The notes under the pieces are model-generated. The model was not told the DNA's origin. It worked only from the letters and a program-made list of their open reading frames with translations, and made no database searches. From positions 1 to 64,000 of the forward strand of contig CASGDR010000008.1 of assembly GCA_949300345.1 (NCBI GenBank): 64,000 bases of DNA, written 5' to 3'. This document shows, in pieces, positions 1-64,000 of the stretch. Made by a program: the position numbers and the translations under genes. Within the stretch, counting starts at the first letter, position 1, and each line of letters begins with the position of its first letter. This DNA is from an uncultured bacterium (lineage in GTDB: Bacteria; Bacillota_I; Bacilli_A; RFN20; CAG-826).

Positions 1-397
<397 letters not shown>

Positions 398-1054
398 TTT
401 TATCTAGTTTGGATGTTCTGACTTATTGCTTTGTTAGTTCTACTCAAAGAACTGACGCGTTTTGGTGTTGATTGTACTTCTGCTTGGTTTTCAAAGATCA
501 GATGCGCAGCAGACCGTTCGGCCCCGGGGTCCTACCCCGGATTTGCCGTGCTCGATTAGGGTATTACTTTCCCTATTCCGTGTCAATCACTTTTTTAGGA
601 AATTTATTACCCTGTTTTGTGCCTCGGCGGCACAAGGCGTTATTCTAGCCAAACAAAGGCCTTATACAAGCCCCCAAATCGCAATTCCGACAAGAATTTA
701 CAATTGACATTTGTTCATGTACAGGCGCGCCAAGGCATTATGCGCATGTGCATATACAAGTACACGGGCGCATATATAAGAAAAGGAGAGGATATCCCTC
801 CCCTACAATGGATTTACCCGAATCGGCCTCCCGATGGGCCTTGGTCCCCTCCTCGGCGGTTATATGTAGTGGCAATTCGGCGCTGGCCGTCTGATAGAGA
901 TAATCGTCATGACGGGTGTGATAGCCCGAATTGGAACAATAGCCGTGCTCTTGGTGGCCCAGATAAAGGGAAATGATGGGATCGGGTAAGCATCACCCCC
1001 TATAAATCGGCTTTGAGGAGTCATTATGGATGCAGGGCTTAAGGCCAAGGGAAA
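398..1054. other. rRNA leader and gene-free stretch
   Basis: No convincing protein gene is present. On the minus strand the 16S leader contains a TCTTTGAAAACC motif (481-498), a conserved element of Firmicutes rRNA leaders and spacers, and a 7-bp hairpin CCGGGGT/ACCCCGG at 524-540. A second hairpin TTGTGCC/GGCACAA lies near 619-637. From about 640 to 1050 I see only short random reading frames and no tRNA or terminator. Confidence 0.6.
558..586 (-). promoter_or_regulatory. rRNA promoter candidate
   Basis: On the minus strand a perfect -35 TTGACA (586-581) is followed after 17 nt by TACCCT (563-558), about 160 nt upstream of mature 16S. A weaker upstream pair TTGTAT/TAGAAT (669-664, 648-643, only 15 nt apart) could be a second promoter. 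Tandem promoters are usual for Firmicutes rRNA operons. Confidence 0.55.
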
Positions 1055-1080
1055 AGAAAAAGGGAGGGTGGCCTCCCTTA
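1055..1080 (-). terminator. terminator after superoxide reductase gene
   Basis: On the minus strand GGGAGG/CCTCCC form a stem followed by TTTTTC. It begins 7 nt after the stop codon and ends the pgk-tpiA-BI1-dfx unit. Confidence 0.85.
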
Positions 1081-1086
1081 TCTAGT

Positions 1087-1464
1087 TTAGATGTTGGCTT
1101 TCCATAGCCCGTGCAGGTTGCAGTGGGCATAGACTTCCAGGACCACTTCGTTAGGGGCGATGTGGAACTGGACCACCGGGATGTCCCCGGGCTTGAGGGT
1201 CTTGCGCTGGGCCCCCTTGTCGGTGAGCAGATATACCCAGTCGATGAGGTGTTCGGCCATCATCGGGTGGGGTACTTCCCCGACCGAGACGGTGACTAGT
1301 CCCTCTTCTTCCTTGACGACGGGGACGTGCTTGGCCTCCCCTTCTCCGGAAGCCTTGGGGCCGAGCTCATGCATCGGCTCTCCGCAGCAGATGGTTTCGG
1401 GTGCGCCTTCCTGGACCATACCCACGATCTTGTGGCAATGGTCGCAGACATAGAATTTTGCCAT
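1087..1464 (-). CDS. dfx: desulfoferrodoxin-type superoxide reductase
   Basis: This 125-residue cytoplasmic iron protein reduces superoxide to hydrogen peroxide without making oxygen, a typical defence of anaerobes. The N-terminal 35 residues are a desulforedoxin-like centre with CDHC and a CC pair (ICCGE). The catalytic domain shows KHVP, HPMMAEH and CNLHGLW, which supply the four histidines and one cysteine of the active iron site. Length and layout match the two-centre desulfoferrodoxin class. A strong ribosome binding site (AAGGAGAAGG) precedes the ATG. It is the last gene of the glycolytic unit, 12 nt after the BI-1 gene. Its electron donor, normally rubredoxin, is not in this window. 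Confidence 0.96.
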   Translation of the reverse strand: MAKFYVCDHCHKIVGMVQEGAPETICCGEPMHELGPKASGEGEAKHVPVVKEEEGLVTVSVGEVPHPMMAEHLIDWVYLLTDKGAQRKTLKPGDIPVVQFHIAPNEVVLEVYAHCNLHGLWKANI

Positions 1465-1476
1465 TTTCCTTCTCCT

Positions 1477-2238
1477 TTAACGGTTCTTGCTGGCTAGCAA
1501 GATGTAGAACACCCTGATGAGGATGTTGATGAAGTTGACGTACATGTCGAAGGCGAAGTATAGCACCAACGACTTGGTGGGGATGCCTCCGGCTTGAAGG
1601 GTCTTCTTCATGCGGTTGGCGCTTACGGCGGTAAGCAGCATCACGGCGATCAGCACGATCGCGGAGATGCCTACGTCCATCCAATAGATGTAGCCGGATA
1701 CCCAATACCAGATGCCATAGAAGATGGACATCATGAGGGCCCCGAAGAGCAAGCCTAGGGCAATCAGGCTGAGCCAGCCGAGGTTGCCCTTGGCGAAGTA
1801 GCCGATCAGGAACATCGAGAAGAAGGCCAAGGCCGAGATGCCTAATGCTTGGGCCATCGTCGTCCAGGTTTCGGTAAAGACCAGGAAACTGGAGAAGAAT
1901 ATCCCCATCACGACCACATATAGGAGGAATAGAGGTATCAGTCCCTTGCCTGATTTGACGATGAAGGAAGCGACGAAGGAATAGATGAGGAGGAAGAATA
2001 GGCTGCCCAAGCAGATGCCGGTGAGGATGGTATAGCCCTCCGCGCTGATGCCGGAGCCGACTCCATATAGGGTCCTGAATAGATAGGTGAAGCCTAGGGT
2101 CACGCCCGCGGTGGCCAATAGGGCCAGGAACATGATTCCGAAGACCTGGGCCAAGAACTTGGTCTGGACCGCCCCGTCGGAAGTAAGCTTCTCGGAGAGG
2201 ATTTCCCCTTCGATGGGCTGGTTGGGTTTATCGCTCAT
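1477..2238 (-). CDS. Bax inhibitor-1/YccA family membrane protein
   Basis: This 253-residue integral membrane protein has about seven hydrophobic segments after a polar N-terminus of about 25 residues. The pattern, including the C-terminal ALYFAFDMYVNFIN-like segment, fits the BI-1/YccA (UPF0005) family. Bacterial members include YetJ of Bacillus, described as a pH-sensitive calcium leak channel, and YccA, which interacts with FtsH. The start codon overlaps the tpiA stop by 4 nt (ATGA), so translation is coupled to a glycolytic gene. Why it is placed here is not known; ion or membrane stress control is a guess. Confidence 0.9.
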   Translation of the reverse strand: MSDKPNQPIEGEILSEKLTSDGAVQTKFLAQVFGIMFLALLATAGVTLGFTYLFRTLYGVGSGISAEGYTILTGICLGSLFFLLIYSFVASFIVKSGKGLIPLFLLYVVVMGIFFSSFLVFTETWTTMAQALGISALAFFSMFLIGYFAKGNLGWLSLIALGLLFGALMMSIFYGIWYWVSGYIYWMDVGISAIVLIAVMLLTAVSANRMKKTLQAGGIPTKSLVLYFAFDMYVNFINILIRVFYILLASKNR

Positions 2239-2993
2239 AGACTGGCTCCTTTGATGAGCTCGCGGAAGCTCGAAGTGGTAAGCGAAGCCCCGCCGACCAG
2301 AGCCCCGTCGATATCGGGGCAGGCCATATAGGAGGCGATGTTTTCGGGTTTGACCGAACCGCCGTAGAGGATGCGGATTTCCTCGGCAGTCTCGCCGAAG
2401 AGGCCCCTGAGGACCTCGCGGATGCCCTTGATGGTATCCTGGGCGATTTCCTTGGTGGCCGACTTGCCGGTACCGATGGCCCAGATGGGCTCATAGGCCA
2501 CGACGACTTTGGCGGCTTCCTCTTTGGAAAGCCCTGCAAAACCCTCTTCGATCTGCTTGGAAACGAATTCCAGGGTCTTGCCCTCTTCGAAGGTAGCCAA
2601 GGATTCACCGCAGCAATAGACGGGAACCAGCCCTTCCTTGAGCAAGGCCTTGATCTTGAGGTTGCAGCAGGCGGAAGTCTCGCCATTGTACTCGCGGCGT
2701 TCGGAGTGGCCGATGATGGCGGCCCCTACCCCGACGGATTTGAGCATCGGGGCACTTACCTCGCCGGTGTAGGCCCCATGGTCATGCTCGTTGACGTTCT
2801 GGCTGGAAACAAGGAAGCCCTCGGGGGCCAGCTCGCTTACATTAGCAAGGCAGAGGAAGGTCGGGGCGACCCCGATTTCGATCCCGCCTTGATCGGCCAG
2901 TTCGAGCAAGTCCTTGGCCTCGGACATGAACTCTCCCGCCTCAAGGGGGGTCTTGTTCATCTTCCAGTTGCCTAACAACAGTATCTTGCGCAT
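2235..2993 (-). CDS. tpiA: triosephosphate isomerase
   Basis: It interconverts dihydroxyacetone phosphate and glyceraldehyde 3-phosphate in glycolysis. The 252-residue length is normal. NWKMNK near the N-terminus provides the catalytic lysine, GHSERR the catalytic histidine, and AYEPIWAIGTG the catalytic glutamate and flexible loop 6. The C-terminal YGGSVKPEN phosphate-binding motif is intact. The gene starts 3 nt after pgk and ends overlapping the BI-1 gene, so the three are surely co-transcribed. Confidence 0.99.
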   Translation of the reverse strand: MRKILLLGNWKMNKTPLEAGEFMSEAKDLLELADQGGIEIGVAPTFLCLANVSELAPEGFLVSSQNVNEHDHGAYTGEVSAPMLKSVGVGAAIIGHSERREYNGETSACCNLKIKALLKEGLVPVYCCGESLATFEEGKTLEFVSKQIEEGFAGLSKEEAAKVVVAYEPIWAIGTGKSATKEIAQDTIKGIREVLRGLFGETAEEIRILYGGSVKPENIASYMACPDIDGALVGGASLTTSSFRELIKGASL

Positions 2994-2996
2994 GGC

Positions 2997-4229
2997 CTAT
3001 CTCAACACGTCGACGCCGGGCAAATGTCCGTCGTTTTCGATCATCTCCAATGAGGCTCCCCCGCCGGTGGAGACGTGGGAGAAATCATTCTTGTAGCCGA
3101 ATTGCTTGACGGCAGAAGCCGAATCCCCGCCTCCGATGACGGTGAAGGCCTTGCCCTTGATCTCGGCCGCGGCTTCGCAGACGGCCTTGGTGCCCGACTG
3201 GAATTCCTTCTGTTCGAAGACGCCCATGGGGCCGTTCCAGAAGACCATGAGGGCCTTCTTGATCTGCTCTTTGTAGATCTTTTCGGTTTCCGGGCCGATA
3301 TCGACGCCCTGGAAGCCATCGGGGATGCCCTCGAGGAGGCTCACGGTCTTGATGGTGCGGCCTTCGACTTCCTCGAAGTTATCTGTAATCACCGAATCCA
3401 CGGGAATGACGATGCGGCCGTTGGCCTCGGTGTAGCACCTCTTGGCATAGTCGAGTTGGTCGTCTTCGACCGGGGAATTGCCGACCTTGCCGCCGAGGGC
3501 TTTCACGAAAGTGAAGGCCATGGCGCCGCCGATGAGGATCTTGTCGCACTTCTTCAATAAGGTTTCGATGACCTTGATCTTGTCGGAGACCTTGAAGCCG
3601 CCGAGTATGGCGACGTAGGGCCTATCTTCGGGGGCCACTTCCACGCAGCGGGTGAGGTTTTCGACCTCCTTGATCATGAGATAGCCTAGGGCCACTGGCT
3701 TGCCTTCTTCCTTTAGCAAGGTGGGCACCCCGACGGTCGAGGCATGGGCGCGGTGGGCACTGCCGAAGGCGTCCATCACATAGACGTCGGCCAAATCGGC
3801 CCAGATCTTGGCCAGTTCGGGATCGTTTTTCTCTTCGCCCTTCTCATAGCGGGTATTCTGGACAAGCAGTATTTCTCCGTCATTCAGGGCTTCGACGGCC
3901 TTGGTGAGCTCCTCGCCGCGGGTAACCGGGCAGAAGGAAACACGGACATCGGGAACCAGTTCCTGAAGGGCCTTGGCCACCGGGGCCATGTCGTTGGCTT
4001 TCTTCATTTCCTCGATCTTCGCCGGATCGGGTTCCTTCCACTTGATCTTGCCAAGGTGGGACATGAGGATGACCCTCGCGCCTTTCCCGGTCAGCTCAAG
4101 GATGGTCGGAAGGGCCGCCTTGATGCGATTGTTGTCGCGGATGACGCCGTTTTTCTGAGGGACGTTGAAATCAACGCGCACATATACGCGTTTGCCTTTT
4201 AGGTCTTTGAGGTCTTTGACTGTGAGCAT
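2997..4229 (-). CDS. pgk: phosphoglycerate kinase
   Basis: It transfers the acyl phosphate of 1,3-bisphosphoglycerate to ADP, the first ATP-forming step of glycolysis. The 410-residue protein starts with the substrate motif RVDFNVP, continues with SHLGK, and ends with the nucleotide-binding GGGDSASAV and STGGGASLE motifs. The start has a good ribosome binding site (AAAGGAG 6 nt before ATG). It is the first gene of pgk-tpiA-BI1-dfx. A possible -10 (TATGAT) lies just upstream. The divergent phosphatase gene starts 126 nt away. Confidence 0.99.
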   Translation of the reverse strand: MLTVKDLKDLKGKRVYVRVDFNVPQKNGVIRDNNRIKAALPTILELTGKGARVILMSHLGKIKWKEPDPAKIEEMKKANDMAPVAKALQELVPDVRVSFCPVTRGEELTKAVEALNDGEILLVQNTRYEKGEEKNDPELAKIWADLADVYVMDAFGSAHRAHASTVGVPTLLKEEGKPVALGYLMIKEVENLTRCVEVAPEDRPYVAILGGFKVSDKIKVIETLLKKCDKILIGGAMAFTFVKALGGKVGNSPVEDDQLDYAKRCYTEANGRIVIPVDSVITDNFEEVEGRTIKTVSLLEGIPDGFQGVDIGPETEKIYKEQIKKALMVFWNGPMGVFEQKEFQSGTKAVCEAAAEIKGKAFTVIGGGDSASAVKQFGYKNDFSHVSTGGGASLEMIENDGHLPGVDVLR

Positions 4230-4317
4230 TATGTTCTCCTTTGGAGATAATCATATCATCAACTTGGAAAAGTAAAACCAAATCGCCTTTGCTTATCCTG
4301 CAGTTTACCTAGCGTGG

Positions 4318-4348
4318 TTGGCCCCCGGAGGTCTACCCGTGTTAAGAT
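4318..4348 (+). promoter_or_regulatory. leaderless promoter of HAD phosphatase gene
   Basis: A -10 TAAGAT (4343-4348) ends 7 nt before the ATG at 4356, so transcription should start at or next to the start codon. No ribosome binding site sits at normal distance (GGAGGT at 4327 is too far). A weak TTGGCC at 4318 is 19 nt upstream of the -10. Confidence 0.5.
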
Positions 4349-4355
4349 AGCCCGG

Positions 4356-5150
4356 ATGAAAAACATCAAGGCCGCCTTCTTTGACTTCGACTGGACCCTG
4401 TTCGACCATAGGATCAGGCAATTTACCCCCTCCAGCATCAGCGCCTTGAATCGTCTGCATCAAAACGGAGTCCTCTTGTTTTTGGATTCGGCCCGCAACC
4501 AGCACTCCCTCAAAGGGCTTGGCACCTACAATCTCATCCCCTTCGATGGGGCCGGGCTCAACAATGGGGGCGCGGCCATAACCAAGGACGGAAAAACCCT
4601 CTATCAGGATGTACTAAATCAGGAGACCTTGTCATCCCTCATAGGCCTATGCGAAAAGCGCGGGCTTTCCTATCTCTTGGTCAACACCAAGAAGACCTAC
4701 CGGGTCCTAAATAGCCCCGATGACCCCTACTACAAGGCCCATTACTCGGTCTTCTATGAATATCCCCCTGTAGATGTCCCTAAGAACGAAAATATCGAAG
4801 GGGTCATCTGCTTCCAGGTCTTTTGTCCTGAGTCATATGATAGGGAATTTCAAAAGCTGGGGGATTTCCATTTCAATAGGTTTGCCCCTTCCACATTCGA
4901 AATCACTGCCTCCAGCTTCCAAAAAGGCAAGGCGGTGGATGCCTTCTTGAAGGAATATGGGATCAAAAAGGAGGAAGCCATTGCCTTTGGCGACGACCTC
5001 AATGACATCGACATGTTCAGGCATGTGGGCACCTCCGTCTGCCTAGGAAATGGGAAAGAAGAGGCTAAGCTAGCGGCCACGCTTATCACCGACGACATGA
5101 AGGACGGGGGCATCAAAAACGCCCTAATCAAACTAGGGCTCATCGATTAA
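4356..5150 (+). CDS. Cof-type HAD-IIB sugar phosphatase
   Basis: This 264-residue cytoplasmic hydrolase of the haloacid dehalogenase superfamily should remove phosphate from small phosphorylated metabolites. Motif I is DFDWTLFD, motif II lies in the FLDSARNQH region, and motifs III/IV are KGKAVDAF and FGDDLNDIDMF. The large cap between motifs II and III is type IIB. I chose ATG 4356 because the domain starts two residues later; an upstream GTG at 4314 would add 14 unrelated residues. It stands alone, divergent from pgk, with its own terminator. The substrate cannot be told from sequence. Confidence 0.9.
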   Translation: MKNIKAAFFDFDWTLFDHRIRQFTPSSISALNRLHQNGVLLFLDSARNQHSLKGLGTYNLIPFDGAGLNNGGAAITKDGKTLYQDVLNQETLSSLIGLCEKRGLSYLLVNTKKTYRVLNSPDDPYYKAHYSVFYEYPPVDVPKNENIEGVICFQVFCPESYDREFQKLGDFHFNRFAPSTFEITASSFQKGKAVDAFLKEYGIKKEEAIAFGDDLNDIDMFRHVGTSVCLGNGKEEAKLAATLITDDMKDGGIKNALIKLGLID

Positions 5151-5172
5151 GCCCGCAAAACCAAGATGAAGT

Positions 5173-5200
5173 GCCTTGTATTGCCTCGGGGCGTTTTTTT
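5173..5200 (+). terminator. terminator of HAD phosphatase gene
   Basis: GCCTTG pairs with CGGGGC (two G-T pairs) and is followed by GTTTTTTT. It lies about 20 nt after the stop codon. Confidence 0.7.
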
Positions 5201-5206
5201 GCATGC

Positions 5207-5233
5207 AAAAAGGGGCACCCCGAAGGATGCCCC
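5207..5233 (-). terminator. terminator of gapA
   Basis: On the minus strand GGGGCATCC/GGGGTGCCCC pair around TTC, followed by TTTTT. It begins 15 nt after the gapA stop and faces the convergent terminator at 5173-5200. Confidence 0.88.
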
Positions 5234-5248
5234 GCATTTGCGTGGAAC

Positions 5249-6307
5249 TTAGCAGCCGAGGACTTTGGCGTATTCGCCGGCCAGACGGATGTACTGGCAG
5301 GTGAAGGAGTACTCGTTGTCGTACCAGGAGACCAGCTTGACGTGCTGGGTGCCGGACTCATCGGTGAAGATGACGGTCTGGGTGGCATCGAAGATGGAGC
5401 CTTCGGTGCGGTGGATGATGTCGCTGGAGACGATTTCGTCCTCAGTGTAGCCCAGGACGTCCTTGAGTTCGCCTTCGGAGGCCTTCTTCATGGCAGCGTG
5501 GACTTCATCCTTGGTGACTTCCTTGTTGAGGAGCAAGGAGAGGTCGACGAGCGAGCCATCGATGACAGGGACGCGGAGGGCGCCGCCCATCAGCTTGCCC
5601 TTGAGGGAAGGAATGACCAGGTTGATGGCCTTGGCGGCCCCAGTGGTGGTCGGGACGATGTTGGCAGCGGCAGCGCGGCCCCTGCGGAGGTTGCCCTTGG
5701 CCAGGTCGAGGGTGGTCTGGTCGTTGGTGTAGGCGTGGACGGTGGTCATGAAGCCGCCCTTGACGCCGCCGAGATGGTCTTCGACGACCTTGAGGACCGG
5801 AGCGAGGCAGTTGGTGGTGCAGGAACCGCCGGAGATGATCTTCATGTCCTTGGTGAGCTTGTCGGTATTGACGCCATAGACGAAGGTCGGGATGTCCTTG
5901 TCGGAGCTCGGGGCGGAGATGATGACGCCCTTGGCGCCGTTAACGAGATGGACTTGGCCATCGGCCTTGCTCTTGAGGCGGCCGGTGCATTCGAGGACGA
6001 TGTCGACCCCGTATTCGCCCCACTTCAGATCATGGGGATCCTTCTTGCCTAGGACGGGGATCTTGACGCCTTTGTAGATTAGATTGTTCTTGACGATGTT
6101 GCCCTCTTCGTCTTTTTCGACCTCGGCGGAGATATGCTCGGGTTCCCAGGTCTTGTGGGCGGTGTCGTATTTCAGAAGATAGGCCAGGGTCTTGGCATCG
6201 ACCAGGTCATTGATGGCCACGACTTCGAAGCCACCGACTTCATAAGCGCGCCTGAAAGCCAGACGGCCGATTCTTCCGAATCCGTTGATTGCGAGTTTTA
6301 TCGACAT
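5249..6307 (-). CDS. gapA: glyceraldehyde-3-phosphate dehydrogenase (NAD type)
   Basis: It oxidises glyceraldehyde 3-phosphate to 1,3-bisphosphoglycerate with NAD. The 352-residue protein has the N-terminal GFGRIGR dinucleotide fold, an acidic INDL end of strand 2 that favours NAD, the catalytic SCTTNC, the phosphate-binding HAYTNDQ region and a C-terminal SWYDNE. It is slightly longer than the usual 335 residues because of small loop additions around residues 55-75. A strong ribosome binding site (AGGAGGAC) precedes the ATG. It is transcribed alone, apart from pgk-tpiA. Confidence 0.98.
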   Translation of the reverse strand: MSIKLAINGFGRIGRLAFRRAYEVGGFEVVAINDLVDAKTLAYLLKYDTAHKTWEPEHISAEVEKDEEGNIVKNNLIYKGVKIPVLGKKDPHDLKWGEYGVDIVLECTGRLKSKADGQVHLVNGAKGVIISAPSSDKDIPTFVYGVNTDKLTKDMKIISGGSCTTNCLAPVLKVVEDHLGGVKGGFMTTVHAYTNDQTTLDLAKGNLRRGRAAAANIVPTTTGAAKAINLVIPSLKGKLMGGALRVPVIDGSLVDLSLLLNKEVTKDEVHAAMKKASEGELKDVLGYTEDEIVSSDIIHRTEGSIFDATQTVIFTDESGTQHVKLVSWYDNEYSFTCQYIRLAGEYAKVLGC

Positions 6308-6336
6308 TCTATGTCCTCCTATTAACTTGCAAGAGG

Positions 6337-6342
6337 ATTATA
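6337..6342 (-). promoter_or_regulatory. -10 box of gapA promoter
   Basis: A perfect TATAAT on the minus strand lies about 30 nt upstream of the gapA ATG. A partial -35 (TTGTGC) is 19 nt further up. Unlike many promoters here, this one leaves room for a leader with a ribosome binding site. Confidence 0.65.
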
Positions 6343-6432
6343 AACCAAAAATCCCACGCACGCACAACTATTGAGGGGCGCGGGATTGCAGTTTGCCAAA
6401 AGCCTAGATATGGTAGGGCAAAACGGGGCTTA

Positions 6433-6663
6433 TCAGAAGCAGATTATGCCGTCGAAGAGATCATCTAGATTCATCGATAGGGCAACGGCGATGCGGTTGA
6501 GCAGGCAGACGGTGGGATTGCGCCGTCCCTTCTCAAGGTCGCACAGATAGGTCTTGGCCACCTCGGCCTCCACGGCGAGGTCAAGCTGGGACATGTGCCT
6601 TTCCTTCCTAAGGTAGGCGATGCGGGCCCCCAATTGGATGAGCAGGTCTTCGTTTCTTTTCAT
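6433..6663 (-). CDS. small XRE-family helix-turn-helix regulator
   Basis: The 76-residue protein is little more than a Cro/C1-type helix-turn-helix. The pattern LGARIAYLRKERHMSQLDLA is followed by the recognition helix region VAKTYLCDLEKGRRNPT and a hydrophobic end (MNLDDLFDG). It should bind DNA as a dimer; the target is unknown. Its start overlaps the whiA stop by 4 nt, so it is translated with whiA. In Bacillus the gene after whiA encodes the HPr-like Crh, so this regulator occupies that place here. Confidence 0.92.
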   Translation of the reverse strand: MKRNEDLLIQLGARIAYLRKERHMSQLDLAVEAEVAKTYLCDLEKGRRNPTVCLLNRIAVALSMNLDDLFDGIICF

Positions 6664-7613
6664 TTTCGTTGGCTCCTAGATAGGTATTCCTGGTGCAGTT
6701 TCCGGAACAAATGGTTGACGTTTGATTTGCTGATTTGGGTATTTAGCTCCCCGCTTAGTAGATGGGCCAGTTCCTCAAGGGAGGCGTCTTCATGCTCAAG
6801 GCGGAGCAATAGGAGCTTTTCCATCTTCTCGTTGTCGAATTGGGAGATGCCGCCGTTGAGGATGAAGTATTCGATCTCCTCGACCTGCCTCCTACCGGTC
6901 TTCAGGGTCTTGCCCATGTTGGCCCCGTCGAGGTTGTCGAGGCGGTTTTCGATGTTGCGCATGTCGCGCTCGACCCGGGCATCCTCGAATTCCAAGGTGG
7001 TCTCCGAAGCCCCAAGAAGGGCCAGGAAATCGGCGATGGACTCCCCTTTCTTGATATAGACCACCCATTCCCGGCGCCTGGGACAGACCCGGCTTTGGAA
7101 GGCTAGTGGCAAGCGGTGGTTGAAAAGCCGCGATACGTTTTTGGCGTATTCCTCGTTTTCTAGTCCCATCTCGAGATGGTAGTTGCTGGTCGAGGGGGAA
7201 TTGACCGAACCCGAAGAGAGGAAGACCCCGGTGATATAGGCCGTGGCCTGTTCCTTGGTCTTGGTGAGGTTTAGGGGGACGCTTTGGTCGAAGACATCCA
7301 TCTCCAGATCCCCTAGCACCAAGCCGGCATCATCGAGGTTGAGGGCATATCTCACCCCCTTGCCCAGGCCCTTGGTCTTGGAATAGGAGAAATAGGGAGT
7401 GACCCCGTATAGGTCGCGAAGATACGAATATAGGAGTTTGGTCACCGAGGAAATCTCGCTGGACATGTTCAATGTCAGTTTCGAGGAATTGATGCGGACC
7501 AGACCCTGGGATTTGGCGTAGCCGGAAAGCAATGACCGCTTGGCGGCCTCCGAGCGTTCGATCCTAGTGAGTTCCTCCTTGACCTTCATGGCGAAGGAGG
7601 TGGCGTTTTTCAT
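6660..7613 (-). CDS. whiA: WhiA sporulation/cell-division regulator homologue
   Basis: WhiA is a DNA-binding protein made of a degenerate LAGLIDADG homing-endonuclease fold plus a C-terminal helix-turn-helix. In Firmicutes it affects cell division and chromosome segregation. The 317-residue protein starts with the family N-terminus (FAMKVKEELTRIE), and the last 60 residues form the DNA-binding part (SLEELAHLL, ISKSNVNHLFRKL). It overlaps rapZ upstream and the XRE gene downstream by 4 nt each. yvcK, which normally stands between rapZ and whiA, is absent. Confidence 0.95.
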   Translation of the reverse strand: MKNATSFAMKVKEELTRIERSEAAKRSLLSGYAKSQGLVRINSSKLTLNMSSEISSVTKLLYSYLRDLYGVTPYFSYSKTKGLGKGVRYALNLDDAGLVLGDLEMDVFDQSVPLNLTKTKEQATAYITGVFLSSGSVNSPSTSNYHLEMGLENEEYAKNVSRLFNHRLPLAFQSRVCPRRREWVVYIKKGESIADFLALLGASETTLEFEDARVERDMRNIENRLDNLDGANMGKTLKTGRRQVEEIEYFILNGGISQFDNEKMEKLLLLRLEHEDASLEELAHLLSGELNTQISKSNVNHLFRKLHQEYLSRSQRK

Positions 7614-8479
7614 TTGGCTACCTTGTCGAGTTCCCTATGGTAGAGGCTGCAAGGGTATTCGTGCTGGAAGATCTCGTAGAGCTTGCTGGCCACGTAGGTC
7701 GAGCGGTGCTGTCCGCCCGAGCAGCCGATGCCGACATAGACATAAAGGCGCCCGTCTTCCTCGCATAGGGGCAAAAATGACCTGAGATACGAGACCGTCG
7801 CCTCCATGAAGGGTTTGGTCTTGGAGTCGGCTTCGATGAAGTCGATGACCTCTTTGTCTAGTCCGGTCAGGTGGCTGAGGCCCTTGACCCAATAGGGATT
7901 GGCCAAGACCCTGGCATCAAAGATGGTGTCGGCATCAAGGGGCACCCCGAACTTGTAACCGAAGCTGGTAAAGGAGACGGCGAGCATCTTCTTGTTGCCC
8001 TCCTTGAGGATGGAGAAGATGCGCTGGCGGAGCGAGGATTCCGAAAGGCTGGAAGTATCGATCTTCACATCGAAGACGTCCTCGGCGGATTCATAGAGCC
8101 GCCAGTCGATGTCCAAAGCCTCTTCCAAGGCATATCCGCCCCGGATCATATAGGGATGGATGTGGCGGGTCAGTTTATAGCGGGTAAGCAAGACGTCCCG
8201 CTTGCAGACCAGCCCGATGGAGGTGACTTCGAAGCTCTCCTCCTTCTTGGCCAAACGGTAAGCCTCCCCTACGTCTTCAAGGGGCAAGACGAGGGCGCAG
8301 CGGGAAAATCTCTCGGGCTCGGCCTTGAACAGGGCAAAAAGGTCCTTGACCATCTTGCTGGGGATGTCTTCGACCACATAATAGCCCGAAGCCTCAAAAG
8401 CCCAGGTGGCCGAAGTCTTGCCCGCGCCGGCAAGGCCGGAGAGCAGGACCAATTTGATTTTGGGGTTCTCTTTTTGCAT
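7610..8479 (-). CDS. rapZ: RapZ/YvcJ family nucleotide-binding protein
   Basis: This 289-residue protein has an N-terminal P-loop kinase-like domain (GLAGAGKTSA, near residue 15) and the C-terminal RapZ domain with IGCSGGQHRSTYVA. The family binds nucleotides; in E. coli it delivers the small RNA GlmZ to RNase E, and in Bacillus YvcJ affects competence. I chose ATG 8479 rather than 8500 because homologues begin just before the P-loop. A -10 TACACT ends 11 nt before this ATG, so the leader would be only a few nt (GGTGAAC). It is coupled to whiA by a 4-nt overlap. Confidence 0.94.
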   Translation of the reverse strand: MQKENPKIKLVLLSGLAGAGKTSATWAFEASGYYVVEDIPSKMVKDLFALFKAEPERFSRCALVLPLEDVGEAYRLAKKEESFEVTSIGLVCKRDVLLTRYKLTRHIHPYMIRGGYALEEALDIDWRLYESAEDVFDVKIDTSSLSESSLRQRIFSILKEGNKKMLAVSFTSFGYKFGVPLDADTIFDARVLANPYWVKGLSHLTGLDKEVIDFIEADSKTKPFMEATVSYLRSFLPLCEEDGRLYVYVGIGCSGGQHRSTYVASKLYEIFQHEYPCSLYHRELDKVAK

Positions 8480-8511
8480 GTTCACCCAAAAGTGTAGCAC
8501 AAAAGCGCGCG

Positions 8512-8535
8512 AAAAAGGGCCGTAGGCCCAAAAAG
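8512..8535 (-). terminator. terminator after trxB-like gene
   Basis: GGGCC/GGCCC around TAC with T-tracts on both sides lies 9 nt after the flavoprotein stop. It separates the lgt-ppaX-trxB unit from rapZ-whiA, which in many Firmicutes are one unit. Confidence 0.75.
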
Positions 8536-8543
8536 GAAAAGAA

Positions 8544-9455
8544 TCAGAGTTTTTTGATTATCGAGGAAGCCGCCAAAGCCCCTTGGTAGGAGGCGGTCAC
8601 CACCTGCTTCATAGTGCCATAGCTTAGATCGCCGGCCGCATAAAGGCCCGCGACGGAAGTCTCTTGGCTAAGGGGGTCGATGACTAGCAGGTTGCCCTTC
8701 TTTTCTACTGATAGTCCATCGAGGAAAGCGGTCGCTCCGGCCTCCTCTAGGACCACGAAGAAGCCCGAGGCGGATATTTGCATCTTTTCCTTGTTTTGGA
8801 AATAGACCAGGGTTTCGGCCCTCTGCTCCCCTTCGAAGCCGAGGGCGCGGCAGTTGAAATGAATGTCGATGTTGCCTAGTCCTTGCAGTTTCTCGATGGA
8901 CTTGCCCCGTCCCTCGAGGACCGAGGAGACATAGAGGAAATCGATGTGCTTTACAAGGCCCGCAAGATAGATGGCCTCCTGGTTGGCTTCTTCGCCCCGG
9001 CCATAGACCACGATGTCCTTGTTGCGGTAGAAATTCCCGTCGCAGGTGGCGCAGGTGGAAACGCCCTTGCCGAGGAATTTGGCTTGGTTCTTAAGCGGCG
9101 CCTGCGCGGCGGACAAACCGGTCGCCACCACCAAAAACCTCGCAAAAAGGGATTCTTCTTCCAAAATCACCTCGAAAACCCCGTCGTTTTTCCTTACGTC
9201 CTTGACGTTTCCGTATTCGATCTTGGCTCCGAGTTCCTGGGCCTCCTGATAGAAGTCATAGGCCAGTTTCATCCCGGGGATACGCTTGACCCCCGGATAG
9301 TTTTCGATTTCGGGGATATTGAGAAGTTTCCCGCCCGGGGCTCCTTTTTCAAGGACGAGGAAATCGGCTTTGCTGCGGGATAGGTATATGGCCGCGGATA
9401 GCCCGGCGGCTCCCGCCCCGATCACGATGGCGTCATAGATATGGTTTGAGTTCAT
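8544..9455 (-). CDS. thioredoxin reductase-like flavoprotein lacking NADPH motifs
   Basis: This 303-residue member of the low-molecular-weight thioredoxin reductase family should reduce thioredoxin or a related protein. FAD binding is clear (IGAGAAGLSAA near residue 12; GLYAAGDL near the C-terminus) and the redox CATC is at 135-138. The NADPH domain is changed: the usual GGGDSA is GRGEEA (152-157), and the HRRxxxR segment is replaced by a neutral-acidic stretch (VSSVLEGRGK, 176-185). Pyridine-nucleotide-independent members of this family, reduced by ferredoxin, are known in clostridia, and PFOR is encoded nearby. ATG 9455 has GAGGAA at the right distance and overlaps the upstream phosphatase gene by 23 nt. 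Confidence 0.85.
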   Translation of the reverse strand: MNSNHIYDAIVIGAGAAGLSAAIYLSRSKADFLVLEKGAPGGKLLNIPEIENYPGVKRIPGMKLAYDFYQEAQELGAKIEYGNVKDVRKNDGVFEVILEEESLFARFLVVATGLSAAQAPLKNQAKFLGKGVSTCATCDGNFYRNKDIVVYGRGEEANQEAIYLAGLVKHIDFLYVSSVLEGRGKSIEKLQGLGNIDIHFNCRALGFEGEQRAETLVYFQNKEKMQISASGFFVVLEEAGATAFLDGLSVEKKGNLLVIDPLSQETSVAGLYAAGDLSYGTMKQVVTASYQGALAASSIIKKL

Positions 9456-10077
9456 CTTCGAATTCCTCATAGGAAGCAAAGGAAAATTTGCATTCAAGGG
9501 GCGGTAGTTTCCTGGGGCTTAGCCTAGCGAGGGCAAAATCCACCCCGGCGTTCTTGGCCGCCTCATAGTCATAAAGGGAATCGCCGACATATAGGACCTT
9601 GGTTTTGTCCTTGATGCCGATCTCTTCGATGGCCGAATCGATGCCCTCGGGCGAGGGTTTGTTATGCTCGACCTCATCCCCGGAACGGGTCACATCGAAG
9701 AGATTGTCTAGTCCGATGAGGTTGAGGGTCAGATCCACCGCCTTACGGAACTTGGAGGTAATCAGGCCAGTCTTGATCCCCTTCTTCCTGATCTTGCATA
9801 AAAGGGTCCTGCTATAAGGGTAGGCCTTCGCGGTTTCCTCATAGTATTTGATGGAGCGCTTCATGAATTCGGTGCGCATGAATTCGCTATCCATGTCCGG
9901 GAACTGCTCCTTCATGGTCTTGCTAAGCGGCGGTCCGGAAAAAGCGAACATGTCCTGAAGGGAGGGCTTGAAGCCCGGACGGTATTCCTTATATAGCTCA
10001 TGCATCGTCAAAGCGATCATGAAGTCGGTATCCGCGAGGGTACCGTCGAGGTCGAAGAGGACGAGCTTATACCCCAT
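9433..10077 (-). CDS. HAD-IA phosphatase, PpaX/phosphoglycolate phosphatase-like
   Basis: This 214-residue hydrolase has motif I DLDGTLADTD, motif II in the ITSK region, the lysine of motif III (HNKPSPEG) and motif IV GDSLYDYEAA. In Bacillus the gene after lgt is ppaX, a pyrophosphatase serving HPr(Ser-P) dephosphorylation, so position suggests that role. hprK, the usual partner just upstream of lgt, is missing here, which leaves the role open. ATG 10077 was chosen because the domain begins there; it overlaps lgt by 11 nt. Confidence 0.85.
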   Translation of the reverse strand: MGYKLVLFDLDGTLADTDFMIALTMHELYKEYRPGFKPSLQDMFAFSGPPLSKTMKEQFPDMDSEFMRTEFMKRSIKYYEETAKAYPYSRTLLCKIRKKGIKTGLITSKFRKAVDLTLNLIGLDNLFDVTRSGDEVEHNKPSPEGIDSAIEEIGIKDKTKVLYVGDSLYDYEAAKNAGVDFALARLSPRKLPPLECKFSFASYEEFEDELKPYL

Positions 10078-11404
10078 GGTCCTGCTTGGCCTTCCTGATC
10101 TCGAGATAGCGCCAGAGCTCGAAGCCCCCGATGGCAACCACCCCGATGATGATGTATGAAAGCGAGCCCCAGATCGAGAAGGATCCCGATTCGCCCATGT
10201 TGTAGGCCCCATACCTCATCGGCTCCATGATGATGCGGACCACCCCATACCAGATGAAGTAAAGGCCAAGCCCATCGCCCTTGGCCAGGTATTTGCCAAG
10301 GAAGCCGAGGAAGAAGAAGCGGATCACGAAATAGCCGGCGATGTTGGCTAAGGCCTCGATGAGGAAAAGGGGCACGTATATCTTATCGGGCCCTAGGGTC
10401 GCCGCGGTGGAGGAAAAATGCATGTTGTTGGAAATCCATGTGGGCAGCCACTGCCAACCCTCGTTGAGATAGACGGCGTTGCCATGGACTTCGCAGTTGA
10501 AGAAGTTGCCCCAGCGTCCGAAGGCTTGGGCAATCAGGATGGTGGGTATGATGACATCAAGGCCCCAACGCAAATCCTCGCGCTTGAGCTTTTTGGAGAA
10601 CCAGAAGGTAATGATGCCCCCGATCATGCCGAAGACCGCTCCGCCGATGATGGTGAGGCCACCGGTCCAGATTTCAAAGATCTTCAGGGGGTTTTTGTCA
10701 AAGCCGTCCACGGTCCAGTTGCCGACCACATACCAGATGCGGGCCCCGAGGATGCCGCAGGCAAAGCCGATGACGCAGACCGGAAGCAAGAGCCCGTGCT
10801 GGCCATAGTGCTTGTAGAATTCATGGTCGCAGATGAAATAGACCAACACGACCCCGGTCAAGATGCAGACGGCATAGAAGGCGATGTGCAGTCCCCCCGA
10901 TACCGAAGACTTGGGGGTGGTAAAGGAAATGATGTTGTTATCCCCTCCGATGGCGATGCCGTTATAAAGGGGGTAGGAAAGATAGGGCGCCACCCCTTCG
11001 GCAAAGACCAAGAAGAAGATGATCGAAAGGACGAAGGAGAGATACATCACGATGCGGATGATCTTGTAATCCTGGGCACTTAGGCCCTTCTTGTAATAAT
11101 TCAGGGCAAAGCTACCCCAGAAGGTCAGCCCCATGGCCGCCCATAATAAGGCCCCGGATACCGCTAGCGCGGCATGCCCGGCATCCATCTGCCAGCCCTC
11201 TTCCCCGCCCCAGGTGTTGGTGGCTGAAGACAAAAAGGCCGCCCCGATGGCGAAGGCCCCGAGGCAGATTATCCATTTGAGCAGGTTTTTGCGGGAAATG
11301 ACGAGGGTCTCTTCCTCGATGATGAAATCCTTGAGGAAATAGATGAAAGTCCCCAGCCCTCCGAGGGCGAGTATCAGTCCGATGGTCAAAAAAGCAATAG
11401 ACAT
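10067..11404 (-). CDS. lgt: prolipoprotein diacylglyceryl transferase with N-terminal membrane extension
   Basis: Lgt moves diacylglycerol from phosphatidylglycerol to the lipobox cysteine of prolipoproteins in the membrane. The signature GRWGNFFNCEVHG (near residue 300) and the WYGVVRIIMEPMR segment near the end are intact, as is ARIWYV for the essential arginine. At 445 residues it is about 170 longer than usual. The extra N-terminal part holds about four membrane helices and matches no domain I recognise. Its substrates are plentiful: at least six lipoproteins are encoded in this window. A -10 TAAAAT sits 6 nt before the ATG and there is no ribosome binding site. Confidence 0.95.
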   Translation of the reverse strand: MSIAFLTIGLILALGGLGTFIYFLKDFIIEEETLVISRKNLLKWIICLGAFAIGAAFLSSATNTWGGEEGWQMDAGHAALAVSGALLWAAMGLTFWGSFALNYYKKGLSAQDYKIIRIVMYLSFVLSIIFFLVFAEGVAPYLSYPLYNGIAIGGDNNIISFTTPKSSVSGGLHIAFYAVCILTGVVLVYFICDHEFYKHYGQHGLLLPVCVIGFACGILGARIWYVVGNWTVDGFDKNPLKIFEIWTGGLTIIGGAVFGMIGGIITFWFSKKLKREDLRWGLDVIIPTILIAQAFGRWGNFFNCEVHGNAVYLNEGWQWLPTWISNNMHFSSTAATLGPDKIYVPLFLIEALANIAGYFVIRFFFLGFLGKYLAKGDGLGLYFIWYGVVRIIMEPMRYGAYNMGESGSFSIWGSLSYIIIGVVAIGGFELWRYLEIRKAKQDHGV

Positions 11405-11410
11405 GGCCGT

Positions 11411-11430
11411 ATTTTAGCCTCCATAGGCTA
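11411..11430 (-). promoter_or_regulatory. leaderless lgt promoter with inverted repeat
   Basis: TAAAAT (11416-11411, minus) ends 6 nt before the lgt ATG. It abuts a perfect 6-bp inverted repeat TAGCCT-CCAT-AGGCTA at 11415-11430. No -35 is evident. Confidence 0.6.
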
Positions 11431-11463
11431 ATAAAGGTAGCCTTATAGAGTAAAGAAAAGGTC

Positions 11464-14295
11464 TCATAGGAGCTCCTTTAGGTACATCCCGGTGTAGGAA
11501 TTCTTGTTTTTGGCAACCTCTTCCGGGGTCCCCTTGGCCACGATGCGTCCGCCCTTATCGCCCCCGTCGGGCCCGATGTCGATGACATAATCGGCAACCT
11601 TTATCACATCAAGGTTATGCTCGATGAGGATGACGGTATCCCCATGGTCGACCAATGACTGCAGGACGCCGATGAGACGGTTGGCGTCATCGCTATGCAG
11701 TCCGGTGGTCGGCTCATCGAGGATATAGACGGTCTTGCCGGTCGGCCGCCTTTGCAGCTCATAGGCCAATTTCACCCTTTGGGCTTCCCCGCCCGAGAGG
11801 GTGGTCGCGCTTTGCCCGAGCTTGATATAGCCAAGCCCTACGTCATATAGGGTCTTGATTCGGCGGTGGATGGCCGGGCGCGATTCGAAGAAATGCAAGG
11901 CCTCTTCGACCCGCATCTCCAAAACGTCATAGATGTTCTTGCCTTTATAGGTGCAGGCCAAGGTCTCGGCATTGTACCTATGCCCGTCGCATTCATCGCA
12001 TTTGACATAGACGTCGGGCAAGAAGTTCATGGGCACGGCGATGACCCCGGCTCCCTGGCATTTCTCGCAGCGGCCCCCTACCACATTGAAGGAGAAGCGT
12101 CCTTTGTCATATCCCCTTTCCCGGGCCACGGGAGTCTGGGCAAAGAGTTCGCGGATGTCATCAAAGAGCTTGGTATAGGTCGCCGGGTTGGACCTCGGGG
12201 TCCTACCGATCGGCTCCTGGGATACGTTGATGGCCCTATCGATGTATTCAAGCCCTTCAAGGGAAGCGTGTTCGCCCGGCAAGATATCGCTATCCTTGCC
12301 AAAGTGCTTGTAGATGGCCTTATAGAGGGTTTCATTGACCAAGGAAGACTTGCCCGAGCCGGAAACCCCGGTCACGGCGATGAAGCAGCCAAGGGGGAAT
12401 GAGACATTGATGTTTTTCAGGTTATGGCATTTGCAGCCCTTCAAAACCAAGGAGCGGCCGTTGCCCTTGCGCCTTTTCTTTGGCACTTCGATCTTCATCT
12501 TGCCCGATAGATAGGCCCCGGTGATGGACTCCTTGCAATTGGCGATGTCCTCGGGAGTACCGGCGCAGACGATGCTGCCGCCCTCTTCCCCGGCCCCGGG
12601 TCCGATATCGACCACGTAGTCGGCGCTACGGATGGTTTCTTCGTCGTGCTCCACCACGATGAGGGTATTGCCCAGATCGCGCATCTCCTGCATGGTCTTG
12701 ATGAGCTGGCGGTTATCCTTCTGATGTAGTCCGATGCTAGGCTCATCAAGGACATAAAGGACCCCGGAGAGCCTAGAGCCGATCTGGGTAGCCAAGCGGA
12801 TGCGTTGGGCCTCCCCTCCCGATAGGGTCATGGCCATCCGCGACAAGGTGAGATAGCCTAGCCCCACGTCGGAGAGGAACTTGGCCCGGCTCTCGATTTC
12901 GGTGAGGACCATCGAGGCGATTTCCAATCTAACCGGGTCGAGTTTTGCGCGGGTTTCCTTCAGATATGCAAGCAATTTGTCGATCGATAGGCAGGTGACT
13001 TCATGGATGTTGAGCCCGTTGACCCTGACCGAGAGGGCGGCCCCGTTGAGCCTAGCCCCATGGCACTCGGTGCATTCGGAATCGCGCATGAAGGTGCCAT
13101 AGTACCAGCGGTTCCATTCCGAATTGGTGTCGCGGTAGAGGCGTTCGATGCGGTTCTTCAATCCCTCGAAGCGCCCCTTCTTGCGCATGGTGTTGCCCGA
13201 CTGGGTCGTGATTTTGTAATCGAACTCGACATCCGAGCCATAGATGATGTAGCCCCTTTGCTGGGGGGTGAGTTCCTTCCATGGCTTATCGTAGGGAATG
13301 CCATAGTGGTCCATCATGTGGCAGAACTCTTGCCACTCGATGTTGGCGGTCCCCACGATGCCCTTGTAGAACCTGATGGCCCCTTCGTTGATGGATAAAT
13401 CCATGTTTGGAACCAGTAGGTCCTCGGCCACCTCGCGGGTGATGCCTAGGCCTTTGCACTTGGGGCAATAGCCAAGCGGGGCGTTGAAGGAAAATAGGCG
13501 AGGTTCGAGGCTAGGGATGGAAAAACCGCATTCGGGGCAGGTGTGCTTGCTCGAATATAGCTTCTCCCCTTCTTCGGTCAAAACGACGAGGTGGCCGAAG
13601 CCATAGTCAAGCGCGGTTTCGATGGATTCGAAAAGGCGCGAATCGACATCGTCCTTCAAGACGATGCGGTCGACGACGAGGTCTATGTCGTGGCGTTTGT
13701 TCTTCTCTAGTGGGGGCACCTCTTCGATCCGGTAGTTGATTCCATCGACCCTAACGCGGCTGAAGCCTTTGGAAGATAGCTTTTCCAAAGTGTCCTTATG
13801 GGTGCCTTTTTCATGACTGACAACCGGAGCGAGAAGCTGCAGCTTGGTGCCGTTTCCCAGTTTCTTGATTTCATTGACCATCGCCGTGGGCGAAAAGGAA
13901 ACGATGGGGATATGGTGATTTGGGCAATACGGGATGCCCGTCCTAGCAAACAAAAGCCTCAAATAGTCATAGATTTCGGTGACCGTGCCCACCGTGGACC
14001 TCGGATTGTGGCTGGTGGTCTTCTGATCGATGGAAATGGCCGGGGAGAGCCCCTCGATCGAGTCGACGTCGGGCTTGTCGACCCCGCCTAGAAACTGCCG
14101 GGCATAAGGAGAAAGGGATTCGACGTAGCGTCTTTGCCCTTCGGCGTAGATGGTGTCGAAGGCCAGGGTCGATTTGCCCGAGCCCGAAAGTCCCGAAAAG
14201 ACGGTCAGGGTATTCTTGGGAATATCGAGGGAAACGTTCTTGAGGTTGTTTTCCCTAGCCCCGGATATGACGATGAAATTACGGTAGTCCTGCAT
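11464..14295 (-). CDS. uvrA: excinuclease ABC subunit A
   Basis: UvrA is the damage-recognition ATPase of nucleotide excision repair, acting as a dimer with UvrB. The 943-residue protein has two ABC ATPase modules, each with a Walker A (GLSGSGKSTL near residue 34; GVSGSGKSSL near 640) and LSGGEAQR signature. The zinc fingers show CPECG/CPKC and CEKC/CDEC. Length and order are normal. It is divergent from tRNA-Pro. The ATG has no ribosome binding site and lies 7-9 nt from a palindromic -10. UvrB is not in the window. Confidence 0.99.
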   Translation of the reverse strand: MQDYRNFIVISGARENNLKNVSLDIPKNTLTVFSGLSGSGKSTLAFDTIYAEGQRRYVESLSPYARQFLGGVDKPDVDSIEGLSPAISIDQKTTSHNPRSTVGTVTEIYDYLRLLFARTGIPYCPNHHIPIVSFSPTAMVNEIKKLGNGTKLQLLAPVVSHEKGTHKDTLEKLSSKGFSRVRVDGINYRIEEVPPLEKNKRHDIDLVVDRIVLKDDVDSRLFESIETALDYGFGHLVVLTEEGEKLYSSKHTCPECGFSIPSLEPRLFSFNAPLGYCPKCKGLGITREVAEDLLVPNMDLSINEGAIRFYKGIVGTANIEWQEFCHMMDHYGIPYDKPWKELTPQQRGYIIYGSDVEFDYKITTQSGNTMRKKGRFEGLKNRIERLYRDTNSEWNRWYYGTFMRDSECTECHGARLNGAALSVRVNGLNIHEVTCLSIDKLLAYLKETRAKLDPVRLEIASMVLTEIESRAKFLSDVGLGYLTLSRMAMTLSGGEAQRIRLATQIGSRLSGVLYVLDEPSIGLHQKDNRQLIKTMQEMRDLGNTLIVVEHDEETIRSADYVVDIGPGAGEEGGSIVCAGTPEDIANCKESITGAYLSGKMKIEVPKKRRKGNGRSLVLKGCKCHNLKNINVSFPLGCFIAVTGVSGSGKSSLVNETLYKAIYKHFGKDSDILPGEHASLEGLEYIDRAINVSQEPIGRTPRSNPATYTKLFDDIRELFAQTPVARERGYDKGRFSFNVVGGRCEKCQGAGVIAVPMNFLPDVYVKCDECDGHRYNAETLACTYKGKNIYDVLEMRVEEALHFFESRPAIHRRIKTLYDVGLGYIKLGQSATTLSGGEAQRVKLAYELQRRPTGKTVYILDEPTTGLHSDDANRLIGVLQSLVDHGDTVILIEHNLDVIKVADYVIDIGPDGGDKGGRIVAKGTPEEVAKNKNSYTGMYLKELL

Positions 14296-14297
14296 TG

Positions 14298-14331
14298 CCG
14301 CTATATTATAGCGGTTATCCCCCCTATCAAG
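14298..14331 (-). promoter_or_regulatory. palindromic leaderless uvrA promoter
   Basis: CCGCTATAATATAGCGG (14298-14314) is a perfect inverted repeat with 8-nt arms that contains both TATAAT and TAATAT on the minus strand. TAATAT ends 7 nt before the ATG, and TTGATA lies 16 nt upstream of it. The palindrome is not the LexA box known from Bacillus or E. coli. Confidence 0.65.
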
Positions 14332-14456
14332 GGGCCAACATGCTCGTCTTATCGATCGCGTGTTCCTTATTTTTGGCTATTGATGGGCCAAACTGCTTTC
14401 CGCTTGGCCGTAAAGCCTGTCCTTAGCAAAGCTAAGCCAAACCCTCTTAGGCAGGA

Positions 14457-14485
14457 TTGCAATATCTTTTTGGGGGCTGTATCAT
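14457..14485 (+). promoter_or_regulatory. tRNA-Pro promoter
   Basis: TTGCAA (14457-14462), a 17-nt spacer and TATCAT (14480-14485) place the start of transcription a few nt before the tRNA. The layout matches the tRNA-Lys and tRNA-Ser promoters here. Confidence 0.8.
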
Positions 14486-14495
14486 TAAGCGCTTC

Positions 14496-14572
14496 CGGGA
14501 CGTAGCACAGCTTGGTAGTGCACTACCTTGGGGTGGTAGGGGTCACGAGTTCGAATCTCGCCGTTCCGACCA
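14496..14572 (+). tRNA. tRNA-Pro (TGG anticodon)
   Basis: The 77-nt sequence folds as a full cloverleaf: acceptor CGGGACG/CGTTCCG with one G-T pair, anticodon loop CTTGGGG, and T loop TTCGAAT. The CCA end is encoded. It has its own promoter and is followed by a strong terminator. It is the only RNA gene between uvrA and the protease gene. Confidence 0.97.
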
Positions 14573-14582
14573 AAAGCAAGCA

Positions 14583-14615
14583 AAAGGGCCTGCCGCGATG
14601 GCAGGCCCTTTCTTG
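14583..14615. terminator. bidirectional terminator (tRNA-Pro / M6 protease)
   Basis: A 12-bp stem AAAGGGCCTGCC/GGCAGGCCCTTT with a 5-nt loop has T-rich sequence on the plus side and the complementary tract on the minus side. It serves the tRNA and the convergent opp-protease operon. Confidence 0.9.
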
Positions 14616-14630
14616 TTGTTTGGTTGGCCC

Positions 14631-16397
14631 TTAGATAAGGGTGACGGTCAAGGTGGCAACCGCTCCGTATTGCTCGTCCTCGACGATGGAGTTGACCCTG
14701 AGGGAGAAGTTCGAGGTGCAGGTCTCGTCGATTTCGATCTTGCGCTGTCCGATGCGGCCGGAATCGGAAGTGAAGGTCTGGGCCTTGTTCCAGAGTCCGC
14801 TGCGGCTGGGGAAGAAGTTCTTCATCCAGGTCGAATCATCGCCCATGTAGAACCTGGAACCGGCGGTGAACAGGCTGGACATGCCGGCGTTGTAGCTCGG
14901 GCTGGTCATGCAGTTGGTGTCACCGATGGAAGCCTCGATCAGGCCGATTTCGCACATATAAGCATAGTCGGTCGAACCGGTGGTCTCGGTGTGATCCCAG
15001 AAGTCGGAGTCGGTGCCGACGCCGCTACGGCCGCCATAGGTATTGGACAGGCGGACGGTGGTACCGTTTTGTCCGATGTCATCGGCATCGGTCCTCCAAG
15101 TGGTCCAACGGGTGGAATTCAATTCGGAGTTGCCGGAAACACGGGCGTCGACGTGGGTGATGCGGATGCCGGGCTCGGTGAAGCCGGTGGTACCGCTATA
15201 GCCATTGAGATAGTCCTTTTCGGCCAGTCCATAAGGACCGACGAGTTCGACCATCAGGTATTCGTCAAAGGCGGTGTTGTTGTAATTGGGGGAAGCAAGG
15301 ACCAAGCAGTCACCGGTGTTGGTAAGCGGCCTTAGAGTAATCTTCGCGGTGGTCACGCCATTGGTGCCATCGATGTCAGATTCGCGTAGGACCCAGGGAT
15401 TGACCCAGCCAAGGGTGAACTTGGAATAGGCGCAGTGGTCGCCGAGGTTCTGGTCCATGTAGTCGACGCTGCCCATGGGCTTCCAAGTGTTGTTGTAGTC
15501 GTAGTAGTCATTTAGACCATAGGTATGGCCGGTTTCGTGGATGAAGGTGTGGGAGTCATAGCCATTGTAGGAGGACATGAAGTCGGTCGAGGCAAAGGCA
15601 ATGGTCTTGACCGTCGGGTTCCTCACATTGGCGGAGTTGCTGGTGTAGGTAACATAGGCCCACCAGTCCTGGTTATGGTCGCTGGGGTAGGTGTAGACGC
15701 TCCAGATGAGGTCGACAAAGCCGTCTCCGTCGCTATCGAAATCGGTCCATTCGTATTCCCAGTCGGCTCCTAGCTCGCCATGGCCATCCTTGGCCCACTC
15801 TTCCTGGTACCACTCACGGACGAATTCAGCGCATTTAACGCCGTTATAGGTGCTGCCCGAATTGTTAAACTCGGTCGGAGTCATGCCGGTATTGACCCAG
15901 CAGGGAAGGACGACGACATCGAAGCCGCCCTTGTTATAGGAAGACTGGTTGTAGAATTCCTGAACGGAGATGTAGCCACCTACGGCCGCGGTCTCTTCCG
16001 GGGTTCCGGTAAAGGCGATGCGGATCTTTTCGTAGAGGTCATCGGTGGCCCTGATGGTGTCGTTGGGGTCGGAAGCGTCCGCTTCGAAGGTGATCGGGGC
16101 GACCAATAGCTTGGCCTTGGTGCCCGATTCGGGGGTGATGTTGATGACGTGGGGGTCATTGGAGTTGCGGAAGAGGCGGTCGATGTTGAGCTCTTGGGTC
16201 TCTCCGTCTTCGTCCACGAAGGTGGTCTGGGCCTTGGGGAGGTCGTCGTTGGTGATGGTATCCGCGGGAAGCTCGGAGGACGAGGAGCTCTCGGACGAAT
16301 CGCTACCGCTGCTAGAAGAGTCGGTAGGGGTCTGCCCACAGCCGGTCAGAGCTAATCCAAGCAAGCCAGCCAACAACATGAGTTTTGTGTTTTTCAT
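14631..16397 (-). CDS. secreted M6-like metalloprotease lipoprotein
   Basis: This 588-residue surface protein should cleave extracellular proteins. It has a signal peptide with lipobox LTGC (Cys20), a Ser/Glu linker to about residue 45, and a zinc protease domain with HETGHTYGLND (HExxH at 287-291), as in the M6 immune-inhibitor-A-like family. An acidic repeat DFDSDGDGFVD (219-229) resembles a calcium-binding loop. The C-terminal 200 residues look like beta-rich accessory sequence. AAAGGAAA precedes the ATG. It is the last gene of the oligopeptide importer operon, which suggests it makes peptides for that importer. Natural substrates are unknown. Confidence 0.88.
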   Translation of the reverse strand: MKNTKLMLLAGLLGLALTGCGQTPTDSSSSGSDSSESSSSSELPADTITNDDLPKAQTTFVDEDGETQELNIDRLFRNSNDPHVINITPESGTKAKLLVAPITFEADASDPNDTIRATDDLYEKIRIAFTGTPEETAAVGGYISVQEFYNQSSYNKGGFDVVVLPCWVNTGMTPTEFNNSGSTYNGVKCAEFVREWYQEEWAKDGHGELGADWEYEWTDFDSDGDGFVDLIWSVYTYPSDHNQDWWAYVTYTSNSANVRNPTVKTIAFASTDFMSSYNGYDSHTFIHETGHTYGLNDYYDYNNTWKPMGSVDYMDQNLGDHCAYSKFTLGWVNPWVLRESDIDGTNGVTTAKITLRPLTNTGDCLVLASPNYNNTAFDEYLMVELVGPYGLAEKDYLNGYSGTTGFTEPGIRITHVDARVSGNSELNSTRWTTWRTDADDIGQNGTTVRLSNTYGGRSGVGTDSDFWDHTETTGSTDYAYMCEIGLIEASIGDTNCMTSPSYNAGMSSLFTAGSRFYMGDDSTWMKNFFPSRSGLWNKAQTFTSDSGRIGQRKIEIDETCTSNFSLRVNSIVEDEQYGAVATLTVTLI

Positions 16398-16440
16398 GGC
16401 ATTTCCTTTCTTTTTTGATTGGTTTTTGTTTATCCGTAGC

Positions 16441-16896
16441 CTACATGGCCATCGAATACGGGATGAGCAATAGCAATCCTGCGGTAATAAATATTACCGA
16501 AACGAACAAAATTGCAAGCAATGGTTTCCTTTCTTGTCTATCTTTCTTCATTTTGTAGTGGTAATAGTCCCGATTGGGGTCGTCTTTCCACCTTTTATAG
16601 TCGAAGACCGAACGGAGAGAGGCGATGATGGCGTAGGACAAAATGTCGAAGGTTCCTTTGGAAGCGATGAGGCTCAGGAAGTAAAAGCAAGCCATCAGGA
16701 CCCCCGATATCCCGACCGAGTCGGCGGCCAGACGATAGGCGCCGGCCTGACTATGCGGGGTATTAAAGAAGTAGGAAATCAAAGCGATGATGCCCGAGAT
16801 CAGGCAGGCGGCCAAGAAGGAAAAGAGCATTCCTAGCCAAAAGCCCTTCGTTTTATAGAAGGGGCTATTAGTCTTTGTTGGCTCCGAGTTCTTCAA
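16441..16896 (-). CDS. small membrane protein, DUF3899-like
   Basis: This 151-residue protein has three or four hydrophobic segments and a charged stretch around residues 95-120 ([16 protein letters not shown]). The [10 protein letters not shown] segment resembles the DUF3899 family of small Firmicutes membrane proteins of unknown function. The reading frame opens with a TTG that overlaps the oppF end by 29 nt and has a poorly placed ribosome binding site, so the start is uncertain. It lies between oppF and the protease gene and is probably co-transcribed. Confidence 0.65.
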
Positions 16897-18544
16897 GGTA
16901 ACGCTTTTCTTCCTCGTCGTTGCAATAGACGAAGTGTCCCGGGACGATCTCGCGGTATGAGGGCTTATTCACCGAATAGTCATGCACCAGAGCGGGCTTA
17001 TAGACGATCCTCTGGCGGTGGGATTCCACGATGGGGTCGGGATAAGGCACGGCCGAGAGCAGGGACTTGGTGTATGGGTGCAGCGGGTGCTTGAAGAGCT
17101 CCTCGCTGGTGGTCAGTTCCACGAGGTTGCCGTAATACATGACGGCGATGCGGTCGCAGAAGTATTTGACGACCGAAAGGTTATGGGCGATGAAGAGGAT
17201 GGTAAGGTCGAGGTTGTTCCTAAGGTCGTTGAGCAGATTGATGACCTGGGCCTGGACGGAAACATCGAGGGCGCTGACGGGTTCGTCGGCCACGATGAGC
17301 TCGGGTTTCATGACGATGGCCCTGGCAATCCCGATACGCTGGCGCTGTCCGCCGGAGAATTCATGGGGGTAGCGGTTGGCGTGCTCTTTGACTAGGCCGA
17401 CCATTTCGAGGACCTCCCCTACCTTCTGGTCGATTTCCTCCTTGCTATAGCCGCCCTGGATGATTAAACCTTCCGCGATGATGTTGCGGACGGTCATACG
17501 GGGATTGAGGCTGGCAATGGGGTCTTGGAAGATCATCTGGACCTTGTTGGAAAGCCCGGTGCGCTTGGCCTTGGAAAGTTCGGCTTTGTATTGGGCATAT
17601 TCCTTCTCCTCTTCTTCGGAGGGGAGGATGCTGGCGTCGCGCTTTCTGAGCAGTTCGTCGTACTTGAGGTTGACCTTGGTCATCTCGGCCCTAGCGATGT
17701 TCTTGTTGAAGTTGCGGTCATCGTCTTTGGCGGCCTTGATCTTTTCGACCTGCTCGGCAACGATGGCCTTGGCCTTCTCGTTTTCGAGGGTGATATAGCC
17801 TTCGACCTCAAGGATTTCCCTTTCGGCCTTCTCTAGGAGTTCGCGGATTTCCGGTTCGGTTTCGGCAAGGGCTTTGACCTTCCTCATCGACATATTCTCG
17901 GAAAAATGCAATTCCCCTACTTCCTTGCAGAGGTTGTTCTTGATCTCCTTGATCTGGGCCCGGTACTTCTTGATGGCGGCCCGGCGGCGGATGTTGGTGA
18001 ACTTGATTTCCTTCTCGTTCCAACGGGTGCCGGCCGCCACGCGGATGCCATCGAGCCAGATGTCGCCCGAAGTGATGCGGTAAAGCTTCAGGATGTCGCG
18101 CCCGGTCGTGGTCTTGCCGCAGCCGGATTCGCCGACCAGTCCGAAAACCTCGCCCTTATAGACCTTGAAGGAGACGTCATGGACGCCCTTGAGGTACTTG
18201 TTGGGCCCGCCTTTGAAGCGGAAGTATTGCTTGAGGTGTTTCAGCTCGAGGAGGACCTGTCCGTGTTCGTAGTCGAACTTCTTCTGAAAGGCCTCCTTGG
18301 TTTGCTTTTGAGGTTCCAAAACCTTGGCTTCTATAGCCTTAATAGCAACGGCCTTGGAATCATCTACCTTCTTGGGGCGGCCTCTTTTCTTAGGGGTCTT
18401 GCTAGAAGAGGTAGCAGTCGTCTTTTTGGTTTTTTCAGCCACTTTTGCGGTGGTTTCCTTCTTAGGACGCCCCGGCTTCTTCTTTTCAGGAGCAGCCTTG
18501 GCAGAGGAAGAAGGTTTTGCGGTGGTTTTCTTTTGGGCTTTCAT
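16868..18544 (-). CDS. oppF: oligopeptide ABC transporter ATPase OppF with AT-hook-like N-terminus
   Basis: One of the two ATPases that power Opp. Walker A (GESGCGKTT) is at 138-146; the ABC signature FSGGQRQR and [14 protein letters not shown] lie near residues 400-425; the C-terminal oligopeptide-transporter extension is present. Two features are unusual. The first 75 residues are rich in Lys, Ala, Ser and Thr and contain two GRPKK motifs (25-29 and 55-59), the second inside KKRGRPKK, a classical AT-hook core. About 180 charged, coiled-coil-like residues are inserted between Walker A and the Q-loop region. Mycoplasma OppD/OppF also carry long insertions. It starts 2 nt after oppD. Confidence 0.95.
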
Positions 18545-18546
18545 CT

Positions 18547-20301
18547 TTAGGCCTCCTTCCTATGGCCCGATAGGTAATCTAGGACTGAGTTCTTGCGGTT
18601 CTCGGGCTCAGGCATCTCATCGGGGTGTTCCTTGAGGGCTTTGGCGATACGCTCGATTACGATGGAAGGCACTTCCACGTCGGGAGCCCTCTCATCGAGC
18701 ATCCAGGTCGCCGCATAGTGGGTGGGAGAAATCCTAAAGAACGTGGGTTCGAGGAGTTCGTCGACCTTCAGGGCATATTCGTTCCTAGGCGCAAAGGCAT
18801 CGCCCCTAGGCGGAAGCAGCATGTTGGGCGGCGTGCCCGGGATGGCGTGGAGCTTTTCCTTGGTATCGAGGTCGGGCATCGAGCCAAGCAGGGCCCAGGT
18901 ATACGGGTGCCTAGGATCATAAAAGACCTCTGCGGCCGTTCCGAATTCGACGATCTTGCCGGCATACATGACGGCGATGTCATCGGCCATGTTGGCCACG
19001 ACCCCAAGGTCATGGGTAATGAAGACGATGGATAGATGCCTCTCGTCCTTGAGCCTATTGATAAGCTCGAGGATCTGGGCCTGGATAGTGACGTCGAGGG
19101 CGGTGGTCGGCTCATCGCAGATCAGCACTTCCGGAGAAGAGCTTAGGGCGATGGCGATGACGATGCGCTGCCTCATGCCGCCGGAGAGTTCGAAGGGATA
19201 TTGCTTGAAGCGGCGTTCGGGTTCGTCGATGCCGACTTCCCTGAGCAAGTCGATGGCCCTGGCCTTGGCTTGGGCCCGGGTCAAAAGGCTGGAAGCATCC
19301 TTCTTGGCTTCTTCATAGTCATGGATGGCCCGCTTGGTCAATTGCTTGACTTCGTCCTCGGTGACTTCAGCTAGCTCGAGAAGATGCTTGTCCATGGAAA
19401 CTAGGGCCGCTTTGAAGTGAGCCCTGGACTCATCATGGGTCAAAATCGTCTCGCGCGACTTGGCACGGATGGCCGGCGGAAGGTCAAAGACGTCCTTGGC
19501 CTGGTATTGGGCCAAATCCTTCTCGGAGAGGGCCCGGAACTTCTTGGCCGCCTTTTCCTTATCGACGATGTCCTTGAGGACGGTCTTGAAGGTGGCGATG
19601 TTGTCATCGGGGTCCACGGCGATGGAGAGCTGGCAGGCCTTGGTCAAAGCGATAAGGGGCTTGACCGCCTTGTAGGAGGCCCTGACGGAGAACTTCCCCC
19701 CTAGGCCTTTGATGAATTCGTCCAGCTGCTCATGGAGGGCTTTGGCGCGTTCTGCCCTCTGGTTGAGGGAGGTGCGTACCGCAGCCAGGAACAAGGATTC
19801 GGGGAAGGTCCCGGTTCCCTTGTTTTCTTCAAAGAGCTTTTCGTCCTCTTTCTTCAAAAGGGACTCAATTTTGCGGATATTCTTCTTTCCGGCCTTCTTG
19901 GCAGCCTTGTTCTTCAGCACCATGGCCTCAGTCAGCTGCTTGCCCACGATCATGATGGGGTTAAGCGAGGAAAGAGGGTCTTGAAAGATCATGGAAATCT
20001 TCACGCCCCTGATCTTGGAGAAGGCTTCTTCTGAAGTCTGCAGCAAATCCTTGCCATCGAAGATAATCTGCCCGTCTTCGACGATCTTGTTGTTGGCCAA
20101 GATGCCGAGGATGGCTTTGGAGGTAACCGACTTGCCGGAGCCGGATTCGCCGACGATGGCAAGGGTACGGCCCTTATATAGGGCAAAGGAGATGCCGCGA
20201 ACGGCCTTGACGGTCCCCCCGTTGGTACGGAAGGAAATGCGGAGGTCTTTGACCTCGAGTACCTTTTCCCTTCCGGGAAGTACGGATTTGGTCATTTCCA
20301 T
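18547..20301 (-). CDS. oppD: oligopeptide ABC transporter ATPase OppD with large insertion
   Basis: The partner ATPase of OppF. Walker A ([11 protein letters not shown]) lies near residue 51, the Q-loop [11 protein letters not shown] near 105, signature LSGGMRQR near 385, and [13 protein letters not shown] follows. Between Q-loop and signature about 220 extra Lys/Glu/Ala-rich residues, probably helical, replace the usual short helical domain, giving 584 residues instead of about 340. The oligopeptide C-terminal motif ([16 protein letters not shown]) is intact. GGAGGAA precedes the ATG. It lies 3 nt after oppC. Confidence 0.96.
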
Positions 20302-20304
20302 AAC

Positions 20305-21951
20305 TTATTCCTCCGCTCCTTTCAGGGTGGTGTTGAAGGCATCGCGCAAGCCGTTGCCGAACAAATTGAAGCAGATCATGAGCAAAGCGATGATCAAGCA
20401 AGGGAAAAGCAATAGATGCGGGTAGGTGTTCAAAGTGGCCTGCCCTTCTTCGAGCAAGGAGCCGATGCTGACCAAGCCCGAGGTGGAAAAGTCGATGATG
20501 CCCAAGTAGGAAAGTGAGGTTTCCGAGAAGATGATGCCGGGGATCATGAGGACCGAGGAGGTAACCAAGGTACCGGCAGCATTGGGCAAGATGTGGCGGA
20601 ATATCAAGCGTCTATCCTTGGCGCCCAAGGTCCTTGAAGCCAAGACATATTCCTGGCCCTTGAAGCGGTAGAACTGCATACGGGTCGTCGATGCCGTCCC
20701 GATCCAGCCCGAATAGACGAAAGCTATCAGGAAGGCCACGATGATCGATCCCGAGGAACCGATGGTATCCACGATGTTGGATGAACCTGAGGTAAAGGCG
20801 ACCGAACATATGGTCAAAATGATGACCGAAGGGATATTACCGATGATATCGGTAATGCGCTCCATCACCAAGTCGACCGTCCCGCCGTAGTAGCCGGACA
20901 CGGCGCCCCATACCAAACCGATGAGGAAGTTGATGGCGGAGACGACCACACCGATAAGAAGGGAGAACCGCGCACCTTCGGCTAAGCGCAGGAACAGGTC
21001 CTGCCCTTGGCTATTGCCGCCGAAGAGAAGGTATGGTTCGAAACCGAGGTTCCAGGTGTAGTAGTCGAAATAGTCGACCCTGACCGAATAACGACCGTTG
21101 TTGTATTTGTAATAGACGTAGTCGCCGTTATCGTCGCGCTGATAGACATCGACGGGGTCCCCTTCCTCATCCAAAACCGGATAGAAGATGGTGGACTGGT
21201 AGGTTTGGGTGCTTTCGTTATAGGCCGAAAGCTCGTAGTAAATGGTGGGGTTAAAGTTGTAATAGCTAAGCATGGATTGCTGGATGTTATAGGCCAAGGA
21301 GGCAGTCACATCCGGGTTTTCCAAAAGCTCGGCGTAATATTCGTTGACGTAACTGCGGTAATCGATGAGGGGCTTGAGGATGGACTCCCCTTCGACCCCG
21401 GCGATCCCCTGCTCGGCCTCATAGGCCATGAGCTTCTCGAAGTTGGAAGCGGATAGTTCCATGGACCTGATGCCGCGGGCATAGTCATCGATCTTGACGA
21501 CATAGGAATAGGAAGGAGTACTCGAGCCGGGAAGGAGGGTTTCCTTAACTTCGATCAGCTCGACGATCTGCGGCTTGTTCGCATCGGTATAGGTCGCTAG
21601 GCGATAGGCAGTCTCATTGAGGGTATCGGTAAAAGTGCCATCCCAGAAGCCGGTGCCCCTGAAAAGGGGGTTGGCGGGAAGGACATTGGAATAGAAAGTG
21701 TCGTAATACCCGTTCGGATATCCCGAAACATAGCTCTTAGGCGAAGCCAAAGGAACGATGATCGCGTACAAGGCGATGATCAAAATGATGATGGCGGCCA
21801 CGACCGAACCCTTGTTCTTCCTGAAGCGCCTCCAGCAGTCGCGGAGGTAACTGACCGGCTTGGTCTCGAAGGCTTGGTCATGGATGTTGGTGCGGTCAAT
21901 CCTCTCGAATAGGGAGGAATCCAAAGCTTGGATATCGACTTTTTCGCTCAT
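20305..21951 (-). CDS. oppC: oligopeptide ABC transporter permease OppC with large external insertion
   Basis: Membrane subunit of the peptide importer. The N-terminal tail and first helix (VVAAIIILIIALYAIIV) are followed by about 240 polar, Tyr-rich residues (roughly 70-320) before the remaining five helices, so this part should lie outside the cell between helices 1 and 2. Typical OppC proteins are about 300 residues; this is 548. The EAA-type loop (ASRTLGAKDRRLIFRHILPN) contacts the ATPases. The start overlaps oppB by 4 nt. The insertion may help dock the unusually large OppA. Confidence 0.95.
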   Translation of the reverse strand: MSEKVDIQALDSSLFERIDRTNIHDQAFETKPVSYLRDCWRRFRKNKGSVVAAIIILIIALYAIIVPLASPKSYVSGYPNGYYDTFYSNVLPANPLFRGTGFWDGTFTDTLNETAYRLATYTDANKPQIVELIEVKETLLPGSSTPSYSYVVKIDDYARGIRSMELSASNFEKLMAYEAEQGIAGVEGESILKPLIDYRSYVNEYYAELLENPDVTASLAYNIQQSMLSYYNFNPTIYYELSAYNESTQTYQSTIFYPVLDEEGDPVDVYQRDDNGDYVYYKYNNGRYSVRVDYFDYYTWNLGFEPYLLFGGNSQGQDLFLRLAEGARFSLLIGVVVSAINFLIGLVWGAVSGYYGGTVDLVMERITDIIGNIPSVIILTICSVAFTSGSSNIVDTIGSSGSIIVAFLIAFVYSGWIGTASTTRMQFYRFKGQEYVLASRTLGAKDRRLIFRHILPNAAGTLVTSSVLMIPGIIFSETSLSYLGIIDFSTSGLVSIGSLLEEGQATLNTYPHLLLFPCLIIALLMICFNLFGNGLRDAFNTTLKGAEE

Positions 21952-22964
21952 GCTTTCTTACCTCCCATGCGGATGCGTGGGTCGACGATGCCATAGGATA
22001 CGTCGACTACCAAAGTGCCGACTAGTCCAATCAAAATGTAGAACATGGCCACAAATTGGAAGACATCGTAGTCACGCAAGGTGATGGAGTCGAGGAATAG
22101 GCCCCCGACGCCGTTGACGGTGAAGATTTTCTCGATGACCAATGAACCGGAGAGAACGGAGATGATTTCGCCTAGGATCATCGGGAAGATCGGAACCATG
22201 GAGTTCCTCAAGGCGTGCCGGACCGTAGCCTGGGCCCGAGTAAGGCCCTTGGTCCTAGCCAAGAGCATGAAGTCGCTGGTGAGGACTTCGGTAAGTTCGG
22301 CCCTGGTGTAGCGGGCAAAGCCGGCGATGGAACCAAAGCACATCGATATGACCGGCAGGATGATCGATTTGGTGTATTCGGCGGTGAAATAGCCGTTGGC
22401 AGAAGAAGCCGTTAGGGCCGGCAATACCTGCCAGACATAGGCGAATAGATATTGGAACAAAAAGGCGTAGACGAAGCTTGGGACCGAGATGACGAGCATA
22501 ACGGCGACCGAAAGGAAGGTGTCCTGCCACTTGTTCTTCTTCAGGGCCATGTAGATGCCAAGGCCGATGCCGACCGGGATGGCAATGACCATCGAGTAGA
22601 CGTTGATGAGGACGGTCGGAGCCATGTGGTTAAGCAAGACGTCCTGCGATTCGACCAGCCAGCTGACCTTATAGGCGTAGCCGAATCTGGCCGTGGCATT
22701 GGGATCGAAGAGGTTGCAGATGAAGTTCCAAAGCTGGGTCAAGATGGGCAAAGGCTCATAGGTGCCGGTCTCGCTATCGTAGTAGTAACGTCCCTGGGCC
22801 ACCATCCTCTGGTAGAAGATGTCCATATCGCTTTGGGTAAGGTCCGGCGTATTGGGGAGCAGCCGGATCAGCACGAAGCAGATGATGAAGATGATGAGGA
22901 AGGTAAACACCATCAAAGCAAGCCGCTTGGCGATATATATCAGTGTTTGTTTGGTTTCTCTCAT
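21948..22964 (-). CDS. oppB: oligopeptide ABC transporter permease OppB
   Basis: Six-helix permease of about 338 residues with the EAA loop LARTKGLTRAQATVRHALRNSM. The polar region between helices 1 and 2 is moderately enlarged. I prefer ATG 22964 (MRETKQT) because it sits just before the first helix; a TTG at 23003 would add 13 residues that overlap the intergenic hairpin arm. No good ribosome binding site is seen before either start. Confidence 0.93.
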   Translation of the reverse strand: MRETKQTLIYIAKRLALMVFTFLIIFIICFVLIRLLPNTPDLTQSDMDIFYQRMVAQGRYYYDSETGTYEPLPILTQLWNFICNLFDPNATARFGYAYKVSWLVESQDVLLNHMAPTVLINVYSMVIAIPVGIGLGIYMALKKNKWQDTFLSVAVMLVISVPSFVYAFLFQYLFAYVWQVLPALTASSANGYFTAEYTKSIILPVISMCFGSIAGFARYTRAELTEVLTSDFMLLARTKGLTRAQATVRHALRNSMVPIFPMILGEIISVLSGSLVIEKIFTVNGVGGLFLDSITLRDYDVFQFVAMFYILIGLVGTLVVDVSYGIVDPRIRMGGKKA

Positions 22965-23004
22965 GATTCTAGTGGGTTGCTTTAAGAATGTTTGACTAAG
23001 CAAA

Positions 23005-23027
23005 GGGGGTCGGTAGGCCCGACCCCC
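23005..23027 (-). terminator. intercistronic hairpin between oppA and oppB
   Basis: GGGGGTCGG/CCGACCCCC form a perfect 9-bp stem with a 5-nt loop followed by TTTGCTT on the minus strand. The weak T-tract suggests a leaky terminator or RNA 3'-end protector, which would keep oppA mRNA in excess over the permease and ATPase genes. Confidence 0.75.
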
Positions 23028-23062
23028 TAAGCCGGTTTAGCCGTATTATACCCTAATTGGGT

Positions 23063-25843
23063 TTATTGCTTGTATAGCTCGGACAGATTTCCGCCATATT
23101 GGTTGACGAATTCAGTCCATTCGGCGTTGGTGTAGTTGAAGGTGATGTAGCGGATTCCGCCGTAGCCGATGAGCGAGATGTAGTTTTTGGAACCATACTC
23201 GATCTTGTAGGAGTTGAGGCTGGAAGAGCCGCGGGCCACGATGGGGACGGCCTCGAAGCGGGAGATGACGCCGGCTTCGGTACCCGCAAGGATGTTGAGC
23301 TTGCGGTTATGGACGTCGAGCCAGGCCTCGTGGTTGGGATCGGTCTCCAGATAAGCATCGTCGCCCAAGGCGGCTTCGGAGAGATCGTCGGAGTTCATCC
23401 TCTCATACCACTCGTGGAAGGTCTTGGTTTCGTCCTCGGAGATTACGCCATCGCCGTTTTCATCGATGGAGAGGGTGTTTTCAGGATCGTTCTGGTGGCC
23501 CTTGAAACCAAATTCGCAGCAATTGCCGAAGGTGGAGTCAAGATAGACCTGCATCAAGCCATAGGGGTTGATGGCAGCGCCGCCCCAGATGGAGAAGATC
23601 ATGTCGTAGTTGCCGCCGGAAGCGGAGGTGTAGTAGTCGGAGTCAGTCTGGGTGAACAGATTGAAGGAGATGCTTTCGGCGCCGGGGACGTTGGCCTTGG
23701 CCTCATCGATCAATTCGGTCCAAGCGGAGGACAGGAAGCTGTGCATCAGCTTGGTGGTATCCGAAGTGGCGTCGGTGACGCGGAACTCGATGTTGATGGT
23801 CTGCCCGGATTTTAGCGAACCCTCTTCGGTGGAAGCGAGTTCGGTAGCAAGGGCACGCTCCATGTACTTCACGGCTAGGGCATAGTTGTAGCCATAGGCG
23901 GATTCATCAAGAGCGGTGCCGCTATCGATGGTGGAGCCGCCCATGTTGCCATAGACCTTGTCGTAGACCGACTTGCCCTGGACGGTGGAACGATAGGACT
24001 GGCCGGTGGAGTTATTGGCCAGATACAGGTCGTTCAATAGCCCGGTGAAGGCGGTCGAACCGGCAGTGGTGCTCGCGGCGAAATCCTGACGGTCGATGGC
24101 CAGCGAGAGAGCGGTCCTGAAGTCCTGGTTGGCCAGAACGGTCTTGTTGGTGCCGGAACTCTGCCTCTGGACAAGTTTGTCGTAGTCGGAGTTGAAGGAG
24201 ATCTTCTGGGTGTAGGACTCCATGGTGGTGGTACGGCGGCTGGAGTTGCCGTAGGTACGCATGTCGTTGGCAGTCAAGGTGATGTCGTCCAGACGGCCGG
24301 CCAAGAATTCGTTCATGGCAGTGGCCTGGTTCTGGATGATGGTGGTGTTGAGCTTATCCATCTGATACATGCCGGTGTGCCTGCCATCGCTATAGCCATA
24401 CCAATTTTCGTTCCTCTCGATGGTGATTTCCTTGCCATCTTCGAAGTAGGTCAGCTTGTAGGGGCCATAGGACATGTAGTTGTCGGCCGAGGCAGTGGCG
24501 TAGGTGGTGCCGTAGTAACCGGTGGAGATTTCGGTGGTCAATTGCTTGTAGAGGTCGGTCTTGACCAGCCAGTTCCCGGTCATCTGGAACTTGAGGTTCA
24601 GCGAAGTGATGGTCTTGGCCAGATAAAGGCGGATGGTGTAGTCGTCGATGGCACGGATGCCGACGTCGGCGATGGTCAAACCGGCATCGTCGTACTTGAC
24701 GGGGATGAAGGTGGCCAGCTTCCAGTTCCAGGAGGCGCTGGAAACGCCGATGCCGGAGAGGAAGGTGCGGAGGTCGTCGATCAGATCGTCGCCGGTATAG
24801 TGCTCATGGTCGCCTTCGGCCCAGTTGGCGGAGATCGAGGTCACGGTCTGGACATCGCGTCCGGCCACGTCGAAGTCCTCAAAGACATCGATGTAGGTAG
24901 CATCGTTTTCAAACATGTCCGAGGTGACGGAGTTCGGGGTCCACTTCCCTTCGTTGATGTCCTCACAGACGGTCTCCCAATCGGAGGCGCTGTCGGATGC
25001 GAGGGCATCTTCGGTCAACACATGATTGCCGGTGCCATCGTCTTCGGTATAGATGTAGTGGGAGAGGTAGTAGGCCACGCCGGCGACGATCCTATCGCCC
25101 GCCAGCTCGGTGGCAGTACCATAGGACGTGGAACGGTTTTCGATGACCTGATAGAGGTTGCCAGGCTCGGTTTCACCGGTGAAGTAGGCTAGGAACAAAG
25201 GAGTCGCCTGCCCCAGGTTCACATAATAGAAGCCGGTATCGTTGGAAATTTCGCCGGTGGTCTTGTTGACATGGTCGTAAGCGGCTTCGATGACGCTGCG
25301 GCCCTGTTTGAAGTAGTTCTCGGCATTGACGAGGACCAGTTCGGAAGAATAGTAGGAATCGGCCCTGTAGTTGGCGTATTTGGGGCTAAGCTGCAGGTCC
25401 ATCGACTCTACGTAATCAGCCGCGGTGATCGGGGTGCCGTCTTCCCAGCAGGCATCCTGGTTAAGGGCGATTTCCCAAACCATGCCGTCGGAGGGGTTGC
25501 CGATGCCGGAGGCAGCGGAGTAATAGGTATCAAGCTCGTCGTCGGAGAGCTCGGCCAGGGTTACGATCTCAGGTTCGGCAGAGGCCATTTCGGGCATGAA
25601 GTCATAGCCGTCGCGGTTCTCATTGAAGATGAGGTCATATAGGCCCATTTCGCAGAAGCCCTGGATATAGCTTTCGTCATTGGTTTCCCAGGTGTGGACG
25701 TTCCAGGTCTTGGGCGAAAGGGACAGGTAGGTATTGTAAGTGTGCATCGATCCGTCATCGGTGCTGCTTTCGCCAGTGGGACCGCAGCCGGTGAGCGCGA
25801 GCGCCACGGCAGTCAAGCCTACCGCAAGGTATTTGCTTTTCAT
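23063..25843 (-). CDS. oppA: oversized oligopeptide-binding lipoprotein OppA
   Basis: Surface receptor of the peptide importer, anchored through lipobox ALTGC (Cys19). It has the family-5 solute-binding pattern (TWNVHTWETNDESYIQG, ALNQDACWEDGTPITAADYVES, and AIDRQDFA in the C-terminal half). At 926 residues it is about 350 longer than the usual OppA; the extra length is spread over loops, notably around residues 200-330. Mycoplasma OppA proteins are also very large. AAAGGAA precedes the ATG. It stands before oppB-C-D-F as expected for the abundant receptor. Confidence 0.93.
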   Translation of the reverse strand: MKSKYLAVGLTAVALALTGCGPTGESSTDDGSMHTYNTYLSLSPKTWNVHTWETNDESYIQGFCEMGLYDLIFNENRDGYDFMPEMASAEPEIVTLAELSDDELDTYYSAASGIGNPSDGMVWEIALNQDACWEDGTPITAADYVESMDLQLSPKYANYRADSYYSSELVLVNAENYFKQGRSVIEAAYDHVNKTTGEISNDTGFYYVNLGQATPLFLAYFTGETEPGNLYQVIENRSTSYGTATELAGDRIVAGVAYYLSHYIYTEDDGTGNHVLTEDALASDSASDWETVCEDINEGKWTPNSVTSDMFENDATYIDVFEDFDVAGRDVQTVTSISANWAEGDHEHYTGDDLIDDLRTFLSGIGVSSASWNWKLATFIPVKYDDAGLTIADVGIRAIDDYTIRLYLAKTITSLNLKFQMTGNWLVKTDLYKQLTTEISTGYYGTTYATASADNYMSYGPYKLTYFEDGKEITIERNENWYGYSDGRHTGMYQMDKLNTTIIQNQATAMNEFLAGRLDDITLTANDMRTYGNSSRRTTTMESYTQKISFNSDYDKLVQRQSSGTNKTVLANQDFRTALSLAIDRQDFAASTTAGSTAFTGLLNDLYLANNSTGQSYRSTVQGKSVYDKVYGNMGGSTIDSGTALDESAYGYNYALAVKYMERALATELASTEEGSLKSGQTINIEFRVTDATSDTTKLMHSFLSSAWTELIDEAKANVPGAESISFNLFTQTDSDYYTSASGGNYDMIFSIWGGAAINPYGLMQVYLDSTFGNCCEFGFKGHQNDPENTLSIDENGDGVISEDETKTFHEWYERMNSDDLSEAALGDDAYLETDPNHEAWLDVHNRKLNILAGTEAGVISRFEAVPIVARGSSSLNSYKIEYGSKNYISLIGYGGIRYITFNYTNAEWTEFVNQYGGNLSELYKQ

Positions 25844-25935
25844 GTGCGTGTGTTCCTTTCTATTAAAGCGCGCAAGCGGGAGAACGCATGTCTGCGTCCC
25901 CCCGTTTGCTTATAAGTGATGTGGAGCGCCTGGTC

Positions 25936-27780
25936 TTAGGCAGCAACGGTGTAGCCGGAGAAGTCGGCGGTCGTGGTGCCGATGTTAGAGATTACGTAGC
26001 TGGCGTCGACGTATTTGTTTGTGAGCTCGCCGAAGGGCAGGTACATGGAGACCGAGACCAAAACCATGTTAGTGGAAGTATCGACCGCGATGTAATTGTA
26101 ATTGCTGTAGAGCGAGAGGGCCTGGACGGGAGTATCGCCGGTCCAGCCATCCATCGGAGCAGTGAAGTAGGTGCCAAGCGGGTCGCTGCCCCAAACGAAG
26201 GCATCGTAGGCATTGAAGAGCTGTTCGAAGAGGCTGTTGGTCTTCTGTCCGTCGCCATAGTCATTGCCGACTTCGGAAGCAATCATGACAGTGGAACCAG
26301 AGGTGCTCTTGCTGGTAACGTTGAGTTCCTCGAAAGCGGCAGTGGTGACCGGAGCCGCGGACTTCTGGACAACGGCATCAAGCTCGGAGAAGGTGGAAGC
26401 GCCTTCTACGACCTCGACAGTGGTGCCTTCGGCATCTTGGTAGAAGCTGTAGACGGCACCGTCGCGATCAAAGAAGCCATATTGGGAAACAATGGAGTAG
26501 TTTTGGTCACCGACGGCCTTTTGGCCAAGGGTGGTAAGAACGCCTTCGGTGGTGAACTGGTGCTGGATTAGGACGCTGGAATTGCCTTCTTCGGCGCCGA
26601 GGTATTGGATAGAGTCGGTGGAAACATCGACGACAGCACCGTTTTCGTCGCAGGCAGACAAGACAACCTGGGTGGTGTAGTTGGAGTTGGCAACGTCGTC
26701 ATAGGTGGCAAACACGGTGCCGAATTCGGTGACGCTGGGCTTTTCGGGGACATAGGACTCGTCGACCTGGGCAGCCTGGATGTCTTCGTTCACGGTCGAG
26801 CCGACTTCGTCAACGGCCATGTAGCCCACGATGTAGGTATCAACTCCGTCGGTGAAGGTCGGGCAGAGGACCAATTCGTCCTCTTCGTCATTGTCGATGT
26901 CATAGACGCCAACGACGACGCATTCGGAGTAGGTGTATCCTTGCCTATCCATGGGGAAGGAGCAGATTTCCAGTAGCGAGCGGGAAACGGAAGCATCGGC
27001 GGCCACAATGTATTCCTGAGTTTCCTCATCCAATTCGGTGGTGAAGGACAGCGGGTCGATTTCCCACGGCATGGCGATGTAATAATAAGGATAGTTGCTG
27101 TTGATGTTTCCCGGGATGAAGACGACGTTATCGTTGGTGTCGTAGTAACCGGTATAGGCATTCCCGTCGGCCAGGTAGGCAACGATGAAGCTATTGGCTT
27201 TGCCCTGATAGAGCTCGCCCGGATCTTCCTTGTTGAAGCTGGCAGCCCAGGTTTCGTTCTTCTGGACGGAAGTCCCGCCATAATAGAATCCGAGAGTCTG
27301 GCTATAGGAATAGATGTCGATGGTGAAGTTGCTGGAATTGGTGGTGGTCAGTTCCCTATCGTTGATCCAATCGATAATGTCGATGTTATCCTGGATGAGA
27401 ATCGAGAAGGAAACGCGGATGCTGACGTCGCCGGAAGTAACGGTGAGGCGGACGTCGTCGATTCCGGAGCAGGTCATGCCGTGTCCATCAAGGGTCACGG
27501 CTTCGGAGTTGGAAGTGACTTCAAAGTCCTTGGAAGTCGTGCCGTCGGAGTGATTGACGGTGATGTAGTCATCGAGGTTGATGACCGAACCTTGCGCAAG
27601 GTAGGAAGGGAGGCTGTTGGTGATGGTGCTGACGGTCACCGGAGCCTCGGAAGAGGATGATGAGGATGAGGAGGTAGATCCGGGTACAGTCGACTCCGAT
27701 CCACCGGTTGTCGGGCCGCAACCGACGAGTCCGAGTAGGGCTCCGCAGGCTACGAGCAGGACAGCATTTGTCTTTTTCAT
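25936..27780 (-). CDS. unknown Ser-linker lipoprotein heading the opp operon
   Basis: This 614-residue exported protein has lipobox LVGC (Cys21), a Gly/Ser/Thr linker of about 25 residues, and otherwise acidic beta-rich sequence. An acidic stretch YDIDNDEEDELVL lies near residue 300. I recognise no catalytic motif. It is the first gene of the opp operon, with an AAGGAG site and a strong promoter. An imperfect hairpin lies between it and oppA. It may be an accessory peptide receptor or adhesin; that rests on position only. Confidence 0.85.
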   Translation of the reverse strand: MKKTNAVLLVACGALLGLVGCGPTTGGSESTVPGSTSSSSSSSSEAPVTVSTITNSLPSYLAQGSVINLDDYITVNHSDGTTSKDFEVTSNSEAVTLDGHGMTCSGIDDVRLTVTSGDVSIRVSFSILIQDNIDIIDWINDRELTTTNSSNFTIDIYSYSQTLGFYYGGTSVQKNETWAASFNKEDPGELYQGKANSFIVAYLADGNAYTGYYDTNDNVVFIPGNINSNYPYYYIAMPWEIDPLSFTTELDEETQEYIVAADASVSRSLLEICSFPMDRQGYTYSECVVVGVYDIDNDEEDELVLCPTFTDGVDTYIVGYMAVDEVGSTVNEDIQAAQVDESYVPEKPSVTEFGTVFATYDDVANSNYTTQVVLSACDENGAVVDVSTDSIQYLGAEEGNSSVLIQHQFTTEGVLTTLGQKAVGDQNYSIVSQYGFFDRDGAVYSFYQDAEGTTVEVVEGASTFSELDAVVQKSAAPVTTAAFEELNVTSKSTSGSTVMIASEVGNDYGDGQKTNSLFEQLFNAYDAFVWGSDPLGTYFTAPMDGWTGDTPVQALSLYSNYNYIAVDTSTNMVLVSVSMYLPFGELTNKYVDASYVISNIGTTTADFSGYTVAA

Positions 27781-27810
27781 AAATAGGTTCTCCTTTCAAG
27801 AAGCGGTGTA

Positions 27811-27838
27811 AATATAAAAAAAGAGGAAGGATTGTCAA
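27811..27838 (-). promoter_or_regulatory. promoter of the opp/protease operon
   Basis: TTGACA (27838-27833) and TATATT (27816-27811) are separated by 16 nt, about 30 nt before the first ATG. This is one of the best consensus promoters in the window. Confidence 0.85.
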
Positions 27839-27989
27839 TTAGAGATTTTAAGGTTCGAAAAGCATCTTTTAGGGAGCTTCTTCCCCTACCAAACCCCGAT
27901 TGGAAGGGCATTTATGGGGATTATGCGAGGGTTAGTAAGAATTAACTAGCGCATATCTACGCGTATATAGCGCGAGTGGGCGGAAATGA

Positions 27990-28003
27990 TGAAAGCGCTT
28001 TCA
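27990..28003. promoter_or_regulatory. cre-like palindrome (CcpA/LacI-family operator)
   Basis: TGAAAGCGCTTTCA is a perfect 14-bp palindrome that fits the catabolite responsive element consensus bound by CcpA. It lies between the PFOR terminator and the opp promoter, about 150 nt upstream of the latter's -35. An imperfect palindrome centred on TACGCGTA (27958-27965), with GCGC at both ends, lies 30 nt closer to the promoter. The regulator gene is not in the window. Confidence 0.6.
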
Positions 28004-28022
28004 GGTTTTCGCCCCATTTAAG

Positions 28023-28047
28023 AAAAAAGGAGCGGTCGTCCCGCTCC
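28023..28047 (-). terminator. PFOR terminator
   Basis: GGAGCGG/CCGCTCC with a 5-nt loop followed by TTTTTT on the minus strand, about 20 nt after the stop codon. Confidence 0.93.
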
Positions 28048-28066
28048 CATAGGCTTTAACAGGTTG

Positions 28067-31000
28067 TTAGAGCCCGAATTTCTTGATGGCGTTGAAGCGC
28101 TTTTCGGCCTCGGCCCGGCACTCTTCCAATAGCGACTCGGCATTCTCGGGGTTGACCACCGGGAGCATGGAGTAGCGGGTTTCGTGCATGACGAAGTCCT
28201 TGAGCTTGCTAAAGTCGGGGTTGGCGAAGTCGAGCTCGAGTCCCGGCTTGCCTTCCTTGACCTTGCGCGGGTCATACCTGAACAGGGGGAAGTACCCGCA
28301 CGCGACCGCGTCCTTCTCTTCCTGAATGGAATTGACCAGTCCGCCCTTGACCCCGTGGTTGGCGCAGGGGCAATAGCAGAAGATGATCGAGGGTCCGTCG
28401 TAGGATTCGGCTTCGCGCAGGGCCTGGATGGCCTTCATGGGGTTGGCCCCAAGGGCAATCGAGGCGACATAGACGTGGCCATAGGCCATCGCCATGAGCG
28501 GGAAGGGCTTCTTGGCTTCCTTCTTGCCCGAAGCGGTGAACTTGTTGATGGAGCCGGTCTGTGAAGACTTGCTGGCCTGGCCGCCGGTATTGGAGTAGAG
28601 CTCGGTATCAAGGACCAAGACATTGACGTCGGCCCTATTGGCCAACACGTGGTCAAGGCCTCCGTAGCCGATATCATAGGCCCAGCCGTCGCCACCTACG
28701 ATCCAGACGGACTTATCGAGGAAATCCCTGTAATAAGGCTTCAAAGCTTTGGCTTTTTCGCTTCCGTGCTTTTCGAGGGCTTCGATCAGATCGGGGATGG
28801 TTTTGCGGGATTCTTCCTTGTTCTTGATGCCGGCAAGATATTTGTCGATCAGGGCATTTAGCTCCGCATTTCCTTCCTCTTTCACTTCATTTAGGAGTTT
28901 GGAGATGGTGTAGAGCTTGTAGTCGGTGGCCATCCTCATGCCAAAGCCGTATTCGGCATTGTCTTCGAAGAGGGAGTTGGCCCAGGCAGGACCCTGGTTG
29001 TTCTTATCGGTGACGAAGGGGGTCAACGGGGTCGAGCCGCAGTAGATGGAAGAACAGCCGGTGGCGTTGGCCACGAGCATGTCCTTGCCGAATAGCTGGG
29101 AGACCAGGCGGTAGTACGGGGTTTCGCCGCAGCCGGCGCAGGCACCCGAGACTTCCATATAAGGCATCAGGAAGCCGACGCCCTTGACGGTATTGAGCGG
29201 GAACTTGTCGGACTTGTAGGTGGTGTGCTTATAGAGGTAATCGGCCCCTTCTTCCTGCTCGAATTGGCTCTTGGCCTCGACGAGCTTGAGGGCCCACTTC
29301 TTCTCCGCGCCGGGCTTGGCCGGGGCCTTGTTGACCGGGCATTCCTTGACGCAGAGTCCGCAGCCGACGCAGTTCTTCGGGGAAATCTGGACCCTGAAGG
29401 ATAAACCGGCCACGGCGGGTCCGCCGATGGCGGGCTTCACGCCGTCCTTGACGATCTGGGGAGCCTTTTCAAGTTCTTCCGCACTAATAAGGAAAGGACG
29501 GATGGTGGCGTGGGGGCAGACGAAGGAGCAGGTGTTGCACTGGATGCAGTTGTCGCGGTTCCACATCGGGACCCTATCGGCGATGGCCCTCTTCTCCTTG
29601 AAGGTGACATCGGGCTTCATGGTGCCGTCGAGCAGTTCGAACTTGGTGAATTCGCTGGTGGGGATGTCATCTCCGTCCAGGCTACCGATGACGTCGAAGT
29701 ACTCGTCGAAGTATTCATCGCCGGTCTTAGGCAGTTCTCGCTTGAGCGGAAGTTCCTTCCAAGAGGGATCTACGGGGATTTCGCGCATTCCCTCCGCCCC
29801 GGCATCGATGGCCTTGTAGTTGAGTTCTACCACGTCCATGCCCTTCTTGGCATAGGATTTCAGGGCGAACTTCTTCATCCAATCCTGGGCCTCTTTGTAA
29901 GGCATGATGGATTCGTTGAGCTTGAAGAAGGAGGCCTGCAGGGTGGTGTTGGTGTGGCGGCCCATCCCGATTTCGGAAGCGATCTTGTTGGCGTCGATGA
30001 CGTAGAACTTGGCTTGCTTTTCAGCCAATAGCCTCTTCATGCGGTTGGGCATGGACTTGACGAGGGTTTCGTTATCCATGTCGGTGTTGAGCAAGAAGGT
30101 GCCGCCTTTCTTCAGGTTGGCAATGATGTCGAAACGGAAGATGTAGGTATCAAGGGAACAGGAGATGAAATCGGCATCCTTGACATAGTATTCGGAATGG
30201 ATGGGTTCTTTTCCAAAGCGCAGGTGGGAGCGGGTAACGCCGCCGGCCTTGCGGGAGTCATATTGGAAATAGGCCTGGGCATATTGGTGGGTGGCATCGC
30301 CGATGATCTTGACCGAAGACTTGTTGGCGGACACGGTGCCGTCCGAGCCAAGGCCATAGAACAAGCAGGAAGTGTAGGTATGGGCGATGCGGTAGCCCTC
30401 ATCGACCGGAATCGATAGGTGGGTCACATCGTCATTGATACCGACAGTGAAGCCGTGGAAGGGCTTGTTGTCGAGGAAGTCATAGACCGACTTCACATGC
30501 TTGGGCTGGGTGTCCTTGCTGGATAGGCCATAGCGGCCTCCGATCAGCACATCGAAGCTACGGCCCATACCATTGAGGGCAGCGACCACATCCAGATATA
30601 GGGGCTCCCCTACCGCACCAGGTTCCTTGGTCCTATCTAGGACGGCGATCTTTTTGACCGAAGCAGGAATGGCCTCGACGAGGTGCTTGGCAGAGAAAGG
30701 ACGATAGAGGTGGACTTTAACCAAGCCGACCTTCTCCCCTTTCTTATTCAGATCGGTGACGACTTCGGTCAGGGTTTCGGTGATAGAGCCCATGGCGATG
30801 ATGACCTTGGTGGCATCGGGGGCACCGACATAGACGAAGGGGGCATACTTCCTGCCGGTGAGGCGGGTGGCTTCGTCAAAATACTTGCAGGCCACTTCCA
30901 CCACATTGTCGAACTTGGGGTTCTGGGCTTCGCGGCCTTGGAAATAGATGTCGTCGTTTTCGGCCCCGCCGCGGGTCACCGGGTGGGTGTGCGGGTTGAG

Positions 31001-31630
31001 GGCCCGGGCCCTGAAGGCCTCGAGCTTATCCATGGGCAAAAGTTTCTTCCATTCGCTCTCATCCACGAATTCGACGTTCTGGACCTCGTGGGAGGTACGG
31101 AAGCCATCAAAGAAATGGATGACGGGCAAAGAAGAATCCAGGGCCAAGAGATGGGCAACCGGGGTAAGATCGGCGATTTCCTGGACCGAGTGGGAGGCCA
31201 GCATGGTGGCCCCGGTCTGGCGGCAGGCATAGATGTCGGCCTGGTCGCCGAAAATGGAAAGGCTTCTTGAGGCAAGGCTGCGGGCGGAAACATGAAGGAC
31301 CGCCGGCAAGAGTTCGCCAACCCACTTATAGAGGTTGGGAATCATCAATAGCAAGCCTTGGCTAGCGGTATAGGTGGTGGCTAGGGCACCGCCTTGAAGG
31401 GCACCGTGGACGGTGCCGGAAGCACCGGCTTCGGATTCCATTTCCACGACCTTGACCTCGCTGCCGAAGAAGTTCTTGTCGCCGCGTGAGGACATGACGT
31501 CGACCAACTCGGCCATCGGGGAAGAGGGGGTAATGGGATAGATGGCGGCTACTTCCGAAAAGAAATAGCTTTCCATCGCGGCCGCGGTATTGCCGTCGAC
31601 GCTATGGAAGGTCTTCTTGATTTCTGACAT
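28067..31630 (-). CDS. nifJ: pyruvate:ferredoxin oxidoreductase (single chain)
   Basis: It converts pyruvate and CoA to acetyl-CoA and CO2 and reduces ferredoxin, the main exit of glycolysis in this anaerobe. The 1187-residue chain carries all usual domains: an N-terminal pyrimidine-binding part (ITPSSPMAELVD), the CoA-binding domain II, a ferredoxin domain with two 4Fe-4S motifs (CIQCNTCSFVCPH and CVGCGLCVKECP), a proximal cluster (CAGCGETPY), and a TPP domain (GDGWAYDIGYGG, LDTELYSNTGGQ). ATG 31630 has an AAGGAGAA site. It is a single-gene unit with an operator over its promoter. Confidence 0.98.
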   Translation of the reverse strand: MSEIKKTFHSVDGNTAAAMESYFFSEVAAIYPITPSSPMAELVDVMSSRGDKNFFGSEVKVVEMESEAGASGTVHGALQGGALATTYTASQGLLLMIPNLYKWVGELLPAVLHVSARSLASRSLSIFGDQADIYACRQTGATMLASHSVQEIADLTPVAHLLALDSSLPVIHFFDGFRTSHEVQNVEFVDESEWKKLLPMDKLEAFRARALNPHTHPVTRGGAENDDIYFQGREAQNPKFDNVVEVACKYFDEATRLTGRKYAPFVYVGAPDATKVIIAMGSITETLTEVVTDLNKKGEKVGLVKVHLYRPFSAKHLVEAIPASVKKIAVLDRTKEPGAVGEPLYLDVVAALNGMGRSFDVLIGGRYGLSSKDTQPKHVKSVYDFLDNKPFHGFTVGINDDVTHLSIPVDEGYRIAHTYTSCLFYGLGSDGTVSANKSSVKIIGDATHQYAQAYFQYDSRKAGGVTRSHLRFGKEPIHSEYYVKDADFISCSLDTYIFRFDIIANLKKGGTFLLNTDMDNETLVKSMPNRMKRLLAEKQAKFYVIDANKIASEIGMGRHTNTTLQASFFKLNESIMPYKEAQDWMKKFALKSYAKKGMDVVELNYKAIDAGAEGMREIPVDPSWKELPLKRELPKTGDEYFDEYFDVIGSLDGDDIPTSEFTKFELLDGTMKPDVTFKEKRAIADRVPMWNRDNCIQCNTCSFVCPHATIRPFLISAEELEKAPQIVKDGVKPAIGGPAVAGLSFRVQISPKNCVGCGLCVKECPVNKAPAKPGAEKKWALKLVEAKSQFEQEEGADYLYKHTTYKSDKFPLNTVKGVGFLMPYMEVSGACAGCGETPYYRLVSQLFGKDMLVANATGCSSIYCGSTPLTPFVTDKNNQGPAWANSLFEDNAEYGFGMRMATDYKLYTISKLLNEVKEEGNAELNALIDKYLAGIKNKEESRKTIPDLIEALEKHGSEKAKALKPYYRDFLDKSVWIVGGDGWAYDIGYGGLDHVLANRADVNVLVLDTELYSNTGGQASKSSQTGSINKFTASGKKEAKKPFPLMAMAYGHVYVASIALGANPMKAIQALREAESYDGPSIIFCYCPCANHGVKGGLVNSIQEEKDAVACGYFPLFRYDPRKVKEGKPGLELDFANPDFSKLKDFVMHETRYSMLPVVNPENAESLLEECRAEAEKRFNAIKKFGL

Positions 31631-31656
31631 TGAAAAAGTTCTCCTTGAACGACTTA

Positions 31657-31677
31657 AGTATAGTAACTTGTTACTAT
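31657..31677 (-). promoter_or_regulatory. PFOR operator and -10 box
   Basis: ATAGTAACTTGTTACTAT (31660-31677) is a perfect palindrome with 8-nt arms and a 2-nt centre. It overlaps TATACT (31662-31657, minus), the only good -10 before nifJ; no -35 is evident. A dimeric regulator bound here would block or replace contact with RNA polymerase. Confidence 0.65.
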
Positions 31678-31681
31678 CCAA

Positions 31682-32361
31682 TCTAGGGGTAAATCCAATC
31701 CACTTTAATGGAAAATCACCTTTGGCAGTTACGTTGGAACCTGATTTTTGGCCTATCGGGATTTCCCAAAAAGGGGCTTCCCTTCTTTAAAAGAGGCTTT
31801 AACGAGGGAAGGGAGAAATGCTCAAAAACAAGTCAGAGGAGACTAGGATCTTCTACACTTAAGAATTTCGATTTGTCCAATAAGTTCGATCGATTTGGCT
31901 TCCCTTATTCGTCCCCCTCTTATGAATCGAACTGTTTCAGAAACGGAAAAAGCAGACATGCCAATTTCCGTCTTTTCATTTTTTCGGTTATTTGTGTTTC
32001 CGCATAAAGATACAAAACCTCAAAAGCAAGAAAACCATTTCCGAAGACAAGTGTCTCGAGCCGAAAAATGCCCTCCTATAAGCCAGGAGGTAGAACAACT
32101 TCATGAAGTGCAAAGAGGCTATATATAGCAACTAAGGATTATAAGATTGACGGCTTTTTCGCCTTTACAATTCTTTCTTCATTGGATTTTGGCGAAATAA
32201 ATCCAATTAACGATGTCAAAAGAAAATAACCATCGAGTAATTCCGGATTTGGCGAAATAAACCAAAATTGGCAAAAACCATGTTTCACAAAGGATTCATC
32301 GAATGATTTTCGATAATGAAAAAAGCCCTCACGGGCAATTTCCAGAAAGTCGCGATATCCC
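31682..32361. other. AT-rich intergenic region
   Basis: About 680 bp, lower in GC than its surroundings, without a convincing protein gene. It contains an unassigned plus-strand hairpin with T-tract near 31938-31975 (ACGGAAA/TTTCCGT, then CTTTTCATTTTTT), a candidate minus-strand short transcript at 32064-32131, and two copies of TGGCGAAATAAA near 32190 and 32250. A minus-strand frame of 89 codons through the repeats looks random. The region could be remnant sequence or regulatory. Confidence 0.5.
32064..32131 (-). ncRNA. candidate short RNA (minus strand)
   Basis: A -10 TATAAT (32143-32138) is followed by two perfect palindromes, GCTATATATAGC (32118-32129) and CTTCATGAAG, and then by a hairpin CCTCCT/AGGAGG with a T-tract (32090-32064). 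This reads as a promoter-to-terminator unit of about 70 nt without a coding frame. No -35 is evident, so it remains a hypothesis. Confidence 0.3.
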
Positions 32362-32796
32362 CTAGCGTTTCTTCTTTTTAACCGCCTTGCGCGAGCGGAT
32401 TTCCTCATTGACCAGCTTCTTCAGGGTGGCCAAATCGACATCGGATAGGTAGGCATCCTTATCAAAGAGGCCGCCGGCATTTGTCATCTTCTTATAGATG
32501 AAGTCGCTTACCGATTCGTATTCGGAAAGCTTCTTCTTGGTCACCACTACCCTGGGCTCTTCGCGTCTATTGGTAACTTCTTCGACATAAGCCCTAAGAT
32601 CTTCTTCCACGGCCCTGACATCGAAATCGGGATCCAGCAAGGCGGTTGGGTCATATTCTGAGAGTTGCTCGCCCAGGATATCGGGATAGACGCCAACCCA
32701 AGAAGAAAGGACCTCTAAGGTTACCCATTTCTTGGATTTGTGCTTGTCCAAAGCCCTGAGGATGTTCCGGGCTTCGGTCTTGGTGAGCTTGGCCAT
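32362..32796 (-). CDS. conserved-looking hypothetical, possible DNA-binding protein
   Basis: The 144-residue basic protein matches nothing I recognise. The first 60 residues (ARNILRALDKHKSKKWVTLEVLSSWVG and on) look like a winged-helix fold; a charged middle follows and the end is KAVKKKKR. The frame has good codon bias like its neighbours. It is a single gene with a -10 (TAGAAT) only 5 nt before the ATG and no ribosome binding site. Confidence 0.7.
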   Translation of the reverse strand: MAKLTKTEARNILRALDKHKSKKWVTLEVLSSWVGVYPDILGEQLSEYDPTALLDPDFDVRAVEEDLRAYVEEVTNRREEPRVVVTKKKLSEYESVSDFIYKKMTNAGGLFDKDAYLSDVDLATLKKLVNEEIRSRKAVKKKKR

Positions 32797-32810
32797 GGCT
32801 AATTCTAGCC
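32797..32810 (-). promoter_or_regulatory. palindromic leaderless promoter
   Basis: GGCTAGAATTAGCC (arms GGCTA/TAGCC) contains TAGAAT on the minus strand and ends directly before the ATG at 32796. Confidence 0.5.
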
Positions 32811-32949
32811 CTTTGATGAAGGCAAATGGAAGATTTTGGCCTCCTAGAGCCCCAAAAGCCCTGTTTTTGATAGCCCCAATGCCCCCTAACCACCAAATGG
32901 GAGGGTTTCTAGGACCTTTAGGACAAATTAGGCATAGAATAAAGCAAGG

Positions 32950-32971
32950 AAAAAGGCCGCGCGAAGCGGCC
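32950..32971 (-). terminator. terminator of the nuclease/ABC importer operon
   Basis: GGCCGC/GCGGCC with a 5-nt loop followed by TTTTT on the minus strand, 19 nt after the zinc-ribbon gene. Confidence 0.9.
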
Positions 32972-32990
32972 TTAGATCAAGTTGGGATTA

Positions 32991-33464
32991 CTACTCTTTT
33001 TTGGGCTTTTTGACGGAGTAGAGGCGTCCTACCGCGTTGATCTCGCGGTTGGCCTGGGAGATGGTCTTCAAAGCCTTGATGACCACGAACAGGCCATAGC
33101 CGAGGGCGGCGCCGCCTATAACCAGGCAGATGATGGAAATCACGAACTGGAAGGAGGCGGGATTGACGCCCACGATCTGGTTGCGGACCCTTTGCATCGA
33201 AAGGATCATGAACAGGATGCCGAGAATCAAAGCGATGGTGCCAAGTACCACGAAGCACATCGCGGTGTTGTACTTTTCCTTGGCCGTGGTGCGGTCGCCA
33301 TGGACCTTCACCGAAAAGGCCTTGGCCTCTTCCGGGGTAGGCATGCTGGTCAAACCGCCGCCGCAGCGGGGACAGACCGATTCGCCCTCTTTGGGGGTGA
33401 CGATATGCCCGCAGCTAAGGCAGTAGAAGCCGTGTTGCAGGTTTTCGTATTCGTTCTTGGCCAT
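32991..33464 (-). CDS. zinc-ribbon protein with two membrane helices
   Basis: The 157-residue protein begins with a zinc ribbon (CLSCG...CPRCGGG, residues 15-37), then a linker and two hydrophobic segments (about 67-90 and 103-130), and ends basic (KKPKKE). No enzymatic motif is seen. It follows the nuclease gene by 20 nt and is the last gene of the importer operon. A TATCAT 7 nt before its ATG could also give it a private leaderless transcript. Confidence 0.8.
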   Translation of the reverse strand: MAKNEYENLQHGFYCLSCGHIVTPKEGESVCPRCGGGLTSMPTPEEAKAFSVKVHGDRTTAKEKYNTAMCFVVLGTIALILGILFMILSMQRVRNQIVGVNPASFQFVISIICLVIGGAALGYGLFVVIKALKTISQANREINAVGRLYSVKKPKKE

Positions 33465-33484
33465 CTTAGTAATGATACCTTGTC

Positions 33485-35446
33485 TTAGAAGGTCGCGGTG
33501 ACGCTGACGTCGCCGGAGGCAACGATGTTGACGGTGTAGCAGGCGTTCTTGCCGGAGGTGGAAACATAGTATTGGCTGATGCCGGTTAGATGGAACTGCT
33601 TGCGGGTATAGACCTCGGTCTGCAGTTCGGGATCGTCCTTATGTTCATTCCACTCGTCCTCGAAGTCCTCGAAGGGGTTGCCGTATCCGGAAACCGCATC
33701 GATGTCCTCGCCCTGGATGTAGGCCACGTATTCGGGATAGCCCGGATAGTAGTAGTTGGTGCCGCCGGTGAAGAACTTGTAGGTGTAGGAGATTTCGGTG
33801 CCGTAGCTAAGCAATATTTCCTGGTCGAGGGTCATGCGGATCCCGGTGCCGGAAGTCGAGCCGAGGCCGCCGAAGAAAATGCACTTGTTGGAAGTGTTGT
33901 AGAAGGGATACTTCTCGTTGTAGTGGTTGATGGAGTGGCTGCCGCCATCGGGCTGCAGGGTGCCTAGCTTCTGGGTCGGTCCATAGGAATAGACATCATC
34001 GACCAGCTCCACGAGCACGTGGTTATAGCTATAGGAGGCATCGTTCCAATCACTGGAAGCAACCTTGATGGGCACGATGGTCTGTTTGGTCTCGTCGATG
34101 ATGGTGATGTCGCGCTCGGGATCGGGATTGATGGTCTTCCAGGAAACGCCCATCATCTGCAGGGTTCCGGAATATTCCGAAAGCACGCCGACGACCGAGA
34201 TGTATTGCCCGACCTGGATGGAAGTCTGGGCATAGGTGAAGACATATAGGCCATAGGCATCGACCGGCTCGGTGCCGGTTTGCTGATAGTCGTAGTTATC
34301 CTGGAAATAGAAGGCGCCGCCGACCTTGCGGGAGACATAGCCCTTGACCTTGTAGAGGGTCTTCTCGTCGACGAGGGGGTTGGGATTGCCGTTGGCCATC
34401 GTGGTACCGCCGTTGATGGTGCCCTCATAGATTTCGGCCATGGTCACCTCGACGGGGTCCTCGTACCAATAGTTGGGATCGAGTTCGCCGGAATACATGC
34501 CGCGCTTGTTGAGCTCGGCGGAGCGGTTGGCCTTATCGAGGGCCTTGTAGAATTCAAGGCCGCAGTCTTCGATGGACCCAACGCCGAAGGAAAAGCCTTG
34601 GTAGACCATTTCCAGATTCAGGCACTTGAAGTCGTCGATGGTGGGGTTTTCAACCTCGGAGTACCAGACATAGGCCAGGTTGCGGCCGTTGGAATCGGTG
34701 GTCGAGGCCCACTTGGTGGAATCATCGGGGTACATGGCCCGCCCCTGCGACTGCAGGATGATGCGCTTGGCCTTTTCAAGCTGCCCTTGGTTATAAAGGG
34801 AAGCCGATTTGCCCCATTCCTCGAGTTCGGAAGTGGATTCGGGGGTATCGATGGAGAGGTAGCGGATCTTGACGGTGTAGCCGTAGTGGAGGGTTTCCAC
34901 GTGGGTGGTATCGCCGTCGACGTAGTTGATGAAGTAACTCTCTTCGTCTTCGCCGGAGATTTCGGTCCAGGTATACAGGGTCTGGGCCTGTTCGATGCCG
35001 TCCTTGCGGAAGTCGAGGTCGACCCTGGCCCAGCGTTCCATGATGTCGGCAAAGGTGGCCTCGGAGACGTTGAGCTTGAACTGTTCGACCACGTTGACGG
35101 TCGGATCGAGGTCATAGGTAGCGGTCAAGCGGTTGGAACCCGACTTGAGGGTCACGGTGTAGTGATTGTCGCCATCGCTTTCGACGACGGTACCCGAATT
35201 GGTGACCGAAGCGACGGTGTAATCCTGTTCGGGGATGATGGTGAAGCCGAGGTTCTGACCGACCTTCAGGTTGGAAAAGTCATAGGACTCGTCGAAGGTA
35301 ACCGTGGAATAGATGGAACTGGAGATATTGTCCACCAAAACCGCGGTTTGGCTTTCGGATGAGGTAATACTTGGGTTGGAACAGGCGGAGACGGCCCCGG
35401 CTAGAAGCACGGCGGCAGTCCCGATCATCAAGTAGCGGAATTTCAT
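33485..35446 (-). CDS. surface nuclease lipoprotein (SNase plus OB-fold domain)
   Basis: This 653-residue protein should cut nucleic acids at the cell surface. It has a signal peptide with lipobox VSAC (Cys22), a beta-rich region to about 125, and a staphylococcal-nuclease domain at about 130-320 with all key residues of that enzyme: VDGDT (Asp179), KIRYLSID (Arg195, Asp200), TPE (Glu203) and GRNLAYVWY (Arg255). An OB-fold of the type found in the Bacillus nuclease YhcR follows at about 364-440. ATG 35446 begins the signal peptide. It lies 19 nt after the binding-lipoprotein gene in one operon with an ABC importer. Confidence 0.92.
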   Translation of the reverse strand: MKFRYLMIGTAAVLLAGAVSACSNPSITSSESQTAVLVDNISSSIYSTVTFDESYDFSNLKVGQNLGFTIIPEQDYTVASVTNSGTVVESDGDNHYTVTLKSGSNRLTATYDLDPTVNVVEQFKLNVSEATFADIMERWARVDLDFRKDGIEQAQTLYTWTEISGEDEESYFINYVDGDTTHVETLHYGYTVKIRYLSIDTPESTSELEEWGKSASLYNQGQLEKAKRIILQSQGRAMYPDDSTKWASTTDSNGRNLAYVWYSEVENPTIDDFKCLNLEMVYQGFSFGVGSIEDCGLEFYKALDKANRSAELNKRGMYSGELDPNYWYEDPVEVTMAEIYEGTINGGTTMANGNPNPLVDEKTLYKVKGYVSRKVGGAFYFQDNYDYQQTGTEPVDAYGLYVFTYAQTSIQVGQYISVVGVLSEYSGTLQMMGVSWKTINPDPERDITIIDETKQTIVPIKVASSDWNDASYSYNHVLVELVDDVYSYGPTQKLGTLQPDGGSHSINHYNEKYPFYNTSNKCIFFGGLGSTSGTGIRMTLDQEILLSYGTEISYTYKFFTGGTNYYYPGYPEYVAYIQGEDIDAVSGYGNPFEDFEDEWNEHKDDPELQTEVYTRKQFHLTGISQYYVSTSGKNACYTVNIVASGDVSVTATF

Positions 35447-35465
35447 AGAAACCTCCCTTGCCCCA

Positions 35466-37016
35466 TCAGATGACGGCAGCTTCGCAGGCCATATAGGCAT
35501 TGTTCACGGCGGTAGCGACCGGCACGTTGGAGCTGACGATCTGGGAGATCAGAGTGTCCATCTGGTCGCGGGCCACGTCGGAGCCGATGAAGACCTCGGA
35601 AACCATGAGCTTGTCGCGGAAATCCTTGGTGTGGTTGGGGATGTCGTAGATGAGGTCTTCCTTGTATTTGGAAATCCAATCCGTGTAGGTTTTGGTTTCA
35701 TAGCAGGAATCCCTGACCGGATCATAGGAAGACTCAAGGGCGAGTTCGGTGTTGGCCTCGGTCTCCGCCATGGCCTTATAGAAGAGCCAAGCGCCCTTCT
35801 GGACATAGGGATCGTTCTGGATGAAGAAGCAGATGGAAGGACCCTGCTGGATGTAGAGCTGGTTCTCGCCGGCATAGGGAACCTCGGCCAAGGAGACCCT
35901 GAAGTTGGAAGAGACGTTGTAGGAGGAGCCGCCGGTGGAGCCGATCGTCATCGCGGTTTCCTTGGCGGTGAACAGGGTGTTGGTGTAGCTGACGCCGGAG
36001 GTTTCGCCGGTAACGAAGACGCCTTCCTTGATGAGGGCGGTGACCTCGGTCAGGAAATCGATGGTGTTTTGGTTATTGAAGACGAAGTGATCGGTGGGCT
36101 CGTTGATGTTGTCGTTGGTGGTGTAGGCAAGACCCCTCTGGGCCAACTGGGAGATAATGAAGTTGGCATCGGAGTCATAGCCTAGCGGGAAGAAGGTGCC
36201 GCCGCAGTTCTCGGCCTTGCGGTCGGCGATCATCTGGCGGCCAAGGGACACGGCCTCGTCCCAGGTGGTCGGCACTTCATAGGTATAGCCGCCGTTTTCC
36301 TGGGCCCAGCTCTTGAGGTTTTCAAGGGCGGTGGTCATCGTGTCATAGTCGCCGGTGCTCTGGGCAGTGGTGATGGCAGCCTTGAGGGTGTTGTAAGTCG
36401 AATTGGAGGCAAACTTCGCATCGTTCTGGGCGTTATCGCCATGGAAGTAGTTGTCGTTGTAATACATGATCTCGGTCGACTTGTAGAAAGGCATGGACCA
36501 GGTACCGGAATAATGGTAGGAATTGCCTTCGGCCCAGTACTGGTCGACAAAGTCGTCGAGCTCTTCTTGGGTATATCCCACTTCATCGTCATTGATGTAA
36601 TTGTTGAGCCTGAAGACGGCGGAATATTCGATGTCGTTGGAGATGTATTGGGCAATGGAGTCGGGATAGGCCATGGTCAGCCCCGGGACTTCGCCGGACT
36701 GCAGACGGGTACGAACGGTGTCGTCCAAAGAGTCGTAGTCACCGGAGAGCTTGGAAAGTTCGACCTTGTACTTCCCTTTCCATTTTTCGTTGAATTCCTT
36801 GACGATCTTCTCGACCGCGTCGGTCCTATCGTGGCCCATGCAGTGCCAAAAGGAGATGGTCACTTCGGAAGTGGGGTCGCCTTCGGGGATGATGGGGTCG
36901 ACGTCGGGGTTGGTTTCGCTTCCGCCAGGGGTGACAGGTCCGCAGGAGGCCAGTCCGGCAGCAAAGCCGCCGACTAGGGCCAGTAGCGAGAGGGTACAGA
37001 ACATTTTCTTTTTCAT
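35466..37016 (-). CDS. ABC importer solute-binding lipoprotein, family 1
   Basis: The 516-residue receptor has lipobox LASC (Cys22) and the ATISFWHCMG-like opening strand (VTISFWHCMGHDRTDAVEKIVKEFNEK) of family-1 sugar and glycerol-phosphate binding proteins. ATG 37016 with AAGGAGG is the correct start; earlier codons lie in the permease gene. The ligand cannot be read from sequence. Placement between permease and nuclease genes suggests a nucleic-acid breakdown product as one possibility besides sugars or glycerophosphodiesters. Confidence 0.92.
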   Translation of the reverse strand: MKKKMFCTLSLLALVGGFAAGLASCGPVTPGGSETNPDVDPIIPEGDPTSEVTISFWHCMGHDRTDAVEKIVKEFNEKWKGKYKVELSKLSGDYDSLDDTVRTRLQSGEVPGLTMAYPDSIAQYISNDIEYSAVFRLNNYINDDEVGYTQEELDDFVDQYWAEGNSYHYSGTWSMPFYKSTEIMYYNDNYFHGDNAQNDAKFASNSTYNTLKAAITTAQSTGDYDTMTTALENLKSWAQENGGYTYEVPTTWDEAVSLGRQMIADRKAENCGGTFFPLGYDSDANFIISQLAQRGLAYTTNDNINEPTDHFVFNNQNTIDFLTEVTALIKEGVFVTGETSGVSYTNTLFTAKETAMTIGSTGGSSYNVSSNFRVSLAEVPYAGENQLYIQQGPSICFFIQNDPYVQKGAWLFYKAMAETEANTELALESSYDPVRDSCYETKTYTDWISKYKEDLIYDIPNHTKDFRDKLMVSEVFIGSDVARDQMDTLISQIVSSNVPVATAVNNAYMACEAAVI

Positions 37017-37035
37017 ATTAATCCTCCTTATTGGA

Positions 37036-37965
37036 TTATCCTTTGATGCCGGCACGTCCGACGCCGCGCATGATGTACTTCCTGAAGATGATGAAGAGCA
37101 GCAATAGCGGGACGGTGACGATGACGGTGGCGGCCATCTGGGCACCGGCGTCGTCTGGGTTGTTGAGCGAGTTGAAGGTATTCCTCAAGGCATTGGTTAC
37201 CAAGTAGTACTTCGTTTCGCCTCCGCTGACCAAGTTGGGCCAGACGTAGGAGTTCCAAGCCCCCATGAGCTTGAGAATGCAGATGGTGATGAGGGTCGGG
37301 GCCGCAAGGGGCACCATGACCTTCCAAAGGAAAGCCCAGTCCGACTTGCCATCTACCTTGGCCGCCAGATACAGTTCGTTGGGAACCTGCTTGAAGTTCT
37401 GGCGAAGCAGATAGATGTAGAAGATGGAGACCATGAAGGGAATGATCATGGCCACGTAGGGGCCGATGCCCCCCGATCCGCCGGTAAGGCCGAAGAGCGA
37501 AACGGTGATGTAGTTGGTATTGACCATCATTTCGCCGGGAATCATCATCGTCGACAAAAGGAGCATGAACACGGCATCGCGTCCCTTGAACTCCAGCCTA
37601 GCGAAGGCGAAGGCTGCCAGAATGGTGGTGATGATGGTGCCGATGGTGGAGATTATGCCAACGATGAGGGTGTTGGCGATGACATTGCCGAATTCCATTC
37701 TGGAAACGGCTTGGCTGTAGTTTTCCCAATAGATGACGGTCGGCCAATAGGTCTGCTGGACCGCCTGGATTTCCGTGCCGGTCTTCAAGGAGGTGATGAT
37801 CATCCAGTAGAACGGGAAGATCATTAGGACCGCCATGAAAATGAGGAAGGCGTACATCAGCACGAGGGTAAGGACCCTTCCGGTCAAGGAGAGGTGTTGC
37901 TTCTGCTTGATGGAAAGCCGATCGTTGCGGAGGACCAGACGGATGGTCATAGTATCGTTAGCCAT
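37036..37965 (-). CDS. ABC importer permease, MalG/UgpE type
   Basis: The 309-residue inner membrane permease has about six helices and the EAA loop ELYLAAKVDGKSDWAFLWKVMVPLAAP. The C-terminus GVGRAGIKG is typical of MalG-like subunits. Its ATG overlaps the stop of the preceding permease gene (TGATG), giving tight coupling. Confidence 0.95.
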   Translation of the reverse strand: MANDTMTIRLVLRNDRLSIKQKQHLSLTGRVLTLVLMYAFLIFMAVLMIFPFYWMIITSLKTGTEIQAVQQTYWPTVIYWENYSQAVSRMEFGNVIANTLIVGIISTIGTIITTILAAFAFARLEFKGRDAVFMLLLSTMMIPGEMMVNTNYITVSLFGLTGGSGGIGPYVAMIIPFMVSIFYIYLLRQNFKQVPNELYLAAKVDGKSDWAFLWKVMVPLAAPTLITICILKLMGAWNSYVWPNLVSGGETKYYLVTNALRNTFNSLNNPDDAGAQMAATVIVTVPLLLLFIIFRKYIMRGVGRAGIKG

Positions 37966-38894
37966 CAGTAATGAACCCTCCTCTTGCTCACCGCGAACTG
38001 GATGCCGGTGAATATCAGGATGATGACGAACAGGATGACCGCCGCGGCGCAAGCGTACTGCAGGCGGTTGGCGGCAATCTGCTCATAGATGAAGAAGACG
38101 ATGGTCTTCATCGAAGTCGGGCCGGTGCTGGCGTCGAATGAGCCGCCAGTGTCGCCGAATAGACCGATGATATTGTCGTATTCTTTGAAGGCTCCGATGA
38201 AGGAAGTGATCATTACATAGAGGATTTGCGGGGAAAGAAGCGGAACCGTGATCTTCAGCGTGGTCTTGGTCCTAGAGGCTGCGTCGATCTTGGCAGCGTC
38301 ATAGTATTGCTGGTCGATGTTCTGCAGTCCCCCAAGGAAAATGAGGATCTTATAGGGTAGAGAACACCAGACGATATAGAAGCTGACCGCGAAGACGGCG
38401 GACCAATAATTGACGGCCTGCCCGGTGCTGGGGTTATACATCAGCCACGGGAATCCTTCGATGCCGAAGATCGAATTGATGACGCCGAAACGGGTATCGA
38501 AGATGACCGCGAAGACCATGCCGATGGCGATGGCGTTGGTGACATAGGGCAAGAAGAAGATGGTCTGCAGTATCTTCTTGACGAAAGGAATGGAGTTAAG
38601 ACAGATGGCGATAAGAAGCGCCAGGATGATGGAGCAGGGAACGGTGATGAAGGTCAATAGCAGCGTGTTGGGAAGGGCTGTCTGTATGACCTGTTGGAAG
38701 TAGTACTTCCCAGGGGTCAGGATGTTGGCATAGTTATCCAAAGTGAAGCCTTTGGACGTGTTGTTAATGGCGTTGTAGTTGTCTTGCAAAGACACCACGA
38801 AGGTATTGACGATCGGATAGAAGGTAAAGACCGCCAGCAGGATGATTACCGGCGCCAGATACAGCCAAGCTTTCCAATTGTTCTTGGTTTCCAT
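37965..38894 (-). CDS. ABC importer permease, MalF/UgpA type
   Basis: The 309-residue six-helix permease has the EAA loop YYDAAKIDAASRTKTTLKITVPLLSP. It lacks the long MalF periplasmic loop, so it is closer to UgpA and LacF. It lies 5 nt after the ATPase gene. Confidence 0.95.
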   Translation of the reverse strand: METKNNWKAWLYLAPVIILLAVFTFYPIVNTFVVSLQDNYNAINNTSKGFTLDNYANILTPGKYYFQQVIQTALPNTLLLTFITVPCSIILALLIAICLNSIPFVKKILQTIFFLPYVTNAIAIGMVFAVIFDTRFGVINSIFGIEGFPWLMYNPSTGQAVNYWSAVFAVSFYIVWCSLPYKILIFLGGLQNIDQQYYDAAKIDAASRTKTTLKITVPLLSPQILYVMITSFIGAFKEYDNIIGLFGDTGGSFDASTGPTSMKTIVFFIYEQIAANRLQYACAAAVILFVIILIFTGIQFAVSKRRVHY

Positions 38895-38899
38895 AAGCC

Positions 38900-40381
<1,482 letters not shown>

Positions 40382-40401
40382 GGTTAACCTTACGTAAACG
40401 G

Positions 40402-40431
40402 ATTATATCAACCAAAGCCACCTCTATTCAA
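40402..40431 (-). promoter_or_regulatory. promoter of the importer/nuclease operon
   Basis: TTGAAT (40431-40426) and TATAAT (40407-40402) are 18 nt apart on the minus strand, about 20 nt before the ATPase ATG. TTACGTAA just downstream is a small palindrome that could be an operator. A hairpin CCACCCCC/GGGGTG (40448-40468) lies upstream between this promoter and the RDD gene. Confidence 0.75.
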
Positions 40432-40502
40432 TCTTGCAAACGACCTTTTCCACCCCCAAAGGGGTGAAAATTGCAGTGATTTTAGTTTTCTATAGAAACT
40501 GT

Positions 40503-41456
40503 TTACAAGTTAGTTATGTCTTTAATTTCCTCGTTCCTGAGATGGGTTTTGGCCTTGTTGTCCATGGCCGCGAGGTATTCCCCTATATCCATGTAGATTT
40601 CCACCCCGCGGCCATCCACCGAATACTGGTTGAGGGTGTATTCGGCTAGGTCCTGGTTGCGTTTGGAAAGAAGCATCATGCTTAGCCCCACGATAAGGGT
40701 GATGGTAAAAGATCCAAAGCCCAATATCACATATACGAAATAGATGAAGATGAAGCGCAAGGTGTACCGCCACCAGGAAAGCGACATGCCATCCATCCCT
40801 ACCTGGGCGATCTTGAAAAGCTTGCGTCCCAAGGAATATCGTCCTCTCCTAAATGCGGCAAGGGGTATTACCAGCCAGAAGAGGACCAACGAAAGGGTTC
40901 CGTAAATGATCCCCTGCACGATGCTGGACCAGAGGATGAACTGGTTGGTCTCTACGTATTGCGGATAGGAAGCCAGATAGGAGAGGGCGTGAAGTTCGAT
41001 TTCGTCCTTATAAAAGTCATAGAGATACTCGGGATTGACGTCGTTTTCGCTGATGGACTGAGCAGTTACGGTAAAAAGCGCCACTCCATCGGTAACGGCT
41101 TCGGCCCTCCTGAGGTCATATTCGTCCATGGCCGATGAATCGCAGAAGGTCTCATTGCTATAAAAGCTGAGGATCCTATAAGCGAGGATATCCTTCTTTT
41201 CCCTGATGGGAGTGTCCTCGTCGTTGTCGTAATATTCGCTGATGAGGGTATTTTCAATATATAGCCCGGATTCGGCTTGGATCTCTTCGCGCTTGGCCTG
41301 GTTGTCCTTGTACCACTGGGTCTCACGGAAAGCCATGTTGGAAAGCGAGAACAGCATGAAGGCCGTAAGCACGATGCAGAAAAGATCCACCAGCAAGGCC
41401 CCGAAGCGCCGATGAAGCGGGGCCACGGAATATTCGATGATGAGCTCATTCTCCAT
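40503..41456 (-). CDS. RDD-family membrane protein
   Basis: This 317-residue protein has an RDD-domain start (HRRFGALLVDLFCIVL), a polar outer region of about 100 residues, and three to four further helices (YSLGRKLFKIAQVG, WWRYTLRFIF). RDD proteins are poorly understood; some affect ion or compatible-solute transport. It overlaps the upstream RDD gene by 11 nt. Confidence 0.85.
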   Translation of the reverse strand: MENELIIEYSVAPLHRRFGALLVDLFCIVLTAFMLFSLSNMAFRETQWYKDNQAKREEIQAESGLYIENTLISEYYDNDEDTPIREKKDILAYRILSFYSNETFCDSSAMDEYDLRRAEAVTDGVALFTVTAQSISENDVNPEYLYDFYKDEIELHALSYLASYPQYVETNQFILWSSIVQGIIYGTLSLVLFWLVIPLAAFRRGRYSLGRKLFKIAQVGMDGMSLSWWRYTLRFIFIYFVYVILGFGSFTITLIVGLSMMLLSKRNQDLAEYTLNQYSVDGRGVEIYMDIGEYLAAMDNKAKTHLRNEEIKDITNL

Positions 41457-42681
41457 CCATCTTTTCCTCTTCCGGGGTGCCCGGCTCGCTCATCTCGGTA
41501 TCTTTCAGTAATAGTCCTCCCGCCATCTCCGAAAGCCCCTGATGGTCCTTTCTGATCAAGAAGGAAACTAGGGAAGCCAAGGAATAGACCACGGTGAATA
41601 GAAGAATGTATGACATGCGGAATCCCCCGCCTAGATCCAAGGTGAAGATGAGAGTCAATAAATCGAAGTCGAACATCCATATCCCCAAGAACAAAGAGGA
41701 ATAATGGATGGGGAACCTCGCTAGGGACTTAAGCAGATACCGCCACCACTCGGGCTCGGTCTCCTCGTTTGTCGAATAGCCTAACCTGAAGCTTTTGATC
41801 CCGATGGTTTTGCCATGCCAAAGCAAGGGGAAGAGGCTTTCTAAAATACAGAAGGCCAAAAGCAAAGAGAGGCTATAGACCAAAAAGTATGAGCCATAGT
41901 AGGTATTTGCCGCCTCGTCCAAGCCGGCCATGGCCTCTTGGTAAGGGACATAGAGGGTCTCTACTTCATTGACCATTTGGCTGAGGACACTGAGGTAGGG
42001 ATTATAGATTTCGTTATAGGCTTCCTCGTTCTTCGTGGAGGTATCCCCGGCCAAGTAGTCGGCAATGTAATAGGCATAGTCCTGACTTATGCAATAGTAG
42101 GGATTCATGCCCTCTTGGTATATTTTGGAAAACATCGGCGAGGAAAGATCGAATCCCAATAGATGGGCATATAGGCCCTCCTGCTTGTCCATCGAATAAT
42201 CCACCCCATCGTAAATATAGGAGGAAATCCCCTCCCCGCTAGCCTTGAAACAGAAGAAGTATTGGGCCAAGCCGTCATAGGGATATTCCCCCATGCCATC
42301 GGCTAGGAAGGTATCCCCTTCAAGCACCGCCTCATCAACTCCGGAGGATGAGGGCATCTTGGTATCGTGGACATAGAACCAAGTCATGGACAGGGCCCTC
42401 ACGAAACGGTCCGCCGTCTCTTCTATTCCCTGCAATTCCCCACTCGAATCGCTATATTGCAGCCCGGTCGCGGAAACGATCGAGGATGCCTCTTCCATAT
42501 AAGCACCCATCTTCGAATAGGCATCGGCGCTCAAAGGCATGGCCCCGAGGATGGGGTTGCCGGCCACCCAGAAAAGCAGAAAGGAAAGGACGAAGGTCAT
42601 CGCATAGTCCAGAAGCGAAGAGAAAAAACCTTTCCCCCTATCCGCGATGACGTTGCGCTTGTACTGCGATGCTTCTTTCAT
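41446..42681 (-). CDS. second RDD-family membrane protein
   Basis: A 411-residue paralogue-like partner of the next gene: one helix near the N-terminus (YAMTFVLSFLLFWVAG), an external region of about 210 residues, then helices containing LWHGKTIGIKSFRLGY and WWRYLLKS, and an acidic tail. Start 42681 (MKEASQY) is chosen because the upstream frame is unrelated. A -10 inside GGCATAAAATGCC ends 11 nt before it and no ribosome binding site is seen. The two RDD proteins may form a heteromer. Confidence 0.82.
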   Translation of the reverse strand: MKEASQYKRNVIADRGKGFFSSLLDYAMTFVLSFLLFWVAGNPILGAMPLSADAYSKMGAYMEEASSIVSATGLQYSDSSGELQGIEETADRFVRALSMTWFYVHDTKMPSSSGVDEAVLEGDTFLADGMGEYPYDGLAQYFFCFKASGEGISSYIYDGVDYSMDKQEGLYAHLLGFDLSSPMFSKIYQEGMNPYYCISQDYAYYIADYLAGDTSTKNEEAYNEIYNPYLSVLSQMVNEVETLYVPYQEAMAGLDEAANTYYGSYFLVYSLSLLLAFCILESLFPLLWHGKTIGIKSFRLGYSTNEETEPEWWRYLLKSLARFPIHYSSLFLGIWMFDFDLLTLIFTLDLGGGFRMSYILLFTVVYSLASLVSFLIRKDHQGLSEMAGGLLLKDTEMSEPGTPEEEKMDGE

Positions 42682-42689
42682 GCGTCGGT

Positions 42690-42702
42690 GGCATTTTATG
42701 CC
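42690..42702 (-). promoter_or_regulatory. palindromic -10 of the RDD pair
   Basis: GGCATAAAATGCC (arms GGCAT/ATGCC) contains TAAAAT on the minus strand. The same GGCAT...AAAATGCC frame occurs at 44944-44959 and 49158-49173. Confidence 0.5.
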
Positions 42703-42807
42703 AGAAGGCCAAATAAACAAACACCCAAGGAAAAGTTTCCGCAATCAGGTTGGATTTCCAATAGAAAAAGGCACCGATTCCCATAGAACCGGTGCCTTAA
42801 TTGCTAA

Positions 42808-44913
42808 TTAATCAGCAAGGATGAAGGTGACGGAATCGATGCCGACACGGGCCTGGCCGTCACTATAAGTGGAGCGGCAATCAACCACAATCCTCCAATG
42901 AGTGGTGCTGACATCGGTGGAAGTGGTTTCATAGGTTTGCATGGATTCACCGGAAGTGATGTTGTAAGTTCCGGTGGCATCGGCAGTCCAAGTCGTGCCG
43001 TCGGTCGAATGCTCAACAGCAATGGAAGAGTAGTCCTTGTTCCAGTTTTGATAAGTGACAGAAACCGAAGCAACGGCAGCGGGAGCCTCGATGGTCATGT
43101 AGGATTCGACAGGGTCGGCTTCATTGTTGGCACGCATGACAACCATGTCCGAGGCCCAAGGGGTTCCACTGGTGCACTTGCTAGCACGGCCGGAGCTAAG
43201 ATCGAAGCTATAGCCGTTGATCTCCGCACTGTAAGACCCATATTTGGATCCCATGGCTTGGCCGCTGCTATCAACAAAGCTACCGATGTTCTCGGTCAGG
43301 TTAATTACATCCTGTCCATCGGTTTGTTCCTGAAGGGTAACAGTCACGGTATTCACGCAGGTGGCCGCAAATGTATAGGTGGTGTCGTTGACTCTGGTAG
43401 TAGTACCGGAACCATAGGCGGTAGTCAGAGCAACAGAAGAGACAATATAGCCGCTATCCGGAGTGATGGTGACCGTGATGGTTTCGCCATAGGCGATGCC
43501 AGAGGTCTTCGAGAGGGTGGCAGTACCATTGGAGACGGCATTGAGGGTGGCAGTGTAGGTTTGGCTGGAGGCTTCGTGGCTGGTGAGGACCGCGGAAGCA
43601 TTGGAATAGGATGAATTCCAGACGGCATAACCTTCGACCCATTCGCCGTTGCTGTAGCTCTCTAGAGTGGTCTTGGCATCCCTGGGGTTGCTAAAGGAGT
43701 AGGTGCCATCGCCATTGCTGGTAATGGCAGAGGAGGTAGTGGTGGAACCATAGAGTTTAAGGGAAGCACCGGTGGTCGGATCGGTGATATAGGCATTGCC
43801 GTACTGATCGGAATGGCTGAGGCCTTCGAGGATGCCGGCGAAAGAATAGACCTTGCCGTCCTCGGCTTCAGTGGCCCATTTGTCGATAGCGAGGGTATCC
43901 CATACGGTGGATTCGACAGTAACAACGTTTTCGCAGGTAGCCGAGAAGGTATAGGTTCCGGCAGTCGAAGAAGCGGTGGCAACTTCTACGCCATAAGCGG
44001 TCTGGATGATGACGTTATAAGAGTTGGTCAGATTGGTGGCAACGGTGACGGTGACGGTTTCCCCATAGGCAAGGCCGCTGGTCTTGCTGAGGGTCACGGT
44101 GTAGCCTTCGGTCGCACTGACAGAAGCTTCGTAAGTATATTCGGAAGCAGCTTCATGGCCGGTAAAGATGACGCTCAGGTTGTTGTACTGGGCGGTCCAG
44201 ACGCCATAGCCGGTAACCCATTCGCCGTTGTTGTAGCTCGCTAGAGTGGTCTTGGCATCCTTAGGGTTTTTAAATGATCCGGTTCCTGATTCGCTGACGG
44301 TCAGGGCAGACTCAGTGGTTGTAGAGCCATAGATTTCGACGGTATCTCCGGTCAAAGGATCGGTGATGAAGCAGTTGCCATATTGATCGGCATGATCAAG
44401 GTCTTCGAGGATGCCGGCAAAGGCATAGACTTGCCCATCCTGCGCAGTGCTCTTGAAATCACCGATATCAAGGAGGGTGAATTCATTGACGATGATATCG
44501 ATCGTGTCGGTGGCAGCGACGCCGGCGGAAGTAAGGCCGACGGTTGTAACTGTCAGGGTTGTGGTACCGACGGCAACGCCGGTGACGGCACCGGTGGCAG
44601 CATTGATGGTGGCAATGCTTTCATCGGCAATGCTCCAGGTCACATCCTGTTCGGCACCGGTGGGAGTAACGACGGCTTTGACGTCGCCGCCCTGGGTGGT
44701 CGAGATGTTCAGCTCATTGATGGAAGCGCCAGTGACATAGTCAACGATGTCGACGGATTCGACGTAGGTCACTTCCTCGCTCGAAGAACTCGAGCTGCTG
44801 GAGTTGGAATCGGAACCACTCTGTCCGCTGGTAGACGAAGACCCGGGAGTGCTCGGGCCGCAACCAGCGAGGACCAGTAGGGCAGCTACCGATGCAAAGA
44901 GTATTTTTTTCAT
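42808..44913 (-). CDS. repeat lipoprotein with Big2 and OB-like domains
   Basis: This 701-residue surface protein has lipobox LAGC (Cys18), a poly-Ser linker to residue 45, a bacterial Ig-like Big2 domain (about 48-143), and two copies of a 185-residue unit (149-333 and 341-525). Each unit has an OB-fold-like part (VYAFAGILE...YGNCFITDP; VYSFAGILE...YGNAYITDP) followed by a beta domain (LSKTSG.AYGET.TVT). The last 165 residues resemble a discoidin-like beta sandwich. No catalytic motif is seen; it is probably a binding protein or adhesin. GAGGAG precedes the ATG. Confidence 0.85.
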   Translation of the reverse strand: MKKILFASVAALLVLAGCGPSTPGSSSTSGQSGSDSNSSSSSSSSEEVTYVESVDIVDYVTGASINELNISTTQGGDVKAVVTPTGAEQDVTWSIADESIATINAATGAVTGVAVGTTTLTVTTVGLTSAGVAATDTIDIIVNEFTLLDIGDFKSTAQDGQVYAFAGILEDLDHADQYGNCFITDPLTGDTVEIYGSTTTESALTVSESGTGSFKNPKDAKTTLASYNNGEWVTGYGVWTAQYNNLSVIFTGHEAASEYTYEASVSATEGYTVTLSKTSGLAYGETVTVTVATNLTNSYNVIIQTAYGVEVATASSTAGTYTFSATCENVVTVESTVWDTLAIDKWATEAEDGKVYSFAGILEGLSHSDQYGNAYITDPTTGASLKLYGSTTTSSAITSNGDGTYSFSNPRDAKTTLESYSNGEWVEGYAVWNSSYSNASAVLTSHEASSQTYTATLNAVSNGTATLSKTSGIAYGETITVTITPDSGYIVSSVALTTAYGSGTTTRVNDTTYTFAATCVNTVTVTLQEQTDGQDVINLTENIGSFVDSSGQAMGSKYGSYSAEINGYSFDLSSGRASKCTSGTPWASDMVVMRANNEADPVESYMTIEAPAAVASVSVTYQNWNKDYSSIAVEHSTDGTTWTADATGTYNITSGESMQTYETTSTDVSTTHWRIVVDCRSTYSDGQARVGIDSVTFILAD
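43339..44469 (-). repeat. tandem 185-codon repeat within the lipoprotein gene
   Basis: Two units, about 43915-44469 and 43339-43893, encode similar protein (for example YGSTTT, DAKTTL.SY.NGEWV.GY, LSKTSG.AYGET). The DNA has diverged, so the duplication is not recent. Confidence 0.85.
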
Positions 44914-44943
44914 GGGTTTAATAATTCTCCTCTTAATAAGATT

Positions 44944-44959
44944 TTGGCATTTTGGGATG
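44944..44959. repeat. GGCAT-AAAATGCC dispersed inverted repeat
   Basis: GGCATCCCAAAATGCC on the minus strand lies 31 nt before the repeat-lipoprotein ATG, where a promoter would be expected. Relatives occur at 42690-42702 and 49158-49173. Confidence 0.4.
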
Positions 44960-45018
44960 CCGTCCCTATCAGGCACTTGGCCTTAACCTCTCTCCTTGTT
45001 CTTTCTCCTTTCCGCCGC

Positions 45019-45224
45019 AAAAAAGAAAACCCTCCGGTTTACGCCAAAGGGCTACTCTTGCTAGATACGGCAATGCCAAGGTCGCTTACGGATCCTTTAG
45101 TCTGGCAAGTAATGATTCTGTCCCAAGCCTTGGAGTATAGCCAAAGCAAGGAGGTTGCCTCCCGGTTATGGCAGGCAACGACATGAAGGCTGTTTTTCTT
45201 GAAAGCAGTCCGGTCCATATCGAT
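45019..45224 (-). ncRNA. candidate structured RNA or leader with terminator
   Basis: On the minus strand TATAAT (45235-45230) could start a transcript near 45224. Within 200 nt it contains a hairpin CTGCTTT/AAAAACAG, a 7-bp hairpin GTTGCCT/AGGCAAC with a 12-nt loop, CTTTGG/CCAAGG, a larger domain closed by CTTGC/GCAAG, and a final 8-bp hairpin CCCTTTGG/CCGGAGGG followed by TTTTCTTTTTT (45051-45019). It lies between cysE and the repeat-lipoprotein gene. It could be a free RNA or a riboswitch-type leader of that gene. It matches no riboswitch, T-box, 6S, SRP or RNase P consensus that I can recall. Confidence 0.5.
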
Positions 45225-45354
45225 ACATAATTATATCCATCACTTAGGGAAGTATACCAACCTAAGTGTAAAGATTTGACCAAATTGGGGCTTTGTTGAA
45301 TGTTTGCCAATAGTTGGTTTTCAAACGAAATCCCCGCAAAAGGGGGATATCGGA

Positions 45355-46158
45355 TCAGGAATGTTTGATTTCGAGATCGAAGGGTTTGTTTCTGACCAAG
45401 GAATGGGGCGGGACCGAAGAGGTGATGAAGGCGTTCGAACCAATGGTAGACCCCTCCCCTATCACCGTCTCCCCTCCGAAGATGGAAGCTCCGGAGTAGA
45501 TGGTTACCCCGTCTTCGACCGTGGGATGGCGCTTCTTGCCATGAAGCAGGCGCCCTTCCTTCAGAGACAGGGCCCCGAGGGTGACTCCTTGGTATATCTT
45601 GACGTTCTTTCCGATCTTGGTAGTTTCGCCGATGACGATGCCGGTCCCGTGGTCAATGAAGAAATGCGGCCCGATATCGGCCCCGGGATGGATGTCGATT
45701 CCGGTTTTGGAATGGGCGTATTCGGAAATGATCCTGGCGATGAAGGAATATCCCATGCCCAACAGCTCATGGGCAATCCTGTAGGCGGATATGGCAAGGA
45801 AACCGGGATAGGCAAGGACAACCTCATCCTTGGAATTGGCGGCCGGGTCGCCTTCATAGATGGCCTCTACATCGCCATCGAGCAATTCCTTGAGTCTAGG
45901 CAATCTCTCCAAAAAGCAATCGAAGCAGCGGCACTCATGCCTTTCTATGGCCTTGAACCCATTGAAGATGGTTTCGGCCTTCCCAAGTTTGTTTTCGATT
46001 TCTTCCTGGGACTCCCCTACACGGTAGACCTCATGGAAAAGGACTCCCCGCATCAGGCGGTAGAATTCCACGACCTCATCCTTGCCCAAGGGATTGAGGA
46101 CATCCTGTCCCGTAGAGGCATTTTCAATCAGATACTTGGCGGCTTCCTTCTTAGTCAT
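45355..46158 (-). CDS. cysE: serine O-acetyltransferase
   Basis: CysE makes O-acetylserine from serine and acetyl-CoA for cysteine synthesis. The 267-residue protein has a helical N-terminal part (to about 140) and the left-handed beta-helix with [15 protein letters not shown], the catalytic [13 protein letters not shown] and [10 protein letters not shown]. The N-terminal region with HECRCFDCF is cysteine-rich and unusual for the family. Its start overlaps cysK by 8 nt. Confidence 0.96.
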
Positions 46159-47077
46159 GGAAGAGACCCTCGGTAGTCAAATAGCGTTCCCCCGAATCAG
46201 GAAGGACGACCACGACGTTCCCGTTCTTGTGATGGCGAAGATCGAGCTTTACCGCGGCATAGAGGGCGGCGCCGGAGGAAATGCCGGCAAAAATACCTTC
46301 TTCCTTGGCTAGTATCTTGGTCATTTCATAGGCATCCTCATCGGTGACTTGGACCATCTGGTGAATGAGGTTTTCTTCCAAGATGGACGGGACAAAATTG
46401 GGCCCGATGCCCTGGATCTTGTGGGTACCGAACTGGTGCTTGCTCACAAAGGGGTCGCTGGCGGGTTCCACCCCGACGATCGAGGCATTGACCGCAAGAC
46501 GGTCCATGACCTTGGCGATCCCGGTTATGGTGCCCCCGGTTCCGATGCCGCAGACGACCGCGGATATATCCCCTTCGAGGTCATCGTAGATTTCGTTGCC
46601 GGTGACAATATGGCCCCTCCAGTTGGAAGGGTTCTCGAATTGGCTGGGCATGAAGCAATCCTTGGTCCGGGCTTTTTCCTCAAGGGCGGCATTCTTGGCC
46701 CCTTCCATTCCCTCTTCGGCCGGGGTCAAAAACACTTCGGCCCCGAAGGCCTTCATCATTTCCACCCTTTCATTGGAGGAAGAAGCAGGCATATAGACAT
46801 GGAAGGCCAGCTTGTAGACCGAACAGATCATGGCTAGGGAAATGCCCATGTTCCCGGAGGTGGCTTCGATTACGGTAGTCGAATCCTTGATGAGGCCCTT
46901 CTTCTTGGCGTCCTTCATGATCGCTAAGGCCGCTCGGTCCTTTATGGATCCGGAAGGATTGCTTCTTTCCAGCTTCCCATATAGGGCAAAGTGCAGGTAG
47001 AACCTTTCCTCGATTCTCCTAAGCCTGACCAAGGGGGTACGTCCGATGGCCTCCAAAACAGACTCGTAGTAATGCAT
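46151..47077 (-). CDS. cysK: cysteine synthase
   Basis: CysK joins O-acetylserine and sulfide to cysteine using pyridoxal phosphate. The 308-residue protein has [12 protein letters not shown] (the PLP lysine), the ATSGNMG loop, and [10 protein letters not shown] for phosphate binding. ATG 47077 matches the family start; an upstream TTG would add 22 unrelated residues. A -10 TATCCT ends 7 nt before this ATG with no ribosome binding site, so it is probably leaderless. It leads the cysK-cysE unit. Confidence 0.96.
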
Positions 47078-47084
47078 CGCTAGA

Positions 47085-47090
47085 AGGATA
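47085..47090 (-). promoter_or_regulatory. leaderless -10 of cysK
   Basis: TATCCT (minus, 47090-47085) ends 7 nt before the ATG at 47077. No -35 consensus is evident. Confidence 0.4.
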
Positions 47091-47233
47091 CTCCAACTTA
47101 AGGATTTTGTCTTTCTCCTTGCTGAAAAGTCGGACTCTTGCAAATAAATGATACAAATCCAACAACGGGACTGTAACTATTCTAGTCCAAATAATAAAAA
47201 GCCTTCGCTATATATGGTTTTTGCGGTGTTTTG

Positions 47234-47878
47234 CTAGAGGAAGAGCTTAATATCGTCAAAGCGGACCAGCACCCCCTTGAGGCCATCTATGATCTCCTTG
47301 CTAGGCCCAGATAGGTCAAGGCAGAAGAAAGTATCGATTCCGGCCGTTATGGCGGCCTTGGCCCCGGCGGGAGCGTCCTCGAGGGCCAAAGCCTCCTTGG
47401 GCGAAACGCCTGCAAGCGACAAGCCTTTGAGATACACGTCAGGGAAAGGCTTTCCCCTTTTCACGTCCCTGGTGGAAAAGACCTCTTTGAAATAGCCATC
47501 AAGCCCAAATGAGGAAAGTAGTTCCCTAACCTTCTGCCTGGGGGTGGCCGAAGCGATATAGCAGAATATCCCCTTCTGGTTTAAATATGCCAAGCCTTCC
47601 TTGACCCCTTCTTTTACATGGAAGGGATGCTCCAAGAGGTATTCATCCATAAGGGCGCTGCGGAAGCTGCGGATCAGGTCGCTATCGACATCGGGTCCGT
47701 AAGTTTGTTTGAACAAGCCATCAGCCAAATCATGGTCAAGGCTTCTAAGTTCCAGGGTATCGATAAGCGATGGGTCATAGCCCGCCTTCTTGATCCCCTC
47801 TTTCCAAAAACGCTGGTAAACGGCCTCGCTATCGAGCAGGGTACCATCCAAATCAATGAAAGCCGCTTTGTAAGACAT
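47234..47878 (-). CDS. HAD-IA phosphatase, beta-phosphoglucomutase-like
   Basis: The 214-residue hydrolase has motif I DLDGTLLDSE, the small helical cap, ASATPRQK at motif II, RGKPFPDVYL (motif III lysine) and ALEDAPAGAKAA at motif IV. It could be a sugar-phosphate phosphatase or mutase; the substrate is unknown. A -10 (TAGAAT) inside CTAGAATTTCTAG ends 9 nt before the ATG, leaving a leader of only a few nt. Confidence 0.9.
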   Translation of the reverse strand: MSYKAAFIDLDGTLLDSEAVYQRFWKEGIKKAGYDPSLIDTLELRSLDHDLADGLFKQTYGPDVDSDLIRSFRSALMDEYLLEHPFHVKEGVKEGLAYLNQKGIFCYIASATPRQKVRELLSSFGLDGYFKEVFSTRDVKRGKPFPDVYLKGLSLAGVSPKEALALEDAPAGAKAAITAGIDTFFCLDLSGPSKEIIDGLKGVLVRFDDIKLFL

Positions 47879-47881
47879 ACC

Positions 47882-47894
47882 CTAGAAATTCTAG
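47882..47894 (-). promoter_or_regulatory. palindromic -10 of HAD gene
   Basis: CTAGAATTTCTAG (arms CTAGAA/TTCTAG) contains TAGAAT on the minus strand, 9 nt before the start codon. Confidence 0.45.
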
Positions 47895-48093
47895 CAAAAT
47901 GGCAATAACCGGAGGCACCCTCTTGATGTTCTAAAAAGAGCCAAGCCGAGTACCGGAATATGGCACTTAGGAAAATTGGTACCAGGAAACATTTCCTTGA
48001 TAAAGTAGGACCAAGCAGTGCAGAAAGAAGAAATAGGCTTCATCGCCCTTGGGTGCATCATTGAATTTTTGTTTTCATTAATCGCAAAAGAGT

Positions 48094-48153
48094 AAAAAAA
48101 TCGGGGCCTAGACCCCCTATAAACGAAAAACTATGCCCCAGTATGAGCATAGT
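48094..48153 (-). terminator. tandem terminators of tRNA-Lys
   Basis: The first, ACTATGC/GCATAGT followed by TTTTCG (48153-48125), starts 11 nt after the tRNA. The second, GGGG/CCCC around TCTAGG and followed by TTTTTTT (48116-48094), comes directly after it. Confidence 0.85.
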
Positions 48154-48163
48154 TGATTGCTAA

Positions 48164-48239
<76 letters not shown>

Positions 48240-48248
48240 AGCCGGGCT

Positions 48249-48277
48249 ATTATCCACCTAGGCATGTCCTCTTGCAA
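48249..48277 (-). promoter_or_regulatory. tRNA-Lys promoter
   Basis: TTGCAA (48277-48272), 17 nt, GATAAT (48254-48249) on the minus strand, ending 9 nt before the tRNA. Confidence 0.8.
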
Positions 48278-48405
48278 TAGGGATTTTTACCTACTGCCCT
48301 AGGGGCAGTCCTCCTAGAAGCATCCAGCGGCTCATTAATCCTTCGTGGCGATGTAGGATCTAGCCTTGCTTTGACCGGCTTTACCCACAATGCGGATACA
48401 AAAGT

Positions 48406-49071
48406 TCAGATTACGAAGAAGAATATCGAGAAGAACATCAATATCGAACCGGCCAGCACGAAGAAATGGAACACCACATGGAACCACTGGGTCTTCTTGG
48501 CGCCTAACCCGTAAAGGATTGCCCCCAAGGTGTAGGCCACCCCTCCTGAAATAAGAAGGATAAGCCCAGTCAAATCAAGCGACATGTATAGAGGGTAGAA
48601 AGAGATGAGGACGCACCAGCCCATGGCAATGTAGTCGATCATGCACATGACCCGGAACTTCTTGATGTTGATGGAATTGAAGACGATGCCCACGATGCCT
48701 AGAACCCAACATAGTCCAAGTATCGAGAAGGCCCAGGCCATCGAATATTCCCTAAGGGTTACCAAGCAATATGGGACATAGGTTCCCATGATAAGAAGGA
48801 ACACGGCATTGTGGTCCAAGACCCTGAAGACCTTCTTGCCCGTATTCCTGGCCAAGGCATGGTAGATGCAGCTGATGGTGTATAAGACGACGGTGGTCAA
48901 AATATAGATGACGGAGGAAGAAATTTTCCATGGGTCACCCGAAATGGCGGCATTGTTGATGAGGAAGCCGCCTCCGATGATACCGAGGACTGCCCCTAGG
49001 CCGTGGGAGATGGAATTCCATAGCTCCTGGGCCAACGTGTATTTTGGTAATTCGATCTTCGATGGGCTCAT
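48406..49071 (-). CDS. hemolysin III / PAQR-family membrane protein
   Basis: The 221-residue protein has seven hydrophobic segments. It begins TLAQELWNSISHGLG, contains SCIYHALA, and ends near QWFHVVFHFFVLAGS, which together give the histidines and serine that form the putative zinc-hydrolase site of the PAQR/YqfA family. Despite the name, most bacterial members are not known to be toxins. TATAAT ends 6 nt before the ATG and no ribosome binding site is present. It is divergent from the cation exporter gene. Confidence 0.92.
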   Translation of the reverse strand: MSPSKIELPKYTLAQELWNSISHGLGAVLGIIGGGFLINNAAISGDPWKISSSVIYILTTVVLYTISCIYHALARNTGKKVFRVLDHNAVFLLIMGTYVPYCLVTLREYSMAWAFSILGLCWVLGIVGIVFNSINIKKFRVMCMIDYIAMGWCVLISFYPLYMSLDLTGLILLISGGVAYTLGAILYGLGAKKTQWFHVVFHFFVLAGSILMFFSIFFFVI

Positions 49072-49077
49072 AGCAAC

Positions 49078-49083
49078 ATTATA
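49078..49083 (-). promoter_or_regulatory. leaderless -10 of hemolysin III gene
   Basis: A perfect TATAAT (minus, 49083-49078) lies exactly 6 nt before the ATG at 49071, inside a TTATATAA palindrome. Confidence 0.55.
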
Positions 49084-49157
49084 TAAGACACATCTAGTTT
49101 TGATTACAAGGAAAATCGTATTAAAAACTAGATAATTTTCCTTCCACCCCTTTTTGG

Positions 49158-49173
49158 GGCATTCTAAAATGCC
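49158..49173 (+). promoter_or_regulatory. palindromic leaderless promoter of CDF gene
   Basis: GGCATTCTAAAATGCC has arms GGCATT/AATGCC. TAAAAT (49165-49170) ends 6 nt before ATG 49177. Confidence 0.55.
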
Positions 49174-49176
49174 TCT

Positions 49177-50343
49177 ATGGTCGGCTTATTGAGGCGGTTG
49201 TTCATCAAAGATTACCAGAACCTGAATGACCCCCGAGTGAGGGAAAAACACGGGCTACTCGCCAGCGGCTTCGGCATCTTTACCAACCTTCTTCTGGTGG
49301 TGGCCAAACTTGCCATAGCCTTCGTCTTGTTCGCTAGGTCGAATTTCCAAATCCTCTCGGTGGCCCTGCTCGCCGATGCCCTAAACAACGTTTCCGACAT
49401 GGCCTCAAGCCTCATTGTCCTATTATCCTTCAGGCTTTCGCAGAAGCCGGCGGACAAAAAACATCCTTATGGACATCAAAGAAGCGAATACATCGGGGGC
49501 CTCATCGTCTCCATCCTCATCGTGGTCTTGGCCCTTCTTTTGCTAGAAAGTTCCATAACCTCGGCAATAGAGAAGGCCAGGGTCTCATATGACATATTGG
49601 CGATAGGCCTATTGGCCGCTTCGATCTTGCTGAAGTTGGTCCAAGGATATTTCAATTTCTCCATGGGACGGCTCATCAAGTCCCAGGCATTGAAGGCCAC
49701 CGCCCTCGACAGTTTCTTCGATGCCCTTTCTACCAGCCTCATCCTAATAAGCGCGGTCCTCTCTTATACCCTCTTAATCGATTATCTAGATCCATATATG
49801 GGCATCGCCGTCAGCCTCTTCGTCCTCTATGGGGGCATCAAGATGCTCAAGGAAGCCATCTCCCCGCTTCTTGGAGAGGCCTCAAGCAAGGAAGAGGCCG
49901 AAGAAATCATCAAGGCGCTAAAAGAAGATAGTAGCATCCTAGGAGTCCATGACCTCATCGTCCATGACTATGGCCCAAGTAGGAAATTCATTGTCCTTCA
50001 TATCGAGGTAGACGGAAATAAATCCCTGCAGGAAGCCCACGCAATCGCCGATAACGGGGAAAGGATGATCAAAGAAAGATTCCATATGGAAGCCACCATC
50101 CATGTCGATCCGATCAGCATAGACGAAGGCACGATAAACATCGAAAAAGCCATTCAGGAAACCCTAGATGGCTATCATGCCGGACTCAGTTACCACGGTT
50201 ATGAAATGAAGGACGGAAAGATATTCCTCGAACTGCTCATTCCCTTTGACTGTCCCATAGTCCCCAGCCAGATCCAAAAGGCCCTGGATGAGAAGCTTGG
50301 CACCGAGGTCATATTCACCATCGACCATCCTTTTACAGATTAG
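49177..50343 (+). CDS. cation diffusion facilitator (Zn/Mn/Fe exporter)
   Basis: The 388-residue membrane antiporter exports divalent metal ions. The transmembrane part has LLADALNNVSDM (metal site Asp/Asn/Asp in helix 2) and KKHPYGHQRSEYIGG; helix 5 supplies ALDSFFDALST. The cytoplasmic domain (HDLIVHDYGPSRKFIVLHIEVD) is followed by an extra domain of about 85 residues that looks like a second, divergent metal-binding-type module. The ATG lies 6 nt after a -10 box, without a ribosome binding site. Metal specificity is not clear. Confidence 0.93.
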   Translation: MVGLLRRLFIKDYQNLNDPRVREKHGLLASGFGIFTNLLLVVAKLAIAFVLFARSNFQILSVALLADALNNVSDMASSLIVLLSFRLSQKPADKKHPYGHQRSEYIGGLIVSILIVVLALLLLESSITSAIEKARVSYDILAIGLLAASILLKLVQGYFNFSMGRLIKSQALKATALDSFFDALSTSLILISAVLSYTLLIDYLDPYMGIAVSLFVLYGGIKMLKEAISPLLGEASSKEEAEEIIKALKEDSSILGVHDLIVHDYGPSRKFIVLHIEVDGNKSLQEAHAIADNGERMIKERFHMEATIHVDPISIDEGTINIEKAIQETLDGYHAGLSYHGYEMKDGKIFLELLIPFDCPIVPSQIQKALDEKLGTEVIFTIDHPFTD

Positions 50344-50374
50344 AAAAAGGCCTAATCGAAACTTTCCAACAAAC

Positions 50375-50408
50375 AAAAAAGCGAGACTCCAATATAGGAA
50401 TCTCGCTT
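50375..50408. terminator. bidirectional terminator (CDF / gpmA)
   Basis: GCGAGACTCC/GGAATCTCGC (one mismatch pair) around AATATA. TTTTTT follows on the minus side and TTCTATATTTT on the plus side. Confidence 0.85.
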
Positions 50409-50415
50409 CTATATT

Positions 50416-51126
50416 TTAGAGGTAGTACTTGTTTAGGACCTTCAGAGTCTTTTCGTCAAGTTCATAGACCAAGGGCTTCCCGGTCGGGATTTCCACGCCG
50501 ATGATCTCTTCGTTGGAGAGGCCTTCAAGTTCCTTGACAAGGGCGCGCAGGCTATTGCCGTGGGCCACGATGAGGACCCTCTTTCCTTCCTTGATAAGAG
50601 GCTTGATTTCCCCTTCGAAGATCGGCTCGACGCGGTCGCAGGTATCAAGCAGGCACTCGGTAAGGGGGCATTCCTTTTCGCTTAGCCCAAGTTTCTTGGT
50701 GTATAGCTCCTGGTTGCCGGGCCACCTCTCGTCGTCCTTGGTAAGGGCAGGGGGCGGTACATCGGCGCTGCGGCGCCAGATATGGACCTGTTCATCGCCC
50801 CACTTGACGGCGCTTTCGGCCTTGTTGAGGCCCTGCAGGGCGCCGTAGTGGCGTTCGTTGAGCCTCCAGCTGTAATGCTTGGGAAGGCCATCGGGGACAT
50901 GTCCTTCATAGAGGGCATTGAGGGCGATGTCCATGGTGCGGTTGGCACGCTTCAAGACCGAGGTATAAACCACATCGAAGTCATAGCCGCCCTTGCGGAG
51001 GGCTTCGCCGGCCGCCTTGGCTTCTTCTTCGCCCTTGGGGGAGAGGTCGACATCGGTCCAGCCAGTGAACTTGTTTTCGAGGTTCCACTGGGACTGACCG
51101 TGCCTGATTAGTACTAGTTTGACCAT
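50416..51126 (-). CDS. gpmA: 2,3-bisphosphoglycerate-dependent phosphoglycerate mutase
   Basis: It interconverts 3- and 2-phosphoglycerate. The 236-residue protein has [10 protein letters not shown] (phosphohistidine), [10 protein letters not shown], the long [11 protein letters not shown] segment and [13 protein letters not shown] 51126 is the family start; the upstream frame is unrelated. TATAAT at 51163-51158 gives a leader of about 25 nt with GGAAAG rather far from the ATG. Confidence 0.97.
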
Positions 51127-51157
51127 TTGATTAGTTATGTCTTTCCTTTCGGCAAAC

Positions 51158-51163
51158 ATTATA
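51158..51163 (-). promoter_or_regulatory. -10 of gpmA
   Basis: A perfect TATAAT on the minus strand, 31 nt before the gpmA ATG. No -35 consensus is visible. Confidence 0.5.
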
Positions 51164-51217
51164 CAAAAAGAAATAGGAGGTGGGTGAGATTCCCCTATCT
51201 TTGCTAGATAGGCATGC

Positions 51218-51245
51218 AAAAAGCCCCCACCCATGAGGTGAGGGC
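51218..51245 (-). terminator. rpsI terminator
   Basis: GCCCTCACC/GGGTGGGGGC (with a mismatch) around TCAT, followed by TTTTT on the minus strand. Confidence 0.8.
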
Positions 51246-51261
51246 AAGCTTCCAAGAATGA

Positions 51262-51654
51262 TTAACGCTTGGAGAACTGAGGGGCGCGCCTAGCGGCTTT
51301 AAGACCATACTTCTTGCGCTCCTTGACGCGGGCGTTGCGGGTCAGCATGCCGGCGACCTTGAGGGTGTGGCGATCTTCGCCGGCCTCAAGCAGGGCGCGG
51401 GCGATGCCGAGCCTGATGGCTCCGGCCTGTCCGGTGAATCCCCCGCCTTTGACGTGGCAGACGATGTCATACTTCCCTTCGCTTCCGGTGAGGGTCAGCG
51501 GCTGCTTCAGGTCGATGACCAGGGTGGCATAGGGCATGTAGTCGTTGACATCGCGGTCATTGACGGTGATCTTGCCTTTGCCCTTGGCAATGTAGACACG
51601 GGCGACGGAGGACTTCCTCCTGCCGGTGCCGTAATAGGTTTCCTTATTGGCCAT
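51262..51654 (-). CDS. rpsI: ribosomal protein S9
   Basis: The 130-residue small-subunit protein has the [12 protein letters not shown] start, [19 protein letters not shown] and the basic tail [10 protein letters not shown] whose final KR reaches the P-site tRNA. It follows rplM by 9 nt, the usual order. Confidence 0.99.
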
Positions 51655-51663
51655 GGTTGCTCC

Positions 51664-52101
51664 TTACTTCAGCTTGAGCACTTCGGGCTTCTGGGCCTCG
51701 TGCTTGTGATCTTCGCCCTCGTAGACGAACAGCTTCTTGATGATCTGGCGGCCCAGGCGTCCTTTCGGGACCATGCCCCAGACGGCGCGCTCGACCATTT
51801 CGCAGGGGAATTCCCTCTTCATGGTGCCGGCGCTCCTGGTGCGGAGGCCTCCGTTGTAGCCCGAGACGTTATAGTAGTTCTTCTTGTGCTCGGCGTCTCC
51901 GGTCAGCACGACCTTGGAGGCGTTGATGACAATGACATAGTCCCCGCAGTCGACATTGGGGGTATAGATGGGCTTGTCCTTTCCCATCAATTTGGTGGCG
52001 ACTTTGCTGGCGAGGCGCCCGAGGGGCAGCTCGCTGGCATCGACGATATACCACTTGCGGACGATCGTTTCGTTTTTGGCGATAGTGGTCTGACGTTGCA
52101 T
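51664..52101 (-). CDS. rplM: ribosomal protein L13
   Basis: The 145-residue large-subunit protein has WYIVDASELPLGRLAS, GDYVIVINA and GMVPKGRLGRQ. AAAGGAG precedes the ATG. In many Firmicutes rplM-rpsI follow ecfA1-ecfA2-ecfT-truA; here that module is 8 kb away. The upstream 130 nt may hold a ribosomal-protein leader, with a GTGCG/CGCAC stem near 52165-52190, but I cannot match a known one. Confidence 0.99.
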   Translation of the reverse strand: MQRQTTIAKNETIVRKWYIVDASELPLGRLASKVATKLMGKDKPIYTPNVDCGDYVIVINASKVVLTGDAEHKKNYYNVSGYNGGLRTRSAGTMKREFPCEMVERAVWGMVPKGRLGRQIIKKLFVYEGEDHKHEAQKPEVLKLK

Positions 52102-52233
52102 TGTAATGCTCCTTTGCTACTTCTACTTGTTTCGACTTTACCGGGGTCTCACCTTATAGCAGTGCGGGTCAATTATCCTCGCACCGAAAAGAAGAATCAA
52201 GAGAATATATGATCGCCATCCTTAAAGGATGCC

Positions 52234-53670
52234 TTAGTAGGCTTTGGCAACGTAGGCGTAGTAGGCGGCTTTCTTGCCCGAGACCACACAGGTGGCATCC
52301 CCTACATCCTGGTCTTCCTTGATGCAGCGAACCGTCCCTCCTTGGGTGAGCGACTTCAGCTCGTCTTCGTCCTCGACATCCCCCGAAAGGGCGCAGACGG
52401 CGATGCCGCCTGCATCGAGGATGGACTTGACCTCTTCAAGGCTATGGGCCTGATGGATGCGGCTATCCAGGAAAGCCTTGGCCTTGAGATACATGGACTT
52501 ATGGATGTCTTCCAGCATCGAGGGGATTTCGTTTTCGATCTCTTCGATCTTGGCGGTCTTCTTCACTCCGTCGACGCGCCTAGCTAATACCATCTCTCCC
52601 CTTTCAAGGTCGCGGGGCCCGACTTCCAGGCGTAGAGGCACGCCCTTGACCTCGTATTCGGCAAACTTCCAGCCGGGGGTCTTCAAGTTGTTGTCGTCAA
52701 GCTTGGCGCGCACGCCCATCTTGATAAGTTGTTCAAGGATTTCGCGGCACTTGGGCAAGACGCCGGGGACATCCTGCTTGATGGGGATGATTACCACCTG
52801 GACCGGGGCAATGGCCGGGGGCAAAACCAGGCCATTCTCATCGCCATGGACCATAATGACCGAGCCGATGAGGCGGGTGGATACGCCCCAGGAAGTCTGG
52901 TGGGGATTCTCTAGGGTATTCTTGCGCCCTAGGTACTTGATGCCGAAGGCTTTGGCAAAGCCGGTTCCTAAATAATGGGTAGTGCCCGATTGCAGGGCCT
53001 TGCCATCGTACATCAGGGCCTCGATGGAATAGGTATCGTGGGCTCCGGCGAACCTTTCATGGGCCGATTTGCGGCCTTTTAGGAAGGGAACGGCCAATAG
53101 ATCGCGGCCGGTCCTATCGTAGATTTGGAGAACATCGAGAGCGTTTTTGCGGGCTTCTTCCTCAGTTTCGAAGAGGCAGTGCCCTTCCTGCCACAGGAAT
53201 TCGGCGCCCCTAAGGAAGGGACGGGTGGTCTTTTCCCAACGGACCACGGAACACCACTGGTTGTAGATCTTGGGAAGGTCGCGGTAGGAGGAAACCAGGC
53301 GCTTGTAGAGGTCGGAAAAAAGGACCTCGGAGGTCGGGCGGACGATGAGGGGGTCGGCCAGTCGATTGTTGCCGCCCATCGTGGCCACGAGGCATTCGGG
53401 GGCAAAGCCCTCGACATGTTCCTTCTCCTTGTTGAACAAAGAAGCAGGGATGACCAAGGGCAAATAGACGTTTTCGGTCCCGATGGCTTTGAACTGTTTG
53501 TCCATGTAAGCCCTGATGGATTCCCAGAGGGAATAACCATAAGGAAGATAATCGATGAAGCCTTTGACCGAGGAGTAATCCATCAGTTCCGCCTTGCGGC
53601 AGACATCGGTGTACCACTTGGCAAAGTCTACGTCACGCGGGGTTATCGAATCGTTTTTCTTTTCCATCAT
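52234..53670 (-). CDS. proS: prolyl-tRNA synthetase, archaeal/eukaryotic type
   Basis: The 478-residue class II synthetase charges tRNA-Pro, a substrate also encoded at 14.5 kb. It is the short type without the bacterial editing insertion. Motif 2 appears at QWCSVVRWEKTTRPFLRGAEFLWQEGH, the proline pocket near TSWGVSTRLIG, motif 3 at ENGLVLPPAIAP, and the anticodon-binding and C-terminal zinc-like domains follow. This type is common in mycoplasmas and some Firmicutes. The ATG overlaps the stop of the EAL-like gene by 4 nt. Confidence 0.98.
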   Translation of the reverse strand: MMEKKNDSITPRDVDFAKWYTDVCRKAELMDYSSVKGFIDYLPYGYSLWESIRAYMDKQFKAIGTENVYLPLVIPASLFNKEKEHVEGFAPECLVATMGGNNRLADPLIVRPTSEVLFSDLYKRLVSSYRDLPKIYNQWCSVVRWEKTTRPFLRGAEFLWQEGHCLFETEEEARKNALDVLQIYDRTGRDLLAVPFLKGRKSAHERFAGAHDTYSIEALMYDGKALQSGTTHYLGTGFAKAFGIKYLGRKNTLENPHQTSWGVSTRLIGSVIMVHGDENGLVLPPAIAPVQVVIIPIKQDVPGVLPKCREILEQLIKMGVRAKLDDNNLKTPGWKFAEYEVKGVPLRLEVGPRDLERGEMVLARRVDGVKKTAKIEEIENEIPSMLEDIHKSMYLKAKAFLDSRIHQAHSLEEVKSILDAGGIAVCALSGDVEDEDELKSLTQGGTVRCIKEDQDVGDATCVVSGKKAAYYAYVAKAY

Positions 53671-55421
53671 TCAATCCTTTCCTTGAGTTGTCTTAGTCTT
53701 TCCATGGTCTTGTTTTCCAAAGGCCTGAACATCGCCTCATAGGGCAAGATGGCATCGCTAGAAAGATAGTCCACGCCGAGGGAGGCGACCATTTCGATGC
53801 TCGACCAGTTCTCCAGGCCGGACCCTATTATAGGCTTTTTGTAGCGGTTGAGTCTTTCGATGAGGGCGTGCAGCTCGCTTCTGATCCTAGTCGAGGTGGA
53901 AATCGAGGGCCCTTCCCTTGAAAGATCGATCAAAAAGGCATCGGCCATCGATAGCAGTTCATTGTCCAGCATCGGTTCCTTGCGGGTGAATTCGAAGCAG
54001 ATCTTATAGCCGTAGGACTTGAAGGACTCCAGCGTCTCTTTGAAGCGCGGGGTCTCCTTGGGCGAGAGGAAGGTAGCCACATCGGCATCCTTCATCCAAA
54101 GATAGAGGTTGGCGGCCTTGCTGGACTGGTTGCGGATGAGGGCCGGAAGCACCGTTTCCAACCCCTGGTAGCGGACCGGTAGAAATAGGCACTGGCTCTT
54201 TAATGGCCTTTCGCTTACGAACCGCGGCAAGAGGTTCCTGATCAGGGCGTTGAAGAGCTTCTTGGTGTCCTTGGCCCTGAAGGCATAGTTTTCCAGCTCC
54301 GCCATGGAATCGAAGGAAGTGTCCTTTAAGGGCTCGGCCTTGCCTAGATATCCGATTACCCTCTTCTGGCGGATGGATACGACCGCCCGGTAGGAATAGA
54401 CGATTTTCTTATCGATGATGATGCGCTCGACCTCGGACCTATAGGAGGATTCGGAGGTATCTTCGGCCAAGACATCCCCTTCCTTATAGATATGGACGGA
54501 AACCCCTTTGGCCCTTTGGGCTTCGTGGGCCGCCGAACGGGCCTGGGCCACAAGCAGTTCCCCGTTTCCGACGATGTCCTTGTTCATGACGATGCCGGCT
54601 TTCAGGTTGATGGGGGGTAGCCCTCCCTTGCGGCGATAGAGCATCTCGCGGTTGACGAAGGTAGTGATTTCCAAGGCAAATTCGATGGCAGTGGATGGTT
54701 CGGACATATCGAAGCTGCAGATGGCAAATTCGTTGCGGTCGGGCTTTAGGATCAATTGGGAGGAGGCCACGAAGGGACGGATAAGAGCCTCGACCTTCTC
54801 GGGGATATTCTCATAGCCCTTCGAGGATTTGCGGCCCTCGCCTAGGGAATAGACAAAGCAGAAGGTAGCCCCAAGGCCGGGATGGTTGGACTTTAGGCGG
54901 TCATTGAAGTCATCGATGGTGGATATGCGCTTGATGGGGACCTTGCGCTTGGGCTTCTCGTAGCGGACCATGTGGGACTCGAGATATATGAGCTTCTTGC
55001 TCTTTTCGATGTAGATGACCTTCAGGAAGCTCGGGCAGGAACGGTTCTTGGAAGAGATATGGACCTGGCATTCCAGAAAATCGTCGACCGGACGGCCAAA
55101 GAGCAGATCCTCGGCCCAGTTGGCGATCTTATGCCCTTCCCCGACCGGAAATCCGGAAAGAAAGGAATTGAGATCCTGGGTTTTGACATAGTCCATGTCC
55201 TTGAGGTTGAAATAGGTGACCTCGCTGCGGTCAAGATCCAGTCTTACCACCCTGACGGTGGAAGATTCATCAAGCAGCAGTTCCTTATATCGGTTTTCCC
55301 TTTTTCTGACCAATAGGAAAGAGGCCAAAAGGAAGACCAGCAATAGCAAAAGAACGACCCCAAGGATAATGGCCGCGCCGTATTGGCTTAGAAAATCGAG
55401 GCTGGAAAGGGCTTTTGGCAC
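53667..55421 (-). CDS. membrane protein with degenerate GGDEF and EAL domains
   Basis: The 584-residue protein has one membrane helix (about 15-40), a linker, a GGDEF-like domain where the catalytic GGDEF is PDRNEF, and an EAL-like domain where the catalytic EAL region reads GYLGKAEP and the DDFGTG loop is absent. So it should neither make nor break cyclic di-GMP; it may bind a nucleotide or act as a sensor. The GTG at 55421 is exactly 6 nt from a perfect TATAAT, so it is probably leaderless. It is translationally coupled to proS. Confidence 0.85.
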   Translation of the reverse strand: MPKALSSLDFLSQYGAAIILGVVLLLLLVFLLASFLLVRKRENRYKELLLDESSTVRVVRLDLDRSEVTYFNLKDMDYVKTQDLNSFLSGFPVGEGHKIANWAEDLLFGRPVDDFLECQVHISSKNRSCPSFLKVIYIEKSKKLIYLESHMVRYEKPKRKVPIKRISTIDDFNDRLKSNHPGLGATFCFVYSLGEGRKSSKGYENIPEKVEALIRPFVASSQLILKPDRNEFAICSFDMSEPSTAIEFALEITTFVNREMLYRRKGGLPPINLKAGIVMNKDIVGNGELLVAQARSAAHEAQRAKGVSVHIYKEGDVLAEDTSESSYRSEVERIIIDKKIVYSYRAVVSIRQKRVIGYLGKAEPLKDTSFDSMAELENYAFRAKDTKKLFNALIRNLLPRFVSERPLKSQCLFLPVRYQGLETVLPALIRNQSSKAANLYLWMKDADVATFLSPKETPRFKETLESFKSYGYKICFEFTRKEPMLDNELLSMADAFLIDLSREGPSISTSTRIRSELHALIERLNRYKKPIIGSGLENWSSIEMVASLGVDYLSSDAILPYEAMFRPLENKTMERLRQLKERIE

Positions 55422-55427
55422 GGGGGG

Positions 55428-55433
55428 ATTATA
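55428..55433 (-). promoter_or_regulatory. leaderless -10 of EAL-like gene
   Basis: TATAAT (55433-55428, minus) is followed by six C residues and then GTG, the likely start codon. Confidence 0.55.
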
Positions 55434-55457
55434 CCGCAAACATCAATTGGGCTCACC

Positions 55458-55486
55458 TTGATTGAAATCAAGGAGTGGTTTATCAT
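55458..55486 (+). promoter_or_regulatory. tRNA-Ser promoter
   Basis: TTGATT (55458-55463), 17 nt, TATCAT (55481-55486). The -35 lies in a perfect palindrome CTTGATTGAAATCAAG. Confidence 0.8.
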
Positions 55487-55495
55487 GTCGCGGCC

Positions 55496-55586
55496 GGAGA
55501 AGTACCCAAGCGGCTGAAGGGGTCAGTTTCGAAAACTGATAGTGGGTGCAAGCCCAGCCGGGGTTCGAACCCCCGCTTCTCCGCCA
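55496..55586 (+). tRNA. tRNA-Ser (CGA anticodon)
   Basis: The 91-nt class II tRNA has a long variable arm, acceptor GGAGAAG/CTTCTCC, anticodon loop TTCGAAA (CGA, reads UCG) and T loop TTCGAAC. CCA is encoded. Confidence 0.97.
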
Positions 55587-56092
55587 TCGTGTTTGTAACC
55601 GAACCCCAAGCGTATAACGATACGGGTTCGTAATCGCAATAGGGCTGCCCGGCTACCGGGTAGCAGAATAAAGGAAGCCCTTGAGGGGCTCCTTTTTCAT
55701 AAATCAATTTACCAACAGCACATCCTCAAACAGGGGAAATGCCGTTGCTTCAAGACCGGTAAACTTAATTGACGGGTCAAAGGCAGGTAGCTAATCCACC
55801 TTGGTCTTTGATTATAGATAGGTCCGGATTTTGTTAAGTGCCCTACTGTCCGGCGATATCGTCTATTTACAAGAACCTATTATGGAGAACGGCATCAATA
55901 AAGGGGTCATGAAACATCTGAAACATTATTTTCGGGACGGATTTAGCCGCCAATCTGGCCAAAATCCCTAACGCGGAAAGGCTAGCAACTACGGCAGCCC
56001 AATCATCTAGAAATGTCCAGCCGAATATGGTTTGAAACCTATGTAATAAAGGCAATTCGGGTCCGCGTGAGCGGATCATTTTTGCCACAACG
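55587..56092. other. gap after tRNA-Ser
   Basis: The first 110 nt contain a GC-rich hairpin GCTGCCCGG/CCGGGTAGC (55644-55664) and the tRNA terminator. From 55700 to 56092 I see no convincing gene. A minus-strand frame of 73 codons (56088-55867), opening with GTG, has unlike codon use and no known relative. Confidence 0.5.
55673..55698 (+). terminator. tRNA-Ser terminator
   Basis: GGA(A)GCCC/GGGCTCC with one bulged base, followed by TTTTTC. Confidence 0.75.
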
Positions 56093-57037
56093 TTATTTGT
56101 TATAGGCCCTTAGGAAAGCTTCCTTGAGCTTAGCCATCGCATCCCTAGCAGGCTGGCTTTTCCTAGCCATCAGGTCGAAGGCGTGGTAGCAACCCTCATA
56201 GACATGACACTCCGCGGGGATGGAGGCTTTGCTTAGCTTATCGAAATAAGCCACCGTTTCATCCCTGAATGGATCGATGCCCCCTACGAAGGTAAAGGCA
56301 GGAGGGAGATTAGAAAAATCCTCCAGCCTACCTGGGGCAGCATAGGGCGAAACGCCTTCTTTCTGATAATCGTCTCTAATATAAAGCTTCCAGCCGGCGA
56401 TGTTGGATTTTTCATTCCAAACGGGAGCATCGTTGCCCTTCATCGACTCGGTCTGCATCCGGTCGTCGAGCATCGGATATAGAGGCATCTGGAAAGCGAT
56501 CTGGATTTCCTTTTTGTCCCTAGCGTATATGCATAAGACCGCGGCCAGTCCCCCTCCGGCGGAATCCCCGCCGACGAAAAGCCGCTTTATATCCACCATC
56601 AAGGATGGGGCATTTTCCTTTAGATAGGAAAGGGCAGTATAGCAGTCTTCCAAAGCCGCCGGATAAGGCTCATTTACCGAAAGGGTGTAATCTGGGGCGA
56701 CTACGGTACAGCCTTCTTCCACGAATATCTTGATGAAATGGTGATCCTGCTCGGGTATCCCTAGCCCATATCCCCCACCATGGATCCATAGGATGCCGGG
56801 AGCCTCCTTTTCCTGCTTCAAGGGCCTATAGATGCAGAGACGGATCTTCCAATCGCTATTTGATTCGATATAGGTCTCTTGGCAATCCACGCTCTTGAAC
56901 TTACGGCCCTTCATCAACTTCAGCAGCCGGTTGCACATACTAAAGGTCCTTTCCTTGAAATAAGGCAAGAAGAAACGGATAAGGCTTCCTATCCTTCTGA
57001 CTTCCGGATGCATCATCTTCCTGGTTATCTTTTTCAT
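56093..57037 (-). CDS. alpha/beta hydrolase, hormone-sensitive-lipase-type esterase
   Basis: The 314-residue cytoplasmic esterase has the oxyanion motif IHGGGYGLG, nucleophile GGDSAGGGLAAVL, acid GGIDPFRDE and histidine YEGCYHAFD, the full catalytic set of the HSL/acetyl-esterase group. Substrates are probably short acyl esters. It is a single gene with a TATCAT 18 nt before the ATG and no clear ribosome binding site. Confidence 0.93.
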   Translation of the reverse strand: MKKITRKMMHPEVRRIGSLIRFFLPYFKERTFSMCNRLLKLMKGRKFKSVDCQETYIESNSDWKIRLCIYRPLKQEKEAPGILWIHGGGYGLGIPEQDHHFIKIFVEEGCTVVAPDYTLSVNEPYPAALEDCYTALSYLKENAPSLMVDIKRLFVGGDSAGGGLAAVLCIYARDKKEIQIAFQMPLYPMLDDRMQTESMKGNDAPVWNEKSNIAGWKLYIRDDYQKEGVSPYAAPGRLEDFSNLPPAFTFVGGIDPFRDETVAYFDKLSKASIPAECHVYEGCYHAFDLMARKSQPARDAMAKLKEAFLRAYNK

Positions 57038-57189
57038 GGCCGGCTTGCTACGTCCATGATAGGACGAAATAGGAATAGGCTATGGCTAATCCAAATGCCT
57101 CTATTAGACACAAAGCGATACCCCACAAAATAAAAGTGGCTGGCGTCCCATAGGCAAAACACCCTAAATTCGGATTATTTATTGGGGTT

Positions 57190-58518
57190 CTACGGGGTTT
57201 TCTTGCTATTGATGTCGTTTTTTATCTTCAAAACCCCTTTTAAAAACCAAATAGGCAGAGGTGGAAGCAAAAAGGCGCATAGGACCACCGCCGAGGCAAT
57301 GTAGTAGCCGGTCGGGGTATAATCGAGTTCCACGTTTACCACAGTCGGGCCCACCAATAGAATCAGCAGGCTTGCGAGCAAGATGCCTACCACATCGACA
57401 AATAGGATGAAGCCGAGGTTTTCATAGTAAATGGTTTTGTCCTTGATCTTGTGCTCGGGCAAGAAAGTGAACATGAAGGAAGAAAGTAGGCCATTGATGG
57501 GATAAAGGATGACCGTGCAGACGATAAGGGAAATGGCCACCATCCCCTTCTCACCCACATATAGATAGGAGGTAAGCTGAGCCGAGAATGCGATGAGGAA
57601 GGAGGAGAAGAAAAGCATGAGAACGAAGACCCACTCCTTACGGTAAAGGGCGAATATGAAAGGAAGACCCTTGTCCTTGGAATATTCCTTGGGAGTGGGC
57701 TCGATGGCCTTTTCTTCCTTTTTCTTGATGTGTCCGATATAGACCACAGGATAGGAAGCGCCTTCAAAGGCAGTCAGGAACCTAGAAATATCCGTTTCGT
57801 TTTCCTTGCCGTCGATATAGACCGCGACGGGAGAGAAACCCTCGAGTATTTCCCTGAAGCGGCGGGCTTTTTCCGCCTGGCCCTCCGAGGTGGAAACATC
57901 GATGTCCCTAAGGACCTTGAAGGACTTGGTCATGAGATAGGATTCCTTGGCTTGTTCCAAAGTCCTCTCTTCCTTCAGCGGATACAGAATGAAGAACTTG
58001 CCCACCCCGGTAACCTCGACCGAGAGGACCATGGGATGCTTGATGGAGTCATTGAGCATGTCCCGACCCCCGATGGAATAGGTACCGGTGGAACCTTCCA
58101 ATAGTTCAAGCGAGAACACCCTTTTGTAGAGGTCTTCATGGTCATATATGACCGAGACCCCGTTGCCGAAGGCGATGTCATCGATGCCGACCTTGCCCTC
58201 GTTTAGCGAGGCCGTGAATCCCTTGAGTACCAAAGCCTCGCCCGGGACCTGGATGTCCAAGGGGTTGATGTCCCCCTTTTGGCGGCGGTAGGCCGCCCTT
58301 TCTTTTTCCAATCTTTTATCAAAGGATTCCCGTTGGGCGGGGGAAAGATCCTTGAAATAGGGTTCTTCTTCCCCGTCTACTACCGCGATGGCCAGCTCAT
58401 GGCCGGCTTCTCTAGCGATTAGGAAAAGCGAATTTGCCCCGGAGGCAAAGGGGGATTCCTCAAGGAATTCGAGTTCTTTTGGGACCAGCTCGCTTTTTTC
58501 CCTAACGGAGAATTTCAT
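57190..58518 (-). CDS. unknown membrane protein with large N-terminal soluble domain
   Basis: This 442-residue protein matches nothing I recognise. Residues 1-300 are soluble and acidic, with beta-rich sequence in the middle. Residues 300-425 form about four membrane helices (FVLMLFFSSFLIAF, VAISLIVCTVILYPI, FILFVDVVGILLASLLILLVG, YIASAVVLCAFLL). It ends basic. The ATG lies 7 nt after TAGAAT in a 19-bp inverted repeat. The next upstream gene is a small zinc-ribbon membrane protein. Confidence 0.8.
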   Translation of the reverse strand: MKFSVREKSELVPKELEFLEESPFASGANSLFLIAREAGHELAIAVVDGEEEPYFKDLSPAQRESFDKRLEKERAAYRRQKGDINPLDIQVPGEALVLKGFTASLNEGKVGIDDIAFGNGVSVIYDHEDLYKRVFSLELLEGSTGTYSIGGRDMLNDSIKHPMVLSVEVTGVGKFFILYPLKEERTLEQAKESYLMTKSFKVLRDIDVSTSEGQAEKARRFREILEGFSPVAVYIDGKENETDISRFLTAFEGASYPVVYIGHIKKKEEKAIEPTPKEYSKDKGLPFIFALYRKEWVFVLMLFFSSFLIAFSAQLTSYLYVGEKGMVAISLIVCTVILYPINGLLSSFMFTFLPEHKIKDKTIYYENLGFILFVDVVGILLASLLILLVGPTVVNVELDYTPTGYYIASAVVLCAFLLPPLPIWFLKGVLKIKNDINSKKTP

Positions 58519-58519
58519 C

Positions 58520-58538
58520 TAAGGGATTCTAACCCTTA
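58520..58538 (-). promoter_or_regulatory. palindromic leaderless promoter
   Basis: TAAGGGTTAGAATCCCTTA (arms TAAGGG/CCCTTA) contains TAGAAT (58531-58526, minus) 7 nt before the ATG at 58518. Confidence 0.6.
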
Positions 58539-58554
58539 ATGGTTTTCTTTTGAA

Positions 58555-58893
58555 TCAGTTGTCGCTGCCGCTTCTAACCAAGAGGCAGATTCCGGCAATC
58601 ATCGAGACGAAAAGTAGGGTGCAAACCCCAAAGCCGATCCCGATTTTTTCTCTCCTATCGATTCTTTTCCAGGCATAGACCGTCATCGGGATGCACCAGG
58701 CCAAGGGGATGATGAACCAGCCAAAGGAGATGCAGCCTAGGACCAGAAAGATCTTGATGACCAGCCCAAGATCATCGCTAGAAGAATTGGAGACGGGTTC
58801 ATAGACCACGCCGTATTGTTGGTCCGCTCCGCATTGGGGGCAGAATTTGGCGCTTTCATCGATTTCCGCGCCGCAGTATTTGCAGAATGCCAT
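58555..58893 (-). CDS. small zinc-ribbon membrane protein
   Basis: The 112-residue protein starts with a zinc ribbon (CKYCGAEI and CPQCGA, residues 4-24), then a Ser-rich linker and two membrane helices (about 42-70 and 84-108). Such zinc_ribbon_2 proteins are common in gut Firmicutes and their function is unknown. AGGA lies 8 nt before the ATG. Confidence 0.85.
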   Translation of the reverse strand: MAFCKYCGAEIDESAKFCPQCGADQQYGVVYEPVSNSSSDDLGLVIKIFLVLGCISFGWFIIPLAWCIPMTVYAWKRIDRREKIGIGFGVCTLLFVSMIAGICLLVRSGSDN

Positions 58894-59024
58894 GATTAAC
58901 TTCCTACGATTGCCCCTATCATAGAAAGAACGGCCCCAAAACCAAGTAGAAAATGAAATCAGTTTCGTTTGCTTTTAAGATTTTACATTTCCCCTCCATG
59001 GGTCAGCGTTCCTAGATTTAGGAT

Positions 59025-59046
59025 AAAGGGGCCAAAGGCCCCCTTC
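59025..59046. other. unassigned GC hairpin
   Basis: AAGGGGCC/GGCCCCCTT around AAA lies upstream of the zinc-ribbon gene. It resembles a terminator stem, but neither flank has a proper T-tract. Confidence 0.4.
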
Positions 59047-59121
59047 CTTAAACGCTTCTCCTACTAGGAAAATTCAAGTAAGCGATATGGCATGACGATC
59101 GGTTTGATTTCAAACAAGCAC

Positions 59122-59149
59122 TTGCATCCCCAAAGATTTTTAGAATAAT
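59122..59149 (+). promoter_or_regulatory. promoter of candidate small RNA
   Basis: TTGCAT (59122-59127), 16 nt, AATAAT (59144-59149). It resembles the three tRNA promoters of the window and points to no plus-strand protein gene. Confidence 0.5.
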
Positions 59150-59155
59150 GGAATT

Positions 59156-59298
59156 AACCCAAGAGATATCAAAAAAGATATCACTTGGAAAAGGCCGGAA
59201 GTCAGGCGACGCAAAAGAATCGAAGCCAATAATACGATCAGCGTCAGGACCAGACCAAGGCCTTATTCTATGGATAGCCCCTTCGAGGGGCGCTTTTC
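59156..59298 (+). ncRNA. candidate structured small RNA
   Basis: Between a tRNA-like promoter and a plus-strand terminator lies about 140 nt that can fold as: a 5' hairpin CCAAG-A-GATATC/GATATC-A-CTTGG with an A6 loop (59159-59188); a long domain closed by AAGGCC (59191-59196) and GGCCTT (59259-59264) with inner helices GACGC/GCGTC (59208-59212, 59241-59245) and ATCG/CGAT; then a GCCCCT-TCG-AGGGGC hairpin followed by GCTTTTC (59277-59297). GTCAGG occurs on both sides of the internal loop. The flanking genes are on the minus strand, so this terminator has no protein gene to serve. I recognise no known RNA family. Confidence 0.5.
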
Positions 59299-59308
59299 AT
59301 ACCCATAA

Positions 59309-59336
59309 GGAAAAGGGACCCTGAGGTCCCCTTCCC
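59309..59336 (-). terminator. yebC terminator
   Basis: GGGGACC/GGTCCC around TCAG followed by TTTTCC on the minus strand, 6 nt after the stop codon. Confidence 0.88.
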
Positions 59337-59341
59337 GTATC

Positions 59342-60052
59342 TTATAGGTTATCGACGTTGTGGTAGACGTTTTGGACGTCTTCGCAGTCATCAAGGGCGT
59401 CGATGATATCCTTGAACTTGCGGTGTTCCTCGTCTTCTAGGCTCACCGATTCGTTGGCCATGTAGGTGTTTTCGGCGGCGTCGAATTCGTTGACCCCGAT
59501 GCCCTTTAGCACATCCTTGGCCTTTTCGAGGTCATGCGGAGCGACGATGGCTTCGACCTCCCCGTCATCCAAACTGACGGATTGGACGTCCACATCCCCG
59601 AGGATGAGGGCCTCTTCGGCCTCGGCGCGCTTGGCCTCGTCGCCCGGGAAGTCGATGACTCCCACGTGGTTGAAGTTATATGAGACGGTGCCCATGCGCC
59701 CGCCCTTTTTGGTGACGATGGTCCTCACGGAGACCAGAGCCCTATTGGGATTGTCGGAGAGGGTATCGACGATGAGCAGCCATCCGCCGGAGCCCAGGAA
59801 TTCATAACGCCCCTCGATATAGGAGGTCGCATCCCCGCCCTTGGCCTTTTCGATGGCCCTTTCGATGACGTCTTTGGGGCAAACCTTCCGGTACTTGTCG
59901 ATGGCTGAGCGCAGGGCCAGATTGGCCTCCGGATCGGGAATTCCGGATTTGGCGGCGGCATAGATTTCCTTGCTTGCCCTCATATAGACCGCGCTCTTTT
60001 TGGCGGCCGTGGCTGCCATCGCGGCAGCCCTAACCTCGAAATGTCTTCCCAT
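59342..60052 (-). CDS. yebC: YebC/PmpR-family protein (translation or transcription factor)
   Basis: The 236-residue protein has the family pattern from the first residues (GRHFEVRAAAMAATAAKKS, then SKEIYAAAKSG) through the acidic C-terminal domains (VIDFPGD, DGEVEAIVAP). The family has been described as a DNA-binding regulator and more recently as a factor that helps ribosomes through proline stretches. AAGGAA lies 6 nt before the ATG, and an extended -10 TGGTAGAAT lies behind a CCACC/GGTGG hairpin at the truA end. Confidence 0.95.
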   Translation of the reverse strand: MGRHFEVRAAAMAATAAKKSAVYMRASKEIYAAAKSGIPDPEANLALRSAIDKYRKVCPKDVIERAIEKAKGGDATSYIEGRYEFLGSGGWLLIVDTLSDNPNRALVSVRTIVTKKGGRMGTVSYNFNHVGVIDFPGDEAKRAEAEEALILGDVDVQSVSLDDGEVEAIVAPHDLEKAKDVLKGIGVNEFDAAENTYMANESVSLEDEEHRKFKDIIDALDDCEDVQNVYHNVDNL

Positions 60053-60109
60053 GTTTGTTCCTTAACTTACGGGCATGATTCTACCACCATCCAAGGTGGC
60101 GATTAACTA

Positions 60110-60847
60110 TTAGTAAACGACTTCTTCCAAGAAGAGGCCCTGGGGCGGGGCCATCGGGGCTAGCTTATCCGTCTTGTGGGCTAGCATTGCCTGCCAATGT
60201 TCCCTATCTATGGTCGAGGTAGCATAGGCGATGGCGGCCCCCACCATCATCCTGACCATGTAGCGCATGAAGCCATGCGCGCTAAAGCGCACTTCCAGCC
60301 GGCCTTTTTCATGATGGCAGATATAGACGTTGGCTATATCTCGGATATAGCCGTCTTTATCCTCTTCCTTGGAGGTAAAGCACCTGAAATCATGTTCTCC
60401 CTTATATCGCATGATGGCCCATTCGAACCTAGCAAGGTCAAACCTATCGTCGAAGAGCTGGTATTCATGGTTGGCCCTAAAAGGGTCCCTATCGACATCA
60501 TAGGCTAGGTAATAGCAATAGGTCTTTGTCAATACATGAAGCCTGGCATCAAAGCCGTCGTCGACCTTTTCCAGTGAGAGGATGGCAATGGACTGGGGTA
60601 GCCCTTTTATGGCATAGCGCAAAAAATCCTTCTCGTTTAGTGGCCTGGGCGAATCGAAATGGAAGGCCATCCTTTTGGCGTGGACCCCGCTATCGGTCCG
60701 TCCGGCCCCATGGATAGAAGTTTTCCTACCAAGGTATTGGGAAAGGAAATTCTCGATGGTTCCTTGGATGGTATTGAGTGTCCGGCTTTGCCTTTGCCAG
60801 CCCTCGAACGCGGTCCCTTCATAAGCGACGTAGGCCAAATATCTCAT
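60110..60847 (-). CDS. truA: tRNA pseudouridine(38-40) synthase
   Basis: The 245-residue enzyme has YVAYEGTAFEGWQRQ and the catalytic GAGRTDSGVHA. It modifies the anticodon arm of many tRNAs. It overlaps ecfT by 4 nt, the common Firmicutes arrangement. Confidence 0.98.
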   Translation of the reverse strand: MRYLAYVAYEGTAFEGWQRQSRTLNTIQGTIENFLSQYLGRKTSIHGAGRTDSGVHAKRMAFHFDSPRPLNEKDFLRYAIKGLPQSIAILSLEKVDDGFDARLHVLTKTYCYYLAYDVDRDPFRANHEYQLFDDRFDLARFEWAIMRYKGEHDFRCFTSKEEDKDGYIRDIANVYICHHEKGRLEVRFSAHGFMRYMVRMMVGAAIAYATSTIDREHWQAMLAHKTDKLAPMAPPQGLFLEEVVY

Positions 60848-61695
60848 ATGACATCAAGTCCCCCGAGGGCAAAGAAATCCACATTGGCGAGCGAAAGATA
60901 CATCGCCGCGCCGACATAGGCGATGGCAACCAAAAGCTTGAAGGCGTCCATAAGGGTAAACCTAAGGACCCTGTAGCGGCTCCTCTTCCCCTTTGGGTCA
61001 TAGCCGCGGCAAGCCAGAGCATCAGCAAGTTCATACGACCTTGAGAAAGCCGAGACGAATAATGGCACGATCAGGGAAGCGATGGCCCTGAGGCGGACCG
61101 AAATGCGGCCATGCCTGAAATCCACCCCGCGGCTTTGCTGGCTGCGCATGATGCGTCCGACATCCTCGAGGATGGTGGGTATGAACCTTAGGGCCAAGGA
61201 AGTGGCCATGGCGATTTCCGCGGAAGGGAAGCCGATGTAGGAGAAGGGTTTTAGATACCACTCCATCGCATAGGTCAGATCCATCGGCTTGGTGGTCGAG
61301 GTAAGCACCATGGTCAATTCGATGAGCAAAAATAGGCGCAGGAAGATCCTAACCGCCGAGAGGATGGACTCCAAATAGATGGGCAAAGTCCCAATGTAGA
61401 AGAGAATCTGCCCATCGGAATAGGGAGTAAGGCAATAGAAGATGAGTAGGAGTATGGCCATCAGCCAGAGGCTGGCGATGCTTTTTAGCAAAGAGAGGAA
61501 GGAAATATGTCCGGCAATGCAGAGGAACAAAAAGAGGGCGAAGCTGATACCAGCCATCACGAAGGACATCGAAAAGCTCGGATAGCCCATGAAAACCGGA
61601 ATCATCAGAATGATGACGGCGAAAAGCTTGGCCCTAGGGTCCATCCGGTGCAGGAACGAGTCGTATGGCACATAACGGCCCAGCAGGCTATTCAT
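60844..61695 (-). CDS. ecfT: ECF transporter transmembrane subunit EcfT
   Basis: The 283-residue membrane subunit couples vitamin-binding S components to the two ATPases. It has five or so helices and the two coupling motifs with Arg-Gly (QQSRGVDF and ACRGYDP). It overlaps ecfA2 by 8 nt. No S component is in the window, as expected for the shared group II module. Confidence 0.96.
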   Translation of the reverse strand: MNSLLGRYVPYDSFLHRMDPRAKLFAVIILMIPVFMGYPSFSMSFVMAGISFALFLFLCIAGHISFLSLLKSIASLWLMAILLLIFYCLTPYSDGQILFYIGTLPIYLESILSAVRIFLRLFLLIELTMVLTSTTKPMDLTYAMEWYLKPFSYIGFPSAEIAMATSLALRFIPTILEDVGRIMRSQQSRGVDFRHGRISVRLRAIASLIVPLFVSAFSRSYELADALACRGYDPKGKRSRYRVLRFTLMDAFKLLVAIAYVGAAMYLSLANVDFFALGGLDVI

Positions 61696-62542
61696 ATGAC
61701 TCCTTTATGGCTTTGGCCAACTCGCCTGGCGTGTGGATATGTCCCACATCCAGTTTCATCCCCTTCTTGATGAGCAGATCCATCAGGGCATAAAGCCTGG
61801 GCTTTTCCAAGCCATAGGCTTCCAAGTCTTCCGAGAATAGTTCGCTCGGCCTAGCGATTTTTATGATCTTCCCCTTATCGATGAGGATGGCCTTATGGGC
61901 ATAGCCTAAGACGATATCCATATCATGGGTGACTAGGACGATGCCCTTGCCCTCTTCATTGAGCTTTCTAAATAGCTCCATCATCTCCTTGGCCCCGACC
62001 GGATCAAGGCCCGAGGTCGGCTCGTCGAAGACCAATATATCGGAGTCCATGGCCAAAATCCCCGCAATCGCGGCGCGCCTTTTCTCCCCACCCGATAGAT
62101 CGAAGGGGGACCTTTCATAGAAGGACTCATCCAGTCCCACCATGGCCAGGGCCTGCTTGGCCGCCTTGGTGGCCTCTTCCTTATTCATCCCGAAGTTCCT
62201 TGGGCCAAAAGAGACATCATCGATGACCTTGTCTTCGAAGAGCTGGTATTCGGAGAATTGGAAGACCAATCCGACCTTCTTCCTCAAAGGACCTAGTTTC
62301 TTTGTCCTTCTTTTCTTATCCGAGGAGTTAATGAATTCAGCGACCCTCACTTCCCCCTTGGTGGGCCTAAGCAAGGCATTGAGGTGTTCGATTATGGTAG
62401 ATTTTCCTGAGCCGGTGCGGCCCACGAGGGCCACGAAATCACTAGAGTCAAAGGAAAAGGAAATGTCCTTGAGGGCCTCGGTGGAAAAAGGCGACTTCGG
62501 GGAATAGGTATAGAAAACCGAATCGAAGACTACTTCCGACAT
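61688..62542 (-). CDS. ecfA2: ECF transporter ATPase EcfA2
   Basis: The 284-residue ATPase has Walker A GRTGSGKST, Q-loop VFQFSEYQLFEDKV, signature LSGGEKRR and LVFDEPTSGLDP. The FSEYQLFE form of the Q-loop is typical of EcfA2. It overlaps ecfA1 by 13 nt. Confidence 0.97.
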   Translation of the reverse strand: MSEVVFDSVFYTYSPKSPFSTEALKDISFSFDSSDFVALVGRTGSGKSTIIEHLNALLRPTKGEVRVAEFINSSDKKRRTKKLGPLRKKVGLVFQFSEYQLFEDKVIDDVSFGPRNFGMNKEEATKAAKQALAMVGLDESFYERSPFDLSGGEKRRAAIAGILAMDSDILVFDEPTSGLDPVGAKEMMELFRKLNEEGKGIVLVTHDMDIVLGYAHKAILIDKGKIIKIARPSELFSEDLEAYGLEKPRLYALMDLLIKKGMKLDVGHIHTPGELAKAIKESYE

Positions 62543-63360
62543 AGTTCCTCCGCGATCTCTTCAAGGGAATAATGGGGACAATCAAGCTTGATTCCCTCTT
62601 TCTTGAGGGCTTGCTTGAACTCATAGGCAAAGGGAGCCTCAAGGGAACACTCTTGCAAAAGGGCGGTGTCGGAGAATATCTCTTCGGGCTTGCCGATTCG
62701 GACGATCTGACCTTGCTTGAGGACGATGATCTTATCGGCGCTCAACGCCTCTTCCACATCGTGGGTTATCGATAGCAAAGTGAGCTTTCCCTCGCTTCTT
62801 TTACGTAGGGCATGGAGGGTTTTGTAGATGTCCCTTTTGCCCTTGGGGTCGACCATCGAGGTGGCCTCATCGAGAATAAGCAGGCTCGGGGACATGGCCA
62901 TGACCCCGGCTAGGGCCACTCTCTGCTTTTGCCCGCCCGAAAGGTTTTCGGGGGCTTTTTCGCGGTTGTCCCACATCCCCACTTCTTCGAGGGCTTCTTG
63001 GACCTTGGCCTTCATTTCTTCTAGAGGGACTTGCCTATTTTCCAGCCCAAAAGCCACATCGTCTTCGACGGTGGAGCCCACGAATTGGTTGTCGGGGTTT
63101 TGGAAGACCATCCCGATTTGGGAATTGATTTGGGAATTTTCTTCCCTTGTGGGGTTTTCCTTTCCAAAGAGGATGACCTTACCTTCGTAGTCGTCAAGAA
63201 GGCCGCGGATGATCCTTGCAAGGGTCGACTTGCCCGAGCCGTTATGCCCGAGTATGACCGCATATTCTCCTTCCTCGATGTCAAAAGAGACATCTTGGAG
63301 AACCAAGACGCCTTTATGGTATGAGAAGAATATGTTCTTAGCCTCGATTGCCTTTGCCAT
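62530..63360 (-). CDS. ecfA1: ECF transporter ATPase EcfA1
   Basis: The 276-residue ATPase has Walker A GHNGSGKSTL, Q-loop VFQNPDNQFVGSTVEDDVAFG, signature LSGGQKQR and LILDEATSMVDP. The NPDNQ Q-loop is the EcfA1 form. It overlaps the deaminase gene by 23 nt. Confidence 0.97.
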   Translation of the reverse strand: MAKAIEAKNIFFSYHKGVLVLQDVSFDIEEGEYAVILGHNGSGKSTLARIIRGLLDDYEGKVILFGKENPTREENSQINSQIGMVFQNPDNQFVGSTVEDDVAFGLENRQVPLEEMKAKVQEALEEVGMWDNREKAPENLSGGQKQRVALAGVMAMSPSLLILDEATSMVDPKGKRDIYKTLHALRKRSEGKLTLLSITHDVEEALSADKIIVLKQGQIVRIGKPEEIFSDTALLQECSLEAPFAYEFKQALKKEGIKLDCPHYSLEEIAEELCRK

Positions 63361-63838
63361 CTACGCTAATGGAAAGATGCCTTCCCCCATAGGGGCGTAG
63401 CCTCACTCCGGCCATGGTAAGCAATCTTTCGGAGGCTTCGAAGATTTCCTGCTCTTCCCGCTTGGGGGCAAGATAGACCACTTCCTCTATGCCGGTCTGG
63501 ATGATGGCCTTCGCGCATTCGTTGCAGGGGAAAAGGGTGACATACAATGTGCAGCCCTTCAGCCCTTCGCCGGCCCTGGTATTGAGGATGGCGTTGAATT
63601 CGGCGTGGCAGACATAGAGGTACTTGCTATCAAGGCCCTCGCCGTGTCCCCAAGGGATCTTGTCGTCATCGATGCCGCGGGGCATGCCGTTATAGCCGAT
63701 CGAAACCACCTTGTGATCCTTATCGACGATGCAGGCCCCAACCTGGGTGGAGGGATCCTTCGACCTCATGGCCGACATGGAGGCAATCCCCATGAAATAT
63801 TCGTCCCAGGAAAGAAAATCTTCGCGGTGTTTGTCCAT
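63338..63838 (-). CDS. deoxycytidylate deaminase
   Basis: The 166-residue zinc enzyme converts dCMP to dUMP for thymidylate synthesis. It shows CHAEFNAILN and PCNECAK for zinc and the family SIGYNGMPRG loop. ATG 63838 (MDKHRED) is preferred over 63847, because a -10-like TAGACT ends 9 nt before it. It is the first gene of the deaminase-ecfA1-A2-T-truA unit. Confidence 0.94.
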   Translation of the reverse strand: MDKHREDFLSWDEYFMGIASMSAMRSKDPSTQVGACIVDKDHKVVSIGYNGMPRGIDDDKIPWGHGEGLDSKYLYVCHAEFNAILNTRAGEGLKGCTLYVTLFPCNECAKAIIQTGIEEVVYLAPKREEQEIFEASERLLTMAGVRLRPYGGRHLSISVDGKGNRG

Positions 63839-63877
63839 AACGCGCATAGTCTAACCCCTAAAGGGTTAATTGGGAAA

Positions 63878-63908
63878 GAAAAACCCCGGGGTTTTGTTGA
63901 CCCCGGGG
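63878..63908 (-). terminator. terminator of the gene at the right edge
   Basis: CCCCGGGGT/ACCCCGGGG (9 bp) around CAACAAA followed by TTTTTC on the minus strand. Confidence 0.9.
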
Positions 63909-63916
63909 AGATAGTT

Positions 63917-64000
63917 CTAGCGAAGGGCGCTTTGTTCTATCGCTTCCATGACCGATTCGTCATCGCTGGATTCGGCATAGTCGAGGAAGGAATAAAAGTC
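63917..64000 (-). CDS. C-terminal end of an unidentified protein (partial)
   Basis: An open frame runs in from the right edge and ends at TAG 63917-63919, encoding 27 residues that finish ESVMEAIEQSALR. Codon use is like the neighbours, and a strong terminator follows the stop by 9 nt. The tail is too short to identify. Confidence 0.7.
   Translation of the reverse strand, partial: DFYSFLDYAESSDDESVMEAIEQSALR

Follow-up and report, generated by a model that had tools for sequence, protein, structure and literature searches.

In the genome of an uncultured gut bacterium (1.05 Mb, 10 contigs), we found a spacer between two minus-strand genes whose plus strand combines a promoter-like site, a strong fold and a terminator-like hairpin to a degree that is above chance. 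We put the odds at about even that this candidate is a species-restricted, independently transcribed small noncoding RNA gene, because a promoter and terminator so arranged are rare in shuffled spacers, the fold reaches z -4.5, the terminator is of the tRNA-Ser style, the -35 variant is shared with other genes of the genome and no coding explanation presents itself. All positions without a contig label refer to the window, the whole 64,000-nt stretch of DNA that was analysed.

Signals and fold of the plus-strand candidate

The spacer (58894-59344) is flanked by minus-strand genes for a zinc-ribbon protein (58555-58893) and for YebC (59342-60052), and beyond yebC lie truA and a gene for an ECF transporter component. 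Because no plus-strand gene stands 3′ of the candidate and yebC converges on it, the candidate is not an untranslated region, a leader or a riboswitch. Its promoter-like site consists of TTGCAT (59122-59127), a 16-nt spacer and AATAAT (59144-59149), with a predicted start at about 59156, and the predicted small RNA of about 143 nt (59156-59298) takes its ends from the promoter and the terminator. The 5′ hairpin (59159-59188) has 11 pairs, one symmetric A-A mismatch and an A6 loop, and its arms, CCAAG-A-GATATC and GATATC-A-CTTGG, also form an inverted repeat in the DNA. It is followed by an interrupted rod (59191-59264), in which AAGGCC (59191-59196) pairs with GGCCUU (GGCCTT in the DNA, 59259-59264), GUC with GAC, GACGC (59208-59212) with GCGUC (GCGTC, 59241-59245) and AUCG (ATCG, 59219-59222) with CGAU (CGAT, 59235-59238). 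Two copies of GTCAGG occur, at 59201 and 59243. A terminator-like hairpin (59277-59291) closes the unit, the segment 59277-59298 reading GCCCCTTCGAGGGGC followed by the tail GCTTTTC. All elements named in a preliminary description of this DNA are present, at or within 1-2 bases of where it had placed them. The terminator hairpin that it described as containing TTCG is among them, but the loop is UCG closed by a U-A pair and not a cUUCGg tetraloop.

The ends of the folded transcript were fixed by the promoter and terminator and were not tuned. Between them the predicted transcript reaches -45.5 kcal/mol (z -4.5), a stability equalled by none of 200 shuffles; alternative cuts, with or without the terminator, gave z -1.7 to -5.2. 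Folded alone, the 5′ hairpin scored z -7.3 and the interrupted rod z -3.2. When the whole window was scanned blindly with a sliding fold, the candidate locus ranked 17th of 1065 windows (z -3.8). It thus lies in the tail of the fold distribution yet is not unique, and given this rank stability alone would not single out the locus. Windows with z < -3 make up 3% of the scanned stretch, many of them in coding sequence.

The pattern TTGCAW-16..18-NATMAT occurs six times in the 1.05 Mb genome: upstream of tRNA-Pro, tRNA-Lys and rpmE, at the candidate, and at two sites apparently inside coding sequence. The promoters of tRNA-Pro and tRNA-Lys read TTGCAA-17-NATMAT and that of rpmE TTGCAA-18-TATAAT. 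The candidate promoter matches 8 of 12 consensus positions, below the 9-of-12 threshold of the promoter-prediction tool. Its description as tRNA-like fits the hexamers, the -35 variant being common to tRNA-Pro, tRNA-Lys and rpmE, but not the discriminator, which is AT-rich; many tRNA promoters have a G+C-rich discriminator. The tail of the terminator has a run of just four T. The two tRNA-Ser units have similar terminators, AGCCCTTGAGGGGCTCCTTTTTCATA and AGCCCTACAAAGGGCTCCTTTTCATA. A promoter and a terminator of its own are assigned to the candidate by prediction only. The tRNA-Ser units are like it in promoter spacing and terminator style and unlike it in their content, since ARAGORN found no tRNA in the candidate. 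Two different tRNA-Ser genes of this genome are themselves followed by similar structured trailers of about 100 nt (a hairpin CGAACCCCAAGCG..CGATACGGGTTCGTAATC, a second hairpin and a terminator), one at 55587-55692 of the window after a CGA tRNA-Ser and one at G000 C10:32671-32775 on the minus strand. The tRNA-Ser genes of G006 have plain terminators, and the GGA and CGA serine tRNAs of G052 have a single hairpin, perhaps with a similar internal loop.

We scanned all noncoding DNA of the genome for TTGNNN-16..18-NATNAT followed by a terminator-like hairpin within 220 nt. Shuffled spacers gave an expectation of 0.37 strand-segments, against five loci found, and a plus-strand unit arose in 0.13% of shuffles of the candidate's own spacer; the pattern was partly picked after the candidate had been seen, so these shuffle figures somewhat favour it, and recall was low, with just three of the genome's tRNA units recovered. 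The five loci are tRNA-Lys, two tRNA-Ser, the candidate spacer (on both strands) and an orphan near dnaN/recF. This last spacer (G000 C7:13422-13538, minus) has a promoter and terminator, no Rfam RNA and a strong hairpin, GAAAATGCC..GGCATTTTC. There is reasonable support for the earlier view of the candidate as an orphan transcription unit on the plus strand, promoter plus terminator and fold both exceeding shuffles and the terminator being like those of tRNA-Ser. These features and statistics are observations on one genome, from which we infer a transcript and its ends.

Conservation and the yebC junction

The preliminary description had proposed an Rfam scan, which was empty at the gathering thresholds; relaxing E to 10 brought up eukaryotic or viral families alone, all on the other strand. 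Searching 40 relatives with blastn gave just short chance matches; the best (22 nt, 95%) lies inside a glycosyltransferase gene of G013, where it encodes KSGEAKE, and the second lies within a gene of G011. In the 37 genomes of the genus, a covariance model based on this single sequence and its fold recovered the candidate itself and nothing in the 36 congeners. Three chance-level matches in the genus were rejected, the better two being inside genes; matches in G021 and G012 (E 0.02-0.5) were within genes. Against 279 genomes of the order the model again found only itself, and nothing in the other 278. As a positive control, the SRP RNA of the genome was turned into a model of the same type, which recovered SRP from 32 of the 36 other congeners, with every high-quality congener matched, all at E 1e-15 or better; an RNA evolving like SRP would therefore have been found.

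Other collections gave the same picture. Exact matching of a 20-base core gave nothing in genome-contig and viral-contig collections, which may omit the source genome; phages yielded only a chance 26-nt match and plasmids none. No match was seen in loci of relatives that were located through YebC and taken with flanks of 6 kb, these relatives being uncultured Bacilli from metagenomes, and comparison with the whole G052 genome and 400 kb of G006 gave no similarity. Because congeners (36), the order (278 genomes), phages and plasmids all failed to yield a homologue, selection acting on the structure is not demonstrable. Conservation in close relatives was the test by which the preliminary description had offered its candidate new structured RNA for refutation, and with the SRP control positive the outcome went against a conserved class. 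By these sequence comparisons a conserved structured RNA class is refuted; a species-specific RNA is not, because even the nearest relatives compared are rather distant (YebC identity no higher than 78%) and because there is a precedent in S. aureus, where the majority of bona fide small RNAs are confined to the species and only 24% of 46 are common to other species of the family (PMC5826253).

The lack of conservation would also be expected if rearrangement at a variable junction had left a rapidly evolving spacer, whose signals are chance products or remnants and which encodes no functional RNA. The gene downstream of yebC varies within the genus (rplM in 12 of 20 congener loci, others in 8 of 20). 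Here yebC has no rplM neighbour and rplM lies at 51873, about 8 kb away; there is therefore a rearrangement at the yebC/rplM junction in the source genome, and the spacer 58894-59344 may be young. Two minus-strand terminators in the spacer, 288 nt apart and alike over 28 nt (75%), hint that it was patched up. Synteny on the side of the neighbouring 442-aa membrane protein is uninformative, since this protein is rare in the genus. Set against such an origin are the rarity of the signal combination in shuffled spacers and the strength of the fold, and we regard a spacer devoid of functional RNA as a possible but rather unlikely explanation.

Opposite strand and known RNAs

The minus strand of the same spacer carries a mirror image of the candidate that was absent from the preliminary description. 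This unit (59028-59258, minus) has no gene between its signals, which are the promoter-like sites TTGGTC-18-TATTAT (59258-59229) and TTGATA-16-CATTAT (59172-59145) and an orphan terminator-like hairpin (59042-59028). The claim that nothing else explains a plus-strand terminator here was too strong in view of it. A further minus-strand terminator, that of yebC (59313-59332), faces the terminator of the candidate. No open reading frame with a family match overlaps the candidate, but the possible minus-strand unit does, and it may be that RNAs come from both strands of the spacer or from neither. Short frames on both strands of the spacer gave no protein family match; one of 58 aa starts inside the -10 box and has no ribosome-binding site.

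Promoter- and terminator-like signals on both strands are what a sense/antisense pair would show, with the plus-strand RNA overlapping or opposing a minus-strand RNA that runs from about 59222 or about 59137 to 59028, either for antisense control or as a type I toxin-antitoxin system. A minus-strand frame (59262-59143) with a hydrophobic stretch of 40 residues would suit the latter, but it lacks a start codon preceded by a ribosome-binding site, belongs to no family and finds nothing convincing in congeners; the minus-strand fold (59222-59020) is also weaker, at z -2.6. Such a pair is improbable in our judgement. It is very unlikely that the 12-6-12 inverted repeat at 59159-59188 acts instead as a DNA operator for a dimeric repressor, placed over the plus-strand start and the minus-strand -35 region: the repeat is near-perfect and adjoins both promoter-like sites, but no second copy of this hairpin was found within the 64,000-nt window, and other GATATC pairs in the genome are spaced differently. 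It would be similarly far-fetched to see here a compact, species-restricted two-strand locus of a new kind, in which two overlapping RNAs, a strongly folded one from the plus strand and one from the minus strand, control each other, their promoters overlapping and having a palindromic site in common.

A divergent form of a known housekeeping RNA (6S, tmRNA, SRP or RNase P) is hardly credible: although no 6S RNA was found in the source genome with the Rfam 6S model or a genus model, while four to five congeners have a divergent one, the genome's tmRNA (C8:209660-210062) and SRP RNA (C7:21752-21849) lie elsewhere, the genus 6S model scores no higher than 5.4 bits in the spacer, in a register that is not the candidate's and without matching its structure, and Rfam offered nothing beyond the families already mentioned. 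ARAGORN found no tmRNA in the candidate. The earlier exclusion of tmRNA, SRP and 6S by eye is borne out, RNase P being excluded only through the lack of an Rfam match at the candidate locus. The 6S RNA of the genus (RF00013) is similar in length (156-168 nt in congeners), likewise an orphan gene and rod-like in fold, but the candidate has neither the conserved apical sequence nor the open central bubble.

The Rfam 6S model gave sub-threshold but convincing 6S in four congeners, and the genus model added a weaker fifth; the divergent loci are G044:C13:5770-5925, G043:C1:100722-100877, G012:C169:9757-9924, G041:C55:53-208 and G016:C20:20885-21046, and 6S was undetected in most congeners. The tmRNA tag peptides of the source genome (G000 C8:209660-210062) and of G052 (C1:239796-240194) are predicted to end in SYACA (GNSYFYGNHAQRASYACA and DKPSYFHAMPTMRTSYACA); tmRNA tags usually have ALAA-type ends.

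Proposed action and meaning

If the candidate is a small RNA gene, the TTGCAT/AATAAT promoter would direct transcription from about 59156, yielding an RNA of about 143 nt, modelled as a 5′ hairpin followed by the interrupted rod. Transcription would stop at the 59277-59291 hairpin, just before the converging terminator of yebC. As for targets and function, we infer by analogy with independently transcribed small RNAs of Firmicutes that unpaired stretches would most likely base-pair with mRNAs elsewhere; the putative pairing stretches are the A6 loop, the AAAAGAA and CCAAUAAUA segments and the internal loop with GUCAGG. Speaking against a small RNA are the absence of homologues in the genomes searched, the 8-of-12 promoter, the four-T tail, the 3% of windows that also have z < -3 and the similar signals on the minus strand.

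The closest known counterparts are the bona fide intergenic small RNAs of Firmicutes in the S. aureus set (PMC5826253), which like the candidate are intergenic, about 100-200 nt long and folded, have a predicted promoter and intrinsic terminator of their own and are mostly species-restricted. The candidate differs from them in being known from sequence alone and in having signals on the opposite strand too, and no sequence similarity to them was shown. The most it can be is an ordinary small RNA specific to its species, and not a new conserved class. The locus also holds a lesson of method: within a single genome, promoter, fold and terminator can pass shuffle tests, yet relatives and a matched control show no conserved RNA. 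If transcribed, the candidate would bring a further species-restricted small RNA, but no new RNA class, to a lineage of reduced-genome uncultured Bacilli in which RNA regulation has hardly been studied.
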